NCBI GenBank assembly: GCA_029260575.1
Contig: JAJDDB010000004.1
Span: forward strand, 434,001 to 498,000
Length of the DNA: 64,000 nt
DNA from: Phycisphaerales bacterium
GTDB taxonomy: Bacteria > Planctomycetota > Phycisphaerae > Phycisphaerales > SM1A02
Reading direction: 5' to 3'
The translations under genes and the position numbers were made by a program. Under the pieces are notes generated by a model that saw only the letters and a program-made list of their open reading frames with translations, was not told where the DNA came from and searched no databases. Below, one piece after another: positions 1-64,000 of the stretch (positions are counted from its first letter, which is position 1; the number at the start of each line of letters is the position of its first letter).

Positions 1-112
1 GGTGCCGGAGGGGACTGCGAGGTTGCGGGTGCAGATCAGCGCAGCGCACGAGCGCGAGCATCTGGATCAGTTGATTGATGCGCTGCGGAAGTTGAAGACG
101 CTGGAGGCGTAA
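1..112 (+). CDS. kbl: 2-amino-3-ketobutyrate CoA ligase, C-terminal end (partial)
   Basis: Only the last 37 codons lie in the window, reading in frame from base 2 to a TAA at 110-112. The peptide begins VPEGTARLRVQISAAHERE and ends KLKTLEA. This matches the C-terminus of the alpha-oxoamine synthase family, where a V-P-x-G-x-A-R-x-R-x-Q-x-S-A-A-H stretch near the end is characteristic of glycine C-acetyltransferase. That PLP enzyme cleaves 2-amino-3-ketobutyrate with CoA to glycine and acetyl-CoA in threonine breakdown. 8-amino-7-oxononanoate synthase is the main alternative, but Q-x-S-A-A-H fits Kbl better. The rest of the gene and any neighbouring threonine dehydrogenase gene lie outside. 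Confidence 0.72.
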   Translation, partial: VPEGTARLRVQISAAHEREHLDQLIDALRKLKTLEA

Positions 113-133
113 TGCGCGATGCGACGTTCGAAG

Positions 134-170
134 AATCGATCTTTGATCGATTGTCGCACTGAAGTGCGAC
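134..170. terminator. Two back-to-back perfect inverted repeats between convergent genes
   Basis: Bases 134-141 (aatcgatc) pair perfectly with 145-152 (gatcgatt) across a 3-base loop. Directly abutting, 153-160 (gtcgcact) pairs with 163-170 (agtgcgac) across a 2-base gap. The pair lies between the 3' end of kbl and the 3' end of the convergent btpA-like gene. No T-tract follows on either strand, so an intrinsic terminator is not proven. An RNA 3'-end processing or bidirectional stop element is the likely role. Confidence 0.45.
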
Positions 171-200
171 GTGCCGCCGTGGCGCGACCGGATGTGGGCT

Positions 201-1019
201 TCAGGTCCGAGCGTTTTCCACGGCTTTGACGAGTGCTTTGGCGCGCTTCTTATCCGGAGGGTTGGACCACAGGCCGTCGTGCTTGTACCACGAGCCGACA
301 ATGAGCGCGTCTGCATAGGCGAAGAGGCAATCGACAGAATCGGGGGTGACGCCTGAGCCAACCACGAGCGGCAAACCGGTGGCAACGCGTGCGGTGCCCA
401 GGTCATCAATGCGAATCGGTTGGCCGGTCGCCAGGCCGGTAATGATTACACCATCAGCACCGAAGAACTGGGCAGCCTTGGCCATCTCGCCGACATCGAC
501 ATCGGCAGTCAAAGCATGCGCACTGTGCTTCTTCTTGATGTCGGCGAGAATGCGCACGTTTTCCGCACCGATTGACTTGCGATAGCGCAGGAGCGGGCCA
601 GCATCTGCATCGTCAATCAAACCTTCATCAGCGACAGATGCAAAAACGAAACCCTCAGCTCGGATGAACTGCGCCTCAGCGGCGTGGGCAACTGCGAGAG
701 CTGCACGATTTGCCCCGGCGAGAATCTGCACGCCAAAGGGAATGTCGATTGTGCCGCAAACCTTGCAGGCAACTTCGGCCATCACCGCAACAATTTCCGG
801 GCCGACTTCGCGGCGCAGGTACGGCACATCGTGCATGTTCTCGATGATCAGCGCATCAAAGCCGGCATCGGCGAGCAGTTTCGCTTCATCGACAGCCTGG
901 GTGACGATCTCGCGCACCGACATTGCATGATTGGGCGTTCCGGGAAGGGCCGAAACATGCACCATGCCGATGAGAGCTTTGTCCCTGCCGAAGATGTCTG
1001 CGGCGGTATGCATGCACAT
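201..1019 (-). CDS. BtpA-family TIM-barrel protein
   Basis: A 272-residue protein with the BtpA/SgcQ family layout: an N-terminal IGMVHVSALPGTP strand-loop, DAGFDALIIENMHDVPY near residue 55, a central DIKKKHSAHAL segment and a GADGVIITGLATG phosphate-binding-like loop, ending with LPLVVGSGVTPDSV. The family was named from a cyanobacterial protein needed for stable photosystem I, but homologues in non-photosynthetic bacteria are TIM-barrel proteins of unclear, probably sugar-phosphate-related, function. No photosynthesis genes are present here, so the photosystem role should not be carried over. Start chosen at 1019; an in-frame ATG two codons downstream is equally possible. It is convergent with kbl and followed 36 bases upstream by the S9 peptidase gene, same strand. 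Confidence 0.8.
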   Translation of the reverse strand: MCMHTAADIFGRDKALIGMVHVSALPGTPNHAMSVREIVTQAVDEAKLLADAGFDALIIENMHDVPYLRREVGPEIVAVMAEVACKVCGTIDIPFGVQILAGANRAALAVAHAAEAQFIRAEGFVFASVADEGLIDDADAGPLLRYRKSIGAENVRILADIKKKHSAHALTADVDVGEMAKAAQFFGADGVIITGLATGQPIRIDDLGTARVATGLPLVVGSGVTPDSVDCLFAYADALIVGSWYKHDGLWSNPPDKKRAKALVKAVENART

Positions 1020-1055
1020 CCATTGTATCAGCCGAATGAGTTGGCGACCGGACTC

Positions 1056-3146
1056 TTACCGCAGGTATTTTTCGTACCAGCCGATGATCTGGTGCAGACG
1101 GTGCAGGCGCATGTCAGGCGGGCCACCACGGCTCATGCCGTGACTTGTTGTACGGGGATAACGCACAAACCGTGTCGGCACGTTGCGAAGTTTCAGTGCG
1201 GTAAAGACCTGTTCTGATTGCTCAATATTGCAGCGGAGATCGCCTTCGCTGTGGATGATGAGTGTGGGTGTGGTTGCCTTGCCGAAGTATTTCAGCGGGC
1301 TTTGTTCCCAGAGCATTTCGGGTTTGTCCCAACTGTTGCCTGGGAAATAGTCATCTGGTGCGCTGGTGTAATCGCTGGAGCCGAACATGCTGTGCAGGTT
1401 GGAGACGCAGCGATCGGTGATTGCGGCTTTGAACTGATCGGTGTGGCCGATGGCCCAGTTGGTCATGTACCCGCCGTAGCTTCCGCCCATGATTGCGGTG
1501 CGTTTGGAATCGACGTTCGGACGTTCGCTCATGAATTTCGCAGCGGCTTGTACATCCGTCCAGTCGGCGGTGCCCCATGCGCCGCGAATTGCGGCGCAGT
1601 GATCACGGCCGTAGCCCTTGCTGCCGCGCGGATTGCTGAAGACGACGACATAGCCTTGCGCTGCGAGTACCTGAAATTCGTGGAAGAAGCCGACGCCGTA
1701 CTGCGCGTGTGGTCCGCCGTGTACTTCGAGTATGCCGGGGTATTTTTTCTTTACACCGTTGGTGTGTGCTGGCGGCAACACGATCCACGTCTGCACCTTG
1801 TGACCGTCTGCAGCGGTAATCCAGTGTTCCTTCACCGTGGCGATGCTGCGGTTTGTAAGCAGGTCACGATTGAAGTCAGTGCGGAGTCTGGGCTTGATTG
1901 CTGTATTGGAAACTGCGGCGACGTACACGTTTGGAAGATGCGTGAAATCGCTGTGCACCAGCGCAATACGTTTGCCGTTTGCGGAGGTGTTGGTCATATC
2001 CCAGACGGCGCCGGCCGGCGTGAGAATCTTGACAGGGCCGCCTTTAGCGGAGACCTGCGCAACGTGACATTCGCCATGCCAGCCGAGGCGGAAATGAATG
2101 TTATTCGAGTCCGGTGTCCACTGCATCTTCGGTTCGAAGGACACTTCTGCGGTGTCGGTCATCGGCGCAGCGAGCAGGCAGTAGTCGGTGTTACTCGTCA
2201 GTGATCTGGGTTTTCCCTTGATGGGATCGCAGATGTAGAGTTCAAGATTTTCGACGCTGTAGATGCTGTCGTCGTGTTCGCGACCGGCGAAGGCAATGCT
2301 CTTTCCATCGGGTGACCATTTGGGAGCAGACTTTGCGCCGCGCGGCAGGCCGGGAATCGGTGTGAGTTTGCCGGTGCGGGCATCACAGCGCAGCAGTTCA
2401 TCCTTCCACGAACGGATCATCGCCTTCTTGTCGCGATTGGTAGCGATGACAAGTTGCTTCGAATCGGGCGACCAATCGAACGAGAAGCCGCCGAGTGTGT
2501 CTTTGGCGTAGAGCAGACGATGCGCTCCGGTCTGAGCATCGACGACATACAACTGATAGCGCTGGGTGTTGAAGTAGCCATCGCCATCAAGGCGGTACCA
2601 CCAGTCATCGAGAACACGCGGCGGCTCGGTGAGACCGTTTTCCGTACGGTTCTTTTCTGCGTCCTTGGTCCAATCGGGATCCTGGGGGCGAAAACTTACG
2701 GCAATGGATTTGCCATCGGGCGACCACTTGAACGTGCTGATGGAACCCTCGGGGAATTTCGTCAATGCAGTGGCTTCGCCGCCGGTGGTGTTCATGGTGA
2801 ACAGTTGCGGCTTGTGCTTTTTGCGAGCTCCGATGAAGGCAAGTCGTAAGCCGTTCGGCGACCAGCGCGGATGCGTATCGCGCCCGCCGCTGGTGAATTG
2901 ATGCGGCTCGCCGTGGTCGGTATCAACGAGCCACAGGTTTCGGACGTATTCGTTCTTGTCGCCGACGTGCTGGCGAACAAAGACGATGTTCGAACCGTCA
3001 GGGCTGATCTGGGGATCGGCGACAAGTTTGAACAGCAGCAGATCTTCGGGTGTGATCGCTTGCTTCTTCGCAGCGCGAGTGGGTGCAGAATTGGATTGCG
3101 TCTTCTTTTTCTTCGTGCGAGTCGGTGCTTTGGCGGTCGCGGGCAT
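1056..3146 (-). CDS. S9-family prolyl oligopeptidase / acylaminoacyl peptidase
   Basis: A 696-residue protein with a TolB/WD40-like beta-propeller in the first two thirds, shown by repeated W-S-P-D-G/D/S motifs such as FKWSPDGKSIAV and FDWSPDSKQLVI. A C-terminal alpha/beta-hydrolase domain carries the nucleophile in GGSYGGY (serine near residue 556) and a histidine in TTSHGMSR close to the end. This is the standard dipeptidyl aminopeptidase/acylaminoacyl-peptidase architecture and length. The frame stays open 63 codons further upstream, but that extension is unlike the family and runs into the divergent promoter region. MPATAKAPT at 3146 begins a low-complexity lysine-rich lead and is preferred. 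No clear signal peptide is seen from this start. It is divergent from the M20 gene. Confidence 0.88.
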   Translation of the reverse strand: MPATAKAPTRTKKKKTQSNSAPTRAAKKQAITPEDLLLFKLVADPQISPDGSNIVFVRQHVGDKNEYVRNLWLVDTDHGEPHQFTSGGRDTHPRWSPNGLRLAFIGARKKHKPQLFTMNTTGGEATALTKFPEGSISTFKWSPDGKSIAVSFRPQDPDWTKDAEKNRTENGLTEPPRVLDDWWYRLDGDGYFNTQRYQLYVVDAQTGAHRLLYAKDTLGGFSFDWSPDSKQLVIATNRDKKAMIRSWKDELLRCDARTGKLTPIPGLPRGAKSAPKWSPDGKSIAFAGREHDDSIYSVENLELYICDPIKGKPRSLTSNTDYCLLAAPMTDTAEVSFEPKMQWTPDSNNIHFRLGWHGECHVAQVSAKGGPVKILTPAGAVWDMTNTSANGKRIALVHSDFTHLPNVYVAAVSNTAIKPRLRTDFNRDLLTNRSIATVKEHWITAADGHKVQTWIVLPPAHTNGVKKKYPGILEVHGGPHAQYGVGFFHEFQVLAAQGYVVVFSNPRGSKGYGRDHCAAIRGAWGTADWTDVQAAAKFMSERPNVDSKRTAIMGGSYGGYMTNWAIGHTDQFKAAITDRCVSNLHSMFGSSDYTSAPDDYFPGNSWDKPEMLWEQSPLKYFGKATTPTLIIHSEGDLRCNIEQSEQVFTALKLRNVPTRFVRYPRTTSHGMSRGGPPDMRLHRLHQIIGWYEKYLR

Positions 3147-3289
3147 TGGTGCATGTCCTGTCGGGTTTGAATTCGAGGGTGAGTAGAGCAGTGTCGCTGG
3201 CGAAGTCGCAGATGTCCAGCACGACCAGCGTGGAATCCGGCGGATGCAGCGGCCGGGCATGTGGCGGCTTGGCTGTGTAGGATGCGCAG

Positions 3290-4456
3290 ATGCCGGAGTT
3301 GAAAGATGCTGAACTTCTCGCGCAGTTGATTGCATTTGCGCCTGTGAGCAGCGTCAGCAATCGACCGATCGCTGAGTTTGCAGCGTCGCAAATGCGTTGT
3401 GCTGGAGCATCGGTTGAGCTGTTGGTGAGCGAAGATGCAGCGCAGCTCAATGTCGTTGCATCGATCGGGCCGAGCGCTGCGGATCGATCGGGACTCGTGC
3501 TCAGCGGGCATCTCGATGTTGTGCCGGCTGATGAACCGGGATGGACCGGCGAAGCGTTTACACTCCGTGAGGACGACGGCAAGCTGTTTGGCCGGGGGTC
3601 GTGCGACATGCTTGGCTCGGTTGCACTCTTTGTGAACCTGTTTCAGACTGTAGATGCAGAGCGGTTGACAGCACCGCTTGTTGTCGTGTTGACGTTCGGC
3701 GAGGAGCTTGGGTCGTTGGGCGCGAAGCATCTTGCGCAGACATGGCCGGGCGCGACAAGATTGCCCCGAGCATGTGTTGTCGGTGAGCCGACATCGCTGC
3801 AGGTTGTGCGGATGCATAAGGGCCATGTGAAGATGAGCGTTGCTGTGCCGGGTAATGCCGCGCATAGTGGATCGCCGCACCTCGGGCACAACGCAATTGA
3901 AGCAACGCTGCCTGTGCTGGAAGCGCTGTCGAAACTGCGCACCGCGTTGGAAGGGGAGCGGCCTGCGAATGGCGAATACTTTGATGCGGTGCCGTTTGTT
4001 GCGCTGAACATTGCGCGTATTCATGGCGGGTCGGCGTTGAATGTCATTCCCGAGCAGTGTGTAATTGAGTTGGGTTTGCGACCATTGCCGGGCATGGATT
4101 CAGCGGTGCTGATTAGTCGTGTCAGGAGCACTATTTGTGATGCTTACACATACGGCGATGCAGCTATATACGTGATTGATGCAAACCCGCCGATGTTGAC
4201 GGGCAGTGATTCGGCGGTGTGTAGGGTTTTGTGCGAATTGGTTGGTCAGGAACAGTCCATAGGTGTGTCGTATTCGAGTGATGGCGGCGTGTTTGGGCGC
4301 GATCTTGACATGGAGTGCGTGCTGTTCGGCCCGGGTTCGATTGAACACGCGCATCGCCCGAACGAGTTTGTACCGATTGCTGAATTGCAGCGCGCCAAAA
4401 TTGTCTTGCAACAGATGATAGAGCGGATGTGTATGCAACCGGTGGTGACATTATGA
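3290..4456 (+). CDS. M20-family deacylase (ArgE/DapE-like)
   Basis: A 388-residue metallopeptidase-fold amidohydrolase. Metal and catalytic residues are visible: SGHLDVVP (His74, Asp76), FGRGSCDMLG (Asp106), TFGEELGSLGAK (Glu138/Glu139), a VVGEPTS loop and a C-terminal GPGSIEHAHRPNEFV His ligand. These match acetylornithine deacetylase and succinyl-diaminopimelate desuccinylase, which remove an acyl group from an amino-acid amine. Its stop overlaps the next start by four bases (ATGA), so it is translationally coupled to a HutF-type formimidoylglutamate deiminase. That neighbour suggests an N-acyl- or N-formyl-amino-acid substrate rather than a plain arginine-pathway role; this is inference. 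Exact substrate cannot be read from sequence. Confidence 0.82.
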   Translation: MPELKDAELLAQLIAFAPVSSVSNRPIAEFAASQMRCAGASVELLVSEDAAQLNVVASIGPSAADRSGLVLSGHLDVVPADEPGWTGEAFTLREDDGKLFGRGSCDMLGSVALFVNLFQTVDAERLTAPLVVVLTFGEELGSLGAKHLAQTWPGATRLPRACVVGEPTSLQVVRMHKGHVKMSVAVPGNAAHSGSPHLGHNAIEATLPVLEALSKLRTALEGERPANGEYFDAVPFVALNIARIHGGSALNVIPEQCVIELGLRPLPGMDSAVLISRVRSTICDAYTYGDAAIYVIDANPPMLTGSDSAVCRVLCELVGQEQSIGVSYSSDGGVFGRDLDMECVLFGPGSIEHAHRPNEFVPIAELQRAKIVLQQMIERMCMQPVVTL

Positions 4457-5763
4457 CTGACATTTCAAGCAGCAGATCGATTGCGCAGCTCTACGAAGCG
4501 GATCTGACGTGGGTAGATGGACGATTTCAGCGTGACGTGCGGGTTGCAGTGGATACTGCGGGGCGGATCGAAGCTGTCGGCGCACTCGATGGGAACGTGA
4601 CGCAGCAGCTCAAAGGGAAAGCGCTGCTTCCGGGGTTTGTCAACGCACACAGTCACGCGTTTCAGCGCGGCTTGCGTGGGCATGGCGAGACTTTTGTGGA
4701 AGGCGCGGGAAGTTTCTGGACGTGGCGCAAGGCAATGTACGAACTTGTCGGGCGGATGGACGAAACGATGATGTACGAACTTAGCAGACAGGCATTCGAG
4801 GAAATGCTTGCTGCGGGTATAACGACGGTTGGCGAGTTTCACTACCTCCATCATGATGCGAGCGAAGCCGGCTTTGCGTTCGATGATGTGGTGCTGCGAG
4901 CTGCTGCGGATGCGGGTATTCGGATCGTGCTATTGAATGCGTATTATGCCACCGGCGGTATCGGCGAGCCGTTGCAGGGCGGGCAGCTTCGCTTTGGAAG
5001 TCGCAGTGTCAGCGAATATCTTGATCAGCTTGATGCGTTGGCGGCGCGAATGACATCGCAAACGCAGAGTCTGGGGATGGTGGCGCATTCCATTCGGGCA
5101 GTGCCGATTGAAAATGTGATGATCTTGCAGCAGGAGTCGGACAAACGCGGCATGGTGCTGCACATGCACGTGGAGGAGCAGCAGGAGGAGATCAACGCGT
5201 GTGTTGACCATTATCACCATCCACCGATGGCGCTGCTGAACGAACATGTCGCTGTGTCGTCGCGGTTTACTGCGGTGCACTGCACGCATAGCGCAGCGGC
5301 TGATCTCGATCTGTACCTGGAAGCAGGCGGAAATGTCTGCATCTGTCCGCTTACTGAAGCGAACCTCGGCGACGGGCTTGCCAACATTCCACGGATGTTG
5401 CATCACAACGGTTGCGTGTGTCTCGGTACGGATTCCAATGCGCGCATCAGCATGCTCGAAGAGATGCGCTGGCTGGAATACGGCCAGCGACTACAGTTGC
5501 AGCAGCGGGGCGTATGTGTGGATGATGCCGGGCAGGTCGCGCCCCGATTACTGGAGATGGCGACACTCAACGGTGCGCGGGCGCTGGGCGTTCGCGCGGG
5601 AGCAATTCGTAAGGGCGCATGGGCGGATTTCGTGACGATCGATCTGGACAACGCAGCGCTGCGGGGGAGTCCGGACGAGTCGCTGCTTGCGGCGCTGGTA
5701 TTTGGTTCAGGCAATGATGCGATTGCCGGCGTCTGCGTCGGGGGCAGGTGGTTCGATTTCTGA
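4453..5763 (+). CDS. hutF: Formimidoylglutamate deiminase
   Basis: A 436-residue amidohydrolase-superfamily enzyme. The metal-binding HSHAFQRGLRGHGE motif (His66, His68) is followed by GAGSFWTWRKAMYE, the hallmark of HutF, and later by HMHVEEQQEEI, VHCTHS and CLGTDSNARISMLEEMR. HutF deiminates N-formimino-L-glutamate to N-formyl-L-glutamate in the five-step histidine degradation route. The start at 4453 overlaps the preceding stop as ATGA; an ATG eight codons earlier is possible but would overlap more. No hutH, hutU, hutI or hutG gene is in the window. The last 57 bases overlap the 3' end of the convergent transporter gene. Confidence 0.88.
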   Translation: MTDISSSRSIAQLYEADLTWVDGRFQRDVRVAVDTAGRIEAVGALDGNVTQQLKGKALLPGFVNAHSHAFQRGLRGHGETFVEGAGSFWTWRKAMYELVGRMDETMMYELSRQAFEEMLAAGITTVGEFHYLHHDASEAGFAFDDVVLRAAADAGIRIVLLNAYYATGGIGEPLQGGQLRFGSRSVSEYLDQLDALAARMTSQTQSLGMVAHSIRAVPIENVMILQQESDKRGMVLHMHVEEQQEEINACVDHYHHPPMALLNEHVAVSSRFTAVHCTHSAAADLDLYLEAGGNVCICPLTEANLGDGLANIPRMLHHNGCVCLGTDSNARISMLEEMRWLEYGQRLQLQQRGVCVDDAGQVAPRLLEMATLNGARALGVRAGAIRKGAWADFVTIDLDNAALRGSPDESLLAALVFGSGNDAIAGVCVGGRWFDF

Positions 5764-7113
5764 CTGCCGGCTCGCGCGGTGGTTGTGCATACGGCCAAGC
5801 AGCAGTCCGACGCCGAGCCAGACTGCTGCAAGCGGCACGGTTGTGAGCGCAATCGCGCCCAGGCTGAGTCCGAGAACTTGCAATCCGGAAAAGGCCCATG
5901 CAAAGGACACATCACCGCCGCGGTAGACAGCGGTGTCGATGAAGGCTTTGGATTTGTATTTCTGTTCCCGGGTGATGAGTGTGAAAAGCACCTCGCGGGC
6001 GGGTTTGCCGATGGCGTAGTTGCCGGCCATGCGCAGGATCTGAAAGACAACGAGAATCGCCAGCATCGCAGACATGCCGAAAATTGAGTGATCGGCAAGG
6101 TTTGGCGAGTGCTGCGCAATACCAAGCGCGGTGAAGCCGGCAATGCACAGCAAGGGAATAAGTGTGAGCGTCCAGCCGACGCCGATGTGGCGAATGATTC
6201 TCCCGGTGAGAAACGCCTGCGTGAGCAGTGTCAGTATATTGACGATGAGGTAGATCGTCGCAAAGAGCTCGGTTCGTTCAGCGCGGTCTTCGATGGCGGC
6301 GCGAACGATGTGTGATTGCTCGAAATACAGCACCGTGGACATCGCGGTGTACAGCAGGAGATAGGCGCATATCGCGATGAGGTATGGGCTGCGGAAGACG
6401 ATTGCGATGCCGGTGAAGATTGTGCCGCCGATGGGTTGGGTGGCAGCGACGGGTGCTTTGTCATTTGCAACAGCGCGATTCACTGCAACACGATCCAGAG
6501 CAAGCATGCACCAGACTGCCAATTCGATGAGCGCGGCTGCGGCAATGAATAAGTAGAACACGGAGATGCTCACTGGGATACGTGCTGCTATAAGGCTGCC
6601 GATGATTGCGCCGACGGTTCCGCCGACTGCGATGAGCCCGAAAAGTCGCTTGGCCTGATCGTTACGCCAGACATCTGCCATGAATCCCCAGAATGATGTG
6701 ATCGCAAAGAGGTTGAAGACGCTGAGCCAGATGTAGAAAGTTCTGTCGATCCAGATGTGCGTAGCGGTTGGAAGCAGCATGATGGCAGCGAAAAACAGCA
6801 GCATGTTGACCGCGAAAAAGCGGTAGATCAGTGGGACGAACTGCCTGCGACTCAAGCGCGAAGCAACGGCGCTGTAGATTGGCGCTGCAATGAGCATTGC
6901 AATAAATGTGCCTGTCCAGAGCCAGTCAAGATCATCTGCATCGGCTGCGCCAATGGCTTCACGCAGCGGCTTGAGCATGTAGTAGCTGCAAAGGATGCAA
7001 AAGCTGAAGCAGATTGACCAGGCAACAGCACGGCCTTCACCCGGTCGGAGATTGAGTATGCCTGATCGGTTGACGTTTTTTACATCGCTGTTGTGCGGTG
7101 GTGATTGGGTCAC
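5707..7113 (-). CDS. NTP/NDP-exchange-type carrier (ATP/ADP translocase-like MFS protein)
   Basis: A 468-residue polytopic membrane protein with about 11-12 hydrophobic segments. The first helix region reads CILCSYYMLKPLREAIG, resembling the N-Y-x-x-L-R-D-x-K-D-A segment of the TLC (Npt/Tlc) nucleotide translocases. Later segments such as SFWGFMADVWRNDQAKRLFG and a glycine-rich loop, FGLIAVGGTVGAIIGSL, also fit that superfamily and its MFS-like fold. Members in obligate intracellular bacteria import host ATP; homologues in free-living planctomycetes and Bacteroidetes have unknown substrates. The C-terminal tail is hydrophilic and is encoded over the end of hutF. Family membership is likely; nucleotide transport is not shown. 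Confidence 0.65.
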   Translation of the reverse strand: MTQSPPHNSDVKNVNRSGILNLRPGEGRAVAWSICFSFCILCSYYMLKPLREAIGAADADDLDWLWTGTFIAMLIAAPIYSAVASRLSRRQFVPLIYRFFAVNMLLFFAAIMLLPTATHIWIDRTFYIWLSVFNLFAITSFWGFMADVWRNDQAKRLFGLIAVGGTVGAIIGSLIAARIPVSISVFYLFIAAAALIELAVWCMLALDRVAVNRAVANDKAPVAATQPIGGTIFTGIAIVFRSPYLIAICAYLLLYTAMSTVLYFEQSHIVRAAIEDRAERTELFATIYLIVNILTLLTQAFLTGRIIRHIGVGWTLTLIPLLCIAGFTALGIAQHSPNLADHSIFGMSAMLAILVVFQILRMAGNYAIGKPAREVLFTLITREQKYKSKAFIDTAVYRGGDVSFAWAFSGLQVLGLSLGAIALTTVPLAAVWLGVGLLLGRMHNHRASRQSEIEPPAPDADAGNRIIA

Positions 7114-7181
7114 GGGTGACTACTCATAACGAGCTGTGACAATGAAGATGCATGTGCGCGGTGTGCCGTACACTACCCGCT

Positions 7182-7895
7182 ATGGAGATGAACCCCGCTG
7201 ATCTGGATGTTCGTGAACGGTACAAGCTGTTGATTGGCTGCATTGTGCCCCGGCCGATTGCGTTTGTGTCAACTGTGTCGTTGGATGGCACGCCGAATCT
7301 CGCGCCGTTTTCGTTTTTCAACGGCGTGGGTTCGAACCCGATGACACTGCTTTTTTGCCCTGCGAATACGAGCGACGGCGGTGAGAAGGACACGCTGCGA
7401 AATTGCAAACCTGTGGATGAGGACGGGACGGGGGCATTTGTCGTCAATGTTGCGACGGAGCTGTACGCACCGCAAGTGGCAGCGGCAGCGGAAGGACTGG
7501 CGTTTGGTGAAAGTGAATTCGAATTCATCGGGCTGACAACGGCGGCCAGTACAGTCGTGAAAGCGCCGCGTGTGGTCGAGTCGCCTGTTGCGTTTGAATG
7601 TCAAACAGTGCAGGTGGTGCGCACCAATCCCGGCGCGCCATCGGGCGGGAACATCGTCATCGGCGAAGTTGTCCACATCTTTGTACGCGATGATCTGATC
7701 AATGCACGCCATCACATTGATCCTGAGAAGCTCGCGGCGATTGGGCGCATGGGCGGGCTTGGGTATTGCACAACAAGACAGCGGTTCGAGATGCCTATGG
7801 GGCAGGCGGCGCTGTCGCTGGATGTGAAACACATGATTGGCAACGCGCAAGAAAACGCCGCGTCGTCAGAGATGGACGGCGCGGCGTCGGAGTGA
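7182..7895 (+). CDS. Flavin reductase-like, FMN-binding split-barrel protein
   Basis: A 237-residue protein starting MEMNPADLDVRERYKLL. The segment GCIVPRPIAFVSTVSLDG followed by NLAPFSFFNGVGSNPM is the typical N-terminal signature of the flavin-reductase-like FMN-binding domain, in which this strand and loop cradle the flavin phosphate. LDVKHMI closes the domain. Such proteins reduce flavin with NAD(P)H or act as flavin-dependent oxidoreductase partners; the substrate is unknown. An in-frame ATG ten codons upstream exists but precedes family homology. The last 40 or so codons are Ala/Glu/Ser-rich and form part of a hairpin at the 3' end. It stands alone and is convergent with a small membrane protein gene. 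Confidence 0.85.
   Translation: MEMNPADLDVRERYKLLIGCIVPRPIAFVSTVSLDGTPNLAPFSFFNGVGSNPMTLLFCPANTSDGGEKDTLRNCKPVDEDGTGAFVVNVATELYAPQVAAAAEGLAFGESEFEFIGLTTAASTVVKAPRVVESPVAFECQTVQVVRTNPGAPSGGNIVIGEVVHIFVRDDLINARHHIDPEKLAAIGRMGGLGYCTTRQRFEMPMGQAALSLDVKHMIGNAQENAASSEMDGAASE
7856..7886. terminator. Stem-loop at the end of the flavin-reductase-like gene
   Basis: cgccgcgtcgtc at 7856-7867 pairs with gacggcgcggcg at 7875-7886 (11 of 12 positions) around a 7-base loop. It lies within the last codons of the upstream gene and faces the convergent minus-strand gene. It lacks a following T-tract, so termination is only suggested by position and strength. Confidence 0.35.
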
Positions 7896-7940
7896 GTGGT
7901 CTTATTCGAGCTGGTGTGCAATAGTGTGGGGGCGGGCCGT

Positions 7941-8570
7941 TCAGCGGCTCCGGACAACGGTTTTACCACGTTGATATTGGTCTCGTTTGGCGCGGAGGCG
8001 ATCCATCTCGCGGGATTGCTGGCCGAAGCGGCTGCGTTCCCAGAGTGTTCGTTTGCCGGAGTTATAGACCCGGCCTAGACGATTGGTTCGGTTCAGGCCG
8101 AAGCGCTGCATTCGGGGCACGTATTTGTAATCATTTGCAGTCGAGTAGGCATTATTGGAGCTGCTGGGGCCGGTATGCGATGACCGAGTGTTTGAGGCTG
8201 TGCGTCCGGCAAACTGCGGGCCGATGTTCCCGCTGGCGGAGTTCGTCGACGTGCGGAAATCCCATTGTTTCATTGCCTCGGCGACTTCTTTGTCGTCAAT
8301 ACCGCCGCCGATGAAAGCATGGCTGTGGCCGGTGGAGAATGTCGCAAGTTCCGTGTTATCGACATTGCGCTTGGATGCCTGCACGAGTTCATCCATCAGT
8401 TGCGGGTCGCTCATTTTCACGAGCGTGTCAATGTCAATTCGGTCGCTGTGAATCTGCTTCGGTTCAAGTGGCGTGAACCTTTCGAGAATGGCTCTGCCTT
8501 CTGTGTTCCAGAGAATAGCAGTGACTGTGCCAAGGGCTGCAACGGTTCCAAGTGTAAGTATCCAACGCAT
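7941..8570 (-). CDS. Hypothetical membrane-anchored protein with basic C-terminus
   Basis: A 209-residue protein. MRWILTLGTVAALGTVTAIL forms one N-terminal hydrophobic helix, either a signal anchor or an uncleaved signal. The middle is Ser/Asn/Gly-rich and likely disordered. The last 55 residues are strongly basic (for example RFGLNRTNRLGRVYNSGKR and RLRAKRDQYQRGK). No enzymatic motif is recognised. The frame remains open upstream of 8570, but the preceding residues are unlike a protein start and the hydrophobic helix argues for this ATG. The gene is convergent with the flavin-reductase-like gene and separated from the next minus-strand gene by about 216 bases, in which nothing clear was seen. 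Confidence 0.6.
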   Translation of the reverse strand: MRWILTLGTVAALGTVTAILWNTEGRAILERFTPLEPKQIHSDRIDIDTLVKMSDPQLMDELVQASKRNVDNTELATFSTGHSHAFIGGGIDDKEVAEAMKQWDFRTSTNSASGNIGPQFAGRTASNTRSSHTGPSSSNNAYSTANDYKYVPRMQRFGLNRTNRLGRVYNSGKRTLWERSRFGQQSREMDRLRAKRDQYQRGKTVVRSR

Positions 8571-8786
8571 CTGTTTCACTCCTCGTGTCTTTGGTTGTCG
8601 ATGCCTGCACTGTGATGGTGACACGAGTGAAGCACATGACAAGTGATTCGTGGTTGTTGCAGCGAACACGCAACGGAGCAGCGCGATCGGGCAAGATGGG
8701 AAACGCTCGCGAGACTGATTCTCGGGTCAGTACGTCCGAGAAGTGATGAACTGCTGCCAACTGTTTGTCGTGACTTCCGCTGCGGA

Positions 8787-9134
8787 TTACGGGCTGAGCA
8801 GATCAGGCAGTTGTTGGACGAACGCAGATCGGGCGAGTACGCGATCGAATCCTGCTGTGCGGGCGGCATCTGCGAGGTCAGCACGGACATGCGGCAGGAA
8901 TCCGATGATCTGGGTGGTCGGAGCCGCCTTGCGTATAAGTTTTACGAGCTGATCGAGTTCCGCGCCTGGTTGCGCGTCAAGATCGATAATGATGCGGGTG
9001 ATTGACGTGTTGAGGGCGGCCGAAAGCGCCTCCGGAGATCGCACGACAGTGCAGACCTGAGCGAGGTCACTGGCAGCAGCCGTGATGCGGCTGGCGAAGA
9101 TCATGTCCGGGACGAGGGCGATGATTGTTGGCAT
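8787..9134 (-). CDS. Small receiver-like protein lacking most phosphorylation residues
   Basis: A 115-residue protein beginning MPTIIALVPDMIFASRITAAA, with the alternating strand/helix pattern of a CheY-type receiver. The third strand ends RIIIDLDAQPG, placing Asp51 or Asp53 at the phosphoacceptor site. The usual N-terminal acidic pair is reduced to one Asp10 after a proline. The switch Thr/Ser strand reads TQIIGFLPH, and the conserved Lys-Pro is replaced by ARSAF. This suggests a pseudo-receiver that signals without the normal aspartyl-phosphate chemistry; the fold assignment itself is inference. It stands alone, divergent from the suf operon, and no histidine kinase is nearby. Confidence 0.55.
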   Translation of the reverse strand: MPTIIALVPDMIFASRITAAASDLAQVCTVVRSPEALSAALNTSITRIIIDLDAQPGAELDQLVKLIRKAAPTTQIIGFLPHVRADLADAARTAGFDRVLARSAFVQQLPDLLSP

Positions 9135-9270
9135 ATTCGAAGAGTGTAGGGTTGATGAGCCACGACATCCTGGCATGAGGTAGGCGTTCCACGGCCGTGA
9201 GGGGCGATTCCGAACGGCAACGGCTGGTCGATAAAACTTGGAATCATTCGAAGGTACACTGTTCACGGGC

Positions 9271-9283
9271 AGGCAGACTGCCT
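9271..9283. promoter_or_regulatory. Perfect 6-1-6 palindrome upstream of sufB
   Basis: aggcag-a-ctgcct is a perfect inverted repeat with a one-base centre, about 107 bases before the sufB start and between the divergent receiver-like gene and the suf operon. Position and symmetry suit a dimeric regulator's operator. It does not obviously match a known IscR or SufR consensus, so the regulator is unassigned. Confidence 0.35.
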
Positions 9284-9312
9284 AATCTTCTATCGCCTGC
9301 TCTGCATTCGAT

Positions 9313-9330
9313 TGCACGGCCATCCGTGCA
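9313..9330. promoter_or_regulatory. Perfect 7-bp stem with 4-base loop in the sufB leader
   Basis: tgcacgg at 9313-9319 pairs with ccgtgca at 9324-9330 around ccat. It lies 60 bases before the sufB ATG, so it could be an mRNA leader hairpin or a second operator. No T-tract follows. The ribosome-binding stretch (aagga) lies closer to the ATG. Confidence 0.3.
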
Positions 9331-9390
9331 GGATTCGCCAGCTTCCAACAGACTTGGCGGGCGATTTGTGACCCGAAGGATTGATCCGAA

Positions 9391-10839
9391 ATGACCTCCA
9401 CAGCCACGACAATCGAGGAATATCAGCGCGGCGGGTACAAGTACGGCTTCGTCACCGATATTGAGATGGATTCGCTGCCGCCTGGTCTCAATGAGGATGT
9501 AATCCGGGCAATCTCTGCGAAGAAGAACGAACCGCAGTGGATGACCGACTGGCGGCTGGAAGCGTACCAACGCTGGCTAAAAATGGATGAGCCAGACTGG
9601 GCGTTCATTGACTACCCGCCAATCGATTTCAACTCGATCAGTTATTACGCAGCGCCCAAGAGCATGGACGATGGGCCGAAATCGTTAGATGAAGTCGACC
9701 CCAAACTTCGTGAGACATACAACAAGCTCGGCATTCCGCTGGAAGAGCAAATGATGCTCGCTGGCGTGGCGGTTGATGCGGTGTTCGACAGCGTGTCGGT
9801 GGCGACAACATTCAAAGAAAAGCTCGGCGAGATGGGCATCGTCTTCTGTTCCATTACCGAAGCGATTCAGGAACACCCGGAGCTGGTGAAGAAATACCTC
9901 GGCTCGGTCGTACCGCAAAATGACAATTATTACGCAGCGCTGAACAGTGCTGTGTTTACGGATGGTTCGTTTGTGTTCGTGCCCAAGGGTGTGAAGTGCC
10001 CGATGGACTTGAGCACCTATTTCCGAATCAACGCACGAAATACCGGCCAGTTTGAACGTACGCTGGTCATTGCTGAGGAAGGCTCATCTGTGAGCTATCT
10101 CGAAGGCTGCACCGCACCACAGCGCGATGAGAATCAACTGCACGCAGCAGTCGTGGAACTGGTCGCGCTTGATGATGCAAGCATCCGCTACTCGACGATT
10201 CAGAACTGGTATCCAGGCGATGAGAACGGCGTCGGCGGGATTTACAACTTCGTCACCAAGCGCGGCAAGTGCCAGGGCAAGCGCTCGCATATTTCATGGA
10301 CGCAGGTCGAAACCGGCTCTGCGATTACATGGAAGTATCCGAGCTGCATCCTGCTCGGCGATGATTCGATGGGTGAGTTCTATTCGGTCGCAGTGACGAA
10401 CAACCGCCAGCAGGCGGATACCGGCACGAAGATGATCCACATCGGCAAGAACACGCGCAGCACGATCATCAGCAAGGGTATTTCCGCAGGCGTGAGCAAC
10501 AACAGCTATCGCGGGTTGGTGCAGATCAATAAGGGCGCGCACAACGCGCGGAATTACACGCAGTGTGATTCCATGTTGATGGGTGATAAGTGCGGGGCGC
10601 ATACGTTCCCGTACATTGATGTTCGTAATCCGACAGCGCACGTCGAACATGAAGCCACGACGTCAAAGATCGGCGAAGACCAGATGTTCTATTGCACGCA
10701 GCGTGGGCTTTCGGAAGAGGATGCGATTTCGCTGATCGTCAACGGTTTCTGCAAGGAAGTACTGCAGGAATTGCCCATGGAATTTGCGGTGGAAGCGGAC
10801 AAACTGCTGGGCATCAGCCTTGAAGGTAGTGTGGGGTAA
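9391..10839 (+). CDS. sufB: Fe-S cluster assembly scaffold SufB
   Basis: A 482-residue protein of normal SufB length. Typical stretches are [18 protein letters not shown] at the N-terminus, [51 protein letters not shown], and the C-terminal [18 protein letters not shown]. SufB forms the beta-helix core that, with SufC ATPase and SufD, builds nascent iron-sulfur clusters on sulfur delivered by SufS in the cytosol. It heads a sufB-C-D-S-U run, separated from sufC by 130 bases. An aagga ribosome-binding site lies upstream of the ATG. No SufR or IscR gene is adjacent. Confidence 0.97.
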
Positions 10840-10969
10840 AGCGACAGCGCCGCACAAGGGCAGCGAGCGCAGAGCATTTGGAATTGGGATTCTGAACAGA
10901 GCAACATGTTGAGCCGCACCCCGAAGCGCAGCCAAGGGGGCGCGTAATAAAGGTTCTGAGAGCAACGAT

Positions 10970-11743
<774 letters not shown>

Positions 11744-11753
11744 TTCCGGAGCA

Positions 11754-13118
11754 ATGAGCGAAATGACCACAATGACGCAGAATCAGACAATGCGCGACAA
11801 CAGTTGGCTGTTGACCGAGCTTCCCGAATCAGTCATCGAACATGATGCTGCGCGCATGCCCAAATGGCTGGCGGACATTCGCCGCAGCGCGTTTCGCCAG
11901 TTCACAGCCGACGGCCTGCCGAGCGCGAAGCAGGAGAAGTGGCGACAGATCAACCTTCGCCCGATTCGTGAAACAGCGTTTGGCTTGCCCGCTGACGGCG
12001 CTACCGATGTCAGTGAGGCGGAAGTTGTCGGCCACAGTTTGCCGTTTGTCGATGCGGTCCGACTGGTGTTCGTGAACGGTCGCTATGCAGCGGAGCTGTC
12101 TGATGCGCGAGCGATGCCGAGCGGCGTCACCGTGCAAACCATACGCGAAGCACTGAAAAGCGAATCAACGATTCTCGAAACGCACCTGACGAAGTACGTC
12201 AACGCCGATGACGATCCGTTCGTTTCGCTGAACACTGCGCTGCTTGATGATGGCGTAGTTGTACACATTGAAAAGAACATCACCTGCGACACCCCGATCT
12301 ATCTGTTGTGCATCACGACAGCTGCGGACGGGCCGATTATCACGCACCCGCGGAATCTGATCATCGCTGAAGATGGCGCGCAGGCGACGATCGTTGAAGA
12401 TTACGTCGGCACAGACGGCGAGGTGTATCTGACCAACGCAGTGACTGAACTCGTCGTTGGCGAAGATGCGCACCTGCACCATTACCTGCTGGAGCGCGAA
12501 AGCGATGCTGCGTTCAATGTGTCCACACTGACTGCGTATCACAAAACCAGCAGCACGCTGTCATCGCACACTGTGCTTCTCGGCGGCGCGCTTGTTCGTA
12601 ATAACGTCAATCCGATCATTGATGGTGAGCATTGTCACAGTCTGCTGAACGGTTTGTATATCGGCCGAGGCAAACAGCACATTGACAATCTGATGCGGGT
12701 GGAGCATCGCAAACCGAATTGCGAAAGCAGGCAGTTCTATAAGGGAATTCTGACGGATGAATCCCGTGGCGTGTTTGCTGGCCGAATCATTGTGTCGCGT
12801 GATGCGCAAAAGATCGATGCTGTCCAGAGCAATCAGAGCCTGTTGCTTTCGGAAGCAGCGCGGGCGAATTCGATGCCGCAGCTTGAGATTTATGCTGACG
12901 ATGTGAAGTGTACGCACGGGGCGACCATCGGCGAACTCGATGAAGAAGCGCTGTTCTACTTGGAAAGTCGGGGTCTGGCGGAACCGCAGGCCAAGGCAAT
13001 GCTTGTGCATGCGTTTGCGGGCGAATCGCTGGAGCGCATGAATCTTCCGGTCGTGCAGGAAGCGCTGCTGCAGATGTTGACGCAGCGGCTGCCGTTCACT
13101 TCTGCAGCAAACGTGTGA
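11754..13118 (+). CDS. sufD: Fe-S cluster assembly protein SufD
   Basis: A 454-residue SufD. N-terminal helices precede the KQEKWRQINLRPI motif around residue 60. The beta-helix core follows, with HPRNLIIAEDGAQATIVEDYVG and VEHRKPNCESRQFYKGIL. The family C-terminal stretch CTHGATIGELDEEALFYLESRG is followed by AKAMLVHAFAGE. It pairs with SufB to hold the nascent cluster at their interface. The frame is open for 14 codons before the chosen ATG, overlapping sufC; the ATG at 11754 has a ggag six bases upstream and is preferred. It follows sufC by 10 bases and precedes sufS by 55. Confidence 0.95.
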   Translation: MSEMTTMTQNQTMRDNSWLLTELPESVIEHDAARMPKWLADIRRSAFRQFTADGLPSAKQEKWRQINLRPIRETAFGLPADGATDVSEAEVVGHSLPFVDAVRLVFVNGRYAAELSDARAMPSGVTVQTIREALKSESTILETHLTKYVNADDDPFVSLNTALLDDGVVVHIEKNITCDTPIYLLCITTAADGPIITHPRNLIIAEDGAQATIVEDYVGTDGEVYLTNAVTELVVGEDAHLHHYLLERESDAAFNVSTLTAYHKTSSTLSSHTVLLGGALVRNNVNPIIDGEHCHSLLNGLYIGRGKQHIDNLMRVEHRKPNCESRQFYKGILTDESRGVFAGRIIVSRDAQKIDAVQSNQSLLLSEAARANSMPQLEIYADDVKCTHGATIGELDEEALFYLESRGLAEPQAKAMLVHAFAGESLERMNLPVVQEALLQMLTQRLPFTSAANV

Positions 13119-13173
13119 CAATCGCGGGAGGTATTCGATTCTTCAACTGGGGAATCTGAAGGTACGAATTGCG

Positions 13174-14445
13174 ATGGGAAATACGACCGCTCACAGCACG
13201 CAGACGCCGACCACAGCACAGAGCACGTTCGACGTTTCGGCGATTCGCAAGCAGTTTCCGATTCTGAATCGGCAGGTACACGGCAAGCAGCTTGTATACC
13301 TGGACAGCGCAGCGACGGCACAGAAACCAGATGTTGTGATTGATGCCGAAGCTGCGTTCTATCGCAATACGAATTCCAATGTGCATCGCGGAGTGCATCA
13401 GCTCAGCGTCGAATCCACCGATGCGTATGAACGAGCCCGTGAGCAGATTGCACGCTTGATCAATGCGGCGAGCGCTGATGAAGTCATCTTCACCAGCGGC
13501 GCAACTGAATCGATCAATCTCGTTGCATCGTCCTATGGCGGGATGCATGTCGGGCCGGACGATGAAGTGCTTATCACGCATATGGAGCATCACTCCAATA
13601 TCGTGCCGTGGCAGCTTTTGTGCGAGCGGACCGGCGCGACGCTTCGGGTTGTGCCCGTGACTGACCGCGGCGAGCTTGACATGAACACGCTGCGCGAGCT
13701 GCTGACGACCCGTACAAAGATTGTTTCGGTCGTGCATATTTCCAACACGTTGGGGACGATCAATCCGATCCGGGAGATTGCTGCGCTTGCGCATGGTGTC
13801 GGCGCGGTGTGCGTTATTGATGGCGCACAGGGGTTGCAGCATCTTGCAGTGGATGTGCGCGAACTTGGATGCGATTTCTACGCAGCGGCAGGACACAAAA
13901 TGTTCGGGCCCACGGGAACGGGGTTCTTGTATGGCCGAAAGGAACTGCTCGATGCGATGCCGCCGTGGAAAGGCGGTGGTTCGATGATCCGCAACGTGTC
14001 GTTTTCCGGCACGACGTATGCGGATGTTCCCGCGCGGTTTGAAGCGGGCACACCGCACATTGCCGGGGCGGTGGGGCTGGGCGCAGCTGCGACTTTTCTG
14101 CAATCGATCGATCGGCAGGCGCTGCAATCGTATGAACACGACCTGCTTGCGTATGCGACTGAACAGCTCAGCGGCATTGCCGGCGTGAGGATTATTGGTG
14201 AGGCGGCTGACAAGGCATCGGTGATCTCGTTTGTGATTGAGGGCATTCACCCACACGACATCGGCACAGTTCTCGACAACGAAGGGGTGGCGGTGCGCAC
14301 CGGCCATCACTGCACGCAACCGCTTATGGAGCAATACAACGTGCCTGCCACGGCACGTCTGTCACTGGCGATGTACAACACACGCGATGAAATCGATGCT
14401 TTGGTGCAGGCGGTCCGCACTGCAATCGAGGTGTTTGACGTATGA
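13174..14445 (+). CDS. sufS: Cysteine desulfurase SufS
   Basis: A 423-residue PLP enzyme of the type II cysteine desulfurase group. The cofactor lysine is in AAAGHKMFGPTGTGFLYG (Lys242) and the sulfur-carrying cysteine in RTGHHCTQPLM (Cys380). TSGATESINLVASSYG and THMEHHSNIVPWQ are also typical. It takes sulfur from cysteine, leaves alanine and passes persulfide to SufU. The N-terminal 20 residues are Thr/Ser/Ala-rich and longer than in most SufS, so the start may be a little downstream. The last four bases overlap the sufU start (ATGA), matching the known SufS-SufU partnership. Confidence 0.96.
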   Translation: MGNTTAHSTQTPTTAQSTFDVSAIRKQFPILNRQVHGKQLVYLDSAATAQKPDVVIDAEAAFYRNTNSNVHRGVHQLSVESTDAYERAREQIARLINAASADEVIFTSGATESINLVASSYGGMHVGPDDEVLITHMEHHSNIVPWQLLCERTGATLRVVPVTDRGELDMNTLRELLTTRTKIVSVVHISNTLGTINPIREIAALAHGVGAVCVIDGAQGLQHLAVDVRELGCDFYAAAGHKMFGPTGTGFLYGRKELLDAMPPWKGGGSMIRNVSFSGTTYADVPARFEAGTPHIAGAVGLGAAATFLQSIDRQALQSYEHDLLAYATEQLSGIAGVRIIGEAADKASVISFVIEGIHPHDIGTVLDNEGVAVRTGHHCTQPLMEQYNVPATARLSLAMYNTRDEIDALVQAVRTAIEVFDV

Positions 14446-14897
14446 GCGAACTCAGCGAGTTATATCAGGAGCTCATACTCGAGCATGGCAAGAACCCGCG
14501 GAACATGCGGTCGATGGAAGCAGCCAATCACAATGCAGAGGGATTCAATCCGCTGTGTGGTGATCACATAACGGTTCACGCACATGTCGTCGGCGACACG
14601 ATCGAGGACCTGAGTTTCGAGGGCTCTGCCTGCGCGATTTGCACCGCATCGGCGTCGATGATGACCCAGCAACTCAAGAGCGCTGCGACGAGTGATGCGG
14701 ATTCGCTGTTTGAGCAGTTTCGCAACATGCTGACTGGTCCGGAGTCGAATGCGGATGCATATGAGCAAAGCCTGGGCAAACTTGCATCGCTTGCGGGAGT
14801 TCGGCGGTATCCCATGCGTGTCAAATGCGCGACGCTACCGTGGCATACGTTGAAAGCGGCGCTGGAAGATTCGGCCGATATCGCCACGACTGAATAG
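14442..14897 (+). CDS. sufU: SufU-type zinc-dependent sulfur acceptor
   Basis: A 151-residue U-type protein. The zinc/sulfur ligands appear as NPLCGDH (Cys39, Asp41), ACAICTASASMM (Cys64, Cys67) and RVKCATLPW (Cys129). The extra loop between the second and third ligand regions is the feature that separates SufU from IscU. SufU receives persulfide from SufS and hands it to SufBCD; it is the Gram-positive/planctomycete replacement for SufE. ATGA overlap with sufS supports coupled synthesis. No sufE or sufA gene is found nearby. Confidence 0.94.
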   Translation: MSELSELYQELILEHGKNPRNMRSMEAANHNAEGFNPLCGDHITVHAHVVGDTIEDLSFEGSACAICTASASMMTQQLKSAATSDADSLFEQFRNMLTGPESNADAYEQSLGKLASLAGVRRYPMRVKCATLPWHTLKAALEDSADIATTE

Positions 14898-14906
14898 GGG
14901 ATTCTG

Positions 14907-15122
14907 ATGACTGCACAAAAAGTGAAATTGATCATTGCAGTCATCGCATCGGCGTTGCTGCTGATACTCGTCGTACAGAATACTGAGCAAGTGGAAACGC
15001 GCATCTTGCTTGCGACGATCACCATGCCTCGCGCACTGTTGCTGTTTCTGATGGCGCTGACGGGATTCATCATTGGTCTGCTCGCCGCATTTTCTATTTC
15101 CAAGCGCAAGAAACCGTCGTAG
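14907..15122 (+). CDS. LapA-like (DUF1049) small membrane protein
   Basis: A 71-residue protein with two hydrophobic helices: residues about 7-25 (LIIAVIASALLLILVV) and 42-63 (ALLLFLMALTGFIIGLLAAF), separated by QNTEQVETRILLATITMPR and ending in a basic SKRKKPS tail. This is the layout of the LapA/DUF1049 family, named for a lipopolysaccharide assembly protein. Starts at ATG 14907 after an aggggattctg stretch nine bases past sufU's stop. Its place between sufU and the sufT-like gene, same strand, suggests co-transcription with the SUF operon, though a direct role in cluster assembly is not known. Confidence 0.78.
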   Translation: MTAQKVKLIIAVIASALLLILVVQNTEQVETRILLATITMPRALLLFLMALTGFIIGLLAAFSISKRKKPS

Positions 15123-15132
15123 GGGATTCGTC

Positions 15133-15534
15133 ATTCCTGAATCTAACACCCAATTGAAACAACGGATTATTGCTGCAATCCGCACCGTCAAGGATCCGGA
15201 GATTCCGATCAATTTGTATGACCTCGGGTTGATCTATGAATTGAACGTGCGCGATGGCGGCACCGTGGATATTCGTATGACGTTGACCACGCCGAACTGT
15301 CCCGTCGCCGAATCGATGCCGGGCATGGTGCATAAAGCGGTAGCGGATGTGGATGATGTGCATGCTGTTGATGTGCAGCTTGTCTGGGAGCCCGCGTGGA
15401 CGGGTGAGATGATGACCGAGGATGCCCGCGACACGCTGGAGATGATGGGCATTTCCTGGCGTGATCCGCATTCGAGCGCCGGGCCGACTTCGCTGACGGT
15501 TGGTCGCACGGATCGCCACGGCAAGCGGCGCTAA
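15133..15534 (+). CDS. sufT: SufT-like MIP18/DUF59 iron-sulfur protein
   Basis: About 133 residues with the DUF59 core: TVKDPEIPINLYDLGLIYEL, then DIRMTLTTPNCPVAESMPG, in which the conserved Cys follows the T-T-P-N motif, then VQLVWEPAWTGEMMTEDAR. The family (SufT, MIP18/CIA2) takes part in iron-sulfur cluster maturation, matching its place at the end of the SUF operon. The start is unusual: no ATG or GTG lies between lapA's stop and the homologous region. I chose ATT at 15133 because aggggattcgtc precedes it as aggggattctg precedes lapA. Alternatives are ATG 15073, overlapping lapA by 50 bases, or TTG 15154. Confidence 0.85.
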   Translation: MPESNTQLKQRIIAAIRTVKDPEIPINLYDLGLIYELNVRDGGTVDIRMTLTTPNCPVAESMPGMVHKAVADVDDVHAVDVQLVWEPAWTGEMMTEDARDTLEMMGISWRDPHSSAGPTSLTVGRTDRHGKRR

Positions 15535-15569
15535 GCGAGATCGTCCTGTCGCAATTGGAATCGTGAAGG

Positions 15570-15632
15570 CCGTCCGTCCGCCCGTGGCGGGAAGGGGAGG
15601 ATCTACCGCCACGGGCTCTCGTGGACGGACGG
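15570..15632. terminator. Long imperfect hairpin after the SUF operon
   Basis: ccgtccgtccgcccgtggcgg at 15570-15590 is complementary to ccgccacgggc (15606-15616) plus ggacggacgg (15623-15632), with a 6-base bulge tctcgt between the two blocks. The loop is about 15 bases. It begins 36 bases after the sufT-like stop and probably ends or stabilises the suf transcript. No T-tract follows. The remaining 180 bases up to the sigma factor gene show no further gene. Confidence 0.5.
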
Positions 15633-15813
15633 AGTGAGGCTGCAAAGGCACAGGGGACACTCCCGGTGGCTGAGTCTTCGCATCCGGAGGCCGCTGTCGT
15701 GTCCTACGTGCATATGTGTCCAACAAGGCGGCATCTTGCAGCGGCTGTGATGCTGTTTTTACGCAATAGTTCGTTGCGAGCAGGACATTGGTGTAGTGGG
15801 AGGCAGCGTGTAG

Positions 15814-16431
15814 ATGCGGGATGCCGAGCAACAACACTCCGTTGATACAGTGTCGGATCGGCTGGACAGTCAGCAGTTTGCTGCGCTGTTCGAGCAGTCG
15901 TGGCGGACGCTTTGGACGATCGGCGTTGCGGTGCTCGGCAGGCGCGATGCTGTTGAAGATGTGCTGCAGGAATCCGCATTGATCGCACTGGGCAAGCTGG
16001 ACGACTTTGATCCAACGACGAGCTTCATCGCGTGGATGGGACAGATCGTGCGCTATACAGCGCTCAATTCGGGTCGACGGCGACAGCGCCGCAGCGCGAT
16101 GACGGCAGGGAGTAATGGAGTACTCGAACACACAGCTGCCCCGGAGTCATCAAGTGCAAATCGATTCAACGGCACCGTGCCGGCGAAGATGGAAGTGGAT
16201 CAACTGGGCTTTGATGATCAACTGCTCGATTGCATGATGCGGCTGAGCGAATCGCAGCGCACGTGTCTGCTGCTTCGCGTGGTCAATGGTTATTCCTATC
16301 GCGAGATTGCAGGGGCAATGGATATGCCGGAGGGAACTGCGATGAGCCATGTGCATCGAGCACAGAAGTCGCTCCGAGAGATGATCGGACAATCACTACT
16401 GGCAACGGGGGAGAAGGGAGCGCGTCGATGA
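15814..16431 (+). CDS. ECF-type RNA polymerase sigma factor
   Basis: A 205-residue sigma-70 family protein with only regions 2 and 4. Region 2 is visible as WRTLWTIGVAVLGRRDAVED followed by VLQESALIALGKL. Region 4 has LSESQRTCLLLRVVNGYSYR then EIAGAMDMPEGTAMSHVHRA, the helix-turn-helix that reads the -35 element. The linker between them is long and Ser/Ala-rich. The layout resembles the planctomycete/Verrucomicrobium ECF group. A gggagg stretch lies ten bases before the ATG. The stop overlaps the next gene (ATGA), which encodes a probable membrane anti-sigma factor. Target promoters are unknown. Confidence 0.9.
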   Translation: MRDAEQQHSVDTVSDRLDSQQFAALFEQSWRTLWTIGVAVLGRRDAVEDVLQESALIALGKLDDFDPTTSFIAWMGQIVRYTALNSGRRRQRRSAMTAGSNGVLEHTAAPESSSANRFNGTVPAKMEVDQLGFDDQLLDCMMRLSESQRTCLLLRVVNGYSYREIAGAMDMPEGTAMSHVHRAQKSLREMIGQSLLATGEKGARR

Positions 16432-17255
16432 GCGGCAATTCACGGCCATTTGAAGATCGAATCGACGCCTACCTGGACGGCGCGATGTCGTTTGATGGGC
16501 AGCAGCAGTTCGAGCGGGCGATGGTTGATGATGCGCAGCTTCGCGCGGATACAGCCCATGGAAAAGCGATCAACAGTTCGCTGCAGACACTGCTCGCGCC
16601 GCCTCCGGTTTCTCTGTGGGTTCGAAAGATCGCATCGCATGACATGACGCGTAACGGTCATGTCAACGGCACAGCAAACGGTGTCATTCAGGAAACGGAT
16701 ACGCCGAAGCTTTTGTTGACTGAAGCGCAGCCCGTTGTGAAGAACTCAGCAGGCAGAGTATTTCGCCTGCCACGATGGCTCGCAGTGGCTGCGGTTGTGT
16801 TGTTACTGGCGAGCGGTGCGCTGATCCTGTTGTTTGCGGTGGGGGGCGGTGCAAATAGTGGCTACAATGCAACAAAGTTTCGAACGCTGGCCCAGGCTTA
16901 TGCGGATATTGATGAACCACAGTGGGTGTGTGAAACAGCGGAAGAATTCGCAGGCACATTTGATGGACGGTTTCGTGTACCCATCCTGTTCAATAGTGAT
17001 GCGTCTGATGTGTCGCTTGCGGGGCTTGCATATTGCCACACGTTGACGCGTGACACGGTGTGTCTGGTGGGTGAAGCGGTAGGCAACAAGGTGCTGGTGT
17101 TCATCGACCGGCTGGAACGTGACCCGCATCCGCAGTTGCCGAATGACAGCGGTCTGAACCTGTTTCGCAGGGAAGTAGGGGGTCTTGTGATGTACGAAGT
17201 TTCGCCGAATAAACAGGCCATGTTGTTGGATTGGATTTCTACGTCCGGAGATTGA
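16428..17255 (+). CDS. Probable membrane-spanning anti-sigma factor
   Basis: A 275-residue protein. The first 60 residues contain RIDAYLDGAMSFDGQQQFE and further acidic helical sequence, as in zinc-less anti-sigma domains that begin with a short helix binding the sigma factor. One transmembrane helix follows at about 117-138 (WLAVAAVVLLLASGALILLF). The 135-residue outer domain contains two cysteines (AYCHTLTRDTVCLVG) and no known enzyme motif. It starts inside the sigma gene's stop codon (ATGA), which is the usual arrangement for sigma/anti-sigma pairs. Assignment rests mainly on topology and coupling. A 61-base gap separates it from the pseudopilin gene. Confidence 0.7.
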   Translation: MSGNSRPFEDRIDAYLDGAMSFDGQQQFERAMVDDAQLRADTAHGKAINSSLQTLLAPPPVSLWVRKIASHDMTRNGHVNGTANGVIQETDTPKLLLTEAQPVVKNSAGRVFRLPRWLAVAAVVLLLASGALILLFAVGGGANSGYNATKFRTLAQAYADIDEPQWVCETAEEFAGTFDGRFRVPILFNSDASDVSLAGLAYCHTLTRDTVCLVGEAVGNKVLVFIDRLERDPHPQLPNDSGLNLFRREVGGLVMYEVSPNKQAMLLDWISTSGD

Positions 17256-17316
17256 TGCACAGCTACGACGATCCTGCCGCCAGTCCAAGGTGAGGCGTCT
17301 GAGTGAGGACGGGCAG

Positions 17317-18114
17317 ATGAACAGAACATTGATGCGCTATGCGGCGCCGGCTCGCGCCCAGGCCACGAGCCCTGAGAACAGAATCCGTTCGCAGAAGCGC
17401 AGCGGCTTTACAATGCTGGAAGTGATGGTGTCGATCGGCATCATCTTGCTGCTCACAGGGTTGACGTTTACTGCGGCAGCATCGGTGAATCGACAGGCTG
17501 AGATCCGACAAACCAAAACGACGCTCGAATTGTTGGATATGGCTGTTCAGCAGTGGCAGGTAAATGCCGGGCGGAATCTTACATGGATGGATTTTCATGA
17601 TGACGATCCAACCCGCGCTGTTATCCCGCTGGTCAGTGCAGAAATGACATGGAAAACGCCGGAGAATCTCCTGATTACCGAGATGCTTGATGTCGTTTCA
17701 CGTGATCCCGCTGCACGCAGCATTCTCAAACAGATTGATTCCGAATTCATACATGTCTTCGCTGCGTCTGCCGAACCGAGATGGGCCAGCCCGCAGGAAA
17801 ACGCGGTTGTGAATGCCCGGTTCATTGGATCAATGAGTGTGATTGATCCGTGGGGAAACCCGATCTACGCCACGCATCCTGGTCGCATTCGTTTCGAGCG
17901 GAACTTCTGGTATGACCAATACCGTCAATCTGATGCCGATGGAACAATCCGGACGTACAACGAATCGAAGTATGGCGTTGCGGTGAATCGCAGGATGTGC
18001 TTCGTCTCGGCCGGGCCGGACGGTCAATTCGGCTTTCTCGGCTCGCCTCCAGAGTCTCCTGATTTCAAGGCGACTGAGGACAATCTGTACTCGTATTCGC
18101 CGCAGAGACCCTGA
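17317..18114 (+). CDS. Type IV pilin / type II secretion pseudopilin-like protein
   Basis: A 265-residue protein with the prepilin cleavage motif RSG-FTMLEVMVSIGIILLL. Cleavage is predicted after Gly30, leaving N-methyl-Phe31 and the invariant Glu35, followed by a hydrophobic helix. The remainder is a soluble domain with DPWGNPIYATHPG and SAGPDGQFG, both common in planctomycete pseudopilin-like proteins related to GspG. Such proteins form the periplasmic pseudopilus or stand-alone pilin-like assemblies. The leader of 30 residues is long; the in-frame GTG at 17290 would make it longer, so ATG 17317 is preferred. No other secretion genes are near, so the machine it serves must be encoded elsewhere. 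Confidence 0.82.
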   Translation: MNRTLMRYAAPARAQATSPENRIRSQKRSGFTMLEVMVSIGIILLLTGLTFTAAASVNRQAEIRQTKTTLELLDMAVQQWQVNAGRNLTWMDFHDDDPTRAVIPLVSAEMTWKTPENLLITEMLDVVSRDPAARSILKQIDSEFIHVFAASAEPRWASPQENAVVNARFIGSMSVIDPWGNPIYATHPGRIRFERNFWYDQYRQSDADGTIRTYNESKYGVAVNRRMCFVSAGPDGQFGFLGSPPESPDFKATEDNLYSYSPQRP

Positions 18115-18249
18115 TTCGGTGCATGGCCGGGTTCCCGGCGGATTCTCAGGCAAGGAATGCAGCGCAGCTTCGTTGTGCAACAGACGATGGCTATGGCTGC
18201 GGCTATAGTCATCGATGTTCGCCCCGTAGCGTTTCAGAAGGAGCATCGC

Positions 18250-19536
18250 ATGCGTGCAATGCAGCACGGTCAGACCCGTCGCGCGGCCTCGGGTCTCGCA
18301 ATTCTCATGATCCTGGTTCTCGGAGCGGTGATGTTCGGCGTTGTGTTCTACGCTGGTCTGAAGCTTGGTGAAACAAAGAGATCCGAGCAGGCGGAAGCCT
18401 CGTCTGAGGCAGCAGTCGCAAAGGCCGCTGCCAACGTGCCGTCGAACGTCGGCAACGACGATGAGAAGTATGACGAGGACTACAACGAGGCCGCCGAAGA
18501 AGCGGCTCGACGTGTACAGGCTCTACAGCAGGGCGAAACGGCTGCTGATCCTGCGGAGATTCCACCGATCTCCTTTGAACCGCCGCTGCTCGATTTCGGC
18601 ATGGTGCAGCCGGGTAAGCTGGTCAAGGGCACAATTCAGATCCGCAACAACGGCGACAAGCCGGTGTTCATCGAATCAAGTAAAGCCAGTTGTTCATGTA
18701 CAGCTGTGGACATGTCCGAGACGTGGATTCAGCCGGGCGATTCCGTGGCGATGGAAGCGACGTTCACCAAGCAGGCCCTCGGTGAGAAACAGGCTGCTGT
18801 TCGTTTCAAGATTCAGGGCTATGACGAAATAGTGGCTGTGGATTTGAAAGCATTAGTCGCACTGCCCGTGATGGCGCAGCCGGCGTATATCTACGCAGAG
18901 TTTGACAATCAAACACACCAGACGCAGGTTTCCAGCGGACAGATCACGATTCAGTCAATCGACGACATGCCGTTTCGTATTCTTGCGATCGACGGTGGCG
19001 AGCCGAACTACATCGGTTTTGATCCGGCAGTCGACGCACCGCGCAGCAGCTACGAAGTTGCGTGGGATGTGAGTGATGTAAATGATCAGACGTGTCGTCG
19101 TGCTGATGGTTCAAAGCTGCGACGTTTCTGGGCGGTCGAAACCGACCATCCGGGTTGTCCCGTGTTTGATGTGCAGGTTCGCCATCAGTGTACGCTTCCG
19201 GAGAAGCTCGGCAATCGCCGTTGGGTCGTCTCGCCGCAGCGGATTCTGCTTGGCGAATTGCGCCCCGGTGAATCCACGGAAGTTGATGTCCTGATGAAGT
19301 GGCTTCCCAATTCACAGCACAATGAAGAGGTGTACAGCGTGCTTGCGGAGTCGCCACATCTCCGTGTGGAAGTTGTGAGTTTTGATCGTGCGCGAGGCAA
19401 GGGCACCGAGGACAACGTCCGTCTGCGCGTTACGGCCAGCAAAGACATTCCCGAGGGATTGATCTACGAGAACGCCCGTGTGCATTCGCAGCTTTTCAAC
19501 GCACCGTTAATCCTGATCGGTCGCACGGCTCGATAA
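18250..19536 (+). CDS. DUF1573-domain membrane-anchored protein
   Basis: A 428-residue protein with an N-terminal helix at about 13-38 (LAILMILVLGAVMFGVVFYA), an acidic Glu/Ala-rich spacer, and a DUF1573 domain near residues 110-200: PPLLDFGMVQPGKLVKGTIQ, then RNNGDKPVFIESSKASCSCT. The C-S-C-T motif is the family's hallmark. These Ig-like ASH/MSP-type domains occur in exported planctomycete and Bacteroidetes proteins of unknown function. A second, weaker domain (SPQRILLGELRPGESTEVDV) follows. The start at 18250 has an aaggag ribosome-binding site eight bases upstream; the frame is open 31 codons further but that part lacks signals. Confidence 0.85.
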   Translation: MRAMQHGQTRRAASGLAILMILVLGAVMFGVVFYAGLKLGETKRSEQAEASSEAAVAKAAANVPSNVGNDDEKYDEDYNEAAEEAARRVQALQQGETAADPAEIPPISFEPPLLDFGMVQPGKLVKGTIQIRNNGDKPVFIESSKASCSCTAVDMSETWIQPGDSVAMEATFTKQALGEKQAAVRFKIQGYDEIVAVDLKALVALPVMAQPAYIYAEFDNQTHQTQVSSGQITIQSIDDMPFRILAIDGGEPNYIGFDPAVDAPRSSYEVAWDVSDVNDQTCRRADGSKLRRFWAVETDHPGCPVFDVQVRHQCTLPEKLGNRRWVVSPQRILLGELRPGESTEVDVLMKWLPNSQHNEEVYSVLAESPHLRVEVVSFDRARGKGTEDNVRLRVTASKDIPEGLIYENARVHSQLFNAPLILIGRTAR

Positions 19537-19673
19537 TCGATCGGACGTAACACCGACAGGCCGGATGACTTGTGTTCAACAGTGATTGTTGATGGTCGAC
19601 CTGAGTCGTGCCGATGGGTGGCTGTGGCAGCGGCAATGCCGCATCTGCCGTAGAGATCCGATCGGGCACCAAC

Positions 19674-20039
19674 ATGCGCATCCTGGTTATCGATGATTCT
19701 GCAATCTGTGCCAGCACCACGCGGCTGGCGCTGCAACACATCGAAGATGTGGTTGTACTGGAATCGCGAAACGCCGAGACGGCATTGGAACTGTCTGCCG
19801 ACTATGAACCTGATTTGATGCTCGTTGACTGGACGATGCCCGTCATGTCCGGCCGGTCGATGATTGAAAGCTACCGCGAGAACGGCGGAGCGGCTCGCGT
19901 CATTGTGATGGCCCAGGAATCAGAGCGCAACGACATGGTTCATGCTCTGCGGGCGGGTGCAAACCATTATGTATTGAAGCCGTTTGCACCAGCGACGCTG
20001 ATCCGGTGCATCGAGTACGTAATGTCGCGTGATCCCTGA
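19674..20039 (+). CDS. Stand-alone CheY-like response regulator
   Basis: A 121-residue single receiver domain. The acidic pocket is Asp7/Asp8 in MRILVIDDS, the phosphoacceptor is Asp52 in LMLVDWTMPVMSG, and the switch lysine is Lys102 in YVLKPF. The usual Thr/Ser on strand four is Ala80 (RVIVMAQES), which may weaken or alter phosphorylation-coupled switching. There is no output domain, so it acts by protein contact. No kinase gene is near; the DUF1573 gene lies 137 bases upstream and ispD 84 bases downstream, same strand. The frame is open 22 codons upstream, but the receiver begins at this ATG. Confidence 0.88.
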   Translation: MRILVIDDSAICASTTRLALQHIEDVVVLESRNAETALELSADYEPDLMLVDWTMPVMSGRSMIESYRENGGAARVIVMAQESERNDMVHALRAGANHYVLKPFAPATLIRCIEYVMSRDP

Positions 20040-20123
20040 CGGCGAAGACGATGCCTTGTTGTTCTCGCCTGATGTGCCAGCGGTGGTTACGATACTTCTG
20101 CACAGCTCGGAGGAGCGATCGGC

Positions 20124-20912
20124 ATGCGAATCGGCGTCATCATTCCCGCAGCAGGCACAAGCACACGATTCGGCGGTTCGGACAAACTGTCACAGGACCT
20201 CGGCGGTCGACCCCTGCTTGTGCGCACGATCGAAGCATTCGGCAAACATGATGAAGTCGGCGCGATTGTTGTCGCAGGGCCGCCGGATGATTTTGATGCA
20301 TTCCGTGAACGGTTTGGTCCAACGCTCGGCTTTCATGGCGCAGTCGTTGTGGCCGGCGGTCGGACGGAACGATGGGAATCGGTCAAGCTCGCGTTGGACG
20401 CATTGCCGAATGATTGCACGCATATCGCTGTGCATGATGCGGCCCGGCCGGCGGTTGATGCGGCGCTGATCGCGCGCGTGTTCGAAGCTGCACGACTGTA
20501 CCCGGCTGTGGTTCCTGCAGTACAAGTGTCTGATACTATTAAACGCGTTGCGGGACAGGTTGTATCGGCTTCCGTCGAAGAGGATGATCCGGCCGATGCG
20601 ATCCTGGGCGATGTGGGCCGGTGTACGGTTGACTCGCAGGATGTGGTGGAGACATTGGATCGAACGAATCTGGTTGCAGTGCAGACCCCACAGGTGTTTG
20701 ACGCTGAAATGCTGCGCAGAGCTTATGCCCAGGACGATCTAAGCGGTGTGACGGACGATGCGTCAGTGGTTGAGCGTGCCGGCGAAACTGTTCGGGTTGT
20801 GGCAGGCGATGTTCGTAATATCAAAGTCACAACCACGGCGGATCTGCAATTGATTCGTGCGATTCTGGGTGTGAAAGCGCCGGCGCAGCGGCCGGCCCAC
20901 AAGCGATTCTGA
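20124..20912 (+). CDS. ispD: 2-C-methyl-D-erythritol 4-phosphate cytidylyltransferase
   Basis: A 262-residue nucleotidyltransferase. The N-terminal CTP-binding loop GVIIPAAGTSTRFGG-SDKL is followed by GRPLLVRTIEAF, VVAGGRTERWESVKLAL, HDAARPAVD and VQTPQVFDAEMLRRAY, all diagnostic for IspD. It attaches CMP to methylerythritol phosphate in the non-mevalonate isoprenoid pathway. A ggagg sequence sits just upstream of the ATG. The segment VSASVEEDDPADAILGDVGR, between the substrate loops, is slightly longer than in many homologues. No ispF or other pathway gene is adjacent. The next 238 bases to the beta-helix protein are non-coding with no clear structure. Confidence 0.95.
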   Translation: MRIGVIIPAAGTSTRFGGSDKLSQDLGGRPLLVRTIEAFGKHDEVGAIVVAGPPDDFDAFRERFGPTLGFHGAVVVAGGRTERWESVKLALDALPNDCTHIAVHDAARPAVDAALIARVFEAARLYPAVVPAVQVSDTIKRVAGQVVSASVEEDDPADAILGDVGRCTVDSQDVVETLDRTNLVAVQTPQVFDAEMLRRAYAQDDLSGVTDDASVVERAGETVRVVAGDVRNIKVTTTADLQLIRAILGVKAPAQRPAHKRF

Positions 20913-21150
20913 TTGTATTGGTGAACCGCTGTTGTTTATATTCAAACCCAAGTCGTGTCGGCCTGTAACAATTAGGCGTTTTATTGGTGTCTGTTGCGCC
21001 TGGACAAGAGTTGGCTGATAGGACGGCGCATTCCCCGCAAGTTCACGAGATAGCGCACAGCCTCCTTGCGTCGGCAGGTTGAGGTTCGCATGCTCAGATC
21101 AGACGTGCAGCGCAAATCATGCGCCGCAGTTGCGGAAAGGTATGCACACA

Positions 21151-23652
21151 ATGCGACGACCCGAAGTCCAGCCAAGCCAGCGGCAATTCGTGAGCAATCT
21201 GATTGATGGAATTGTTGAGCACGTGTCATCATCGATTCGCAGTGCATCTCCCGTGAAGCTGCGTGTGCTTGTGGGGTTGAGCGCGCTGTTGCTCATGCTC
21301 GTGTCATTCCGATCGGCGTTGGCTGAGACGACTGCGCCAGCTGTTGATTCGCCGATCATGATTCAGGTTGCGCTGACGAATCCGGCTGAGCAACTTGAAT
21401 TGAAGTCTGCTGCACGAGCGGAACTGATGGGCGCTGTTACAGAAAAGATGGCACAGACGGCTGCGGCGCATCCTGACAGCGTGCTCGTATTGCGTGTTCG
21501 GCCTGGGGCGCTTCGCTTCAATCGCCTGTCGCAAGAAATGCAAGAGCAGTTGATCAAGACGCACGGCAGCGACGCAGCGCAATGGTATGAGCAGTCATTG
21601 GCAACGCTGCTGCACGCAATGCTTCAGAATGCGCACGGCCAGCATTCCGAATCGTCATTCAGTGTCTACGGACTTCCGATCGAAGGACGCCCAGCTGGCG
21701 TTGCTGCGACGAATGCACGGTACGCAGCGATTGTGCAGCAGATTGATGTTCTGGTTGCGGGATGGAAACCGATTGTTTCACATGCTGATGCAGGAACAGC
21801 ATCCGCGGTTGAACAACGGCTACCCGCCGCGATGCTGTCCCGTTCCGGTAGGTTGTTGTATTACCGCATGAACTCGCAATGGCGCGTATACGGCGGAAAT
21901 GCTCCAACATCGCAACGCACCGGCCACACTGCGCAGGACGCTGTGACAGCGCGGGCGATGGACATGCTGGCTCGTAACCCCGATCTGGTATCCATCCTGA
22001 AACAGCACGGCATCGATCCAGCGCAGCTCGCAAGCACGCTCGATGAATACGATCAACTTGATCTGTTGGCATTACTTGCGGACTGGGGTGTTGCAAATTC
22101 GCAGTGGGACCTAAACGGCGACGGGACAGTCAACATCTTTGATCTCTTGGAACTGCTTGCCAGTTGGAACGAGCCGGATGCGCCGGATTCGGGAATCGCG
22201 CGTTTCGCTGCGATGGACAGTGAATATGTGATCGGCTCGGGCGTGCTTATCAGTGTGGAGTTGCTCGCTGATGCTCCGAGCGGTGCTGATGTGGTTTTCC
22301 AGACATGGTCTGACGTCTCCAGTTCGATAGAGTCGGCATATCACGACACTTCGGCACCGTTTGAATACCCAACCGGCGCGTTGGATCACGTTACGCCGGG
22401 GCCGGCGGAAATTCAGGCACTTGTTCGTGATGCGCAGGATCAGGTCGTGCTGCGTCTGACCGCTCGAATTGAATTTGTCCTGGATCCCGGTGGAGACGAT
22501 GATCCTGACGACAACGGCGAAGATGATCCGCCGGTCGATGATCCATTGCCTGCACCGGATGATGGTGATGATGCGGGCGATGACTGGTCCGGCCTGTTTG
22601 TTGACCTTGATGAATCGCTGGTCGCACATCTCCAGCCAATTGACTTGCCAACCCAACCGCAACTCGACAACCCACGACAGTTCGACATTCACAGTCCCGG
22701 CGATATTCCCAATCCGATCCCAAGCAATAGCGTCTTGACAGTACATCGCGACATTGAGTTGCCGGACGCCAATGCTGGTTTCGTGTTCAATCAAGGTGCG
22801 TCTGATGTGCTTGTGCAGTTTGCACAGGGCGCGCAGATTCAATACACCGGCGGCTTCTCCGATCGCGCTGTGTTTCAATTTCGCAGCAGCGCAGCACGCA
22901 TCCGAATCGAAAATGCGGTGATTACAGGCCCGACCGGTACGCGCAATACCTGTCACGGGTTTGCGACAATGCTCGGCAGTGGTACGTGCTCAGACATCAC
23001 CATCGTCGGAGGCGAAGTCAGCGGCGTACGGTATACCTTCCAGGGCGAAGGCGGCTGCGAGCGATTGCTCATCACCGGCGTGCGTGCGCACAGCAACTGG
23101 GAGTATTTCGTCTGGGGTTCGAACACGATGAACAACGTCACGATCTGTCACAACACAGTCGATGGCGTTGAGGTGCAGCACGGCATCCGTCTCGCGCCGG
23201 GCGTGGTTGGTGTGAATATTGTTTCCAACGACATTCGTGTTGGGCAGCAGGGTCTGATCAAACGTTCGATCTGGATTGCTGGTGCGTACAACGTCACGAT
23301 CGTGGACAATCACACGCGCGATGGGCGCATTACCATCGGGCCGAATCCAGCGTTCAATGAACCGGGGCCTCGCGCTGTTGTGCTGGCGGGAAACACGATT
23401 GACCATGATCGAAACAATCTCGCGATTGAATTGTTCAGCGGGACTCGAAGTGTTCTAGTTTCAGGCAATACGGTGACGACGCCGCATTCCAATTGGATGC
23501 AGGTTGGTGTTACTGACCAGTTCAACAGGCCGTTTGAGGATATTCACTGGACGCAGGACAACATCGCCAACGACATTGAAAGGCATGGATTCGACGGGAT
23601 TCGCGTTTCGGCGGCATATGTCGGCCAGTCTGATATCGGACCCGTCGATTGA
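21151..23652 (+). CDS. Exported dockerin-like and parallel beta-helix protein
   Basis: An 833-residue secreted protein. A long-n-region signal ends near SALLLMLVSFRSALAETT. Residues about 320-337 hold DLNGDGTVNIFDLLELLASW, a dockerin-type EF-hand repeat typical of Phycisphaerae, preceded by a degenerate partner, DLLALLADW. An acidic Asp/Pro-rich linker (about residues 448-486) leads to a C-terminal right-handed beta-helix from about 600, with repeated I-x-x-N-x-I/V steps such as VTICHNTVDGV and VLVSGNTVTTP. This resembles polysaccharide lyases and other pectate-lyase-fold proteins. It stands at the head of the polysaccharide cluster and may trim or bind that polymer. The start at 21151 fits ggaaagg spacing better than ATG 21142. 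Confidence 0.75.
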   Translation: MRRPEVQPSQRQFVSNLIDGIVEHVSSSIRSASPVKLRVLVGLSALLLMLVSFRSALAETTAPAVDSPIMIQVALTNPAEQLELKSAARAELMGAVTEKMAQTAAAHPDSVLVLRVRPGALRFNRLSQEMQEQLIKTHGSDAAQWYEQSLATLLHAMLQNAHGQHSESSFSVYGLPIEGRPAGVAATNARYAAIVQQIDVLVAGWKPIVSHADAGTASAVEQRLPAAMLSRSGRLLYYRMNSQWRVYGGNAPTSQRTGHTAQDAVTARAMDMLARNPDLVSILKQHGIDPAQLASTLDEYDQLDLLALLADWGVANSQWDLNGDGTVNIFDLLELLASWNEPDAPDSGIARFAAMDSEYVIGSGVLISVELLADAPSGADVVFQTWSDVSSSIESAYHDTSAPFEYPTGALDHVTPGPAEIQALVRDAQDQVVLRLTARIEFVLDPGGDDDPDDNGEDDPPVDDPLPAPDDGDDAGDDWSGLFVDLDESLVAHLQPIDLPTQPQLDNPRQFDIHSPGDIPNPIPSNSVLTVHRDIELPDANAGFVFNQGASDVLVQFAQGAQIQYTGGFSDRAVFQFRSSAARIRIENAVITGPTGTRNTCHGFATMLGSGTCSDITIVGGEVSGVRYTFQGEGGCERLLITGVRAHSNWEYFVWGSNTMNNVTICHNTVDGVEVQHGIRLAPGVVGVNIVSNDIRVGQQGLIKRSIWIAGAYNVTIVDNHTRDGRITIGPNPAFNEPGPRAVVLAGNTIDHDRNNLAIELFSGTRSVLVSGNTVTTPHSNWMQVGVTDQFNRPFEDIHWTQDNIANDIERHGFDGIRVSAAYVGQSDIGPVD

Positions 23653-23880
23653 TGTCCATTCTGCGAAGCGCAAACGAACCCGTTGAATGCGTCGTGTGAC
23701 GATCAAGGGGTACAATATCTGCGTGGAGGAGTGCAAAGTTGATACCTGGCGCAGAACCGGCGCGATTGAACTGTTCCATTGCGTATTGTGCGACTTGGCA
23801 GGCACCAAATCGTCTGTCGAACCCAAGGAACCCGCACCGCGGTCTGCGCCGCAGCTGTCAATGAGCCGATAGAACTGCAG

Positions 23881-25329
23881 ATGTCCACCAGCGAGGTTGC
23901 CAGCCCGATTGCGTCCGAGAATCCACCTGCGCAGATGCATTCTGTTCAACGGACTGAGAATGTGAACAGCACCGCAACGCCGATGGCTTCGCTGCGCAAG
24001 CTTGCGGTGCAGGGTTCACTGTGGACGATCTTCGGTCATGGACTTTCGGAAGTCATTCGTTTCGGCGGACACCTCATTATCGCGCGACTCGTCGTGCCGG
24101 AAGTGTTCGGCATTATGGCGCTGGTGACAGTGTTCATGACGGGCTTGCAGATGTTCAGCGACATCGGGATCGGACCCAGTGTCGTACAGGACAAGCGCGG
24201 CGATGATCCGAAGTTTCTGAACACCGCGTGGACGATACAGATTATTCGCGGCACAGCGTTAACCATAGCAACGCTCGCACTGGCGTACCCGTTTGCGCAG
24301 GTCTATTACGCGGAGTTATTCTGGCTGTTGCCGGTGGCGGCGCTTGGTCCGTTTCTCAGTGGATTCCTGTCGACATCCCTGGCGTCGTTGCACCGCAGGT
24401 TGTCAATCGGCAAGTTGATGATCTTCGAATTGTCGCTGGCGGTCATGCGCGCCGCAGCATCGATCGGGTTCGTGCTGCTGTTGCCGGATCATGCGGTGCT
24501 CGCTCTGATTATTGCAAACCTTTTGGTTGAACTTGCGCGTTTAGTCATCAGTCACACGATTCTGGGCAGCGATCGCAACCGGTTGTGCTGGGATCAGGAA
24601 TCAGCTTCACGGCTGTTTCGCTTCGGTCGCTGGATCTTTATCAGCACGGCATTGACATTTTTCATCGGCTATGGCGACAAGCTGATTCTCGGTACGGTCT
24701 TCAGCGAAGCGGAACTCGGCATCTACGTCATCGCGTACTTCCTGTCCGATGCGATTGTGCAGGCACTGCGCAGGCTTGCGCACATGGTGTTGTTTCCGTT
24801 GTATGCACGGCTGTCGGATCACGGTGATGGAGCACTGCGCAAGGAGATGCTGCTGATTCGCAGCGTGTTGATGGCGCTGACGCTGCCGCCGCTGTGGGTG
24901 CTTGCGGTTTTCGGATCGGACATAGTGAGAATGCTGTACACTGAGGAATATGCCGCAGCAGGCTGGATTCTCCAGTTGCTCGCAATGGGAACGATTGCCA
25001 AGAGCATGGCGGTAACGCTTTCGCCGGTGCTTTTGTCAATGGGTGATTCATTCCGCAATATGCTGCTTATGATTACGCGTACGGTTTTCATGTTTGGTGG
25101 GATGTGGCTCGGATATTCATTGGCTGGAACAACGGGCGTGATCATCGGTGTGGCAGCAGCATCGACACTGAATTACCCGGTGCTTGCGTTCTTCACGAAG
25201 AAGTACGGCGTGTGGATGCCGTGGCTGGACATCGGCGCGCTGACTGCGAGCGCATTGTTTATTGGCGGCGGACTGCTGCTCATGGGCGCGCCGGACATGT
25301 GGGGTCAACTGCCGGCCGGAGGCGGGTGA
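23881..25329 (+). CDS. Wzx-like polysaccharide flippase (PST family)
   Basis: A 482-residue membrane protein with 12-14 hydrophobic helices. After a Ser/Thr-rich N-terminal tail, the family opening is seen: ASLRKLAVQGSLWTIFGHGL, then ARLVVPEVFGIMALVTVF, and DIGIGPSVVQDKRGD, the signature of polysaccharide transporters that flip lipid-linked repeat units across the inner membrane. The middle holds FGRWIFISTALTFFIGYGDKL, also typical. The start is uncertain: ATG 23881 lacks a clear ribosome-binding site, and ATG 23935 is an alternative. It is the first membrane step of the polysaccharide cluster and abuts the next gene, which starts three bases after its stop. Confidence 0.88.
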   Translation: MSTSEVASPIASENPPAQMHSVQRTENVNSTATPMASLRKLAVQGSLWTIFGHGLSEVIRFGGHLIIARLVVPEVFGIMALVTVFMTGLQMFSDIGIGPSVVQDKRGDDPKFLNTAWTIQIIRGTALTIATLALAYPFAQVYYAELFWLLPVAALGPFLSGFLSTSLASLHRRLSIGKLMIFELSLAVMRAAASIGFVLLLPDHAVLALIIANLLVELARLVISHTILGSDRNRLCWDQESASRLFRFGRWIFISTALTFFIGYGDKLILGTVFSEAELGIYVIAYFLSDAIVQALRRLAHMVLFPLYARLSDHGDGALRKEMLLIRSVLMALTLPPLWVLAVFGSDIVRMLYTEEYAAAGWILQLLAMGTIAKSMAVTLSPVLLSMGDSFRNMLLMITRTVFMFGGMWLGYSLAGTTGVIIGVAAASTLNYPVLAFFTKKYGVWMPWLDIGALTASALFIGGGLLLMGAPDMWGQLPAGGG

Positions 25330-25332
25330 GTG

Positions 25333-26604
25333 ATGCGGTTGCTCGATGTCACGACAACGAAGGCAGATGGTCGCATTCGGCTGTCGGGGCTGGTTGATGT
25401 GGAAGGGAGTGCTGCACCACTCGAGTTGTTCTTTGAGTTCCCACTGGAATGTGAATCGTGGCTCAGCACGACCGGTGATGCGTTTGTCCCCGCACTCTTG
25501 CCGCGTGCGATGCAGCACGGTACGGATTTGCATCTTGATGTCCCGGTCACCGATGAGGTGATCGACTGGGCCATTCAATTCCAGGATCTGTATACCAATT
25601 GGTATCCACAGATCATGCAGCGCATCACGATTCATGCGCCGCACCGGCAGCCGATGCGCGATGCGGGTACAAGACACGTTGCTGCGTTCTTTTCCATGGG
25701 TGTGGATTCCTTTTATACGCTTTTGAAGAATATGCGGGCGTGGCCGTCGCCGGCCGGGGCGATTACGCATTTGTTGTATGTTGAGGGGCTGGATACGCCA
25801 CTGCGCGATGTGGACAATGGTGCTGAGACACGCGCCGCCATTCAGGCGGTCGCACGCGCAGCGGGCAAAGAATTGATTGTCGGGCGCACGAATCTGCGCG
25901 ATGATTCGCTGATGGACTACGGCCTGTATTACGCAGGTCCGTGTCTTAGTGCAGTTGCATTGTCAATAGCGCCTGCACTTTCCGAAGCATTGATTGCCAA
26001 CGCAACCGATTATCGTGGCCTGTATGCAGGAGCATGTCATCCACTTGTGGAAGGCCGCATTCGAGCGGGACACTTTCAGGTGATCTCCGATGGTGGTGAG
26101 CGCAATCGACTGCACCGCATTGTGGATCTTGTCGGTACGGATCCTCTGTCGTTGAAATACCTGCGTGTCTGCACACAGAATCGCAGCGGCGTACACAATT
26201 GCGGGCAATGCCAGAAGTGCCTGCGAACGATGGTGACGCTGCACCTGATGGGTGTCTTGAAGAAAGCGCCAACCTTTCCGCACGAGTTCAACGCGCGAAC
26301 GGTCCGCCACCTGTGTATCCGCAACGACTGGGATATGCATTATCTCCAGGAGATCCTTGAATACGCTGTCGAGAGTGATGCCGATCCGGCGGTGACACGC
26401 GAACTTCGACGCCTTTTTGGAATATACAGGCGATGGAACTGGTGGCAGCGAAAGCTCGCGCCAACTCCGCTACGATTCGTCGTACCAATGCTGGACCATG
26501 TCTGGCGGCGGATTCGCGGCCTTCGGTCGGAAATTGGTTCTCGCAACGGCAATCGCAATCCACAACCTGGGGCGCGCAACCTCGCTGCGGTAAACGAACG
26601 GTAG
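25333..26604 (+). CDS. QueC-like PP-loop ATP pyrophosphatase of unknown role in a polysaccharide cluster
   Basis: A 423-residue protein. AAFFSMGVDSFYTLLKN (about residues 118-134) is a variant of the S-G-G-x-D-S PP-loop that binds ATP and activates a substrate as an AMP ester, as in QueC, TilS and argininosuccinate synthase. Further on, the GVHNCGQCQKCLRTM cluster has the C-x-x-C-x-x-C spacing of a zinc or metal site as in QueC. The N-terminal 110 residues are unlike QueC and may bind a sugar or lipid substrate. Embedded between flippase and pyruvyltransferase genes, same strand and almost touching both, it probably modifies the polymer or its donor. That role is inferred; no function is recognised from sequence alone. 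GTG 25330 is an alternative start. Confidence 0.72.
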   Translation: MRLLDVTTTKADGRIRLSGLVDVEGSAAPLELFFEFPLECESWLSTTGDAFVPALLPRAMQHGTDLHLDVPVTDEVIDWAIQFQDLYTNWYPQIMQRITIHAPHRQPMRDAGTRHVAAFFSMGVDSFYTLLKNMRAWPSPAGAITHLLYVEGLDTPLRDVDNGAETRAAIQAVARAAGKELIVGRTNLRDDSLMDYGLYYAGPCLSAVALSIAPALSEALIANATDYRGLYAGACHPLVEGRIRAGHFQVISDGGERNRLHRIVDLVGTDPLSLKYLRVCTQNRSGVHNCGQCQKCLRTMVTLHLMGVLKKAPTFPHEFNARTVRHLCIRNDWDMHYLQEILEYAVESDADPAVTRELRRLFGIYRRWNWWQRKLAPTPLRFVVPMLDHVWRRIRGLRSEIGSRNGNRNPQPGARNLAAVNER

Positions 26605-26607
26605 GGG

Positions 26608-27789
26608 ATGATGGAAGAAGTGCAGCAGTTGAACACCGGAGGATGCAGACGCCGTATGACGATTGCGGGATCGTTCGGTTTCGGCAATGCTGGTGATGAA
26701 GGTGCGCCGCTGGCGATGCAGGACATGGCTCGCTCAATCGGCATCGATCTTGTGTGTGATGCACTCGGCAGATTCGATGAGCCCTCGGCACGAAGTGTCA
26801 TCGGCCTGGGCGCAGATGATACGGAGCGACGACGGCAGCTCATGAATCAACCACTACTGTATGTCGGCGGCGGTATTGTTGAGCCTCAGGACAAGGCGGC
26901 TGTGTCGCGCATCGGCGCCTGGGCGAGTCAACACAATGTGCCCTACACAGTGTTATTCGGCGCAGCAGTCGAACCGCGCGTCCGTTACGGATGGCGATCA
27001 CGTCGTCGATTGAACGCAGATTTGCGGCGAGTGTCCCGTCTGTTTGTGCGAGATGTCATCTCAGCAACGGAGTTGTCACGATTGATGCCGATGGCTGATA
27101 TCGAGACGATCGGCGATGTGGTTTTGTGGCTCGAAGCGGGAACCCGGCCGCAGGAGTTGGACGGGATCGATGAATATATCGCTGTGAATCTGGCGCCGCG
27201 CTGGTCTGATGAGCTGGGATGGCGGCAGTGGATTGCCGCACAACTGATGCGGCTGACATCTGAATTGAAAATGCCGCTCGTATTTGTTCCGTGTACTCAG
27301 CACTTTGATCGTGATCAGGACGAACATGATGCGGTGGCGCGTTTGCTTGCGGACTCGAACTGTGCTCAGCCGATCATTCGACTTGATGGAACGTACAGCC
27401 CACGGACGATTGCAGCAGCATTCGGGAGCGCGACACTGACAGTTGGTATGCGATTGCATGCCTGCGTACTTTCGTACGCACAGGAAGTTCCCTGGGTCGG
27501 CCTGACGTACCACCCGAAGTTATCGGGCTTCGCTGCGACGGTTGAACAGCCTGCGCGCCTGTTGCCACATGACCTTCCTGCACTGCAATCACAAGACGTT
27601 TACGGGTTCACGTTTTCGTCGCTCGAAATGGCCGATTGTGATCTTGTACGAGCAGCACGGGAGGCGTTGGGGGAATCGTCGTTTCATCGACTTGATCCGC
27701 TGAAGGCGGACCTTGCGGCTGCATTTCGGATGGTTCTGGAGGAATCGGCGACGGCTGCCGAGGGTATAGCTCAGTCGGAGATCGGTTGA
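26608..27789 (+). CDS. Polysaccharide pyruvyl transferase family protein
   Basis: A 393-residue protein. The C-terminal LTVGMRLHACVLSYAQEVPW, followed by VGLTYHPKLSGF, is the core of the pyruvyl transferase (CsaB/WcaK/AmsJ) family. The N-terminal GSFGFGNAGDEGAPLAM is the matching nucleotide/glycine-rich loop. Such enzymes attach ketal-linked pyruvate from phosphoenolpyruvate to sugar hydroxyls, giving acidic groups to exopolysaccharides. It starts at ATG 26608 behind a gtagggg ribosome-binding stretch; a second ATG follows immediately. Its stop shares one base with the following glycosyltransferase start (TGATG), so the two are probably coupled. Confidence 0.86.
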   Translation: MMEEVQQLNTGGCRRRMTIAGSFGFGNAGDEGAPLAMQDMARSIGIDLVCDALGRFDEPSARSVIGLGADDTERRRQLMNQPLLYVGGGIVEPQDKAAVSRIGAWASQHNVPYTVLFGAAVEPRVRYGWRSRRRLNADLRRVSRLFVRDVISATELSRLMPMADIETIGDVVLWLEAGTRPQELDGIDEYIAVNLAPRWSDELGWRQWIAAQLMRLTSELKMPLVFVPCTQHFDRDQDEHDAVARLLADSNCAQPIIRLDGTYSPRTIAAAFGSATLTVGMRLHACVLSYAQEVPWVGLTYHPKLSGFAATVEQPARLLPHDLPALQSQDVYGFTFSSLEMADCDLVRAAREALGESSFHRLDPLKADLAAAFRMVLEESATAAEGIAQSEIG

Positions 27790-28901
27790 TGAAGATCACA
27801 TTCCTGCTTCCATTTGCGGGAATAGCAGGCGGCATTCGAGTCGTGTCCGTGTATGCGGATCGGTTGCGCCGTCGTGGACACGAGATTCATGTCGTGTCAC
27901 TGCCGCATTGGTTTCAGAACCGGCGGTCTATGCTTCGTGATTTTATAACTCGTCGGCTCTCGATGAAAGTGCGCGGCCAGGAAGAACCATCATTCCTGCG
28001 GGGATTGGATATCCAGCACACTGTGCTCGATCGGTATCGCCCGATCACGGACGCCGATGTGCCGGATGGCGATGTTGTCATTGCGACATGGTGGGAAACC
28101 GCAGAGTGGGCCGCAGCGCTCTCGCCGCGCAAGGGCGCAAAGGTTTATTTTCTTCAGGGGTATGATGCAGCATCCGGGCAGCCCGAAGATCGTGTCAACG
28201 ACACGTGGCGTTTGCCGCTGAAGAAGATTGTTGTGTCCAGGTGGCTTGCGGATCTGGCCCGCAACACGTTTCACGACGACACCGTTTCCATCGTTTCCAA
28301 CAGTGTAGATACAGATCAGTTCAACGCGCCACCGCGGAGTAAACAGCAGACACCGACGGTCGGCACGATGTATTCCGTCAAGCCGTACCGTGGGTGCGGG
28401 CATGTATTTGAAGCTGTGGAGCGAGCAGCGCTGAAGTATCCAGAGTTGAATTTGTGTTCGTTCGGCATCGGCCCCGAAGATAAAGTCGCGCTGCCGGTTC
28501 CCGATCGTTGCACATATCACGAAATGCCGCCGCAGGATGAGCTGTCGTCGCTGTACAGCTGTTGTGATGCGTGGCTGTCGTGCCCGGAGGTCGAAGGATT
28601 TGGCCTGCCGATTCTGGAGGCGTTTGCGTGCCGGACGCCGGTCATTGCAACGCGGGCGGGGGCGGCTGAGGAGTTGCTCGCAACAGGCGGCGGCACCCTG
28701 GTGAACTACGGGAATGTCGAGCAGATCACAGACGCCATTGTGCAAATGCTTGAAGCTGATGAGCAGCGATGGAAGCAGATGTCCGATCGGGCCTACGAGA
28801 AAGCGCGTTCCTATTCGTGGGGCGATGCAACAGACCTGTTTGAAGAAGCACTCGAAGACGCTGTCGTTTCGAAGAGTACGGTTTCGTTGGCTACGAATTG
28901 A
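27789..28901 (+). CDS. GT4-family glycosyltransferase
   Basis: A 370-residue GT-B glycosyltransferase. The N-terminal domain begins MKITFLLPFAGIAGGIRVVS, the classic GT4 acceptor-side loop. The C-terminal nucleotide-sugar domain shows VEGFGLPILEAFACRTPVIA, with the conserved E-x7-E pattern, and EELLATGGGTLV. It transfers a sugar from an activated donor to the growing lipid-linked repeat unit. The ATG overlaps the previous stop by one base. Forty-five bases separate it from the deacetylase gene. Sugar specificity cannot be read. Confidence 0.88.
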   Translation: MKITFLLPFAGIAGGIRVVSVYADRLRRRGHEIHVVSLPHWFQNRRSMLRDFITRRLSMKVRGQEEPSFLRGLDIQHTVLDRYRPITDADVPDGDVVIATWWETAEWAAALSPRKGAKVYFLQGYDAASGQPEDRVNDTWRLPLKKIVVSRWLADLARNTFHDDTVSIVSNSVDTDQFNAPPRSKQQTPTVGTMYSVKPYRGCGHVFEAVERAALKYPELNLCSFGIGPEDKVALPVPDRCTYHEMPPQDELSSLYSCCDAWLSCPEVEGFGLPILEAFACRTPVIATRAGAAEELLATGGGTLVNYGNVEQITDAIVQMLEADEQRWKQMSDRAYEKARSYSWGDATDLFEEALEDAVVSKSTVSLATN

Positions 28902-28946
28902 GTTGATTCACGATCGAGAGAGGAATCGCAGTACACGTACATACCC

Positions 28947-29684
28947 ATGCCCTGGCCCTTGTTCATCATTTCGATCTCAATAACGGTCGCGCTCATCGCG
29001 CTATTCGTTGTTGTATCGCTCGGTCCGGCGGTCCTGGTGCGTCACGCCCAGGATACAGAGCTGCGTCACTATACTCGAGGTCGACTTGTGCTTACGTATG
29101 ATGATGGGCCGGGCAAGCGGTTCACTCCGAAGCTGTTGGATCTGCTTGCGCAACATGAAGCACGCGCTACGTTCTATCTCGTCGGGTTTCGCGCTGATGA
29201 TGCGCCGCAACTTGTCGAGCGTACAATTGCAGCCGGACATGAAATCGGCAATCACGGATATTGGCACCGCAACGCCTGGCGGGTATTACCATGGCGATCG
29301 ATGAGAGACGTGCGTGATGGTTTTCGTGCGCTCAGCAAGCGGAGCACGAGGCCGATGACGTATCGTCCTCCGTTCGGAAACCTGACAACGTGGAGTTGGT
29401 TGACAGCGCGCAGTCATCATGCACCAGTGTATTGGTGGACATGCGACGGACGTGATCAAAGCAGTTCCATCCCCGATCCTTCAGTCGTCGTACATGAAGT
29501 GACCAAGGCGGGCGGCGGTGTCGTGCTTATGCACAGCCACGACAGCGGTGAACATCGTGAGCAATATGTTCTTGAGCTGACGAAACAGCTTCTGCATGCA
29601 GCTGGAGTCAACGGCTGGAAGGTATGTACGATTTCAGCATTGACTGGCGGAGGTGCGCATTGGAAGGGGGAAGCAGCGGCATGA
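28947..29684 (+). CDS. NodB-type polysaccharide deacetylase
   Basis: A 245-residue protein with one N-terminal membrane helix (WPLFIISISITVALIALFVV) and a NodB domain. The catalytic motif 1 is LTYDDGPG (Asp pair near residue 51), motif 2 is GHEIGNHGYWH (metal-binding His pair) and motif 3 is MTYRPPFG. Such enzymes remove N- or O-acetyl groups from polysaccharides, probably at the outer face of the inner membrane here. Its stop overlaps the following FemAB/GNAT gene (ATGA), suggesting deacetylation is paired with re-acylation. The final His-containing motif is VVLMHSHDSGEHR. Confidence 0.9.
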   Translation: MPWPLFIISISITVALIALFVVVSLGPAVLVRHAQDTELRHYTRGRLVLTYDDGPGKRFTPKLLDLLAQHEARATFYLVGFRADDAPQLVERTIAAGHEIGNHGYWHRNAWRVLPWRSMRDVRDGFRALSKRSTRPMTYRPPFGNLTTWSWLTARSHHAPVYWWTCDGRDQSSSIPDPSVVVHEVTKAGGGVVLMHSHDSGEHREQYVLELTKQLLHAAGVNGWKVCTISALTGGGAHWKGEAAA

Positions 29685-30700
29685 TTGCTACGCTGAACCG
29701 AATGCAGGTGAAGTTATGTGAGCTTGATCAATGGAATGATGTGCTGTTGCGGTTTCCGCAGCACACAGTATTTCATCGCCGACAGTGGCTCGAAATGCTG
29801 ATGGCAGACCACGGCCTCAAACCCGTGTTGCTGCACGTTGAATCTGATGGCGCACTCGTCGCTGCTTGGCCGAGCATGTCGATGCGTAAGGGGCCGCTGC
29901 GGATACTCGGGTCGCCGCTACCGGGATGGAGCACCGCGTACATGGGTCCGCTGTTTACACCCGAGGCGGATGTGCCTGCATGTCTGGATGTAATGCTTCA
30001 AAGCCGGTGGATGAAGCGCAATGCATTCTTTGCGTGCAAGACTCTGGATGTGGATTTCGACATCGACATGCAGCCGTTTGACTTCACCGCGACGATGGAC
30101 TTCGAAACGTACCTGGTAGATCTTGCGCAGGATGAAGAGCAACTGTGGTCGAATATGAAGGGCGAATGTCGTACGCGGGTGCGCAAGGCTCGCAAGCTTG
30201 AAGTTGAGATTGTCGAGGACACCGAACGAAGTTTCGCAGACGACTACTGGGCAATGTGTGAAGAGACGTTTGCGAATTCCGGCATTCAACCGACGCACAG
30301 CCGACAGTTCATCTTCGAAATGTGGGATCGCCTGTATGCCGACGGTTCATTGCTCGTGCTGTCAGCAAGGCTCGGCGGTAAGCGCATAGGAACACTGGTC
30401 CTGCCATATGACGGACACACAATGTACTACTGGGGTGGCGCATCGTTTCTGGAACATCGGAAGATTCCGGCGCACAACCTTCTGCACTGGGAAGCCATGT
30501 GCCGCGCGAAAGCCCTCGGGCTTCGGTATTACGATTTTGTTTCAACATGCGGCGGACCCGGTCGATTCAAGAAGACTTTTGGCGGAGATGCTGTGCATCG
30601 CGCCATGCATTGGGAGCGAAGTTCATCAAAGTTGATGGCTGCTTTGAAACAACGCTACGAGCGGTATCTGCATAAGCGGCGGCAAGTGCAGTCTGAATGA
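29681..30700 (+). CDS. FemAB/GNAT-like acyltransferase
   Basis: A 339-residue protein of the double-GNAT type. The first half has HTVFHRRQWLEMLMADHG, close to FemAB-family openings. The second half contains GKRIGTLVLPYDGHTMYYWG, then EHRKIPAHNLLHWEAMCRAK, and DFVSTCGGPGRFKKTFGG, the strongly conserved tail of exopolysaccharide-cluster GNAT/FemAB proteins. These are thought to add an acyl or aminoacyl group to sugar amines. The ATG at 29681 overlaps the deacetylase stop; the frame is open 19 codons further upstream, but coupling and homology favour this start. The acyl donor is unknown. Confidence 0.82.
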   Translation: MIATLNRMQVKLCELDQWNDVLLRFPQHTVFHRRQWLEMLMADHGLKPVLLHVESDGALVAAWPSMSMRKGPLRILGSPLPGWSTAYMGPLFTPEADVPACLDVMLQSRWMKRNAFFACKTLDVDFDIDMQPFDFTATMDFETYLVDLAQDEEQLWSNMKGECRTRVRKARKLEVEIVEDTERSFADDYWAMCEETFANSGIQPTHSRQFIFEMWDRLYADGSLLVLSARLGGKRIGTLVLPYDGHTMYYWGGASFLEHRKIPAHNLLHWEAMCRAKALGLRYYDFVSTCGGPGRFKKTFGGDAVHRAMHWERSSSKLMAALKQRYERYLHKRRQVQSE

Positions 30701-30767
30701 GCGTACGGGAGTTGTGCGATTGCGTTGTGTTTCATCGAGGAATTGATCGAGAGTAAGGATCATTTTC

Positions 30768-32189
30768 GTGCCTGAATTGGTTCCCATTACGCTGCTTGCC
30801 TGGATACCCCTTGTTGTGGGGTTGTTCACGTGGTTTGAGCCGCGCCGTGCGGTACTGATCGCATACATCACCGGTTTTCTGTTTCTGCCGCAGGGCACAA
30901 TTGAGTTCTCGGGGTTTCCGGAACTCTCCCGAACTGCAGCAACCAGTTGGGGTGTGATTGCGGGGATTCTGCTCGTTGACATGGGACGCCTCGTGCGGTT
31001 TCGGCCGAGTTGGGTGGATCTGCCGATGCTCATGTGGTGTCTTGCACCGCTTGCATCATCACTTTCGAATCAGATCGGCGAGTACAACGGCATCTATGAC
31101 GGGGCATCAGTTGTCCTGGGGCAGGTTCTGGAATGGGGAATCCCGTATCTCGCAGCTCGACTGTACTTCACAAACATCAAGCACCTGCATGAACTGGCGA
31201 TGGGTATTCTCATTGGCGGGATCGTATACGTGCCGTTGTGTCTGTTCGAAATCCGTATGAGCCCGCAGCTACATAACTTTGTGTACGGGTATCACCCGAC
31301 GCATTTCGGCATGGTTGTTCGTCTTGGCGGGTACCGGCCGATGGTGTTCATGCAACATGGGCTGATGCTCGGGCTGTGGATGTCAGCCGCATCAATCGTC
31401 GCAATCTGGCTGTGGTATTCACGCTCCTACCGTCAGTTGTTCGGCGTTCCGTCGGTGCTCATCATGCTCTGCGTGGTGGGCACGACAGTGTTGAGCAAAT
31501 CCATGGGCGCGCTAGTTTTGCTGACCGGCGCGATGGGCTTGCTGTTCGTCGCACGCAATCTGCGAATGCCAGCTCTTGTGTATGTCGCGGTGGCAGTCGC
31601 GCCGATCTACATGTTCCTCCGCGTCAACGATGTATGGCACGGCGAACAGGTTATCGAACTGGCAGCGTCGTTCGATCAGGAGCGCGCGGAATCACTGCTC
31701 GGCAGGCTTGAGAACGAATCACTGCTTGCTGATCGTGCGATGGAGCGGCCGATCTTCGGTTGGGGTCAATGGGGCCGTTGGCGCGTACTCGATGAAACTG
31801 GCAAAGACATCACCGTGGCTGACGGAATGTGGATCATCACGCTCGGCCAGATGGGACTGGTTGGTGTGATTTCATTGACTGCTGCGCTGCTGCTGCCGAT
31901 TGTTCTACTCGTTCGCGCGCTTCCGATTCGATTGTGGGCCACTCCTGCCGGAGGGCCGGCTGCGGCGCTTGCGGCAGTGCTGCTCATATACATGCTGGAC
32001 TTGCTTCCGAACGCCATGCTCAGTCCGATGTACCTGCTGATTGCTGGCGGATTGTCGAGCTTCTGCCTGGCAGCGATGAACTCGCGCGCGCAGGCAGCGT
32101 ATGCACAACGGGTAAGCAGGAGTCGCACCAGATCGCCTTCACGGGAATCGAATCAACATCCAGCTCAACACCTTCACCAGCCCGGATGA
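30768..32189 (+). CDS. O-antigen ligase / polymerase-like membrane protein
   Basis: A 473-residue protein with about 11-12 transmembrane helices. It has a central loop with LVEF-like residues, FGWGQWGRWRV near residue 330, and the AMERPIFGWG motif found in WaaL/Wzy-type proteins, where E/R-x-P-x-x-G-W-G is characteristic. Such proteins polymerise or attach lipid-linked repeat units outside the inner membrane. The start is GTG at 30768, preceded by aaggat nine bases upstream. The C-terminal 35 residues are hydrophilic (SRSRTRSPSRES). Wzy versus ligase cannot be decided from sequence. It precedes a GT4 gene by seven bases. Confidence 0.82.
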   Translation: MPELVPITLLAWIPLVVGLFTWFEPRRAVLIAYITGFLFLPQGTIEFSGFPELSRTAATSWGVIAGILLVDMGRLVRFRPSWVDLPMLMWCLAPLASSLSNQIGEYNGIYDGASVVLGQVLEWGIPYLAARLYFTNIKHLHELAMGILIGGIVYVPLCLFEIRMSPQLHNFVYGYHPTHFGMVVRLGGYRPMVFMQHGLMLGLWMSAASIVAIWLWYSRSYRQLFGVPSVLIMLCVVGTTVLSKSMGALVLLTGAMGLLFVARNLRMPALVYVAVAVAPIYMFLRVNDVWHGEQVIELAASFDQERAESLLGRLENESLLADRAMERPIFGWGQWGRWRVLDETGKDITVADGMWIITLGQMGLVGVISLTAALLLPIVLLVRALPIRLWATPAGGPAAALAAVLLIYMLDLLPNAMLSPMYLLIAGGLSSFCLAAMNSRAQAAYAQRVSRSRTRSPSRESNQHPAQHLHQPG

Positions 32190-32196
32190 ATCGACT

Positions 32197-33447
32197 ATGT
32201 CAGTGCATGCGCAGACAGTTCAGAAACAGGACGCTCCGCCTCGGCGAAACGGGACGCTGCATATTGTCCCCGCGCTGATTGCACCGTCGACTGAGACGGG
32301 CAGCATCGTGCTGACGCAGAAATTTCTGGATGGTATTCGAGCGTATCAACAACGCTGGTCCGGCCCGGTCAACGTACACATGCTCAGCGAAGGGCATCGC
32401 GATCGCCATCTTGATGATGTAACTGTTGACCCGAGTGATCCGCATTCGCCGTTTCGCCGAATCGAAGCCGCGGATATGAGCTGGATTGAGACTGTGCTCG
32501 ATGATGCGGCTGTTTTTCTGGTGTCACTAGTGGATAGGAATCTGCCTCTCGTTCAGGAACTTGTGGATCGCGGCGCTACAGTGGTGTTGATTACCGAGCA
32601 AAGCGAGCGGACCCGTGATGGAATCATTCGCGCGGAGACGCGCAATCCGGTGCTGCGATGGCGCCGGCAGTGGTGGTCGCATCGTATCGAACGCCAGTAC
32701 ATCGACGCTGTGCTCGCAGTCACCGGCGTACAGTGCAACGGCGCGCCGACGTATGAGGCGTATCGTCGGGTCAACCGAAATGCAATGTTCTATCTGGACA
32801 GTCGTATGACAGCGGAGATGATAGCAACACCGCAGCACATAGAGCATCGTTTTGCAGCGCTGCGCAATGGTGAACCGCTGCGGCTGGGGTTTTCAGGGCG
32901 ATTGGTTGCGATAAAAGGTGCAGACGATCTACCGCTGGTTGCGATGCATTTGCGCGATCTGGGCGTGGCATTCACACTTGATATTATCGGTGGCGGAACG
33001 GACGAATTTGAACAACTGCTGCGCTCGCGGATTGCCAAACTGGATCTTGAAAAACATGTACGTATGCGCGGCGTGATGGATTTTGAATCCGAGTTGGTGC
33101 CGTACCTGCGCGAGAATATTGATATCTTCCTGTGCTGTCATCGCCAGGGTGATCCATCATGCACGTACATAGAAACTCTGGGCTGCGGCGTGCCGGTCGC
33201 TGGCTACGACAACGAGGCATGGAGAGGATTGCACGAACGGGGTGTGCCCGGATGGATCGCGCCGATGTCTGATCCGCTCGCGCTTGCTACGCGACTTGTC
33301 GAACTTGACGCAGCCCGCAATGAGGTGGAACAGGCAGCAGTCGCATCTCGAGAATTCGCACTGGAACATACGTTTGAAGCGACGATGGATCAGCGGGTGG
33401 AGCATTTGCGCGCATGTGCCGGTTCGGTCAAGGAACTTCTATCGTGA
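32197..33447 (+). CDS. GT4-like glycosyltransferase
   Basis: A 416-residue GT-B protein. The N-terminal part, HIVPALIAPSTETGSIVLTQ, is a divergent acceptor-domain start. The C-terminal part has LGFSGRLVAIKGADDLPLVA, DIIGGGTDEFEQLLRSR and CTYIETLGCGVPVAGYDNEA, placing it in the GT4 superfamily with a variant E-x7-E motif. It likely adds one sugar to the repeat unit. The last four bases are shared with the next gene, whose start codon is GTG (GTGA overlap). There is a 7-base gap from the polymerase gene. Confidence 0.82.
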   Translation: MSVHAQTVQKQDAPPRRNGTLHIVPALIAPSTETGSIVLTQKFLDGIRAYQQRWSGPVNVHMLSEGHRDRHLDDVTVDPSDPHSPFRRIEAADMSWIETVLDDAAVFLVSLVDRNLPLVQELVDRGATVVLITEQSERTRDGIIRAETRNPVLRWRRQWWSHRIERQYIDAVLAVTGVQCNGAPTYEAYRRVNRNAMFYLDSRMTAEMIATPQHIEHRFAALRNGEPLRLGFSGRLVAIKGADDLPLVAMHLRDLGVAFTLDIIGGGTDEFEQLLRSRIAKLDLEKHVRMRGVMDFESELVPYLRENIDIFLCCHRQGDPSCTYIETLGCGVPVAGYDNEAWRGLHERGVPGWIAPMSDPLALATRLVELDAARNEVEQAAVASREFALEHTFEATMDQRVEHLRACAGSVKELLS

Positions 33448-34415
33448 AGTCCCTCGCAGTGATCATTCTGAATTACCGACGTGCGGAGCTCACCATCGGC
33501 TGTCTGGAATCGCTCGCGCCGGAAATGTCTGATCATCCTGATTGGTGTGCAGTGCTCGTCGATAACGCGTCAGATGATGGTTCTGCAGATGAACTCGAAC
33601 GCGCGATCAACAGCAACGGCTGGTCGCAGTGGCTGACATTCGTGCGCTCGCCGATCAACACCGGGTTCGCCGGCGGCAACAATATTGGATTCCGAACAGT
33701 ACAGGCGGAGCATTACCTGCTTCTCAACAGCGATGCGCGCGTTCGGCATTGCGCAATGACGACGTTGCTTGGGGCTGCAGCCGCCAATCCACGGGCGGGG
33801 TTGATCGGTCCGGAATTGCAGGACCCTGATGCTACGCCGCAGATCAGTTGTTTTCGCTATCGCTCGCCGGTCAGTGAAATGCTAGCCGCAGCGGGCACAG
33901 GTGTGTTCGATTCCATGTTGCGCCGATTTGTTGTTGCGATTCCGAAGGACGCAGACAGCCCTCCGGACTGGGTAAGTTTTGCCTGCATTCTCATTCGTCG
34001 TGATGTACTCGAACAGGTCGGCGAGATGGATGAAGGGTACTTCATGTACTTCGAAGACATCGATTTCGCCCGGCGGGTGCGCAAGGCGGGGTGGGATGTC
34101 GTGTATGAGCCTCGCGCCAAAGTCGTGCATTTGCGCGGCGGCACATCGTCGGTGAAAGCTGCAATCCGCAAGCGGCAGCGAATTCCGCGTTATTACTATG
34201 AAGCGCGAAGTCGTTACTTTGCCAAGTTCTACGGCGGCATTGCCGGCCTTGTGTATACGAATGCGATGTGGTTGGCGGGGCGCAGTGTCTCGCTGATTCG
34301 AGAGATTCTGCGACAGAAGAAATCACACACATGCCTGCACGAAGCTCGCGACAACTGGACGAACACATTGTCGCCGATGAAGAAGTCGGTGGCGCCTGGT
34401 GGGGGTGATCTGTGA
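33444..34415 (+). CDS. GT2-family glycosyltransferase (WbbL-like)
   Basis: A 323-residue GT-A enzyme starting MKSLAVIILNYRRAELTIGC. The donor-binding VLVDNASDDGS and the TGFAGGNNIGFRTVQ loop, then YLLLNSDARV (the metal-binding D-x-D region), are typical of rhamnosyl-type GT2 enzymes. FMYFEDIDFARRVRKAGWDV and the PRAKVVHLRGGTSS segment complete the pattern. Start is GTG 33444, inside the GTGA overlap with the previous stop; the frame is open ten codons earlier but that part belongs to the upstream gene. Ends with another GTGA overlap into the sulfotransferase gene. The sugar is not known. Confidence 0.9.
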   Translation: MKSLAVIILNYRRAELTIGCLESLAPEMSDHPDWCAVLVDNASDDGSADELERAINSNGWSQWLTFVRSPINTGFAGGNNIGFRTVQAEHYLLLNSDARVRHCAMTTLLGAAAANPRAGLIGPELQDPDATPQISCFRYRSPVSEMLAAAGTGVFDSMLRRFVVAIPKDADSPPDWVSFACILIRRDVLEQVGEMDEGYFMYFEDIDFARRVRKAGWDVVYEPRAKVVHLRGGTSSVKAAIRKRQRIPRYYYEARSRYFAKFYGGIAGLVYTNAMWLAGRSVSLIREILRQKKSHTCLHEARDNWTNTLSPMKKSVAPGGGDL

Positions 34416-35311
34416 ACGGCCTGCCGGATTTCATCATCATCGGTGCAATGAAATGCGCGACAAGCACGTTACACGATCAGCTTGCTACACAGTCGGGCGT
34501 GTTCATGAGCGAGCCGAAGGAGCCGTGCTTCTTCAGCGATGATGCGAACTGGAACCGTGGTATCGACTGGTACAGAGGACTGTTCGCCGATGCGCAGCCG
34601 GGCGATACATGCGGTGAATCCAGCACGCATTACACGAAACTGCCGACGCATCCGCACACGGTGCGGCGCATGCGCGACGCGATCGGAACCGATGTGCGAT
34701 TGATATACATGATGCGCCATCCGATTGATCGGTTGGTGTCGCAGTACATCCACGAATGGTCGCAAGGGAGTATTCCCAACGGTATGACAATCGACGATGC
34801 TGTCGACGAGCATGTGGAGCTTGTGGACTACGGGCGGTATGCGTATCAGTTGCAGCCGTATTTGGAGGCGTTCGGAACTCAATCAATACTTCCGGTGTTC
34901 TTCGAGCGATTCGTGGCGCAACCGCACAATGAGTTGCAGCGCGTGGGGGCGTTTCTCAACCTGCCCGCTCAGCCGAAATGGATTGACGATCTCGGACAGC
35001 GCAATGTTTCCAACGAACGAATGCGCCGCAGTGGGTTCCGCGATGCGCTGCTTGCGGTGCCCGGTGTGCGTCCGATGTTGCGCCGTGTTGTTCCGCAGCA
35101 AACACGACATCGAATCATGCGGCAATGGTCTATGCAGCAGCGGCCGGAGCTTTTGTCTGCGACGCGCGACATGCTGGAGGCGCTTTACGATGACGACTTG
35201 ACGACGCTGGGGAGCTGGCTGGGTATGACGCTGAACTGCGCGACTTTCACTTCTGTTGCGCGATCGCAGCAGCCGACGTGGCGCCAGCCGATTGCGAGTG
35301 CTGCATCATGA
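34412..35311 (+). CDS. PAPS-dependent sulfotransferase
   Basis: A 299-residue sulfotransferase. The 5'-phosphosulfate-binding loop is IIGAMKCATSTLHDQL (residues about 9-24), followed by KEPCFFS and the 3'-phosphate-binding stretch RLIYMMRHPIDRLVSQYIHE, as in heparan-type and bacterial sulfotransferases. It would transfer sulfate from PAPS to a sugar hydroxyl or amine, giving a sulfated polymer. GTG start inside the previous stop (GTGA) and ATGA overlap with the next GT2 gene tie it tightly to the repeat-unit genes. PAPS synthesis genes are not in the window. Confidence 0.9.
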   Translation: MNGLPDFIIIGAMKCATSTLHDQLATQSGVFMSEPKEPCFFSDDANWNRGIDWYRGLFADAQPGDTCGESSTHYTKLPTHPHTVRRMRDAIGTDVRLIYMMRHPIDRLVSQYIHEWSQGSIPNGMTIDDAVDEHVELVDYGRYAYQLQPYLEAFGTQSILPVFFERFVAQPHNELQRVGAFLNLPAQPKWIDDLGQRNVSNERMRRSGFRDALLAVPGVRPMLRRVVPQQTRHRIMRQWSMQQRPELLSATRDMLEALYDDDLTTLGSWLGMTLNCATFTSVARSQQPTWRQPIASAAS

Positions 35312-36387
35312 ATGATAATCATGCAAACATGGGTGCTGTTCTGATCGGACGCAATGAAGGCACGCGCCTCATTCGTTGCATCGAATCCGTCATCGGCCGC
35401 GTGGGAATGGTTGTATATGTTGATTCAGGATCGACCGATGGTAGCGTTACCGCAGCCCGCGGCCTGAACGCGCATGTTCTCGAGCTCGATGCTGATGTAC
35501 CGTTCACCGCAGCCCGGGCCCGCAATGCCGGCCTTGGTGAATTGTTGCACGTGCAGCCCGAAGTGCAATACGTGCAATATATTGATGGCGATTGCGAACT
35601 CGTCGACGGATGGCTCGATGCAGCAGCGAAGTTTCTTGATGAGCATGACACCTGTGCTGTGGTGTGCGGCAGACGTCGCGAGCGTCATCCGAATGCAACG
35701 GTGTACAACCAGGTCACCGACATGGAATGGGACACACCCCCTGGCGTTGCACAAGCATGTGGCGGCGATGCACTGATGCGCATCGAAGCGCTTCATGACG
35801 TGGGCGGGTTCAATGGCGCGCTCATCGCTGGGGAAGAGCCGGAGCTGTGCGTGCGTCTGGGCGCAGCCGGATGGAACATTCACCGGCTGGATCACGAAAT
35901 GACGCTGCACGATGCAAATATCACGCAGTTCTCGCAATGGTGGCGTCGATCGGTGCGCTGCGGGCATGCATATGCGGAGGGCCGGGCGCTGCACGGCAGC
36001 GCGCCGCAACGGTTTCGTGTCAATGAAGTGCGTTCGATCATTGAATGGGCGCTCATCCTTCCCCTCGTCGCTGTCGGATTTGCGCCGTTTACATACGGCA
36101 TCAGCATTCTGTTACTGGTTGCATACGGTCTACTCGTCTGGCGCGTGCGTCGGTATTGGCTTGGCCGGGAGTATTCAAAGCAGAACGCGCATCGCGCGTC
36201 GGTGCATGCGGTGATCGGCAAGTTCGCAGAGCTTGTCGGCATATGTACGTTCTGGTGGAATCGACTGTGGAATCGCAAAAGTACATTGATCGAATACAAG
36301 ACAAGTGCTCCATCGACATCTGCGGGAACAATAGTAACAACTGATGCTGATGAAGCACATGTTGCAATGGAGGCCGGTCAACTGTGA
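35308..36387 (+). CDS. GT2-family glycosyltransferase with C-terminal membrane helices
   Basis: A 359-residue protein. The GT-A domain shows VLIGRNEGTRLIRCIESV, VVYVDSGSTDGSVTAAR, VQYIDGDCELVDGWLD (D-x-D metal site) and GAVIAGEEPELC-like GALIAGEEPELCVRLG. A hydrophobic stretch at about 245-285 (LILPLVAVGFAPFTYGI and following) anchors it in the membrane. It is close to the family of glycosyltransferases in exosortase- and exopolysaccharide-linked loci. ATG 35308 overlaps the sulfotransferase stop (ATGA); the frame is open ten codons upstream but homology begins here. It ends in a GTGA overlap with the next gene. Confidence 0.86.
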   Translation: MNDNHANMGAVLIGRNEGTRLIRCIESVIGRVGMVVYVDSGSTDGSVTAARGLNAHVLELDADVPFTAARARNAGLGELLHVQPEVQYVQYIDGDCELVDGWLDAAAKFLDEHDTCAVVCGRRRERHPNATVYNQVTDMEWDTPPGVAQACGGDALMRIEALHDVGGFNGALIAGEEPELCVRLGAAGWNIHRLDHEMTLHDANITQFSQWWRRSVRCGHAYAEGRALHGSAPQRFRVNEVRSIIEWALILPLVAVGFAPFTYGISILLLVAYGLLVWRVRRYWLGREYSKQNAHRASVHAVIGKFAELVGICTFWWNRLWNRKSTLIEYKTSAPSTSAGTIVTTDADEAHVAMEAGQL

Positions 36388-37691
36388 TTGAAACGGCAGC
36401 CACAATGCAGGAATCAGCATGCACCAACGAGTCATCGCCGACAGCAGGCGACGATGTCGTCGAACTTCGGTTGGCGTACCTGACGACGGAATATCCCAAG
36501 GCCAGCCACACGTTCATTCGTCGTGAGATTCTGGAATTGGAGCGCTGCGATGTGCCGATTCAGCGCATTGCGATTCGAGACAGCGGCGGGGTTATCGCAG
36601 ATGCAGTGGACAGGGATGAAGCTGAACGCACATTTGTTTGCTTGAAGCAGCCGAAGATCACCTTTCTGCGTGCGACTGCTGCGACACTGCTTGGTCGGCC
36701 TGCAAAGTTCTTCAAAGCTCTGCGAACGACACTGCATATGGGCCGAGTCAGTGATCGCGGCATACTTCGGCATCTTGCGTACCTTGTTGAAGCATGTCTG
36801 TTGGCTCGGCATCTGCATGAAAGCAACATTGATCATGTGCATGTGCATTTCGGCACGAACGCTGCGGCAGTGGCGCGATTGATACGCGTGCTCGGCGGCC
36901 CGAGCTACAGCATGACTGTGCATGGGCCGGATGAATTTGATGCGCCGCGTGGATTCAGTCTTGGTGAGAAAGTGGTGGATTCGGAATTTGTGTGCGCAAT
37001 CAGCGACTTCTGCGCTGCGCAGCTTCGACGATGGACGCCGTTTGAACAGTGGTCGAAAATTCACGTCGTGCATTGTTCAGTTGACGATTCGTTTCTTGCC
37101 GCGCCCGAACCTGTATCGGCCGACTCGAATCTGTTCCTGTCGATCGGTCGGCTGTCAGCTCAGAAGGGGCAGCTTCTGCTTGTGGAAGCGCTGGCGGAGC
37201 TGATTCGGGACGGCCACGATGTTCAGTTAGTGCTGGCCGGTGACGGCGAGTTGCGTCCTGAACTGGAGGCGCGCATCCGAGAGTTGGAATGCGGCGACAA
37301 CGTAACAATCACGGGATATGTCGATGAGCAGCGCATTCGCCGGTTGTTGCAAGAATGTCGCGCACTTGTACAACCGAGTTTTGCTGAGGGCTTGCCCGTT
37401 GTGATTATGGAGGCATTTGCAATGGGCCGGCCGGTTGTTGCCTCGTGCATCAACGGGATTCCGGAGCTTGTCAGGGATGGTGAAAACGGTTGGCTCATCA
37501 CCGCAGGAAACGTCCGGGCGATCACCGATTCCATGCGAGCTGTTCTCGATGCTGATGGGCAGCGCTTGTCGTCGATGGGTCTGGCTGGTCGCGAGCGTGT
37601 GTTGGCGGATCATCGTTGTGTGACCGAAGCAGAAAAGCTACTGGATCTGCTACGAAGCGTGGCCAAACGTCGATCTTTGGAGCAATCGTAA
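36384..37691 (+). CDS. GT4-family glycosyltransferase (WcaL-like)
   Basis: A 435-residue GT-B enzyme. LAYLTTEYPKASHTFIRREI is the characteristic opening of the colanic-acid WcaL/AmsK type, followed by HVHFGTNAAAVARLI and MTVHGPDEFDAP. The C-terminal domain has FLSIGRLSAQKGQLLLVEAL, LAGDGELRPELEARI and SFAEGLPVVIMEAFAMGRPV, with both catalytic glutamates of the E-x7-E motif. Starts at GTG 36384 overlapping the previous stop. Two bases separate its stop from the asparagine-synthase-like gene. Probably adds a late sugar in the repeat unit. Confidence 0.9.
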   Translation: MIETAATMQESACTNESSPTAGDDVVELRLAYLTTEYPKASHTFIRREILELERCDVPIQRIAIRDSGGVIADAVDRDEAERTFVCLKQPKITFLRATAATLLGRPAKFFKALRTTLHMGRVSDRGILRHLAYLVEACLLARHLHESNIDHVHVHFGTNAAAVARLIRVLGGPSYSMTVHGPDEFDAPRGFSLGEKVVDSEFVCAISDFCAAQLRRWTPFEQWSKIHVVHCSVDDSFLAAPEPVSADSNLFLSIGRLSAQKGQLLLVEALAELIRDGHDVQLVLAGDGELRPELEARIRELECGDNVTITGYVDEQRIRRLLQECRALVQPSFAEGLPVVIMEAFAMGRPVVASCINGIPELVRDGENGWLITAGNVRAITDSMRAVLDADGQRLSSMGLAGRERVLADHRCVTEAEKLLDLLRSVAKRRSLEQS

Positions 37692-37693
37692 GT

Positions 37694-39625
37694 ATGTGCG
37701 GCATCGCAGGGGCAATCGGATTTGTAGACGAATCGATCGTGGAGGCGGTCGGGCGCATGAAACATGCTCTGCTGCACCGCGGGCCGGATGCCGGCGGCTG
37801 CGCGCGCATTTCGATTAATGATGCGACATCTACAGGTGTTGTGCTCGGGCATCGGCGGCTGTCCATCATTGATCTTGCCGAGCACGCCAATCAACCGATG
37901 CACGATGCACGCACCGGCAACGTCTTGATCTATAACGGTGAGGTGTACAACTTCCGTGAATTGCGCAGCGAACTGGAAACTGAAGGCGCAACATTCGAAA
38001 CGCAAAGCGACACTGAAGTGGTGCTGAAAGCCTATAGCAGGTGGGGCGATGCCTGCGCCGAGCGTTTTCGCGGCATGTTCGCGCTGGCGCTGTGGGATGC
38101 GCGCGCGCAGCAATTGGTCTTGATGCGCGATCGGCTCGGGATCAAGCCGCTATATGTCGCGCGGCTGACTCGTGGTGACAAGGTGACTGTGCTTCTTGCT
38201 TCGGAAGTTCGGGCGCTGCTTGAAAGTGGCCTGATCGATCGTCGGCTCAATGCGCAGGCACTGGAGACGTATCTCTGGAATGGATTTGTTGCGGGACGCC
38301 AGTCCATTATCGACGGCGTTGAGCTGCTGCCGGCTGGGACAGTTGCAACGTGCGATCCGGCAGGCAATGTGCAGGAACAAAAATTCTGGTCGCTCGATTC
38401 GGCACAGCAACCGGGCGAAACCGACACTGCGGCACTTGGCGAAGAACTTCGCCAGGCAGTTGCAACGCGGCTCATCAGCGATGTGCCGCTGGGCGTTTTC
38501 TTGTCTGGCGGTGTGGATTCCAGCGCCGTTGCAGCGCTTGCAGCGCAAGCAAGCGGCAGTCCGGTGCGGACATTCAACATTGCATTCGACGAAGCAGCGT
38601 TTGATGAATCGCAGTATGCACGTGTGGTAGCAGAACGGCTCGGTACGGATCACGAGGAGATTCGACTGACTGAATCAATCTTCCGCAGCGGTCTGGACAA
38701 TGCTCTCAGTTGTATTGACCAACCAACCTTCGATGCGATCAACACGTATTTTGTAAGCGATGCGGTTCGCAAGGCAGGATTAACTGTCGCGCTTGCAGGT
38801 ACGGGCGGAGATGAACTCTTTGGCGGTTACAGCAGTTTTGTGGATCTGCCACATGCAAGACGATGGTCGCGTCGTCTCAATCAATTGCCGAGGCCGTTGC
38901 GCAACGCCCTGGCTGATGTCATCATTCGCTTGAAGACTGGTACCCCTGGTGCGGTGCCGCCGCAAATACGCTGGGGCAAATTACATGATGTGCTTGATGC
39001 GGAAGGCGATCTGCTGAAGCTGTATCAAGTTTCGTATAGTCTCTTTACACAAGATTTTCTTTCACAGTTGCGTATGCGACGCGACTCCTCGACGGAATAT
39101 GGATTGCCGAATGAGCTTGTGCAACAAATGCACGAAGCGATTGAGTCAATACCCGAGCTGTCCGCAATCAGCCGGCTGGAGTTGTCATCATTCATCGGCC
39201 AACGCTTGCTGCGTGATACCGATTCAGCCAGCATGGCTGTCTCGCTGGAAGTGCGCGTGCCGTTGCTTGATCATCGCGTTGTTGAAGAAGCGGATCGACT
39301 TGATCCATCAATTCGTCATCATCCACTGGGCCGCAAGCAGCTGTTCAAACGACTGGCGATGCCGGAGTTGGATCATGCTTTGTTCGATCGCCCCAAGGCA
39401 GGATTTGTATTGCCGATTGAACAGTGGACCCGCAGCGCGGTGCGGGAACAGGTCGATGCTCTGCTCACTGACGCGGCGTTGTGTGAATCTGCCGGGTTGA
39501 ATGCAGCAACGGTTTCGCGGCTCTGGCAGGCGTTTCAAGCCGATGCGCCAGGTTTGTACTGGTCTCGTATCTGGTCCATTTTTGTGCTGTTATGGTGGTG
39601 TCGAACCTATCGAGTCTCGCTTTGA
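37694..39625 (+). CDS. asnB: Asparagine synthase-like glutamine amidotransferase
   Basis: A 643-residue protein with an N-terminal class II glutaminase domain starting MCGIAGAIGFVD (Cys2 becomes the nucleophile after Met removal), then HRGPDAGG and a YNGEVYNFRELR motif. The synthetase domain has VFLSGGVDSSAVAALAAQ (PP-loop) and GTGGDELFGGYSS. Family members make asparagine from aspartate, ATP and glutamine, but copies in polysaccharide loci are thought to amidate a sugar acid such as a uronate. Its location supports the latter; this is inference. ATG 37694 lies two bases after the GT4 stop. Confidence 0.9.
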   Translation: MCGIAGAIGFVDESIVEAVGRMKHALLHRGPDAGGCARISINDATSTGVVLGHRRLSIIDLAEHANQPMHDARTGNVLIYNGEVYNFRELRSELETEGATFETQSDTEVVLKAYSRWGDACAERFRGMFALALWDARAQQLVLMRDRLGIKPLYVARLTRGDKVTVLLASEVRALLESGLIDRRLNAQALETYLWNGFVAGRQSIIDGVELLPAGTVATCDPAGNVQEQKFWSLDSAQQPGETDTAALGEELRQAVATRLISDVPLGVFLSGGVDSSAVAALAAQASGSPVRTFNIAFDEAAFDESQYARVVAERLGTDHEEIRLTESIFRSGLDNALSCIDQPTFDAINTYFVSDAVRKAGLTVALAGTGGDELFGGYSSFVDLPHARRWSRRLNQLPRPLRNALADVIIRLKTGTPGAVPPQIRWGKLHDVLDAEGDLLKLYQVSYSLFTQDFLSQLRMRRDSSTEYGLPNELVQQMHEAIESIPELSAISRLELSSFIGQRLLRDTDSASMAVSLEVRVPLLDHRVVEEADRLDPSIRHHPLGRKQLFKRLAMPELDHALFDRPKAGFVLPIEQWTRSAVREQVDALLTDAALCESAGLNAATVSRLWQAFQADAPGLYWSRIWSIFVLLWWCRTYRVSL

Positions 39626-39720
39626 CGGTTGCGCCGACCGATAATGTCGAGGCCGGCTGAACGCTGTTCACATCGCCGGTTGCAACGCCGAAGATAGACG
39701 AGTCGGGGGAGCAGGAAGTC

Positions 39721-40725
39721 ATGTCCAGACGCTATGCATTGATAACACCTTGCCGGGATGAAGCAGCGTATCTGCAGACCACGATTGACTCTGTGGCCTC
39801 GCAATCGGTGCGCCCCGCGCTGTGGTTGATAGTTGATGATGGTTCGACGGACGACACGCCGAACATTCTCAAACGTGCTGTCGAACAGCACGACTTCATC
39901 AAAGTGGTGTCTCGTGACGATCGCGGCAAACGCGCTGTCGGCCCGGGTGTGATCGAAGCTTTCTACGACGGTCTGTCACACGTCGATTTCGACAATTACG
40001 ACTACATTTGCAAGTTTGATGGCGATCTTGAATTGCCCGCACGTTACTTCGAACGGTTGATGGAACATTTCGAATCCGACCCGTGGCTGGGCACGCTCTC
40101 AGGCAAACTGTTTCTGCGCTATGGCGACAAACTCGTGGAAGAACGCTGCGGTGATGAAAACTCGGTCGGGCCGTCAAAGTTCTATCGCGTGCAGTGTTTC
40201 CGCGATATCGGCGGCTTCGTACGGCAGGTCAGTTGGGACGGCATTGACGGTCACATCTGCCGAATGAACGGCTGGGTTGCGCGTTCGATGAACGAACCCG
40301 ATTTGCAGATCATTCACTTACGGCGTATGGGTTCGAGTCAGAAGAGTTTCTGGACCGGCCGGCTGCGGTGGGGACGCGGCAAATATTTTATGGGTTCGTC
40401 GCTTGCCTATGTCATGGCCGCATCAGCGTATCGCATGTTTGAGCGACCGTATCTTGTCAGCGGCATTGGAATTCTGCTCGGGTATGTGCTTGCACGATGG
40501 CGCGGGGCATCGCGCTATGATGAGCCTGCGTATTTCAAACATCTTCGGCACTACGAATGGCAGTCATTGCTGAAGGGCAAACGTCGAACCATGCAGCAGT
40601 ATCATGACCGCATTCGCATCGACTGGCCGGAGCCCGCGCAGCGAAAGTCTGGCGAAATTCCACAGAATCAAATGTCCAAGACCGCGCCGGTTGATTGTCA
40701 TGCAACGACTGCACACGTCGGTTGA
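39721..40725 (+). CDS. GT2-family glycosyltransferase
   Basis: A 334-residue GT-A protein. ALITPCRDEAAYLQTTIDSV, LWLIVDDGSTDDTPNIL and YDYICKFDGDLELPARYFER (metal-binding D-x-D) are clear GT2 motifs. LRRMGSSQKSFWTGRLRWGR follows in the acceptor region and a short hydrophobic helix appears near residue 245. Preceded by gggggagcaggaagtc, a strong ribosome-binding site. A 95-base gap separates it from the asnB-like gene; nothing is seen in it. The C-terminal 50 residues are hydrophilic and variable. Confidence 0.87.
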   Translation: MSRRYALITPCRDEAAYLQTTIDSVASQSVRPALWLIVDDGSTDDTPNILKRAVEQHDFIKVVSRDDRGKRAVGPGVIEAFYDGLSHVDFDNYDYICKFDGDLELPARYFERLMEHFESDPWLGTLSGKLFLRYGDKLVEERCGDENSVGPSKFYRVQCFRDIGGFVRQVSWDGIDGHICRMNGWVARSMNEPDLQIIHLRRMGSSQKSFWTGRLRWGRGKYFMGSSLAYVMAASAYRMFERPYLVSGIGILLGYVLARWRGASRYDEPAYFKHLRHYEWQSLLKGKRRTMQQYHDRIRIDWPEPAQRKSGEIPQNQMSKTAPVDCHATTAHVG

Positions 40726-40755
40726 ACTGCAATTCATGGGAAGCCCACGAGACGG

Positions 40756-41214
40756 ATGACACGGTCGAAGAAGAAAATCCTAGCGGTGGCGAGCGGCGGC
40801 GGGCATTGGATTGAACTGCTGCGCGTGCTGCCTGCGTTTGACGAAGGCGAGGTCGTACTTGCTACCGTTCAGAAGGACTACGAACGAGACGTGCCCCGCA
40901 GACGGCTGCACATTATTCCTGATGCAACGCGCTGGAACAAAATCGGCGTGCTTCGGTTGGCGCTACGCATATTGTGGATTGTGCTGCGCGAACGGCCGGA
41001 TGTGATTGTCACAACAGGTGCTGCGCCGGGGTATTTTGCGCTGCGGTTCGGGCGGTGGTTTGGTGCGCGCACAATCTGGCTGGACAGCATTGCCAACGTT
41101 GATGAACTTTCGATGTCGGGGCAATTGGTTCGTGCGTACGCTGATCTGTGGTTGACACAGTGGCCGCATCTGGCAGGCAGCGACGGGCCGGAGTGTGCGG
41201 GGGCTGTACTGTGA
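40756..41214 (+). CDS. Alg14-like subunit of a UDP-sugar glycosyltransferase
   Basis: A 152-residue protein. The N-terminal KKILAVASGGGHWIELLRVL and the TTGAAPGYFALRFGRWFGA segment match Alg14/EpsE/PssD proteins, the membrane-associated acceptor half of a two-part GT28-type transferase. The partner with the donor domain is the next gene, joined by a GTGA overlap. In eukaryotes Alg13/Alg14 add the second GlcNAc to the lipid-linked core; bacterial pairs add glucuronate or similar sugars to exopolysaccharide. The C-terminus (SDGPECAGAVL) is short. Confidence 0.85.
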   Translation: MTRSKKKILAVASGGGHWIELLRVLPAFDEGEVVLATVQKDYERDVPRRRLHIIPDATRWNKIGVLRLALRILWIVLRERPDVIVTTGAAPGYFALRFGRWFGARTIWLDSIANVDELSMSGQLVRAYADLWLTQWPHLAGSDGPECAGAVL

Positions 41215-41729
41215 TCTTTGTCACCGTTGGCCATCAGATGCCGTTTGACCGGCTGGTGCATGCAGTTGACGAATGGTCTGAGCGCACCGGGCGCGCTGAT
41301 GTCTTTGCACAAATCGGCGCAACCGAAGACTGGCCGAAGTACATTCAGGCAGCGCCGTTCCTCACCCCGGGGCAATTCGCCAAACGCATTGAACAGGCAA
41401 GCGCGATCGTCGCCCATGCAGGTACGGGAACAATCATTGCAGCGCTGCGATTGAACAAACCGCTGCTCGTTCTTGCAAGAGAAAGCGCACGCGGAGAAAC
41501 CCGCAACGACCATCAGATTGCAACTGCAAAGTATTTTGAAGAGGCGGGATATGTGCTTGCGGCGTACAGCACTGAAGAGCTGATTGCAAAGTTGGCGGAG
41601 CTCGAATCGTTTCAGCCGAGAGCATCGATCGGCACGGTCGCTTCTGAGCAGTTGATTCAGCGATTGCGCAGGTTTACGTTCGGTGCTGATGATACTGTTG
41701 TGCAGTCGCATCCACATCACGCGCAATAG
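41211..41729 (+). CDS. Alg13-like catalytic subunit of the glycosyltransferase pair
   Basis: A 172-residue protein: MIFVTVGHQMPFDRLVHAVD starts the GT28 C-terminal (donor-binding) domain, and IVAHAGTGTIIAALRLNKPL followed by NDHQIATAKYFEEAGYV is the UDP-sugar binding region of Alg13/PssE/EpsF types. GTG start at 41211 overlaps the previous stop (GTGA), and the two gene products probably act as one enzyme. This gene ends the polysaccharide cluster: the convergent uvrA gene stops only four bases away. No terminator hairpin was seen in that space. Confidence 0.86.
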   Translation: MIFVTVGHQMPFDRLVHAVDEWSERTGRADVFAQIGATEDWPKYIQAAPFLTPGQFAKRIEQASAIVAHAGTGTIIAALRLNKPLLVLARESARGETRNDHQIATAKYFEEAGYVLAAYSTEELIAKLAELESFQPRASIGTVASEQLIQRLRRFTFGADDTVVQSHPHHAQ

Positions 41730-41733
41730 ATCA

Positions 41734-44679
41734 TCATGCAGGAACAGTCGATCGCAATGTGTTGCGTGCCGTCTTTCGTCGCGCTGTCAATTTCGACTTG
41801 AGGTATCGTCCGGTGTGACTGGTCTTGCGTTTGGCGACTTGCTCGGGCGTGCCCGTGGCAACGACTGTGCCGCCGCGGTCGCCACCCTCCGGGCCAAGAT
41901 CAATGATCCAGTCCGCGGTCTTGATGATGTCGAGGTTGTGTTCAATCACAACGAGCGTGTTGCCCTGATCTGCAAGTGACTGCAGCACGATGCCGAGCTT
42001 CTCAACATCCGCAAAGTGCAGACCGGTCGTCGGTTCATCAAGAATGTACAGCGTATGGCCGGTGGAATTGCTGCCCAGTTCACTGGCAAGCTTTATGCGC
42101 TGCGCCTCACCGCCGGACAATGTTGTCGACGGTTGGCCGATCTGAATGTAATCAAGGCCGACATCGTGTAGGCAGCGCAACATGCGCTTTGTTCGAGCAT
42201 GTGCATCAAAGAAATCAACCGCATCTTCAACGGTCATATTCAGCACATCCGCAATCGTTTTATTGCGATACGTGATTTCCAACGTTTCGCGGTTGTAACG
42301 CCGGCCGCGACAAACTTCACATTGCACAAAGACATCGGGCAGAAAATGCATCTCGATCTTCTTGACGCCCTGGCCCTGGCATGCTTCGCAGCGACCGCCC
42401 TTCACGTTGAAACTGAATCGCCCGGGCAGATATCCGCGAATTTTTGCTTCACGCGTCTGGGCAAACAGCTTGCGGATATCATCAAACACACCGGTGTATG
42501 TTGCAGGGTTGGACCGTGGCGTGCGCCCGATGGGAGATTGATCAACTTCAATAACCCGGTCGATCTTGCCGAGCCCGTTGACGCGCGTATGTGCGCCGGG
42601 TGCAACTCGTGAGTGATACACCTTGCGCTTGGCAGCCTTGAGCAGGATCTCATTGACAAGCGTGCTCTTGCCGGAGCCGGAGACACCGGTGACGCAGACG
42701 ATCCCGCCGATCGGCACGGCAACATCGATCGACTTGAGGTTGTTTGCGCGCGCGCCTTTAATGACAACCGCATCGGATTCATCAACATCGCGGCGCTCCT
42801 TTGGCGTTTCGATGAAACGTTCGCCCGAGAGAAACTGCCCGGTCGTTGACGACTTCGTTGCAATGATGTCGTTGATGTCGCCCTGGGCTGCAACGGTCCC
42901 GCCGTGCCGTCCGGGTCCGGGGCCGATGTCAATAATGTGATCAGCTGCCTGCATCATGCCTTCATCGTGCTCGACAACGACAACCGTGTTGCCGATGTCT
43001 GCGAGATTGCGGAGCGTTGCGATGAGACGATCATTATCACGTTGATGCAAACCGATTGTCGGTTCATCGAGCACGTAACACACGCCGACGAGACCGGACC
43101 CGACCTGGGTTGCAAGGCGAATGCGTTGGGCTTCGCCGCCGGAAAGTGTTCCGCTCGTGCGGTCAAGAGTGAGATAATTCAGACCGACTGATTGCAGAAA
43201 GCCGAGGCGATTGCGTATCTCGCGAAGAATCGGTTCTGCAATGTGCTGCTGTTCCTCGCTGAGCGCGATGTCATCGAAGAATCCTGCTGCGACATCGATC
43301 GTCATTGCAGTGATATTCGCAATGTTCACGCGCAGGCGCCCACTGCGCAGGTAGACATGTAAGGATTCTTCGCGCAGGCGAGCGCCGTTACACGCTGGGC
43401 ATGCTGTGCCGGACATGTAGTGGCGCATGCGCTCTTTGATGAAATCGCTTTCTGTATTTTCATAACGCCGATGCAGGTTTGGAACAATGCCCTCAAAAGC
43501 GAAATCAAGTCTTGCTGTATCCGTTTCCGTTGTGCCGTGCATCAGAATCTCACGGGATTTTTTCTTGAGTTGCTCAAATGGCGTGCGCCCGTCAATTTCA
43601 AGAGCGGCGCAGAATTTTCGCAACACCTTGTGGTAGTAGCGATTCATCTGCCTGCCGTTCTTACGCCACGGTTCGATGGCGCCCTCGGAAATTGACAGCG
43701 TCTGATCAGGAACGATCAGTGCTTCATCAAACTCGTTGATCGTTCCGAGTCCATCGCACTGCGGACACGCGCCGTAGGGACTGTTGAACGAGAACAGCCT
43801 CGGCTCCGGTTCATCGAGTGAACACTCCGGGTGCTCCGCACATGCAAACTTCTCGCTGAAACTGTGATCTTCCCATGCGCCGTCATTGTCCATAAGCGCA
43901 ATCATCGAACCGTCGCCGAGCTTGAGCGCGGTTTCGACTGAATCCGCAAGGCGCTGCCGGGCATCGGGCTGCACGATGACGCGATCAACAATTGCATCAA
44001 TCGTGTGCAGTTCATATCTGCCGAGTTTCAGCGGGTTGTCGCCACCTTCCTTGAGCGCATCGCGAATGTCGATGATGTTGCTGTCTACCCGGGCGCGCAC
44101 AAATCCCTGCTTGCGTAGTCCTTCGAGTACATCACTGTGATAGCCTTTCTTTCCTCTGATGACTGGAGCAGCGATCATCATCTTCGTGCCGTCCGGACGA
44201 TCAAGAAGTGCATCGACAATCTGCGTTGCGGAGCTGCGCGTGATGGGTAACCCGCAGTATCGCGGCTTCGTAGCTGTGCCACCTTCAACCTTCCAGCAGG
44301 TGGGTTGTCCGCAGCGAGCCAGAAGCAATCGAAGATAGTCGTAGATTTCAGTGGTGGTTGCGACAGTCGAACGCGGGTTGTGGCTGGCGCTACGTTGTTG
44401 AATCGCAATTGTCGGCGGTAGGCCGTCAATTGATTCAACATTTGGTTTCTGCATTTGTTGCAGGAACTGCCGGGCGTACGCGCTCAGCGATTCCATATAC
44501 TTTCGCTGGCCTTCAGCAAAAACGGTGTCGAAAGCAAGTGAACTCTTGCCTGAGCCGGACACGCCGGTAATGACGATGAGTTTATCGCGTGGAATGTCCA
44601 CATCGATGGACTGCAGGTTGTGTTCAGCAGCCCCGCGAATGCGGATGCGCGGTTGATCTGGCGTGTTCCTTGTGGCCAT
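41734..44679 (-). CDS. uvrA: Excinuclease ABC subunit A
   Basis: A 981-residue UvrA, slightly longer than the usual 940. Walker A of the first ATPase is [14 protein letters not shown] near residue 39, with [19 protein letters not shown] as the first signature. The second half has [15 protein letters not shown], then the zinc finger [38 protein letters not shown] and [17 protein letters not shown]. It recognises bulky DNA lesions and loads UvrB. One oddity is the Cys128-to-Cys142 span in QPTCW...YCGLPI: homologues carry a compact C-x-x-C-type motif or lack it. The C-terminus is a basic tail. It is divergent from the dockerin-like gene, with about 160 bases between them that hold their promoters. 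Confidence 0.96.
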
Positions 44680-44842
44680 GAATTGCGGTCATGATAGGTC
44701 GGCAGTTGGCCTGCTGTCGCATTGAGAAGAGTCTTTGGAAGCAGTTCTTTGTACGACCAATCATCTGTGGTAGGCTGGAAAGCGTCGCCGTACCTCGATG
44801 TGTCTGACAACCGATCGGTCAAATTCAATTTTGGAGCCGGCC

Positions 44843-45505
44843 ATGCGGATCATTCTTGCATTGTGTGTTCTTGCGATCGCGCCGGTTGCTGGCGGGCAAT
44901 CCTTCAACATCGACATAGGTCCCGATGGCAATCCCGCGCCGCCGGCGGCATACGCAGCAGCAGGACGGGCAGGCAACTGGTTTGTCACGGCGGCGCACAA
45001 TCAAGTGACAGTGAACAGTCTTGTCGATATTGATGGCAATGTGACCGGAGTGAGCTTCATTCAACTCGGCGGCACCGAGACGCTGTCTTTGAGCGAAGCC
45101 GCAGTGACCGGAGACGACGCAACGCTTCTCAACGACTGTCTTATCACACACACGACGATTGAAAACTGCTTGTTCTTCAGTGGACTGCAGGGCGGTACAT
45201 ACGAAGTGATCGTCTACGCGCGCATGCCAGATCAGACGGACATCATCTGCAATGCAGATGTTGATCAGGAACCGGGCAATCCGAAGAAACCAGTCGGCGG
45301 CGCGTGGACGGGAACACATGCCAACGGTGTAAGTTACAGCATCCATGTTGCGACAGTTGCAAGCGCCGGCGCACAAGCCGGCCGGCTCGGCGTGCATTCA
45401 GGTGTCCCGGCCGACGGCGATTTCGAAATCGGCGCAGCGCTGAACGGCCTGCAGATACACCGCATCGACGACTGTCCAGCGGATTGCGCAGGCGATGATG
45501 GCTAG
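44843..45505 (+). CDS. Exported dockerin-like protein, cut short by an in-frame TAG
   Basis: A 220-residue protein as annotated. ATG 44843 follows tttggag, and MRIILALCVLAIAPVAGGQS is a good signal peptide. The mature part looks like a beta-rich secreted domain (GNWFVTAAHNQVTVNSLVDI, then VIVYARMPD). The frame stops with TAG at 45503-45505 in the middle of the C-terminal dockerin-like region, directly after PADCAGDDG. Beyond the TAG the same frame continues for 44 codons with intact repeat sequence (see next feature), so the natural protein is expected to be 265 residues. Function unknown; secretion and repeat suggest a cell-surface role. Confidence 0.75.
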   Translation: MRIILALCVLAIAPVAGGQSFNIDIGPDGNPAPPAAYAAAGRAGNWFVTAAHNQVTVNSLVDIDGNVTGVSFIQLGGTETLSLSEAAVTGDDATLLNDCLITHTTIENCLFFSGLQGGTYEVIVYARMPDQTDIICNADVDQEPGNPKKPVGGAWTGTHANGVSYSIHVATVASAGAQAGRLGVHSGVPADGDFEIGAALNGLQIHRIDDCPADCAGDDG

Positions 45506-45640
45506 GTCAATGTCTTTGACCTGCTGGAGCTGCTCACCAACTGGGGGACCAGCGGGTCGGGTGCTGATATTGACGATCTGACAAACACAGTCGACGTCTT
45601 CGATCTGCTAGAATTGCTGTCTGCGTGGGGCGATTGCTGA
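45506..45640 (+). other. C-terminal dockerin-like repeat separated from its gene by one TAG codon
   Basis: Directly after the TAG, the same frame reads VNVFDLLELLTNWGT, a short Ser/Gly/Ala/Asp stretch, DLTNTVDVFDLLELLSAW and then GDC before a TGA at 45638-45640. The two DLLELL repeats with W-G-x-C at the end are exactly the C-terminal signature seen in other exported proteins of Phycisphaerae. The frame holds no other stop, so the interruption is a single codon. CAG to TAG would need one transition. Treat as a recent nonsense change, a base-call error or a read-through site. Confidence 0.8.
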
Positions 45641-45663
45641 GCGGCGCAAGATCAGGCGCGAGG

Positions 45664-46920
45664 TTAACCGACTTCGCGGCGCTGGAACAGAATAACCGCC
45701 AGCGCAAGGGCCACGATGATATAGAACCCGCCATAGAGCAACGCGCGGACAACGTAACTGATCGGTATGACATGGCCCTGTGTCAGCGCATCTGACAGCA
45801 GTAACATCTGCAGATTGGGCACAACTGAATACGCAATGCGCAATGCGATGTATGTGCTTCGTTCTTTAAGAGATCGGCTGCCAGCCTGGGCTTGCGGCGG
45901 ATCGACATACCAGCCGCGCTCCAGGTCATACACAGCTTTGGCGTTTGCGGTGAATCTGGGATCTTCGGTGTCGGTAATCACGCCGGGTGGATCAGCAAGT
46001 TCCCACAGTGATACGAGCGGAACCTGTTTCTTGACAGTGACAGGTATGGTCGACTCACCGTTGATGAGCTGAATGGACTGCTCCTCGGAAACTGTCTCGG
46101 TGAGTTCATAAAGCGCAGCACGTTGCAGCCAGTCGTTGCGCAGGTCGGCCATTGGTTCGCCGAAGAGCGAATCGGATAGCAAACCGAGGACGAACATCCC
46201 GAGCACGATGACCAGCGTCAACACCTGATTGAGGCGAGTTGAAACTGCAACTGCAATTGCGGTCAGTACAAGCAGCGCCATCACGATACAGAGCACAGCC
46301 AGCCAGACATACGGCTTGAACCCGATCGACATGGACTGCGGCGAGAAGCTTGCATCGAACAGCAGACTGAAGATGTACGCTAGCGCAGCCATTGGCGTCA
46401 TAACCACAATGACGGTGCTGGAGAACACGCGGTTGTAGAAATAGTTGCACCAGATGCCTGTGCCGACTCCGACGACTGCTGCGATGGTTGAAAAAGTGAC
46501 GACGGGAACATGGACTGGATCGCGCACGGTCTGCAGCACAGCATGCAATTCGACCAGCATGAAAACCAGCGACATGTACGTGGATGCGATGCCGATCGCA
46601 GCAGCAACGCCGACGAACTTCCCGATCACGAACAATGGTCGTCCAACAGGCTTGCTGATTACGGTGAGGACGGTCTTATTTTCGATTTCCCGTGTGAGTA
46701 CGTTTGTGGCGACGAATGCAGCCAGCAGTGTCCCTGCAAGGAAGACGGTCGCCAGGCCGATGTCGATCAGCATCCTCTGGTCGTCTTCCATCGTGAACGC
46801 GGACAGGGGGTTGCTGAGGATCAGCGCGATCGTGGCAATGACGAGAATCACCAGCATGATCGGCTGGCGAATGCTCTCGAAAAAGGTATTGCGAACGATC
46901 GCCAGGAACTGCTCAATCAT
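45664..46920 (-). CDS. ABC-2 type permease (NosY-like)
   Basis: A 418-residue membrane protein. MIEQFLAIVRNTFFESIRQP begins the ABC-2 pattern, followed by LTREIENKTVLTVISKPVGR and FVIGKFVGVAAAIGI, and several hydrophobic helices (VLTAIAVAVSTRLNQVLTLV is one). A soluble loop of about 110 residues precedes the last helices. The S-K-P-x-x-R-x-x-x-x-x-G-K-x-x-G-V segment also occurs in the permease at 53.3 kb, suggesting paralogous partners. No ATPase gene is adjacent on this strand; the ATPase at 52.1 kb is the likely partner. The frame is open 13 codons upstream of 46920. Confidence 0.85.
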   Translation of the reverse strand: MIEQFLAIVRNTFFESIRQPIMLVILVIATIALILSNPLSAFTMEDDQRMLIDIGLATVFLAGTLLAAFVATNVLTREIENKTVLTVISKPVGRPLFVIGKFVGVAAAIGIASTYMSLVFMLVELHAVLQTVRDPVHVPVVTFSTIAAVVGVGTGIWCNYFYNRVFSSTVIVVMTPMAALAYIFSLLFDASFSPQSMSIGFKPYVWLAVLCIVMALLVLTAIAVAVSTRLNQVLTLVIVLGMFVLGLLSDSLFGEPMADLRNDWLQRAALYELTETVSEEQSIQLINGESTIPVTVKKQVPLVSLWELADPPGVITDTEDPRFTANAKAVYDLERGWYVDPPQAQAGSRSLKERSTYIALRIAYSVVPNLQMLLLSDALTQGHVIPISYVVRALLYGGFYIIVALALAVILFQRREVG

Positions 46921-47305
46921 GCAAAGCCGCCAATGTCGTTGCGTCCGGCAGGGCGACACAACTGTGAGTGGATGTGAAAATGCGTCAAGTCAGGGAGATA
47001 TGCTCGTCGCATGGCGGTGAAAAACTTCAACGACCTGCGATATTTTGATCCGAAGAACTGAACCTCGAACGGGGCATCATACGTAGACCATGCTGCCGCT
47101 GTTCGCAGAGACGACCCGCCTCTGTCGAACGTGCGAATCCTTCGGTCGGTCGGTATGGTGTCAATTCGGCGACGCCGCCAGCCCGAACGTGCGGAGCAAG
47201 CGGTCGTCGGCCAGCCTGTGAGCCGAATCGCAACTCTATGTTTTACATGTCTTTATCTGAGTTGTGCGGGTCAATGAAAGTGGACGAGCCAATGGTGCTG
47301 ATCCG
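46921..47305. promoter_or_regulatory. Divergent intergenic region between the permease and SPFH genes
   Basis: A 385-base stretch without a supported gene, between divergently transcribed genes. It must hold the promoters of both. A GTG at 47264 could extend the first SPFH gene by 14 codons. I see no clear operator, strong hairpin or small gene. Confidence 0.5.
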
Positions 47306-49504
47306 ATGAGAAGCGACCATCATGCCTTTCAGCGTGCCGCCCGAGTGGCCGGTTTTGGCCTCATGTTGCAATTGGCAATGGGGCTTACGCTGCTGTTGTT
47401 CGGCCTGCTGAGCGGCGATACCGCATTCCTCTTCGGCTCGCTGTATGTCTTGCTGGGCATCGCTGTCTGGGTCAGCCTGATCATCGTTTTCTTTCAGCAC
47501 AAGCTCGAACGGCTGGAAGCACTGGAACAGGATGAGATCGATGCCGGCCGGGGCGAGAGCAGTTCGGTATTCGACGAAGACGCAGATGAAGTCCGCGTGG
47601 CCGGCCGGCGTCTGCGACTGATGCACCGCTGGCTGATGCCGATCGTGAGCATGCTGCTGGTGCTTGCGCTGGGGCTGCTTGCCTGGTCGATGATCGACCA
47701 TCTGATTGATGTGCGCGACACTACAGCAACGTTTGAACGCACACCGCTCAAGGGTTGGGGCGTATCACTGTGTCTGGCAGTTGCTTCGGTGTCGTTCATA
47801 TTCAGCAGGTTCGTTGCAGGGATGGCCAAGCTCAAGGTCTGGCAGAATCTCCGCGGTGGTGCCGGCTATATGGTCGGCAACGCACTGGTGACGCTCGCCA
47901 TTGCTGTCGGCCTTGCGTTCCGGTTCTTCCAGAACGATGAGGTGATTTACTACATCACTTTTGCCATTCCCGTGTTCATGCTCGTAGTGGCTGCGGAAAT
48001 CCTGCTCAACTTCATCCTGAACATCTATCGCCCGCGCGTGATTGGCGAAGTGCCACGGCCGGCGTTTGATTCCCGATTGCTCAGCCTTGTGTCTACGCCC
48101 GACTCGATCGTGCGAACGATCAACGAGGCAGTCAACTACCAGTTCGGTTTCGACATCACCAGTTCGTGGGGCTACCAGTTGCTGCTGCGCAGTGTTGCCT
48201 GGCTGGTGGCAATCGCTGTAGTGGTGTTCGTCGGCTTGAACATGATGGTTGTGGTCGAACCGCATCAGCAGGCAGTCAAGCTGGCCGGCGGTGAAATCGT
48301 CGGCGACGATGTCTACGGCTCGGGCGTGTTGTGGAAGCTGCCGTGGCCGTTGCAGACAGCGGAAGTGTACGACGTCACGCGCGTGCGCAGTCTTCCATTG
48401 ACAGCCCAGGAGCGCTTTGACGAATTCAAAGTCTCGATGTGGGAAGGTGATCTTGAAACCGACATCGCGATCGAACCATTCATCGTCGCAGCATCTCGTG
48501 TTGTCATCGATGCCGATGTGCAGGACCGACTCGATGCGACAGATAATTTGACTGACAGCGTTGCTGATTCACAACTCGATGATCCAATCGAAATCGATGA
48601 ACGAACAGTCGAGTCATTCGCGCTTGTGGATACGGTGATCTCGCTGCACTATCGAATCAAGAGTACCAAGACCGGCGGCGATGAAGATGGACTGCTGTCG
48701 TACCTTCGCTTTGCGCCGGATTCACGCAGGCCGCGCGAGCAGTTGACGATTCGTGAGAATGCGCTGAAGTCACTGGCTATGCGCGAAATCAGCACCGAAT
48801 TCGCACGACTGACACTCGATGAAGTTCTTGTTGGAGGTGAGGCGCAGCGCGCGGGGCTGGTCGATCGTCTGGAAAGCGCAGTGCAGCAAGCGTTTGATGA
48901 GCATAACACCGGCGTTGAAGTGATCGCGTTGAATATCCCGGTGATACGTCCCTCCGGTGCGGTCGGCAAGAACTACGTCGATCTGATGATCGCCATGCAG
49001 CAGCGGCGCGAGTTAGTCGCTGAGGCTGATCAGGCTCGAATTACCACGCTGACCTTCCGTGCCGGTTCGCTTGACAATGCCGAAGCGATTCTCGAAGCGA
49101 TCAGCGAGTGGGATTCACTCAAAATCGAACACGGAATGAACGGACCGGAGACTGTCTCCAAGCGCATCGAGATCGAACAGATGCTCAAAGACAGCGGCGG
49201 CGAAGCGATCTCGAGAATCATTCAGGCTGAACGTGATCGATGGGTGCAGATCATGGCTGCGAAAGCGCAGATCAGCAAAGTGATCGGCGAGCTTCCGGCA
49301 TACAGCGTGGCTCCGGAGTTGTATCGCGAGCGCGCGATTATGTCGGTCCTGACCCGCAGTCTCGGTGGCGTTCGAAAGTTCTTCGTCGGCACCGACCCGT
49401 CGCGGTTCAATCTGGATCTGGAATACAAGGAACTGGACACAGTGTTTGGCATCGCGCCGCAGACGGACGAAGCCATTGCTGAACAAGGAGGCATGGGACC
49501 ATGA
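47306..49504 (+). CDS. Large SPFH (HflK-like) protein with multi-helix N-terminal membrane domain
   Basis: A 732-residue protein. The first 310 residues contain about seven hydrophobic helices, for example LQLAMGLTLLLFGLL, LFGSLYVLLGIAVWVSLIIV, LMPIVSMLLVLALGLLAWSM and VFMLVVAAEILLNFILNIY. After the seventh, MVVVEPHQQAVKLAGGEIVG opens the SPFH/band-7 domain, with SGVLWKLPWPLQTAEVYDVT further on; a long helical segment (QQRRELVAEADQARITTL) follows. Ordinary HflK has a single N-terminal helix, so the membrane part is unusual. Its stop overlaps the next SPFH gene (ATGA). Start ATG 47306 is preferred over GTG 47264. Confidence 0.82.
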   Translation: MRSDHHAFQRAARVAGFGLMLQLAMGLTLLLFGLLSGDTAFLFGSLYVLLGIAVWVSLIIVFFQHKLERLEALEQDEIDAGRGESSSVFDEDADEVRVAGRRLRLMHRWLMPIVSMLLVLALGLLAWSMIDHLIDVRDTTATFERTPLKGWGVSLCLAVASVSFIFSRFVAGMAKLKVWQNLRGGAGYMVGNALVTLAIAVGLAFRFFQNDEVIYYITFAIPVFMLVVAAEILLNFILNIYRPRVIGEVPRPAFDSRLLSLVSTPDSIVRTINEAVNYQFGFDITSSWGYQLLLRSVAWLVAIAVVVFVGLNMMVVVEPHQQAVKLAGGEIVGDDVYGSGVLWKLPWPLQTAEVYDVTRVRSLPLTAQERFDEFKVSMWEGDLETDIAIEPFIVAASRVVIDADVQDRLDATDNLTDSVADSQLDDPIEIDERTVESFALVDTVISLHYRIKSTKTGGDEDGLLSYLRFAPDSRRPREQLTIRENALKSLAMREISTEFARLTLDEVLVGGEAQRAGLVDRLESAVQQAFDEHNTGVEVIALNIPVIRPSGAVGKNYVDLMIAMQQRRELVAEADQARITTLTFRAGSLDNAEAILEAISEWDSLKIEHGMNGPETVSKRIEIEQMLKDSGGEAISRIIQAERDRWVQIMAAKAQISKVIGELPAYSVAPELYRERAIMSVLTRSLGGVRKFFVGTDPSRFNLDLEYKELDTVFGIAPQTDEAIAEQGGMGP

Positions 49505-50496
49505 ATCGGTTCTTCGCCATTGGTATTGGTGTGCTGTTGCTAGTCGTGCTGCTGCTTTTCAGCATGACGTACACCGTCTCGTTCCACGAGGTGGCAATCA
49601 AGAGTACGTTTGGCCGCAGCAGCGACGAAGCTGTGATCACCGAGCCGGGTCTGAAGTTCAAGTGGCCGATCTTTGCCGATCGCGTCACGAAGTACGACAC
49701 ACGGCTGCAACTGCTTGAATCGCCGTTGGAAGAGAAGCCGACGCTTGATGGTCAATCCATCGTTGTGCGCGCGTTTCTTATGTGGCAAATTGATGTCGAC
49801 AGCGCCCGCAGCTTTCATGACAACTATGACACCGTCGATGAAGCTCGACCGTTTCTACAGGACCAGTTCCGTGAAGCGCTGTCCGCAATCAGTCAGTTCA
49901 GTTTCGATGATCTGATCGGCAATCAGAGCAAGCTCATCGAAGCCGAACAGGCAGTGCTGGCCAACCTGCAGGGCTTGCGCGAACAGGGTATCGAGCCGGT
50001 GACGGTCGGCGTCAGTCAGTTGATGTTGCCTTCACGTGCAACTCGTGCGGTGCTGTCACGCATGGAAGTCAGCCGCAATACGCTGGCAACCGCAGAGCGC
50101 GTCAAGGGAGAAACCGAAGCAAATGCGATCAAGGACAACGCCCGCACGACCGCGGACAAGATTGTCGCGTTCGCAGAGCAGGTCGCAGGATCGATTCGCA
50201 ACGAGTCCAACGAACAGAAGCGGAAGTACTTTGAACAGATGTCTGACCCCGAAGCGCGAGAACTGGCATTGTTCCTTGTGTGGGTCGATGCACTGGAATT
50301 GGCGCTCAGTAACAACACCACCTTGATTCTGGAAGACAACATGGCGCCGTTTCATCTTATGGACCCGAACGCGCGCACTTCGCCCAACGGTGTGCCGCTT
50401 CCTGCAGAGTCCGTATCTGGAAGCGCAGGATCAGGAGCCGCCGACACAGAAATTTCTGATGATGTGAACAGCGCCTTGGTTGGGCGAGGCGAATAA
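49501..50496 (+). CDS. SPFH (HflC-like) protein
   Basis: A 331-residue protein. One N-terminal helix (FFAIGIGVLLLVVLLLFSMT) precedes YTVSFHEVAIKSTFGRSS and ITEPGLKFKWPIFADRVTKY, the standard opening of HflC/stomatin-like SPFH domains. The coiled C-terminal half holds RVKGETEANAIKDNARTTAD and ends in a low-complexity tail (SGSAGSGAADTEISDDV). HflK/HflC normally form a cage around the FtsH protease. No ftsH gene is in the window. The ATG overlaps the stop of the larger SPFH gene, and the next SPFH gene begins three bases after its own stop. Confidence 0.86.
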   Translation: MNRFFAIGIGVLLLVVLLLFSMTYTVSFHEVAIKSTFGRSSDEAVITEPGLKFKWPIFADRVTKYDTRLQLLESPLEEKPTLDGQSIVVRAFLMWQIDVDSARSFHDNYDTVDEARPFLQDQFREALSAISQFSFDDLIGNQSKLIEAEQAVLANLQGLREQGIEPVTVGVSQLMLPSRATRAVLSRMEVSRNTLATAERVKGETEANAIKDNARTTADKIVAFAEQVAGSIRNESNEQKRKYFEQMSDPEARELALFLVWVDALELALSNNTTLILEDNMAPFHLMDPNARTSPNGVPLPAESVSGSAGSGAADTEISDDVNSALVGRGE

Positions 50497-50499
50497 TTG

Positions 50500-52035
50500 A
50501 TGGCACAAACCAACGGTCCTGACAACCCGAACGACCAGTCGCCGCAGCTTCATGAAGGTGTGCCGATCGAACAGGAGCACAGCGAAGAGCTGGCGCAACC
50601 GCGCCGCGCCGCATCGGCAGAGTTCGTCGTCAGTGGTGAGGTCGGTTCTGCAGCACTGCTGCGCGAAGCGATGGACCCCGCGCACAAATCGTTGACAGAT
50701 GCGCTGCGTCTGAGCTACCGCGTGTTGCAGGTTGTCATCGTCATTTTGGTCGTTTTGTTTCTGTTCTCCGGGCTCAAGACTGTCGCTGAGAACCAAAGCG
50801 GTGTCCTGACCCGTTTCGGGAAAATTGTCCCGGTGAAAGGTCAGGAGACACTTGACCCCGGCTTGAAAATCAGCGTGCCGTATCCGGTCGGTGAATTCGT
50901 GCTGTTTGATGTACAGAATCGAAGCGTCGAACTTCTTACGCCGCCGGGCGCGCCGCGTCCGGGCAGGGGTGTTTTCTGGCCGGGCATTCAGGCGGGCAAA
51001 ACGCTCGAACAGGCAACAGAATCAGCGCGCACATCTGATTTTCTGCGTCCGGGCCGCGATGGTTCACTGGTGACCCGCGATGGCGATCTCGCGCACCTGC
51101 AGATTTCCGTGACGTACGAAATTGAAGATCCGGTTTCGTATATTAAGAATCTGCCGCATGATCGTGCCGAAGCAGACCGCATCGTTCGACTTGCGGTGCA
51201 GAATTCCGCCATACACGTTGCAGCGCGAACATCGCTGCAGGAACTTCTGGAAATCGGCGGAACGACAGGCGTCAAATACGACATTCAGCGGCACACGCAG
51301 AAGACGCTCGATGACATGCGCACGGGAATCACTGTCACTGGAATCAACATTCCCGATTCCACAGCACCGCTTGCCATTCGCAAGAAACTCGTTGACCTTG
51401 GCGATGTCCGCGAGAGCGTTCGTTCATCCATTGAGAGCGCAGAACAGACTGCAGAACGATTGCTGCTGCAAACAGCGGGGGACAATCACAAGGTGCTTGC
51501 AGCGCTGATCGGTGAATACGAGGATGCACTGGATCTGGACAACCCCGAGCGGGCTGATGCTCTGCTCGTGGAGATTCGCCAACAGATGGAAAGCGCACAG
51601 ACCTTCGGCTCGGTCGCAAATCTCCTGGCTCGTGCCCGCGCGTATCAATCCGAAATTGAAGCGACGCTCGGCTTGGATGCATCTTTGGTGCAGAGCCTGT
51701 TGCCCGCATTCCGCGAAAACCCTGAGCTTATCGTGCGTCAACGATGGCTCGAGGCGTATGCAACAGTGCTCGATCGGCCCGATGCGGAGAAGTTCTTCGT
51801 TCCACCGGGGCTCGGACGAATCAACATGACAATCATGGGACTGCAGAACGTGCAGGAACAACGCCGGCTCAACCGTCTGCAGCGTTCGCGCATGGAAGCA
51901 GGATCGGCAGGGCTTGGCGATGCATTGCAACGATCATTGCAGAAGGCTGATGAGATGCTCCTGGATGGCCCGGGTCGGCAGTTGCGCAAGGACAAGGATG
52001 GCAGGGTTCGCGGGCTGGGCCAAGGTGGTGAGTAA
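50500..52035 (+). CDS. SPFH (HflK-like) protein
   Basis: A 511-residue protein. A hydrophilic N-terminal tail of about 80 residues, including HEGVPIEQEHSEELAQPRRA, precedes the helix VLQVVIVILVVLFLFSGLKT and an SPFH domain starting VAENQSGVLTRFGKIVPVKG. Then come PGLKISVPYPVGEFVLFDVQ and RDGDLAHLQISVTYEIEDPV, common to HflK. An insertion with PPGAPRPGRGVFWPG is also seen. The long helical region runs to about residue 400. It is the third consecutive SPFH gene. TTG 50497 is an alternative start; ATG 50500 is preferred. The ABC ATPase gene follows 64 bases later. Confidence 0.86.
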   Translation: MAQTNGPDNPNDQSPQLHEGVPIEQEHSEELAQPRRAASAEFVVSGEVGSAALLREAMDPAHKSLTDALRLSYRVLQVVIVILVVLFLFSGLKTVAENQSGVLTRFGKIVPVKGQETLDPGLKISVPYPVGEFVLFDVQNRSVELLTPPGAPRPGRGVFWPGIQAGKTLEQATESARTSDFLRPGRDGSLVTRDGDLAHLQISVTYEIEDPVSYIKNLPHDRAEADRIVRLAVQNSAIHVAARTSLQELLEIGGTTGVKYDIQRHTQKTLDDMRTGITVTGINIPDSTAPLAIRKKLVDLGDVRESVRSSIESAEQTAERLLLQTAGDNHKVLAALIGEYEDALDLDNPERADALLVEIRQQMESAQTFGSVANLLARARAYQSEIEATLGLDASLVQSLLPAFRENPELIVRQRWLEAYATVLDRPDAEKFFVPPGLGRINMTIMGLQNVQEQRRLNRLQRSRMEAGSAGLGDALQRSLQKADEMLLDGPGRQLRKDKDGRVRGLGQGGE

Positions 52036-52099
52036 CGGTATGGCACCTGCCGCAGCGGCAATGCCGAGGTACGGTACGATTGAAAACAGTTGAGTCTGA

Positions 52100-53320
52100 A
52101 TGGTCACGCATAACACCGAACAACTCGTCGTCGAAGCCGTCGGGCTTACCAAGGTTTTCAAAGACTTCTGGATGCGCACCAAGGCCAAGGCTGTAGACAG
52201 CGTCGATCTTGAAATTCGGAGTGACGAGATATTCGGTCTGCTCGGTCCCAACGGCTCGGGCAAGAGCACGATCATCAAGATGATTCTCGGGCTGCTGCAC
52301 AAATCGCGCGGGCGGCTTCTCGTCTTTGGCAAAGCGCCTACCGATGTCGCAATCAAGAAACGCATCGGGTTTCTTCCGGAAGAATCATACTTGTATCGGT
52401 ATCTCAACGCCCGGGAGACGCTTGACTATTACGGCAAAGTGTTTGGTTACGACCGGCGCACGCGCAGGCGCCGTGCTGATGAACTGCTTGACATGGTCGG
52501 CCTGACGCAGGTTGCCCACCGCGCGATCGGTGAATATTCCAAAGGTATGACGCGACGCATCGGGATCGCGCAGGCGCTGATTAATGATCCGGACTTTCTC
52601 ATTCTCGATGAACCGACCAGCGGTTTGGACCCGATCGGTACCCGGCAGGTGAAAGATCTGATTCTCGAACTCGGCAGGCGCGGCAAGACGATTCTGCTCA
52701 GTTCGCATCTGCTTGCGGATGTCGAGGATGTGTGTGATCGAATGGTCGTGCTGTATGGCGGCAAGATTCGCGCGCAGGGTACCTCCAGCGAATTGCTGAC
52801 GGATTCATCACAAATGATTATTCAAACACCGCGTCTTTCGGTCGAAACCATCTCGCTTATTGAACAGCTCATTCAGCGTGAAGAAGGCAAGGCAATTGAG
52901 AAAGTGACCGTGCCGCGCCAGCGCCTGGAAGATCTCTTTTTGGATATTGTCGAACGAGCACGGCGCGAACAGGTTGAAACAGCGGGCGCAATGCACGGTG
53001 GCTCGACCGCAGCATTCCTGCGCAGCGACAGCCCTGTCGAAGGTGAACATGTTATAGAAGCGCTGGTGAGCGAATCGCAGGATGACAAACCCGTGCGCGC
53101 GGTTGAAAAAGCAGTTGAATCGATGCCGCGCGAGGATGAACCCAAGCAGGATGTACTGCAGGAATTGACACAAGAGAAGCGAGAGGAACCGACATCGCGA
53201 CCGTCAGTCGTGGAGCGGCAAGCCCCCGAAGCGCCCAAGGATGTGGATCAGTCAATTATCGATTCACTGATGGGTGACACCCGCGACAGCGATACAGACG
53301 ATCAAGCGACGCGTGAATAG
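52100..53320 (+). CDS. ABC transporter ATPase with acidic C-terminal extension
   Basis: A 406-residue protein. The ATPase core has Walker A GPNGSGKSTIIKMIL near residue 49, a RIGFLPEESYLYRYLNARET Q-loop region, the signature EYSKGMTRRIGIAQALI, Walker B DFLILDEPTSGLDP and the switch His in LLSSHLL. It is a NatA/GldA-type exporter ATPase. Beyond about residue 290 comes an acidic, Glu/Asp/Pro-rich extension (QELTQEKREEPTSRP) not typical of the family. It pairs with the following permease (15 bases after), and probably also with the divergent permease at 45.7 kb. The substrate is unknown. Confidence 0.9.
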   Translation: MVTHNTEQLVVEAVGLTKVFKDFWMRTKAKAVDSVDLEIRSDEIFGLLGPNGSGKSTIIKMILGLLHKSRGRLLVFGKAPTDVAIKKRIGFLPEESYLYRYLNARETLDYYGKVFGYDRRTRRRRADELLDMVGLTQVAHRAIGEYSKGMTRRIGIAQALINDPDFLILDEPTSGLDPIGTRQVKDLILELGRRGKTILLSSHLLADVEDVCDRMVVLYGGKIRAQGTSSELLTDSSQMIIQTPRLSVETISLIEQLIQREEGKAIEKVTVPRQRLEDLFLDIVERARREQVETAGAMHGGSTAAFLRSDSPVEGEHVIEALVSESQDDKPVRAVEKAVESMPREDEPKQDVLQELTQEKREEPTSRPSVVERQAPEAPKDVDQSIIDSLMGDTRDSDTDDQATRE

Positions 53321-53335
53321 CGCTGACAACAAGCC

Positions 53336-55390
53336 ATGCGAATACTGAAGGAACTCTGGTATCGAATTGATGCGACGCAGCGCACCTTGTGGATGCGCAT
53401 CGTGTTGTCCGTACTGTCTGTTGCGGTGTGCGGCTGGTTCTTCGGCACGCTGATGTTGACAAGCCAGAGTCTTGATTCGCAGCACGCCGCTTTGGTGCAG
53501 GCAATGTCCGGGCAGTCTGTGCAGGACAGCGATGAATATGCACTGAGCCTGTTCGAGAATGGAACAGTCACGGTCAACGGCAAGACATACGGCGACGAAG
53601 CATTGATCACGCGCCGTCATGATCTTTTTTCAACAAGCGGTGAAATCGAAAATCCACGTGCTCTGGCATCACTGCTGTTGCAACCGGACGTTCCGACATG
53701 GGCCCCGCTGTGGCTGCTTGATCAACCAAGCACGACTGCGCTGCTCGGCATTGTGGCGCTGCTGTGGTGTCTGCTGATTATCTGGATGACGTTGACTGCG
53801 CAGGTGCTTCTCACAGCACTGTTGACATCCGGTGCGGTATGGATTGCACTGCAACTGGGAAGCGAGAGCACAGCCTGGATGCTCGGCGAACTCGGTCTGC
53901 TGACGTTCAGTTTCATCATGCTCACGCGTGTGCTGCTTGCGGCGCTGGATTGGTCGCACCAAGCACTCTCGGTCGCCCACACGGTGGTCAAAGAAGCATC
54001 GCGCAGCCGCATCTCGCTTGTGTTCATCGTGTTCCTCTTGATTGTATTGCCATTGATCCCGATGTGGCTCGATGCGGATCAGCCGCTGCGTGATCAGGTA
54101 CGGACTTTCATCAGCCGCAGTATGAACCTGACGTACGTGGTCGCTGCTGTCTTGACGTTGGTTTTATCGTGCGCATCCGTCGCCTTTGAAATTCGTGATC
54201 GTCAGATTTGGCAACTCGTCAGCAAGCCGATGTCCCGCTTTAATTACCTGCTGGGGAAGTGGATTGGCGTCATGGGCGTGAATCTGGTACTGATCACCAT
54301 CGCCGGCCTGTCGATTTTTCTGTACATCCAATTCCTGCGCACGCAGCCCGTGGCGCAAGGCCTGGAGGGACAGCTTGATGCGGTGGAGCTGCGCGATGCG
54401 GTATTGACCGCGCGCAAATCTGCCCGGCCGGATTATCAACAGCTCACATCTGAGCAGTTACGCGAGCGCGTCGATCAGGAAATTACGAGAAATCCTGAGT
54501 ATGCGTATGCTGAAGAAATCACGCCCGAGCTCCGACGCGAGGTCGGCAGGCGCATCCTCCAGGCGCAATCAGCTGGACAGCGCACCATCGCGCCGCAAAG
54601 CTTTGCCACGTATGAATTTTCGAGTCTGGAGCCGGCAGCAAATCGCAACACATCTTTGATGCTGCGCTACCGGTTCCACATTCTTGATGACAACACACAC
54701 TCGATATACAAAGCGAAGTTTATGTTCAACGACCAGAGCGAATTAGTTCTGGATCGCGAATATGTTCCCGCAATGTCGCACAATGTGTTGCTCGGGCCGG
54801 ACCTCATCCGCGAGGACGGCACGATTACAGTGTCCGTTGCCAATATGTATGTGCCCGAGCCCAACAGCCCGTACGGAGCGCTGAATTTTGAGGCGGAGGA
54901 TTTCGAGATTCTTTATCAGGTTGCCAGCTTTGAAGGCAATTTCACACGTGCAATGTTGGTGATGATTACGAAGCTTTCGTTCTTGTCGGTGCTGGGCATT
55001 TTGTGTGCAACGTTCCTGAGTTTTCCCGTGGCGTTGTTGGCGGCGTTCACGGTCTTCATCGGCGGATCCGCTTCGTCGTTCGTGGCGATGTCGCTCCAGG
55101 ACTTCCACGCGCCGCCGATCTTCCAGATGGACTCCGTCACGCCCGGCCTTGTCATTGAATGGCTGTTCAAATCGATCATTAAGTGGATCGGGTATGCCGT
55201 CGTCTTCACGCTCGGCGGCTTCGGCGAGATTTCGGTCACCTCGCAGCTCGTACAGGGGCGATACATCTCCTGGTGGGCGGTGATCATGTCTACGCTGCGC
55301 CTTGTCGTGCTCTGGTCGGTCGCAGCCTTCGTTGTCGGCTACCTCATCATGCGATCGCGCGAACTGGCGACGTATTCCGGGCACGGGTGA
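53336..55390 (+). CDS. ABC-2 type permease with large extracytoplasmic domain
   Basis: A 684-residue membrane protein. Hydrophobic helices include IVLSVLSVAVCGWFFGTLML at the start, LLGIVALLWCLLIIWMTLTA, ISLVFIVFLLIVLPLIPMWL and four at the C-terminus, among them SVLGILCATFLSFPVALLAA. RQIWQLVSKPMSRFNYLLGK with WIGVMGV matches the same motif in the 45.7 kb permease. Between helices sits a soluble domain of over 250 residues (about 330-540). It is therefore a variant of the GldG/NosY fold with a large outer domain. Coupled to the ATPase gene, with 83 bases to the following unknown gene. Confidence 0.86.
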   Translation: MRILKELWYRIDATQRTLWMRIVLSVLSVAVCGWFFGTLMLTSQSLDSQHAALVQAMSGQSVQDSDEYALSLFENGTVTVNGKTYGDEALITRRHDLFSTSGEIENPRALASLLLQPDVPTWAPLWLLDQPSTTALLGIVALLWCLLIIWMTLTAQVLLTALLTSGAVWIALQLGSESTAWMLGELGLLTFSFIMLTRVLLAALDWSHQALSVAHTVVKEASRSRISLVFIVFLLIVLPLIPMWLDADQPLRDQVRTFISRSMNLTYVVAAVLTLVLSCASVAFEIRDRQIWQLVSKPMSRFNYLLGKWIGVMGVNLVLITIAGLSIFLYIQFLRTQPVAQGLEGQLDAVELRDAVLTARKSARPDYQQLTSEQLRERVDQEITRNPEYAYAEEITPELRREVGRRILQAQSAGQRTIAPQSFATYEFSSLEPAANRNTSLMLRYRFHILDDNTHSIYKAKFMFNDQSELVLDREYVPAMSHNVLLGPDLIREDGTITVSVANMYVPEPNSPYGALNFEAEDFEILYQVASFEGNFTRAMLVMITKLSFLSVLGILCATFLSFPVALLAAFTVFIGGSASSFVAMSLQDFHAPPIFQMDSVTPGLVIEWLFKSIIKWIGYAVVFTLGGFGEISVTSQLVQGRYISWWAVIMSTLRLVVLWSVAAFVVGYLIMRSRELATYSGHG

Positions 55391-55473
55391 AAAATGATGT
55401 GTGAACCTGTGATCAGTCCGGCTCGTACAACTTTGTACAGGCGCTGTTCGTACGCCGCTGCTGGGAGCATGAC

Positions 55474-57450
55474 ATGACCAGAGACAGATTCGTGCAAATC
55501 ATTGCTGCGGTTGTGCTCGTCATCGCGACAACTGCCTCCGGCGTCATGCTGCCCTCGCTGATCGACCAATCAGAAAAGTACGAATTGCGCTATACATCCG
55601 TTGCGGTCGAGGGCGCGCCGCCGATTGTCGCGCTCGGACAATCCATCGGCGTGCTTCGCGGCCTTATCGTCGACTACCTGTGGATCAAGGTCCACATGAT
55701 GAAAGAAAAGGGACTGTTTTACGAAGTCATGGCCGATTCGGAACTGATCACGAAACTGCAACCACGGTTTGCATCAGTCTGGGGCTTCCACGGTCACAAC
55801 ATGGCGTACAACATTTCTGTCGCCACGCACACAGAGCAGGAACGCTGGTCGTGGGTCAAGGCAGGCATTAATCTCGTACGTAAGGAAGGCATCAAGTACA
55901 ACCCCAACGATCTGGAACTGCACAAGGAGCTTGCGTTCTGGTTTGCGCATAAGATAGAAGGGTATTCCGACGATGCGCACCTGTACTACAAGACGCAGTT
56001 CACCAAGGAATGGCATTTCCTGCTGGGCGAGCCGCCGATTGCATGGCAGGACCGCATCGAGTGGATCAAAGCAATTGCGGATGCGCCTGACACGCTTGCT
56101 CAGGCCGAGCAGCGCACGCCCGGCGTGAAGGCTCTCGTACAGAGACTTGAAGACGAGATCACCCCGTATGACCAGGGGCTCGACTTCGGCCTGAACTTCC
56201 AGTTGTTGCAGACCTATGGCGAATGGAGTGCGATCACCAGGCAATCCGAACTCGCGCAATCGCTCGGCGCTGCAGAGCAGATTCGATCACGCAGCCCGTT
56301 GTTTCGCGCGTTTGATACCATTGCAAACGATCCGCAGATGCAGGATGCATGGAAGACATTGCTGGCACATGTTCGCAAGCGTGTTCTGATCGATGAATAC
56401 AACATGGACCCGCAGCTTATGTATGAATTCACACGCGATGTGGGGCCGATTGACTGGAGGCACGGCCAGGCGCACGCGCTGTATTGGGCCCGCCGGGGTA
56501 GTCTTCTTGGTGACAAGCGCGCGCTGAATGATGATGACATTTATAAAGTCGTGAACAACGACCGTCTGCAATTGCAGGCAATGCAGGCTCTGGCCCGAAA
56601 CGGACGTATTACGTTCGACCCGCTGCTGATGAGCGAACTGCCCAGCCGTCTGCCGGAACCGCTGTGGATCGATGCGATTTATAATCAGTTCGAGTTCTTC
56701 TACAACAAGCACTGGGAAACTCGTGGCTGGGGTGGTGACACCTTCATCGGCTTCCTTGAGAACTTCATGAGTTCAGCCATCCGCGAGTGGTATCGCAGCG
56801 GCGAGTTGGAGAAAGCCCAGCAGTTGATGGATCGTATGGACCAGTTGCTCGGCCGGGGGGCACGCATTCCCAACAACAAATATGCGGTGCCGCTTGATGT
56901 GTTTGTGGAAGAGGAAACGCGCGGCGAATATCTCGTCAACCCGGCGGTCGCGCCGAGTGAAGTCATCGCTGGCCTGCGCTATGGCATTCGCGTGGGAATC
57001 GGTCAGGATCGGCCGGAGGTCTATCAGCAGTCCGTTCGCTTTGCCAAGACTGTTACGGACATGTTCCGCAACAGTGAGCAGTACGGTTACGAGAATAAGT
57101 TTGGCCGCGGCAGATTAAGCGAATTTGTAAGTCGACTTGAACGTAGCGTTGAAGACGCATTCCTGCAGATCATTATTGATCCAACACTCAGCCTTGAAGA
57201 GCGATCACTGATCTGGCGCAATGTCGACAGATATGAGCCGCAGCTTCGCGCTCGTGTGTACGACAAAGTCGTCGGGCAGCTTCAATTGCAACTGTCACGT
57301 TCTGTGTATGGCTCGCGGTATCGTGTGGCCGATCTGTTCCCAGCGCCGCCTAATCTCGAGGAGTTTCGCCAGCGGTTGGCTGAAGAACGCGCGAGAATTC
57401 AGAATCAACTTCAAGAGCAGCGCGACCGCGACGACATCACGCCGGAGTAA
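55474..57450 (+). CDS. Conserved-type protein of unknown function, linked to SPFH/ABC locus
   Basis: A 658-residue protein. An N-terminal helix (IIAAVVLVIATTASGVMLPS) acts as an anchor or signal, then comes a mostly helical soluble region resembling tetratricopeptide-type repeats. Examples are GIKYNPNDLELHKELAFWFA, WGFHGHNMAYNISVATHT and DQLLGRGARIPNNKYAVPLD; the first resembles sequence seen in planctomycete proteins beside ABC transporters. No catalytic motif is recognised. It begins with a ggag ribosome-binding site after a small inverted repeat (gtacaa-ct-ttgtac, 55425-55438) and follows the permease by 83 bases, so it belongs to the same run. The C-terminal tail is charged. Confidence 0.7.
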   Translation: MTRDRFVQIIAAVVLVIATTASGVMLPSLIDQSEKYELRYTSVAVEGAPPIVALGQSIGVLRGLIVDYLWIKVHMMKEKGLFYEVMADSELITKLQPRFASVWGFHGHNMAYNISVATHTEQERWSWVKAGINLVRKEGIKYNPNDLELHKELAFWFAHKIEGYSDDAHLYYKTQFTKEWHFLLGEPPIAWQDRIEWIKAIADAPDTLAQAEQRTPGVKALVQRLEDEITPYDQGLDFGLNFQLLQTYGEWSAITRQSELAQSLGAAEQIRSRSPLFRAFDTIANDPQMQDAWKTLLAHVRKRVLIDEYNMDPQLMYEFTRDVGPIDWRHGQAHALYWARRGSLLGDKRALNDDDIYKVVNNDRLQLQAMQALARNGRITFDPLLMSELPSRLPEPLWIDAIYNQFEFFYNKHWETRGWGGDTFIGFLENFMSSAIREWYRSGELEKAQQLMDRMDQLLGRGARIPNNKYAVPLDVFVEEETRGEYLVNPAVAPSEVIAGLRYGIRVGIGQDRPEVYQQSVRFAKTVTDMFRNSEQYGYENKFGRGRLSEFVSRLERSVEDAFLQIIIDPTLSLEERSLIWRNVDRYEPQLRARVYDKVVGQLQLQLSRSVYGSRYRVADLFPAPPNLEEFRQRLAEERARIQNQLQEQRDRDDITPE

Positions 57451-57454
57451 TTGA

Positions 57455-58129
57455 TCAGGCCTGCATATGCGTGCCGTCCACCACGGGATTGCGCAGCGAA
57501 CCGACGCCGTCAATCGTAATTGTCACGGTATCACCATGACGCAGAAACCGCGGGGGTGATTGCGCCGCGCCTACACCTGACGGCGTTCCGGTGAGCAGGA
57601 CAGTCCCGGCAAGCAGTGTCATGCCACGGGAAAGTTCCGCAATAAGCGTGCGCACGGGAAAGATCATGTCTGCAGTTGAAGCACGCTGCACGATTTCGCC
57701 GTTGAGCTTCGTCACAAGATCGAGTGCCTGCGGATCGCCGACATCAGCCGCCGCGACGTAGGGACTCATCGGACAGAACGTGTCGAAGCTCTTACCGCGC
57801 ACGAATTGTCCGCCGGAGCCTTGCTTCTGCCACCAGCGCGCGCTGACGTCATTGGCTACTGCGTAATGGCTGACGTACAGCATCGATGTCTCCTGAGAAA
57901 CATCCCGGCAGTTGCGGCCGAGCACCACTGCCAATTCACCTTCGTAGTCAACCTGCGGTTCCGGTTCCTTACAAATTGACGACAGCACAATCGCCTCGCC
58001 CGTGCCTATGACCGAGGCGGGGTTTTTCATAAACACCATAGGGCGGTCGGGCACATTGCCGTGCATCTCTGCTGCATGCTCTGCATAGTTGCGGCCTATG
58101 CACAAAATGGCAGGGGGCAGCGATTGCAC
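57455..58129 (-). CDS. Fumarylacetoacetate hydrolase-family protein
   Basis: A 224-residue protein. CIGRNYAEHAAEMHG, then DYEGELAVVLGR with the metal-binding acidic pair, VANDVSARWWQ and LLTGTPSGVGAAQSPPRFLR are the classic marks of the FAH superfamily (2-hydroxyhepta-2,4-diene-1,7-dioate isomerase type). Members hydrolyse or decarboxylate 2-keto or acylpyruvate compounds. Starts with GTG at 58129, sharing one base with the stop of yidD (TAGTG). It is the last gene in the ClC-rnpA-yidD run and faces the 658-residue gene with a 4-base gap. Substrate unknown. Confidence 0.9.
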   Translation of the reverse strand: MQSLPPAILCIGRNYAEHAAEMHGNVPDRPMVFMKNPASVIGTGEAIVLSSICKEPEPQVDYEGELAVVLGRNCRDVSQETSMLYVSHYAVANDVSARWWQKQGSGGQFVRGKSFDTFCPMSPYVAAADVGDPQALDLVTKLNGEIVQRASTADMIFPVRTLIAELSRGMTLLAGTVLLTGTPSGVGAAQSPPRFLRHGDTVTITIDGVGSLRNPVVDGTHMQA

Positions 58130-58440
58130 TACCCGTCACGTCCTGCTGCGGTGTGCGCAGCGCGCCTGGGCGGGACGGGGTCAAGTCCGAATCCGCCGAG
58201 TGGGTGACAGCGCAACAGCCGCCGAATCGTCAGCCACGATCCACGTAGCGCGCCGTGTATCTGCAGACTCTCGATGGCATACTGTGAACACGTCGGATGA
58301 AATCTGCAGTGTCCACCCATCACCGTGCTGAGCGTCACTTGGTACAGCCGAACTAGGAAAATCAACACACCTGACGGCAGCTCTGTAAGTCGGGCGACGG
58401 CGTTCACGGTTCTGGTTGTGGTGCGGGCAGCTTCTTCCAT
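58129..58440 (-). CDS. yidD: Membrane protein insertion efficiency factor YidD
   Basis: A 103-residue protein. LIFLVRLYQVTLSTVMGGHC and RFHPTCSQYAIESLQIHGAL are the YidD signature, and RRLLRCHPLGGFGLDPVP closes the domain. YidD is a small membrane-associated helper of YidC, usually located between rnpA and yidC. Here it overlaps rnpA by 37 bases and is followed by an FAH-family gene instead of yidC. The C-terminal tail (PRRAAHTAAGRDG) is short and basic. The first 20 residues are variable, so the start could lie downstream. Confidence 0.93.
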   Translation of the reverse strand: MEEAARTTTRTVNAVARLTELPSGVLIFLVRLYQVTLSTVMGGHCRFHPTCSQYAIESLQIHGALRGSWLTIRRLLRCHPLGGFGLDPVPPRRAAHTAAGRDG

Positions 58441-58805
58441 CGTTCATCCAGTTGGCGCATTGAATCCGTCAGCAGTTCTCCATACGCATGCAGCGTCAGA
58501 GGTTCATGCGGTTTGACGCGTACGACAATATCATAGCCCACCGGAAGATCGAATTGATGCAGACGAAATGCCTCGCGTAGACGCCGCTTGATGCGATTGC
58601 GCCGAACCGCATTCCCGACCCGCCGCGACACCGTCAGCCCGAGGCGGTTGTGGTTCAGTTGATTCGGAATCGAATACACAATCAGTGGACCGGAATGGCG
58701 CAAGACCTGCGAGCGAAGGACAGCAAGGAACTGCCGAGCTCCCGAAAGACGCAAATGCCTGCGATATCGCAGTGGCTGCTCATGGTTCGGCGGTGTAGCA
58801 GTCAT
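58404..58805 (-). CDS. rnpA: Ribonuclease P protein component
   Basis: A 133-residue basic protein. NRLGLTVSRRVGNAVRRNRI and the adjoining KRRLREAFRLH form the R-N-R helix that contacts the RNase P RNA; HLRLSGARQFLAVLRSQVLR is the N-terminal helix. It aids tRNA 5'-end processing. Normally rnpA follows rpmH; here the gene upstream is a chloride channel whose stop is one base from this ATG, and no rpmH gene is in the window. The C-terminal 37 bases overlap the yidD start. Confidence 0.94.
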   Translation of the reverse strand: MTATPPNHEQPLRYRRHLRLSGARQFLAVLRSQVLRHSGPLIVYSIPNQLNHNRLGLTVSRRVGNAVRRNRIKRRLREAFRLHQFDLPVGYDIVVRVKPHEPLTLHAYGELLTDSMRQLDERWKKLPAPQPEP

Positions 58806-58806
58806 C

Positions 58807-60603
58807 TCACTCTCGCGCCAAAGCTCGTTGATACTTCGTCATGAGCCGCGATCGTGTGATCAATCCCTTGACGTGCCCATCGGTTGTTTCGTGCAGGACA
58901 GGCAGCGACAACACATCATGGCGAGCGAACTTATCGAGCACGGTGTCCAACGTTTCATCCGGCGCGACGGTTGGCAAGTCGCTTCGACACAGTTCACTGA
59001 CCTGTAGAAGAGGAATTGCCTCGCGATACACAAGTGCGGATTGCAGATCCGCATTTGTCACCATACCGACGTAGTGGCCGCGATCGTCAATGACGACGAA
59101 GTCTCGTGCGTAGTGCAGTTCACTGAGCTCCAACAGTTTCTGCGCTGAGTCGGTCGGGCGGACAGTCACCGCATCAGCAAGAAGAACATCGGAAACGGAA
59201 AGTCGGCGAAGGACAGTCAGATCGCTCATCGCGCCGATACGAATACCGCGCCTTCGAAGCTTGAGCGTGTAGATGCTGTCGCGCATGATCAGCCGCGAAA
59301 CGATTGTGGAAATAACCGCAGCGAGCATCAATGGCAAAATGATTTCGTAGTTGCCGGTGATCTCGTAGACGATCAGTATTGCAGTCAGTGGTGCGTGCGT
59401 TGTTGCAGCGACAACAGCCGCCATGCCGACGAGCGCGTAGTGAGCCGGGCTTGCATGCTCGGCCCAGTTCAGTGCATCGACCAGTACGCCGAACGCGCCG
59501 CCGACACATGCGCCGAGCATCAGCGATGGCGCGAACACTCCGCCGGAGCCGCCGGATCCAAGCGTCAGGCACGTCGCCAGTGCCTTGAAGACGAAGATTG
59601 CAAGCAGCGCTGTAAACAGCCCGCCGGTTGAGTTTGCAGTGGAGTAGTAGTCTGTGCTCAGCAGGTTCTCGATAACCGAATAGCCGTTGCCATAGAACGG
59701 CGGCAGGTCTCCATCCTTTACGTTGAAGAGCCAGACGTGCGACAGGCCGAGCAATCCGAGTACCGCGCCGCCTGTGATCGGCTTGATGATCGGGTGAATC
59801 TTGAACGCGTTGTACCGGTCTTCGGTGAAATACAGAGCTTTGATGAACACGACCGCAGCCAGCCCGCAGACGATGCCCATGAGGATGTAGTTTGGAATCT
59901 CCAGCGCGAAAAAGGCGTTGACCTGCATGTTGTCAAGCAGGTGAAATACTTCAATGTCTTCGGTAAATGCTTGCGTGACTGCTGCGGAAAACACTGCAGC
60001 AATCACGATCGGTGTAAACGTGCGGATCGAGAAATCGCGCAGCAGAATTTCGAGCACAAAAAATATTCCCGCAATCGGCGCGTTAAAGACGGATGCAATT
60101 CCCGCTGCTGCGCCGCAGCCGAGCATCGTCGCGGTGTTCTGTGGGTTGGCCTTGAGGAAGCGTCCAGCATTGGAGCCAATCGCAGAGCCGATCTGCACGA
60201 TCGGTCCTTCCACACCAGCTGAGCCACCAGTGCCGATCGTCGTTATGGCGCTGGCGATCTTTGCCACAGCGACCCGCAGCTTGATTCGCGATTTCCGGCG
60301 ATTGATGGCTTGCAGCACCTCAGGTACGCCGTGGCCTCGGGCTTCAGACGCCAGGTAGTGGACGATTACGCCGGTCAATGCTGCGCCGAGAATCGGGAAC
60401 CCAAAGATCAGCGCCATACGCCACTTCGACGGCGTATCCGTGAACAGATACAGCGGCAGATGGATCAGCCACATGAAACCCATCGCGACGCAGGCTGTTC
60501 CCGAGCCGATGACTGCGGCCAGCAGAACGAGATACCAGTCGCGCCCGAGTCCGAGCCGATTGCGCAAGCGCCGAAATTTTCGAATTCGTCGTGCCCGCAT
60601 CAT
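58807..60603 (-). CDS. ClC-family chloride channel/exchanger with CBS domains
   Basis: A 598-residue protein with about 10-12 helices followed by two CBS domains. Selectivity-filter motifs are present: GTGGSAGVEGPIVQIGSAIG (G-x-E-G-P, with gating Glu) and GSGGSGGVFAPSLMLGACVG (G-x-F-x-P). Tandem CBS domains occupy about residues 470-590 (LLADAVTVRPTDSAQKLLEL, and LPTVAPDETLDTVLDKFARH), which commonly sense nucleotides. Channel or proton-coupled exchanger cannot be decided. The start is MMRARRIRKFRRLRN; a second Met follows directly. It heads the minus-strand run with rnpA, yidD and the FAH-family gene, an unusual combination. Confidence 0.93.
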   Translation of the reverse strand: MMRARRIRKFRRLRNRLGLGRDWYLVLLAAVIGSGTACVAMGFMWLIHLPLYLFTDTPSKWRMALIFGFPILGAALTGVIVHYLASEARGHGVPEVLQAINRRKSRIKLRVAVAKIASAITTIGTGGSAGVEGPIVQIGSAIGSNAGRFLKANPQNTATMLGCGAAAGIASVFNAPIAGIFFVLEILLRDFSIRTFTPIVIAAVFSAAVTQAFTEDIEVFHLLDNMQVNAFFALEIPNYILMGIVCGLAAVVFIKALYFTEDRYNAFKIHPIIKPITGGAVLGLLGLSHVWLFNVKDGDLPPFYGNGYSVIENLLSTDYYSTANSTGGLFTALLAIFVFKALATCLTLGSGGSGGVFAPSLMLGACVGGAFGVLVDALNWAEHASPAHYALVGMAAVVAATTHAPLTAILIVYEITGNYEIILPLMLAAVISTIVSRLIMRDSIYTLKLRRRGIRIGAMSDLTVLRRLSVSDVLLADAVTVRPTDSAQKLLELSELHYARDFVVIDDRGHYVGMVTNADLQSALVYREAIPLLQVSELCRSDLPTVAPDETLDTVLDKFARHDVLSLPVLHETTDGHVKGLITRSRLMTKYQRALARE

Positions 60604-60647
60604 TCACCGTCACGTGATCAATCACCAACGAGTGTAACGAATCCTGG

Positions 60648-61592
60648 CTACTCGGATTCCTGATGCGAATCTTGACCGGCCGGCTGCTGCATCGGCACGA
60701 GCGTCGTCTCAAAGAATTCAATCACTCGATGGTCGACCGCAGGATTCGACCAGCGAAGCGAGTTATGGTTGCCGCCTTCAAGTTCCCACAGCTCCGCAGT
60801 GGGGCAGGCTTGTGCCAATTTGCGGCCATGGCTGATCGGCACGAGAGAATCGCTGGTGCCGTGAATGACAAGAATCGGCCGGACGATTTCTGCTATTGCA
60901 TCAACAGGACGATTTCCATCTCGAATCAATGTTCGTGCGAGCAGTCGGGCAAACCAACCGGGCTGTTCGCCGCCGACTGCATTCGCTGCCACGCTCTGCC
61001 ACGATGCAAATGCAGATTCGATCACCGCAGCGCGAATCTCGGGTCGATCGTGCATGACATTCAAACCGATCGCCCCACCAAGTGAATGGCCGTACATGCC
61101 GATGCGATTCGGGTCAATATCCGGGCGCGACACCAGATAGTCCAATGCCGCGTTCGTGTCAGCTATCAGCGGCGCTCGACGACGCGCCGAACCCTCACTT
61201 TCACCGTACCCGCGGTAATCAAACAGCAGGAGATTGAACCCGGCAGCGGGCAGATACTCAGTGAACCCGATGTGGCTCGTGATGTTTCCCGCGTTGCCAT
61301 GTACATGCAGGATCGTCGGCGCCTGTGTTGAAGGCGCTGCGGAGTTCTGGCTGGGGATGAACCAACCGGCCAGTTGCGTCCCGTCTGCTGATGTAAACGT
61401 GACCATTTCTGCGCCCGGGAATTCAGCCGGGGCAGGGGTGGCGGCTCGCTCGGGATAGTAGAACATCGATTCCATACAGCCGGTCACATTGAGAGCACCC
61501 ACCACGGCAACGACGAGCACAACGCTCGCCAACAGCGTCCGCAGGGGCCGCCTCAAACGTCCTGCTGTTGTCCGGTCACTTGCCACGTCCAA
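60648..61592 (-). CDS. Lipoprotein alpha/beta hydrolase
   Basis: A 314-residue hydrolase. An N-terminal lipoprotein signal ends VGALNVTGC (lipobox Cys39). The alpha/beta fold follows: HVHGNAGNITSHIGFTEYLP (oxyanion loop), LLLFDYRGYGESEG, the nucleophile elbow YGHSLGGAIGLNV, LVIHGTSDSLVPISHG (acid) and GGNHNSLRWS (catalytic His). It resembles BAAT/BEM46-type serine hydrolases that act on esters or lipids; the substrate is unknown. It is divergent from rpoZ and follows the ClC run by 44 bases, same strand as that run. Confidence 0.88.
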   Translation of the reverse strand: MDVASDRTTAGRLRRPLRTLLASVVLVVAVVGALNVTGCMESMFYYPERAATPAPAEFPGAEMVTFTSADGTQLAGWFIPSQNSAAPSTQAPTILHVHGNAGNITSHIGFTEYLPAAGFNLLLFDYRGYGESEGSARRRAPLIADTNAALDYLVSRPDIDPNRIGMYGHSLGGAIGLNVMHDRPEIRAAVIESAFASWQSVAANAVGGEQPGWFARLLARTLIRDGNRPVDAIAEIVRPILVIHGTSDSLVPISHGRKLAQACPTAELWELEGGNHNSLRWSNPAVDHRVIEFFETTLVPMQQPAGQDSHQESE

Positions 61593-61716
61593 AGTGTATG
61601 ATTCCCCGGTGATGCCAGCCTGCGGCTGAGGGGGGCAATCTAGCGACTCGACGGCGGCGGCTGTTCGGGATATACTGCGTGGTTCTCAGTCCTGGAAGCC
61701 ATACATACGGCCCGGG

Positions 61717-61745
61717 CCGACCCACAGGGGCGGTTCTGTGGTCGG
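61717..61745. promoter_or_regulatory. Stem-loop in the leader of rpoZ
   Basis: ccgacccacag (61717-61727) pairs with ctgtggtcgg (61736-61745) with one unpaired C, loop about 8 bases. It lies 22 bases before the rpoZ ATG in a 175-base divergent intergenic region and might modulate expression or translation. No T-tract follows, and no known riboswitch fold is recognised. Confidence 0.3.
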
Positions 61746-61767
61746 ACACCTGCGGGATACTCTACAC

Positions 61768-62004
61768 ATGATCGAAGCACTCAAGAGCGATGAGATCGTC
61801 AAGAAAATGGGCGGTCGCTTCAAGCTGACCGCGCTGATTCAGCGCCGGTTGTATGAACTGATTATCGAAGGGGCACGCCCGTTGGTCGAGCGTGACGGCC
61901 GTACCGATCTGGAACTGGTCATCGAAGAAATCCTGCAGGACAAGATCGGGCCGAAGTGGGCCGATGCGACTGATGCTGCCATCCACGGCGTCTCGAAGAG
62001 TTGA
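61768..62004 (+). CDS. rpoZ: RNA polymerase omega subunit
   Basis: A 78-residue protein. MIEALKSDEIVKKMGGRFKL and TALIQRRLYELIIEGARPLV match the conserved core of omega, including the R-F-x-L-x-x-x-x-x-R-R-L-x-E-L pattern. Omega helps fold and hold the beta' subunit. The ATG 61768 is chosen over the one ten codons upstream, since the omega core begins here. It is followed after 48 bases by the decarboxylase gene, a common order (rpoZ then coaBC) that supports both calls. The upstream gmk gene that often precedes it is absent. Confidence 0.9.
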   Translation: MIEALKSDEIVKKMGGRFKLTALIQRRLYELIIEGARPLVERDGRTDLELVIEEILQDKIGPKWADATDAAIHGVSKS

Positions 62005-62052
62005 TGCGCCCCGACGCTTGATGCGTTGGTCTCGAACAATGGAAGGCCATTC

Positions 62053-62634
62053 GTGAGCGCCGCTTCCGCACAACGCCCGGTCAACGGAAGACGGATCATC
62101 GTCGGCCTCACCGGCGGCATTGCCTGCTATAAGCTTGCAGCTGTCGTCAGCAAGCTCACGCAATCCGGCGCGGATGTCACTGTCATCATGACCGAGGCTG
62201 CCACGCGGTTTGTTACGCCGTTGACGTTTCAGGCGCTGACCGGCCGGCCCGTGTACAGCGACCAATGGCAACATGTCGAATCACAAGATCCGCAGCACAT
62301 CAGTCTGGCCCGCTCGGCAGATCTGGTGCTCATCGCGCCGTGTTCAATGGACATGCTCGCGAAGCTGGCGCAGGGCAGGACCGACGATGTTGTCAGCCTG
62401 ATCGTTTCAGCAGTGGACCGCTCAAACCAGCCGGTGTTGCTGGCACCGTCAATGAATGCGGTGATGTGGAATCAGCCGGCAACGCAGCGAAACATTGAAA
62501 AGCTTCGTGCTGATAATTTCGGGATTATTGAACCTGACACCGGCTGGCAGGCCTGCCGCACCGAAGGCGTGGGGCGGCTTCCAGAGCCGGATCAGCTTCT
62601 GGATGCGGTGGAAGCAGCACTTGGGAATCGCTAA
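62053..62634 (+). CDS. Phosphopantothenoylcysteine decarboxylase-type flavoprotein (single domain)
   Basis: A 193-residue flavoprotein of the HFCD group. IIVGLTGGIACYKLAAVVSK, HISLARSADLVLIAPCSMDM with the catalytic His, the P-x-M-N-x-x-M-W-x-x-P-A-T-Q motif (PSMNAVMWNQPATQRNIEKL) and GWQACRTEGVGRLPEP correspond to CoaC. CoaC decarboxylates 4'-phosphopantothenoylcysteine in coenzyme A synthesis. The usual C-terminal synthetase domain (CoaB) is missing; a separate coaB gene is expected elsewhere. The ACR in place of the usual ACG is a small deviation. GTG 62053 has ggaagg before it; TTG 62026 is an alternative start. Confidence 0.87.
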   Translation: MSAASAQRPVNGRRIIVGLTGGIACYKLAAVVSKLTQSGADVTVIMTEAATRFVTPLTFQALTGRPVYSDQWQHVESQDPQHISLARSADLVLIAPCSMDMLAKLAQGRTDDVVSLIVSAVDRSNQPVLLAPSMNAVMWNQPATQRNIEKLRADNFGIIEPDTGWQACRTEGVGRLPEPDQLLDAVEAALGNR

Positions 62635-62651
62635 TCTTCGCGTTCCACAGC

Positions 62652-64000
62652 ATGACTGGAGGAATCCTGAACACCGGCAGTGCGATATCCGATCAGCAAG
62701 GAATGATGAATGCTTCGTCCCAGGGTCCAATAATTTGTGATCTCGATGGCAGTCTGACATCGACGGACACGTTGCACGAATCATTCTTGAAGCTCATTCG
62801 CGAATCAGGTTTGCGTTCCATCTGGGCGGTGGCGCGATCGTTGCGTTCGAGTCGTGCGGCGATGAAACGCCACATCGCTGATCGAGCAATGCCGAACCCC
62901 GCGTTGTTGCCATACAACGAAAATGTCTTGGATTTCCTGAACGAACAGGCGAACAGCGGCAGAGCAGTCTGGCTGGCGACGGCGGCGGACCAGCGCATCG
63001 CTGAAGCCGTCGCAGCGCATCTTGGCATCTTTGAGCGTGTCATTGCCACGAACGGCGCGGAAAACATCAAAGGCCAGAAAAAGCTGGACGCCATACGCAG
63101 TGTCGTCGGCGAAGATGCATCTTTTGCATACGTCGGTGACAGCCGAAGCGACGTTCCAATCTGGAAAAACGCATCGCAGCGCGTTGGAGTTTTTGCAGGC
63201 GGGCGGCGGCCCGGCTGGGCATCGGACATTGCGTTCGATTCGATCGTTGCGCGGCGCAGTCGGCTTGGGGATCTCGTGCGCCTGATCCGACCGCATCAAT
63301 GGCTCAAGAATATGCTGCTGTTCGTGCCGCTCATTCTGTCGCATCAGTTGACTGATGTGGACAAACTTACCAGCGTCATAATGGGCTTCGTCGCATTTTG
63401 TTGTGCGGCATCATCGGTCTACATTTTCAACGACCTGCTCGATATCGAGGCCGATCGCAATCATCCATCGAAATCGTCGCGCCCGTTGGCTGCCGGATAC
63501 GTAGCCATTCCCAGAGCATTGCTGACGGCAGCCGTTCTTCTTGCTGTGTCGTGCAGTCTTGCCTGGTTTGTTCGGCCGATGTATCTGGGCATCATTCTTG
63601 GCTACATGCTGGTGACATCGATGTATAGCTACACCCTCAAACGCAGATTGCTTGTCGACGTTCTGTGCCTGGCGGCGCTATATTCACTGCGCATCTTTGC
63701 GGGCGGCATTGCTGCCACGGTCGAAGTTTCCAAGTGGCTGCTTGCGTTCTCGGTGTTCTTCTTCCTCAGCCTGGGGTTTGCCAAACGGTACGCAGAACTC
63801 TACCAGCAGCCTGAAGATGATCTGATCGAAAAGCGACGCAACTACACACGCGAAGACATGACAGCAGTGAGCCAGGCAGGTATCGCCTGCGGTATGGTGT
63901 CCGTGCTCGTCTTTGTGTTGTACTTGCAGGACAGCGCACACGAAGAGCTGTATCAGCGATCCGAATTGCTCTGGCTCGTTGCGCCGCTCATGCTCTACTG
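62652..64000 (+). CDS. HAD-like phosphatase fused to UbiA prenyltransferase (partial, runs off the window)
   Basis: At least 449 codons in one frame to the window end. The first part is a HAD domain: IICDLDGSLTSTDTLHES carries the D-x-D nucleophile and YVGDSRSDVPIWKNAS the metal-binding Asp. The second part starts RPHQWLKNMLLFVPLILS, then FNDLLDIEADRNHP-SKSSRPLAAG, the N-D-x-x-D-x-x-x-D-R-x-H-P-x-K motif of UbiA-family transferases; several membrane helices follow. This resembles decaprenyl-phosphate phosphoribosyltransferase-type enzymes. ATG 62652 is used; ATGs at 62703 and 62706 sit too close to the aagga for good spacing. It may serve lipid-carrier or wall glycan synthesis. Confidence 0.85.
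   Translation, partial: MTGGILNTGSAISDQQGMMNASSQGPIICDLDGSLTSTDTLHESFLKLIRESGLRSIWAVARSLRSSRAAMKRHIADRAMPNPALLPYNENVLDFLNEQANSGRAVWLATAADQRIAEAVAAHLGIFERVIATNGAENIKGQKKLDAIRSVVGEDASFAYVGDSRSDVPIWKNASQRVGVFAGGRRPGWASDIAFDSIVARRSRLGDLVRLIRPHQWLKNMLLFVPLILSHQLTDVDKLTSVIMGFVAFCCAASSVYIFNDLLDIEADRNHPSKSSRPLAAGYVAIPRALLTAAVLLAVSCSLAWFVRPMYLGIILGYMLVTSMYSYTLKRRLLVDVLCLAALYSLRIFAGGIAATVEVSKWLLAFSVFFFLSLGFAKRYAELYQQPEDDLIEKRRNYTREDMTAVSQAGIACGMVSVLVFVLYLQDSAHEELYQRSELLWLVAPLMLY

What the first reader, a model, noticed from the sequence alone, without database searches (positions are those of the whole stretch)
44843..45640. In-frame TAG splits a secreted dockerin-like protein of the Phycisphaerae type
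The frame stops at TAG 45503-45505, yet the same frame continues with two intact repeat units (VNVFDLLELLTNWGT and TVDVFDLLELLSAWGDC) to a TGA at 45638. The join D-G-[stop]-V-N-V-F-D-L-L lies exactly where a Gln, Thr or Glu would be expected, and CAG to TAG is one transition. The retained downstream frame means a very recent mutation, a base error, a regulated read-through, or recoding that switches between a free and a surface-sorted form.
Basis: partly seen in the sequence, partly recalled or inferred. Interest (0 to 1): 0.7.

Follow-up and report, generated by a model that had tools for sequence, protein, structure and literature searches.

The report
Nonsense codon cuts off dockerin tail
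A gene for a secreted, probably sugar-binding protein in an uncultured planctomycete carries one in-frame stop that cuts off its docking tail, most likely an ordinary recent nonsense mutation, although an unusually strong RNA hairpin right after the stop leaves a small chance of regulated read-through.

Summary
The frame 44843-45502 stops at TAG 45503-45505, then stays open for 44 codons that encode two intact dockerin repeats, to TGA 45638. Read through, the protein is a probable signal peptide, a malectin/CBM-like beta-sandwich and a GC-type dockerin pair.

The genome has 95 matches (E up to 1) to that dockerin model. Seven were flagged with a stop; six are terminal, so only this one is interior. 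None of 25 relatives has a stop in the domain, and the 15 with dockerin-like repeats keep them in frame. UAG looks like an ordinary stop: RF1 is present, no CUA tRNA was found, no PylS passes its cut-off, and 7 of 60 sibling tails end in TAG. One other interior stop, elsewhere in the domain, turned up in a related genome.

Best reading: a recent nonsense mutation or strain variant, less likely a consensus error, that removes the tail and leaves a free secreted module. One oddity: a 22-bp hairpin starts directly after the TAG, the most significant of 61 homologous sites, but it is absent in the two orthologues folded. Read-through is unlikely but not excluded. Ordinary overall.

The parts
44833..44836 (+). 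GGAG, Shine-Dalgarno-like, 6 nt before the ATG
   Evidence: read from the sequence
44843..45505 (+). truncated reading frame as the standard code reads it, 220 aa, ending in TAG
44843..44896 (+). probable signal peptide (MRIILALCVLAIAPVAGG)
   Evidence: inferred by eye from the hydrophobic N-terminus; no signal-peptide program was run
44894..45472 (+). malectin/CBM-like beta-sandwich domain
   Evidence: AlphaFold mean pLDDT 92.2; VIA-align Z 12.8 to 2o14, 11.8 to 6a5e_A (plant receptor complex), 9.8 to human malectin, 7-8 to CBM35/36/61; 25 relatives
45473..45502 (+). start of the dockerin domain (CPADCAGDDG), left on the truncated protein
45503..45505 (+). in-frame TAG
45506..45550 (+). dockerin repeat 1 (VNVFDLLELLTNWGT)
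45587..45637 (+). dockerin repeat 2 (TVDVFDLLELLSAWGDC)
45638..45640 (+). TGA that ends the frame after the tail; 23 bases separate it from the end of the convergent ORF 45664-46959 (-)
45506..45574 (+). predicted RNA hairpin with a 22-bp stem (one 4-nt bulge) that begins on the base after the TAG
   Evidence: MFE -35.1 kcal/mol, z -4.15, z -4.35 with 0 of 1000 shuffles as stable; rank 1 of 61 homologous sites; 7 of 5000 synonymous recodings as stable

Best explanation
It is a nonsense allele of an ordinary secreted protein. The ancestral gene (44843-45640) encoded a signal peptide, a malectin/CBM-like domain and a C-terminal GC-type dockerin, the kind of tail that dozens of proteins of this organism carry. 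A substitution made the first codon of dockerin repeat 1 a TAG. Translation then ends with RF1 after residue 220, so the cell should export a free carbohydrate-binding-like domain without its docking or sorting tail. The tail codons are now untranslated, and they are intact because too little time has passed for them to decay. Shown: the frame, the tail, its rarity, the ordinary decoding machinery. Inferred: export, docking, loss of function, recency.
For: Only interior stop seen among 95 dockerin matches (E up to 1) in the genome; the six others flagged with a stop run into their own terminal stop. None of 25 relatives in genome contigs has a stop in the domain; the 15 that carry dockerin-like repeats (by eye) have them in the same open frame. 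Tail score inside the sibling range, rank 34 of 50. RF1 (PAT motif, L107) and RF2 (SPF, L106) present. 48 tRNA matches, none with anticodon CUA. PylS: best 24.3 bits against a cut-off of 178.15. TAG ends 7 of 60 sibling dockerin genes and 9 of 54 roughly called window ORFs, this one included. The site is variable, and 9 of 78 comparable codons are one substitution from TAG. Another interior stop (TAA, different position) exists in G024 (L194), so single lesions in this domain do occur. Belinky et al. 2021 (PMC7918605; abstract and section 2, first part, read; [quoted passage not shown]
Against: No congener was among the 60 relatives searched, so the ancestral sense codon and the age of the change are not observed; the nearest relative is 57-58% identical. 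The strong hairpin right after the stop is not predicted by this reading. Two uncommon linker residues could be slight relaxation or normal variation.
Confidence: 0.76

Rival explanations
1. Consensus or assembly error, or a minority strain variant picked by the assembler: the population mostly has a sense codon and makes the full-length protein.
For: The genome is in 41 contigs, 95.3% complete, with 1.86% contamination, so a metagenome assembly is likely (inferred). The lesion is a single codon in an otherwise intact frame. The strong hairpin next to it may be a difficult template (inferred). Belinky et al. expected a substantial fraction of database in-frame stops to be artefacts (PMC7918605, section 2, first part read).
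Against: The site lies 37 kb inside a 516,607-base contig and there is no homopolymer at it. Reads could not be consulted.
Confidence: 0.17
2. Regulated or leaky read-through: most ribosomes stop at the UAG and release a free domain, while a fraction read it with a near-cognate tRNA, helped by the hairpin, and make the tail-bearing form.
For: The hairpin 45506-45574 begins on the base after the UAG: MFE -35.1, z -4.15 to -4.92, rank 1 of 61 homologous sites (next z -2.61), 7 of 5000 synonymous recodings as stable, 13 of 8524 window segments as stable. The base after the stop is G, which raised read-through in an E. coli reporter study (PMC11126739, section 10 read). The stop falls at a tolerant site between domain and repeats.
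Against: No such hairpin at the homologous site of the orthologues L127 (z -0.50) and L130 (z -0.47), nor after the other interior stop L194 (z +1.75). One of eight natural TAG stops of window ORFs is also followed by a fairly stable fold (z -2.99; the others -1.66 to +1.39). With the first 9 bases after the stop left open, z falls to -2.46, rank 2 of 61; over the 138 bases from the TAG to the terminal TGA z is -1.81, 9 of 200 shuffles as stable. The E. coli study found no correlation between predicted mRNA structure and read-through (PMC11126739, section 10). No Rfam match. No relative shares the stop.
Confidence: 0.06
3. UAG is reassigned or suppressed genome-wide.
For: None beyond the open frame itself.
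Against: RF1 present; 48 tRNA matches without anticodon CUA; no PylS over its cut-off; TAG is a natural terminator of sibling genes; no other interior TAG among 95 dockerin matches.
Confidence: 0.01

Closest known systems
NCBIfam NF041540, GC-type dockerin domain-anchored proteins
   Same: C-terminal pair of VxVFDLLxLLxxWG repeats after a secreted domain; 95 matches at E up to 1 in the genome
   Different: The window gene has a TAG at the first codon of repeat 1; its 19 bits lie below the curated cut-off of 29, as do many other matches (35 of 95 pass on their own)
[quoted passage not shown] 2021, PMC7918605)
   Same: A single stop in an otherwise intact frame
   Different: No close genome is at hand, so dN/dS before and after the stop cannot be measured
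Cohesin/dockerin 'planctosome' proposed for freshwater Planctomycetes (PMC6461901; passages read)
   Same: Dockerin-bearing secreted proteins in planctomycetes outside cellulose degradation
   Different: No Pfam cohesin was found in this genome
UAG followed by a stem-loop, as in the PYLIS of methanogen methyltransferases or viral read-through elements (recalled, not from a call)
   Same: A strong predicted hairpin starts right after an in-frame UAG
   Different: No pylS over cut-off and no CUA tRNA found; hairpin absent in the two orthologues folded; no evidence of decoding
Malectin / CBM35-like beta-sandwich domains
   Same: Fold of the N-terminal domain (Z 12.8 to 2o14, 9.8 to human malectin)
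   Different: Sequence identity 6-18% in the rows shown; Foldseek's own matches were modest (best E 2.0e-5, TM-score 0.29); no Pfam family matched; ligand unknown

Membership tests
GC-type dockerin protein (NF041540) | Read-through tail matches the model over its length | tested here: inconclusive
   E 0.0014, positions 1-63 of 67, but 19 bits against the cut-off of 29; 60 of 95 matches in the genome also do not pass on their own row
GC-type dockerin protein (NF041540) | Two tandem dockerin repeats at the extreme C-terminus | tested here: met
   two helices in the model; holds only if the TAG is read through
GC-type dockerin protein (NF041540) | Tail is translated | not testable with these tools
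   needs proteomics or reads
Classical cellulosome dockerin | A cohesin partner in the genome | tested here: inconclusive
   No Pfam Cohesin (PF00963) match at E 0.01 in the own genome, 95.3% complete; divergent cohesins are not excluded
Pyrrolysine-type UAG decoding | pylS and a CUA tRNA | tested here: not met
   PylS best 24.3 bits against 178.15; 48 tRNA matches, none CUA; the genome is 95.3% complete, and an atypical tRNA could be missed
UAG reassignment (code change) | RF1 lost and TAG frequent inside genes | tested here: not met
   RF1 present; 1 interior stop among 95 dockerin matches; genes other than these were not surveyed genome-wide
Programmed stop-codon read-through | Stop and stimulatory element conserved across relatives | tested here: not met
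   0 of 25 relatives hold the stop, 15 of them with a comparable tail; hairpin absent in L127 and L130; all are distant, no congener was available
Programmed stop-codon read-through | Measured extension product | not testable with these tools
   needs a reporter or proteomics

The most novel reading that the evidence does not exclude
The UAG with its adjoining 22-bp hairpin is a bacterial read-through switch that makes two forms of one secreted lectin-like protein: a free form, and a minor dockerin-tailed, surface-sorted form.
Probability: 0.06. Interest if true: 0.75.

Novelty: new member of a known kind. Interest (0 to 1): 0.2.

Why it matters
As an ordinary nonsense allele it matters little beyond one gene: it suggests that a dockerin tail can be lost in one step in a sampled strain. 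If the stop were leaky by design, it would be an unusual chromosomal bacterial case of read-through controlling protein sorting, and the hairpin makes that cheaply testable. The context is of more general use: a genome with dozens of dockerin-tailed proteins and no Pfam-recognisable cohesin, so what these tails dock to is open.

Tried and rejected
Genetic-code change or suppressor: rejected after the tRNA, RF1, PylS and sibling-stop checks. Re-initiation to make the tail as a separate peptide: read by eye, the tail frame has no ATG or GTG and a single TTG near its end (CTG codons, rare starts, were not considered), so rejected. Decay of the tail: leave-one-out profile, no clear sign. Interior stops as a habit of this domain: seven matches flagged in the own genome, six terminal; in three relatives picked for their many tails (160 matches found, the printed list was cut) six flagged, five terminal and one (L194, TAA) interior. 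Four further stops flagged (own C6, G030 twice, G054) are terminal. Intrinsic terminator at the hairpin: none found. Rfam: nothing in 44700-45800 at E 1. Pfam: nothing for the read-through, truncated or tail protein. Solved-structure sequence search: 3 weak rows, best E 0.014. The structure rows include sugar-binding-like domains of insecticidal and clostridial toxins; that is a shared common fold and I draw nothing from it. My first dockerin regular expression printed no motif and was replaced; one search also missed RF1 because only one strand was read, found. Papers: 'GC-type dockerin' gave 0 papers; 'dockerin' with 'Phycisphaer' gave 4, of which I read passages of one; 'dockerin' with 'Planctomycetes' 24 and with 'CTERM' 3, listings only apart from that same paper; read-through searches were seen as listings, apart from PMC7918605 and PMC11126739.

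Full report
What is there. The + strand frame from ATG 44843 ends at TAG 45503-45505 (220 residues). The same frame then runs 44 codons to TGA 45638-45640 and encodes two dockerin repeats. A GGAG lies 6 bases before the ATG. The left neighbour is a UvrA-like ORF on the other strand (41734-44679; the name is recalled from its sequence, no family search was run on it). The right neighbour is convergent and ends at 45664. The full frame thus ends 23 bases before its neighbour, which fits TGA 45638 as the ancestral end.

What the protein is. The read-through product has a hydrophobic N-terminus, a domain of about 190 residues, and a tail that matches NCBIfam NF041540, the GC-type dockerin, at E 0.0014 but below the curated cut-off; Pfam matched nothing. 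AlphaFold on 23 aligned sequences gives mean pLDDT 92.2 and pTM 0.79. In VIA-align the domain pairs with malectin-like and CBM-like beta-sandwiches: Z 12.8 to 2o14, 11.8 to 6a5e_A, 9.8 to human malectin and 7-8 to CBM35, CBM36 and CBM61; the tool warns that Z under 8 may mean only a common arrangement, and Foldseek's own best match was modest (E 2.0e-5, TM-score 0.29). A carbohydrate-binding role is an inference from the fold only.

Relatives. A scan of genome contigs with the domain alignment returned 25 loci, two of them near-identical (L143, L144). By eye, 11 of 25 carry a dockerin-like pair directly after the domain, 4 carry dockerin-like repeats in a longer array or after another region (L129, L131, L133, L147), 3 end in a PEP-CTERM-like tail, 3 in a T9SS-like tail and 4 in something else; these labels are recalled, not from a model. 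None of the 25 has a stop inside the domain, and in the 15 with dockerin-like repeats the frame is open into them. The tail therefore looks like a swappable sorting module. The nearest relative is 57-58% identical (L005, L127; both on a contig of 7866 bases titled Phycisphaerales bacterium PMV_1.43, and G003 is in the window genome's family, which is how I infer the lineage). No congener was among the 60 relatives searched (36 of the same family, each in another genus, and 24 of the same order).

Rarity. The own genome holds 95 matches to the dockerin model at E up to 1, some of them partial or several per protein. Seven are flagged with a stop. Reading the other six shows that each runs into its own terminal stop, so the window's TAG is the only interior one seen. 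In three related genomes with many tails (G003, G030, G024; 160 matches found, printed list cut) six rows were flagged; five were terminal and one, in G024 (L194), is an interior TAA at another position. Interior stops in this domain are thus sporadic, on the order of one per hundred matches.

The site. In 78 other repeat units of the genome that fit a motif, the residue at the TAG position is Val 31, Thr 12, Ala 9, Ile 6, Gln 4, Ser 4, Leu 4, Asp 3, Glu 3, Phe 1, Asn 1. It is a tolerant position, and 9 of the 78 codons are one substitution from TAG.

Decoding. Aragorn on 47 loci that cover the 48 tRNA matches found no anticodon CUA. One class I release factor has SPF (RF2) and another PAT (RF1) before the GGQ region. 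The best PylS match is 24.3 bits against a cut-off of 178.15. TAG ends 7 of 60 sibling dockerin genes and 9 of 54 roughly called window ORFs, this gene among them. UAG looks like an ordinary stop here, with the caveat that the assembly is 95.3% complete.

State of the tail. In a leave-one-out profile of 50 of 61 collected tails the window tail ranks 34 with 81.9 bits (range 46.1-94.2). Two linker residues are uncommon: Asp where 37 of 42 tails have Ala, and Leu where 31 of 42 have Pro (the window tail is one of the 42). The tail is not visibly decayed. With 44 codons and no close relative, recency is an inference.

The hairpin. The 75 bases from the TAG fold into a hairpin with a 22-bp stem that starts on the base after the stop: -35.1 kcal/mol, z -4.15 with 0 of 200 shuffles as stable, z -4.35 with 0 of 1000. 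Among the homologous 75 bases of 61 sites it ranks first, z -4.92 against -2.61 for the next. Of 5000 synonymous recodings with window codon usage 7 are as stable, and so are 13 of 8524 segments of the window. Against this: over the 138 bases from the TAG to the terminal TGA z is -1.81; with the 9 bases after the stop left open z is -2.46, rank 2 of 61; no such hairpin is found in orthologues L127 and L130 or after the interior stop L194, and one of eight natural TAG stops in the window is itself followed by a fold of z -2.99. The tests were chosen after the fold had been seen. A systematic E. coli study found that G after the stop raises read-through but found no correlation with predicted mRNA structure (PMC11126739, section 10 and passages read). 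I treat the hairpin as a suggestive coincidence, set against a low prior for programmed read-through.

Conclusion. A nonsense mutation in the sampled strain, or less likely a consensus error, explains everything but the hairpin. The truncated product should still be exported as a free domain (inferred). In-frame stops are reported to be widespread and short-lived in bacterial genes (PMC7918605, abstract and first part of section 2 read). Read-through remains possible but has no support from conservation.

Noticed in passing
own genome, 95 places: Dozens of proteins carry a GC-type dockerin (35 of the 95 rows pass the cut-off on their own), yet no Pfam cohesin (PF00963) is found at E 0.01; the docking partner is unknown.
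   Followed up: partly
L194 (G024:C497:2200-3300): A related genome has a dockerin domain with an interior TAA in its first repeat (LLLMLG*WNN), another sporadic lesion of the same domain.
   Followed up: partly
window 22048-22173 (L074): The 857-aa ORF at 21079-23652 holds dockerin-like repeats in the middle of the protein rather than at its end.
   Followed up: no
L132, L138, L151, L143-L145: The same malectin/CBM-like domain carries different C-terminal tails in different lineages (PEP-CTERM-like, T9SS-like, dockerin), a natural set for comparing sorting systems; labels by eye.
   Followed up: no
window 15556-15645: The most stable 75-base folds in the scan of the window, on both strands (-45.0 and -43.9 kcal/mol), lie here, inside the ORF 15094-16131 (-).
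   Followed up: no
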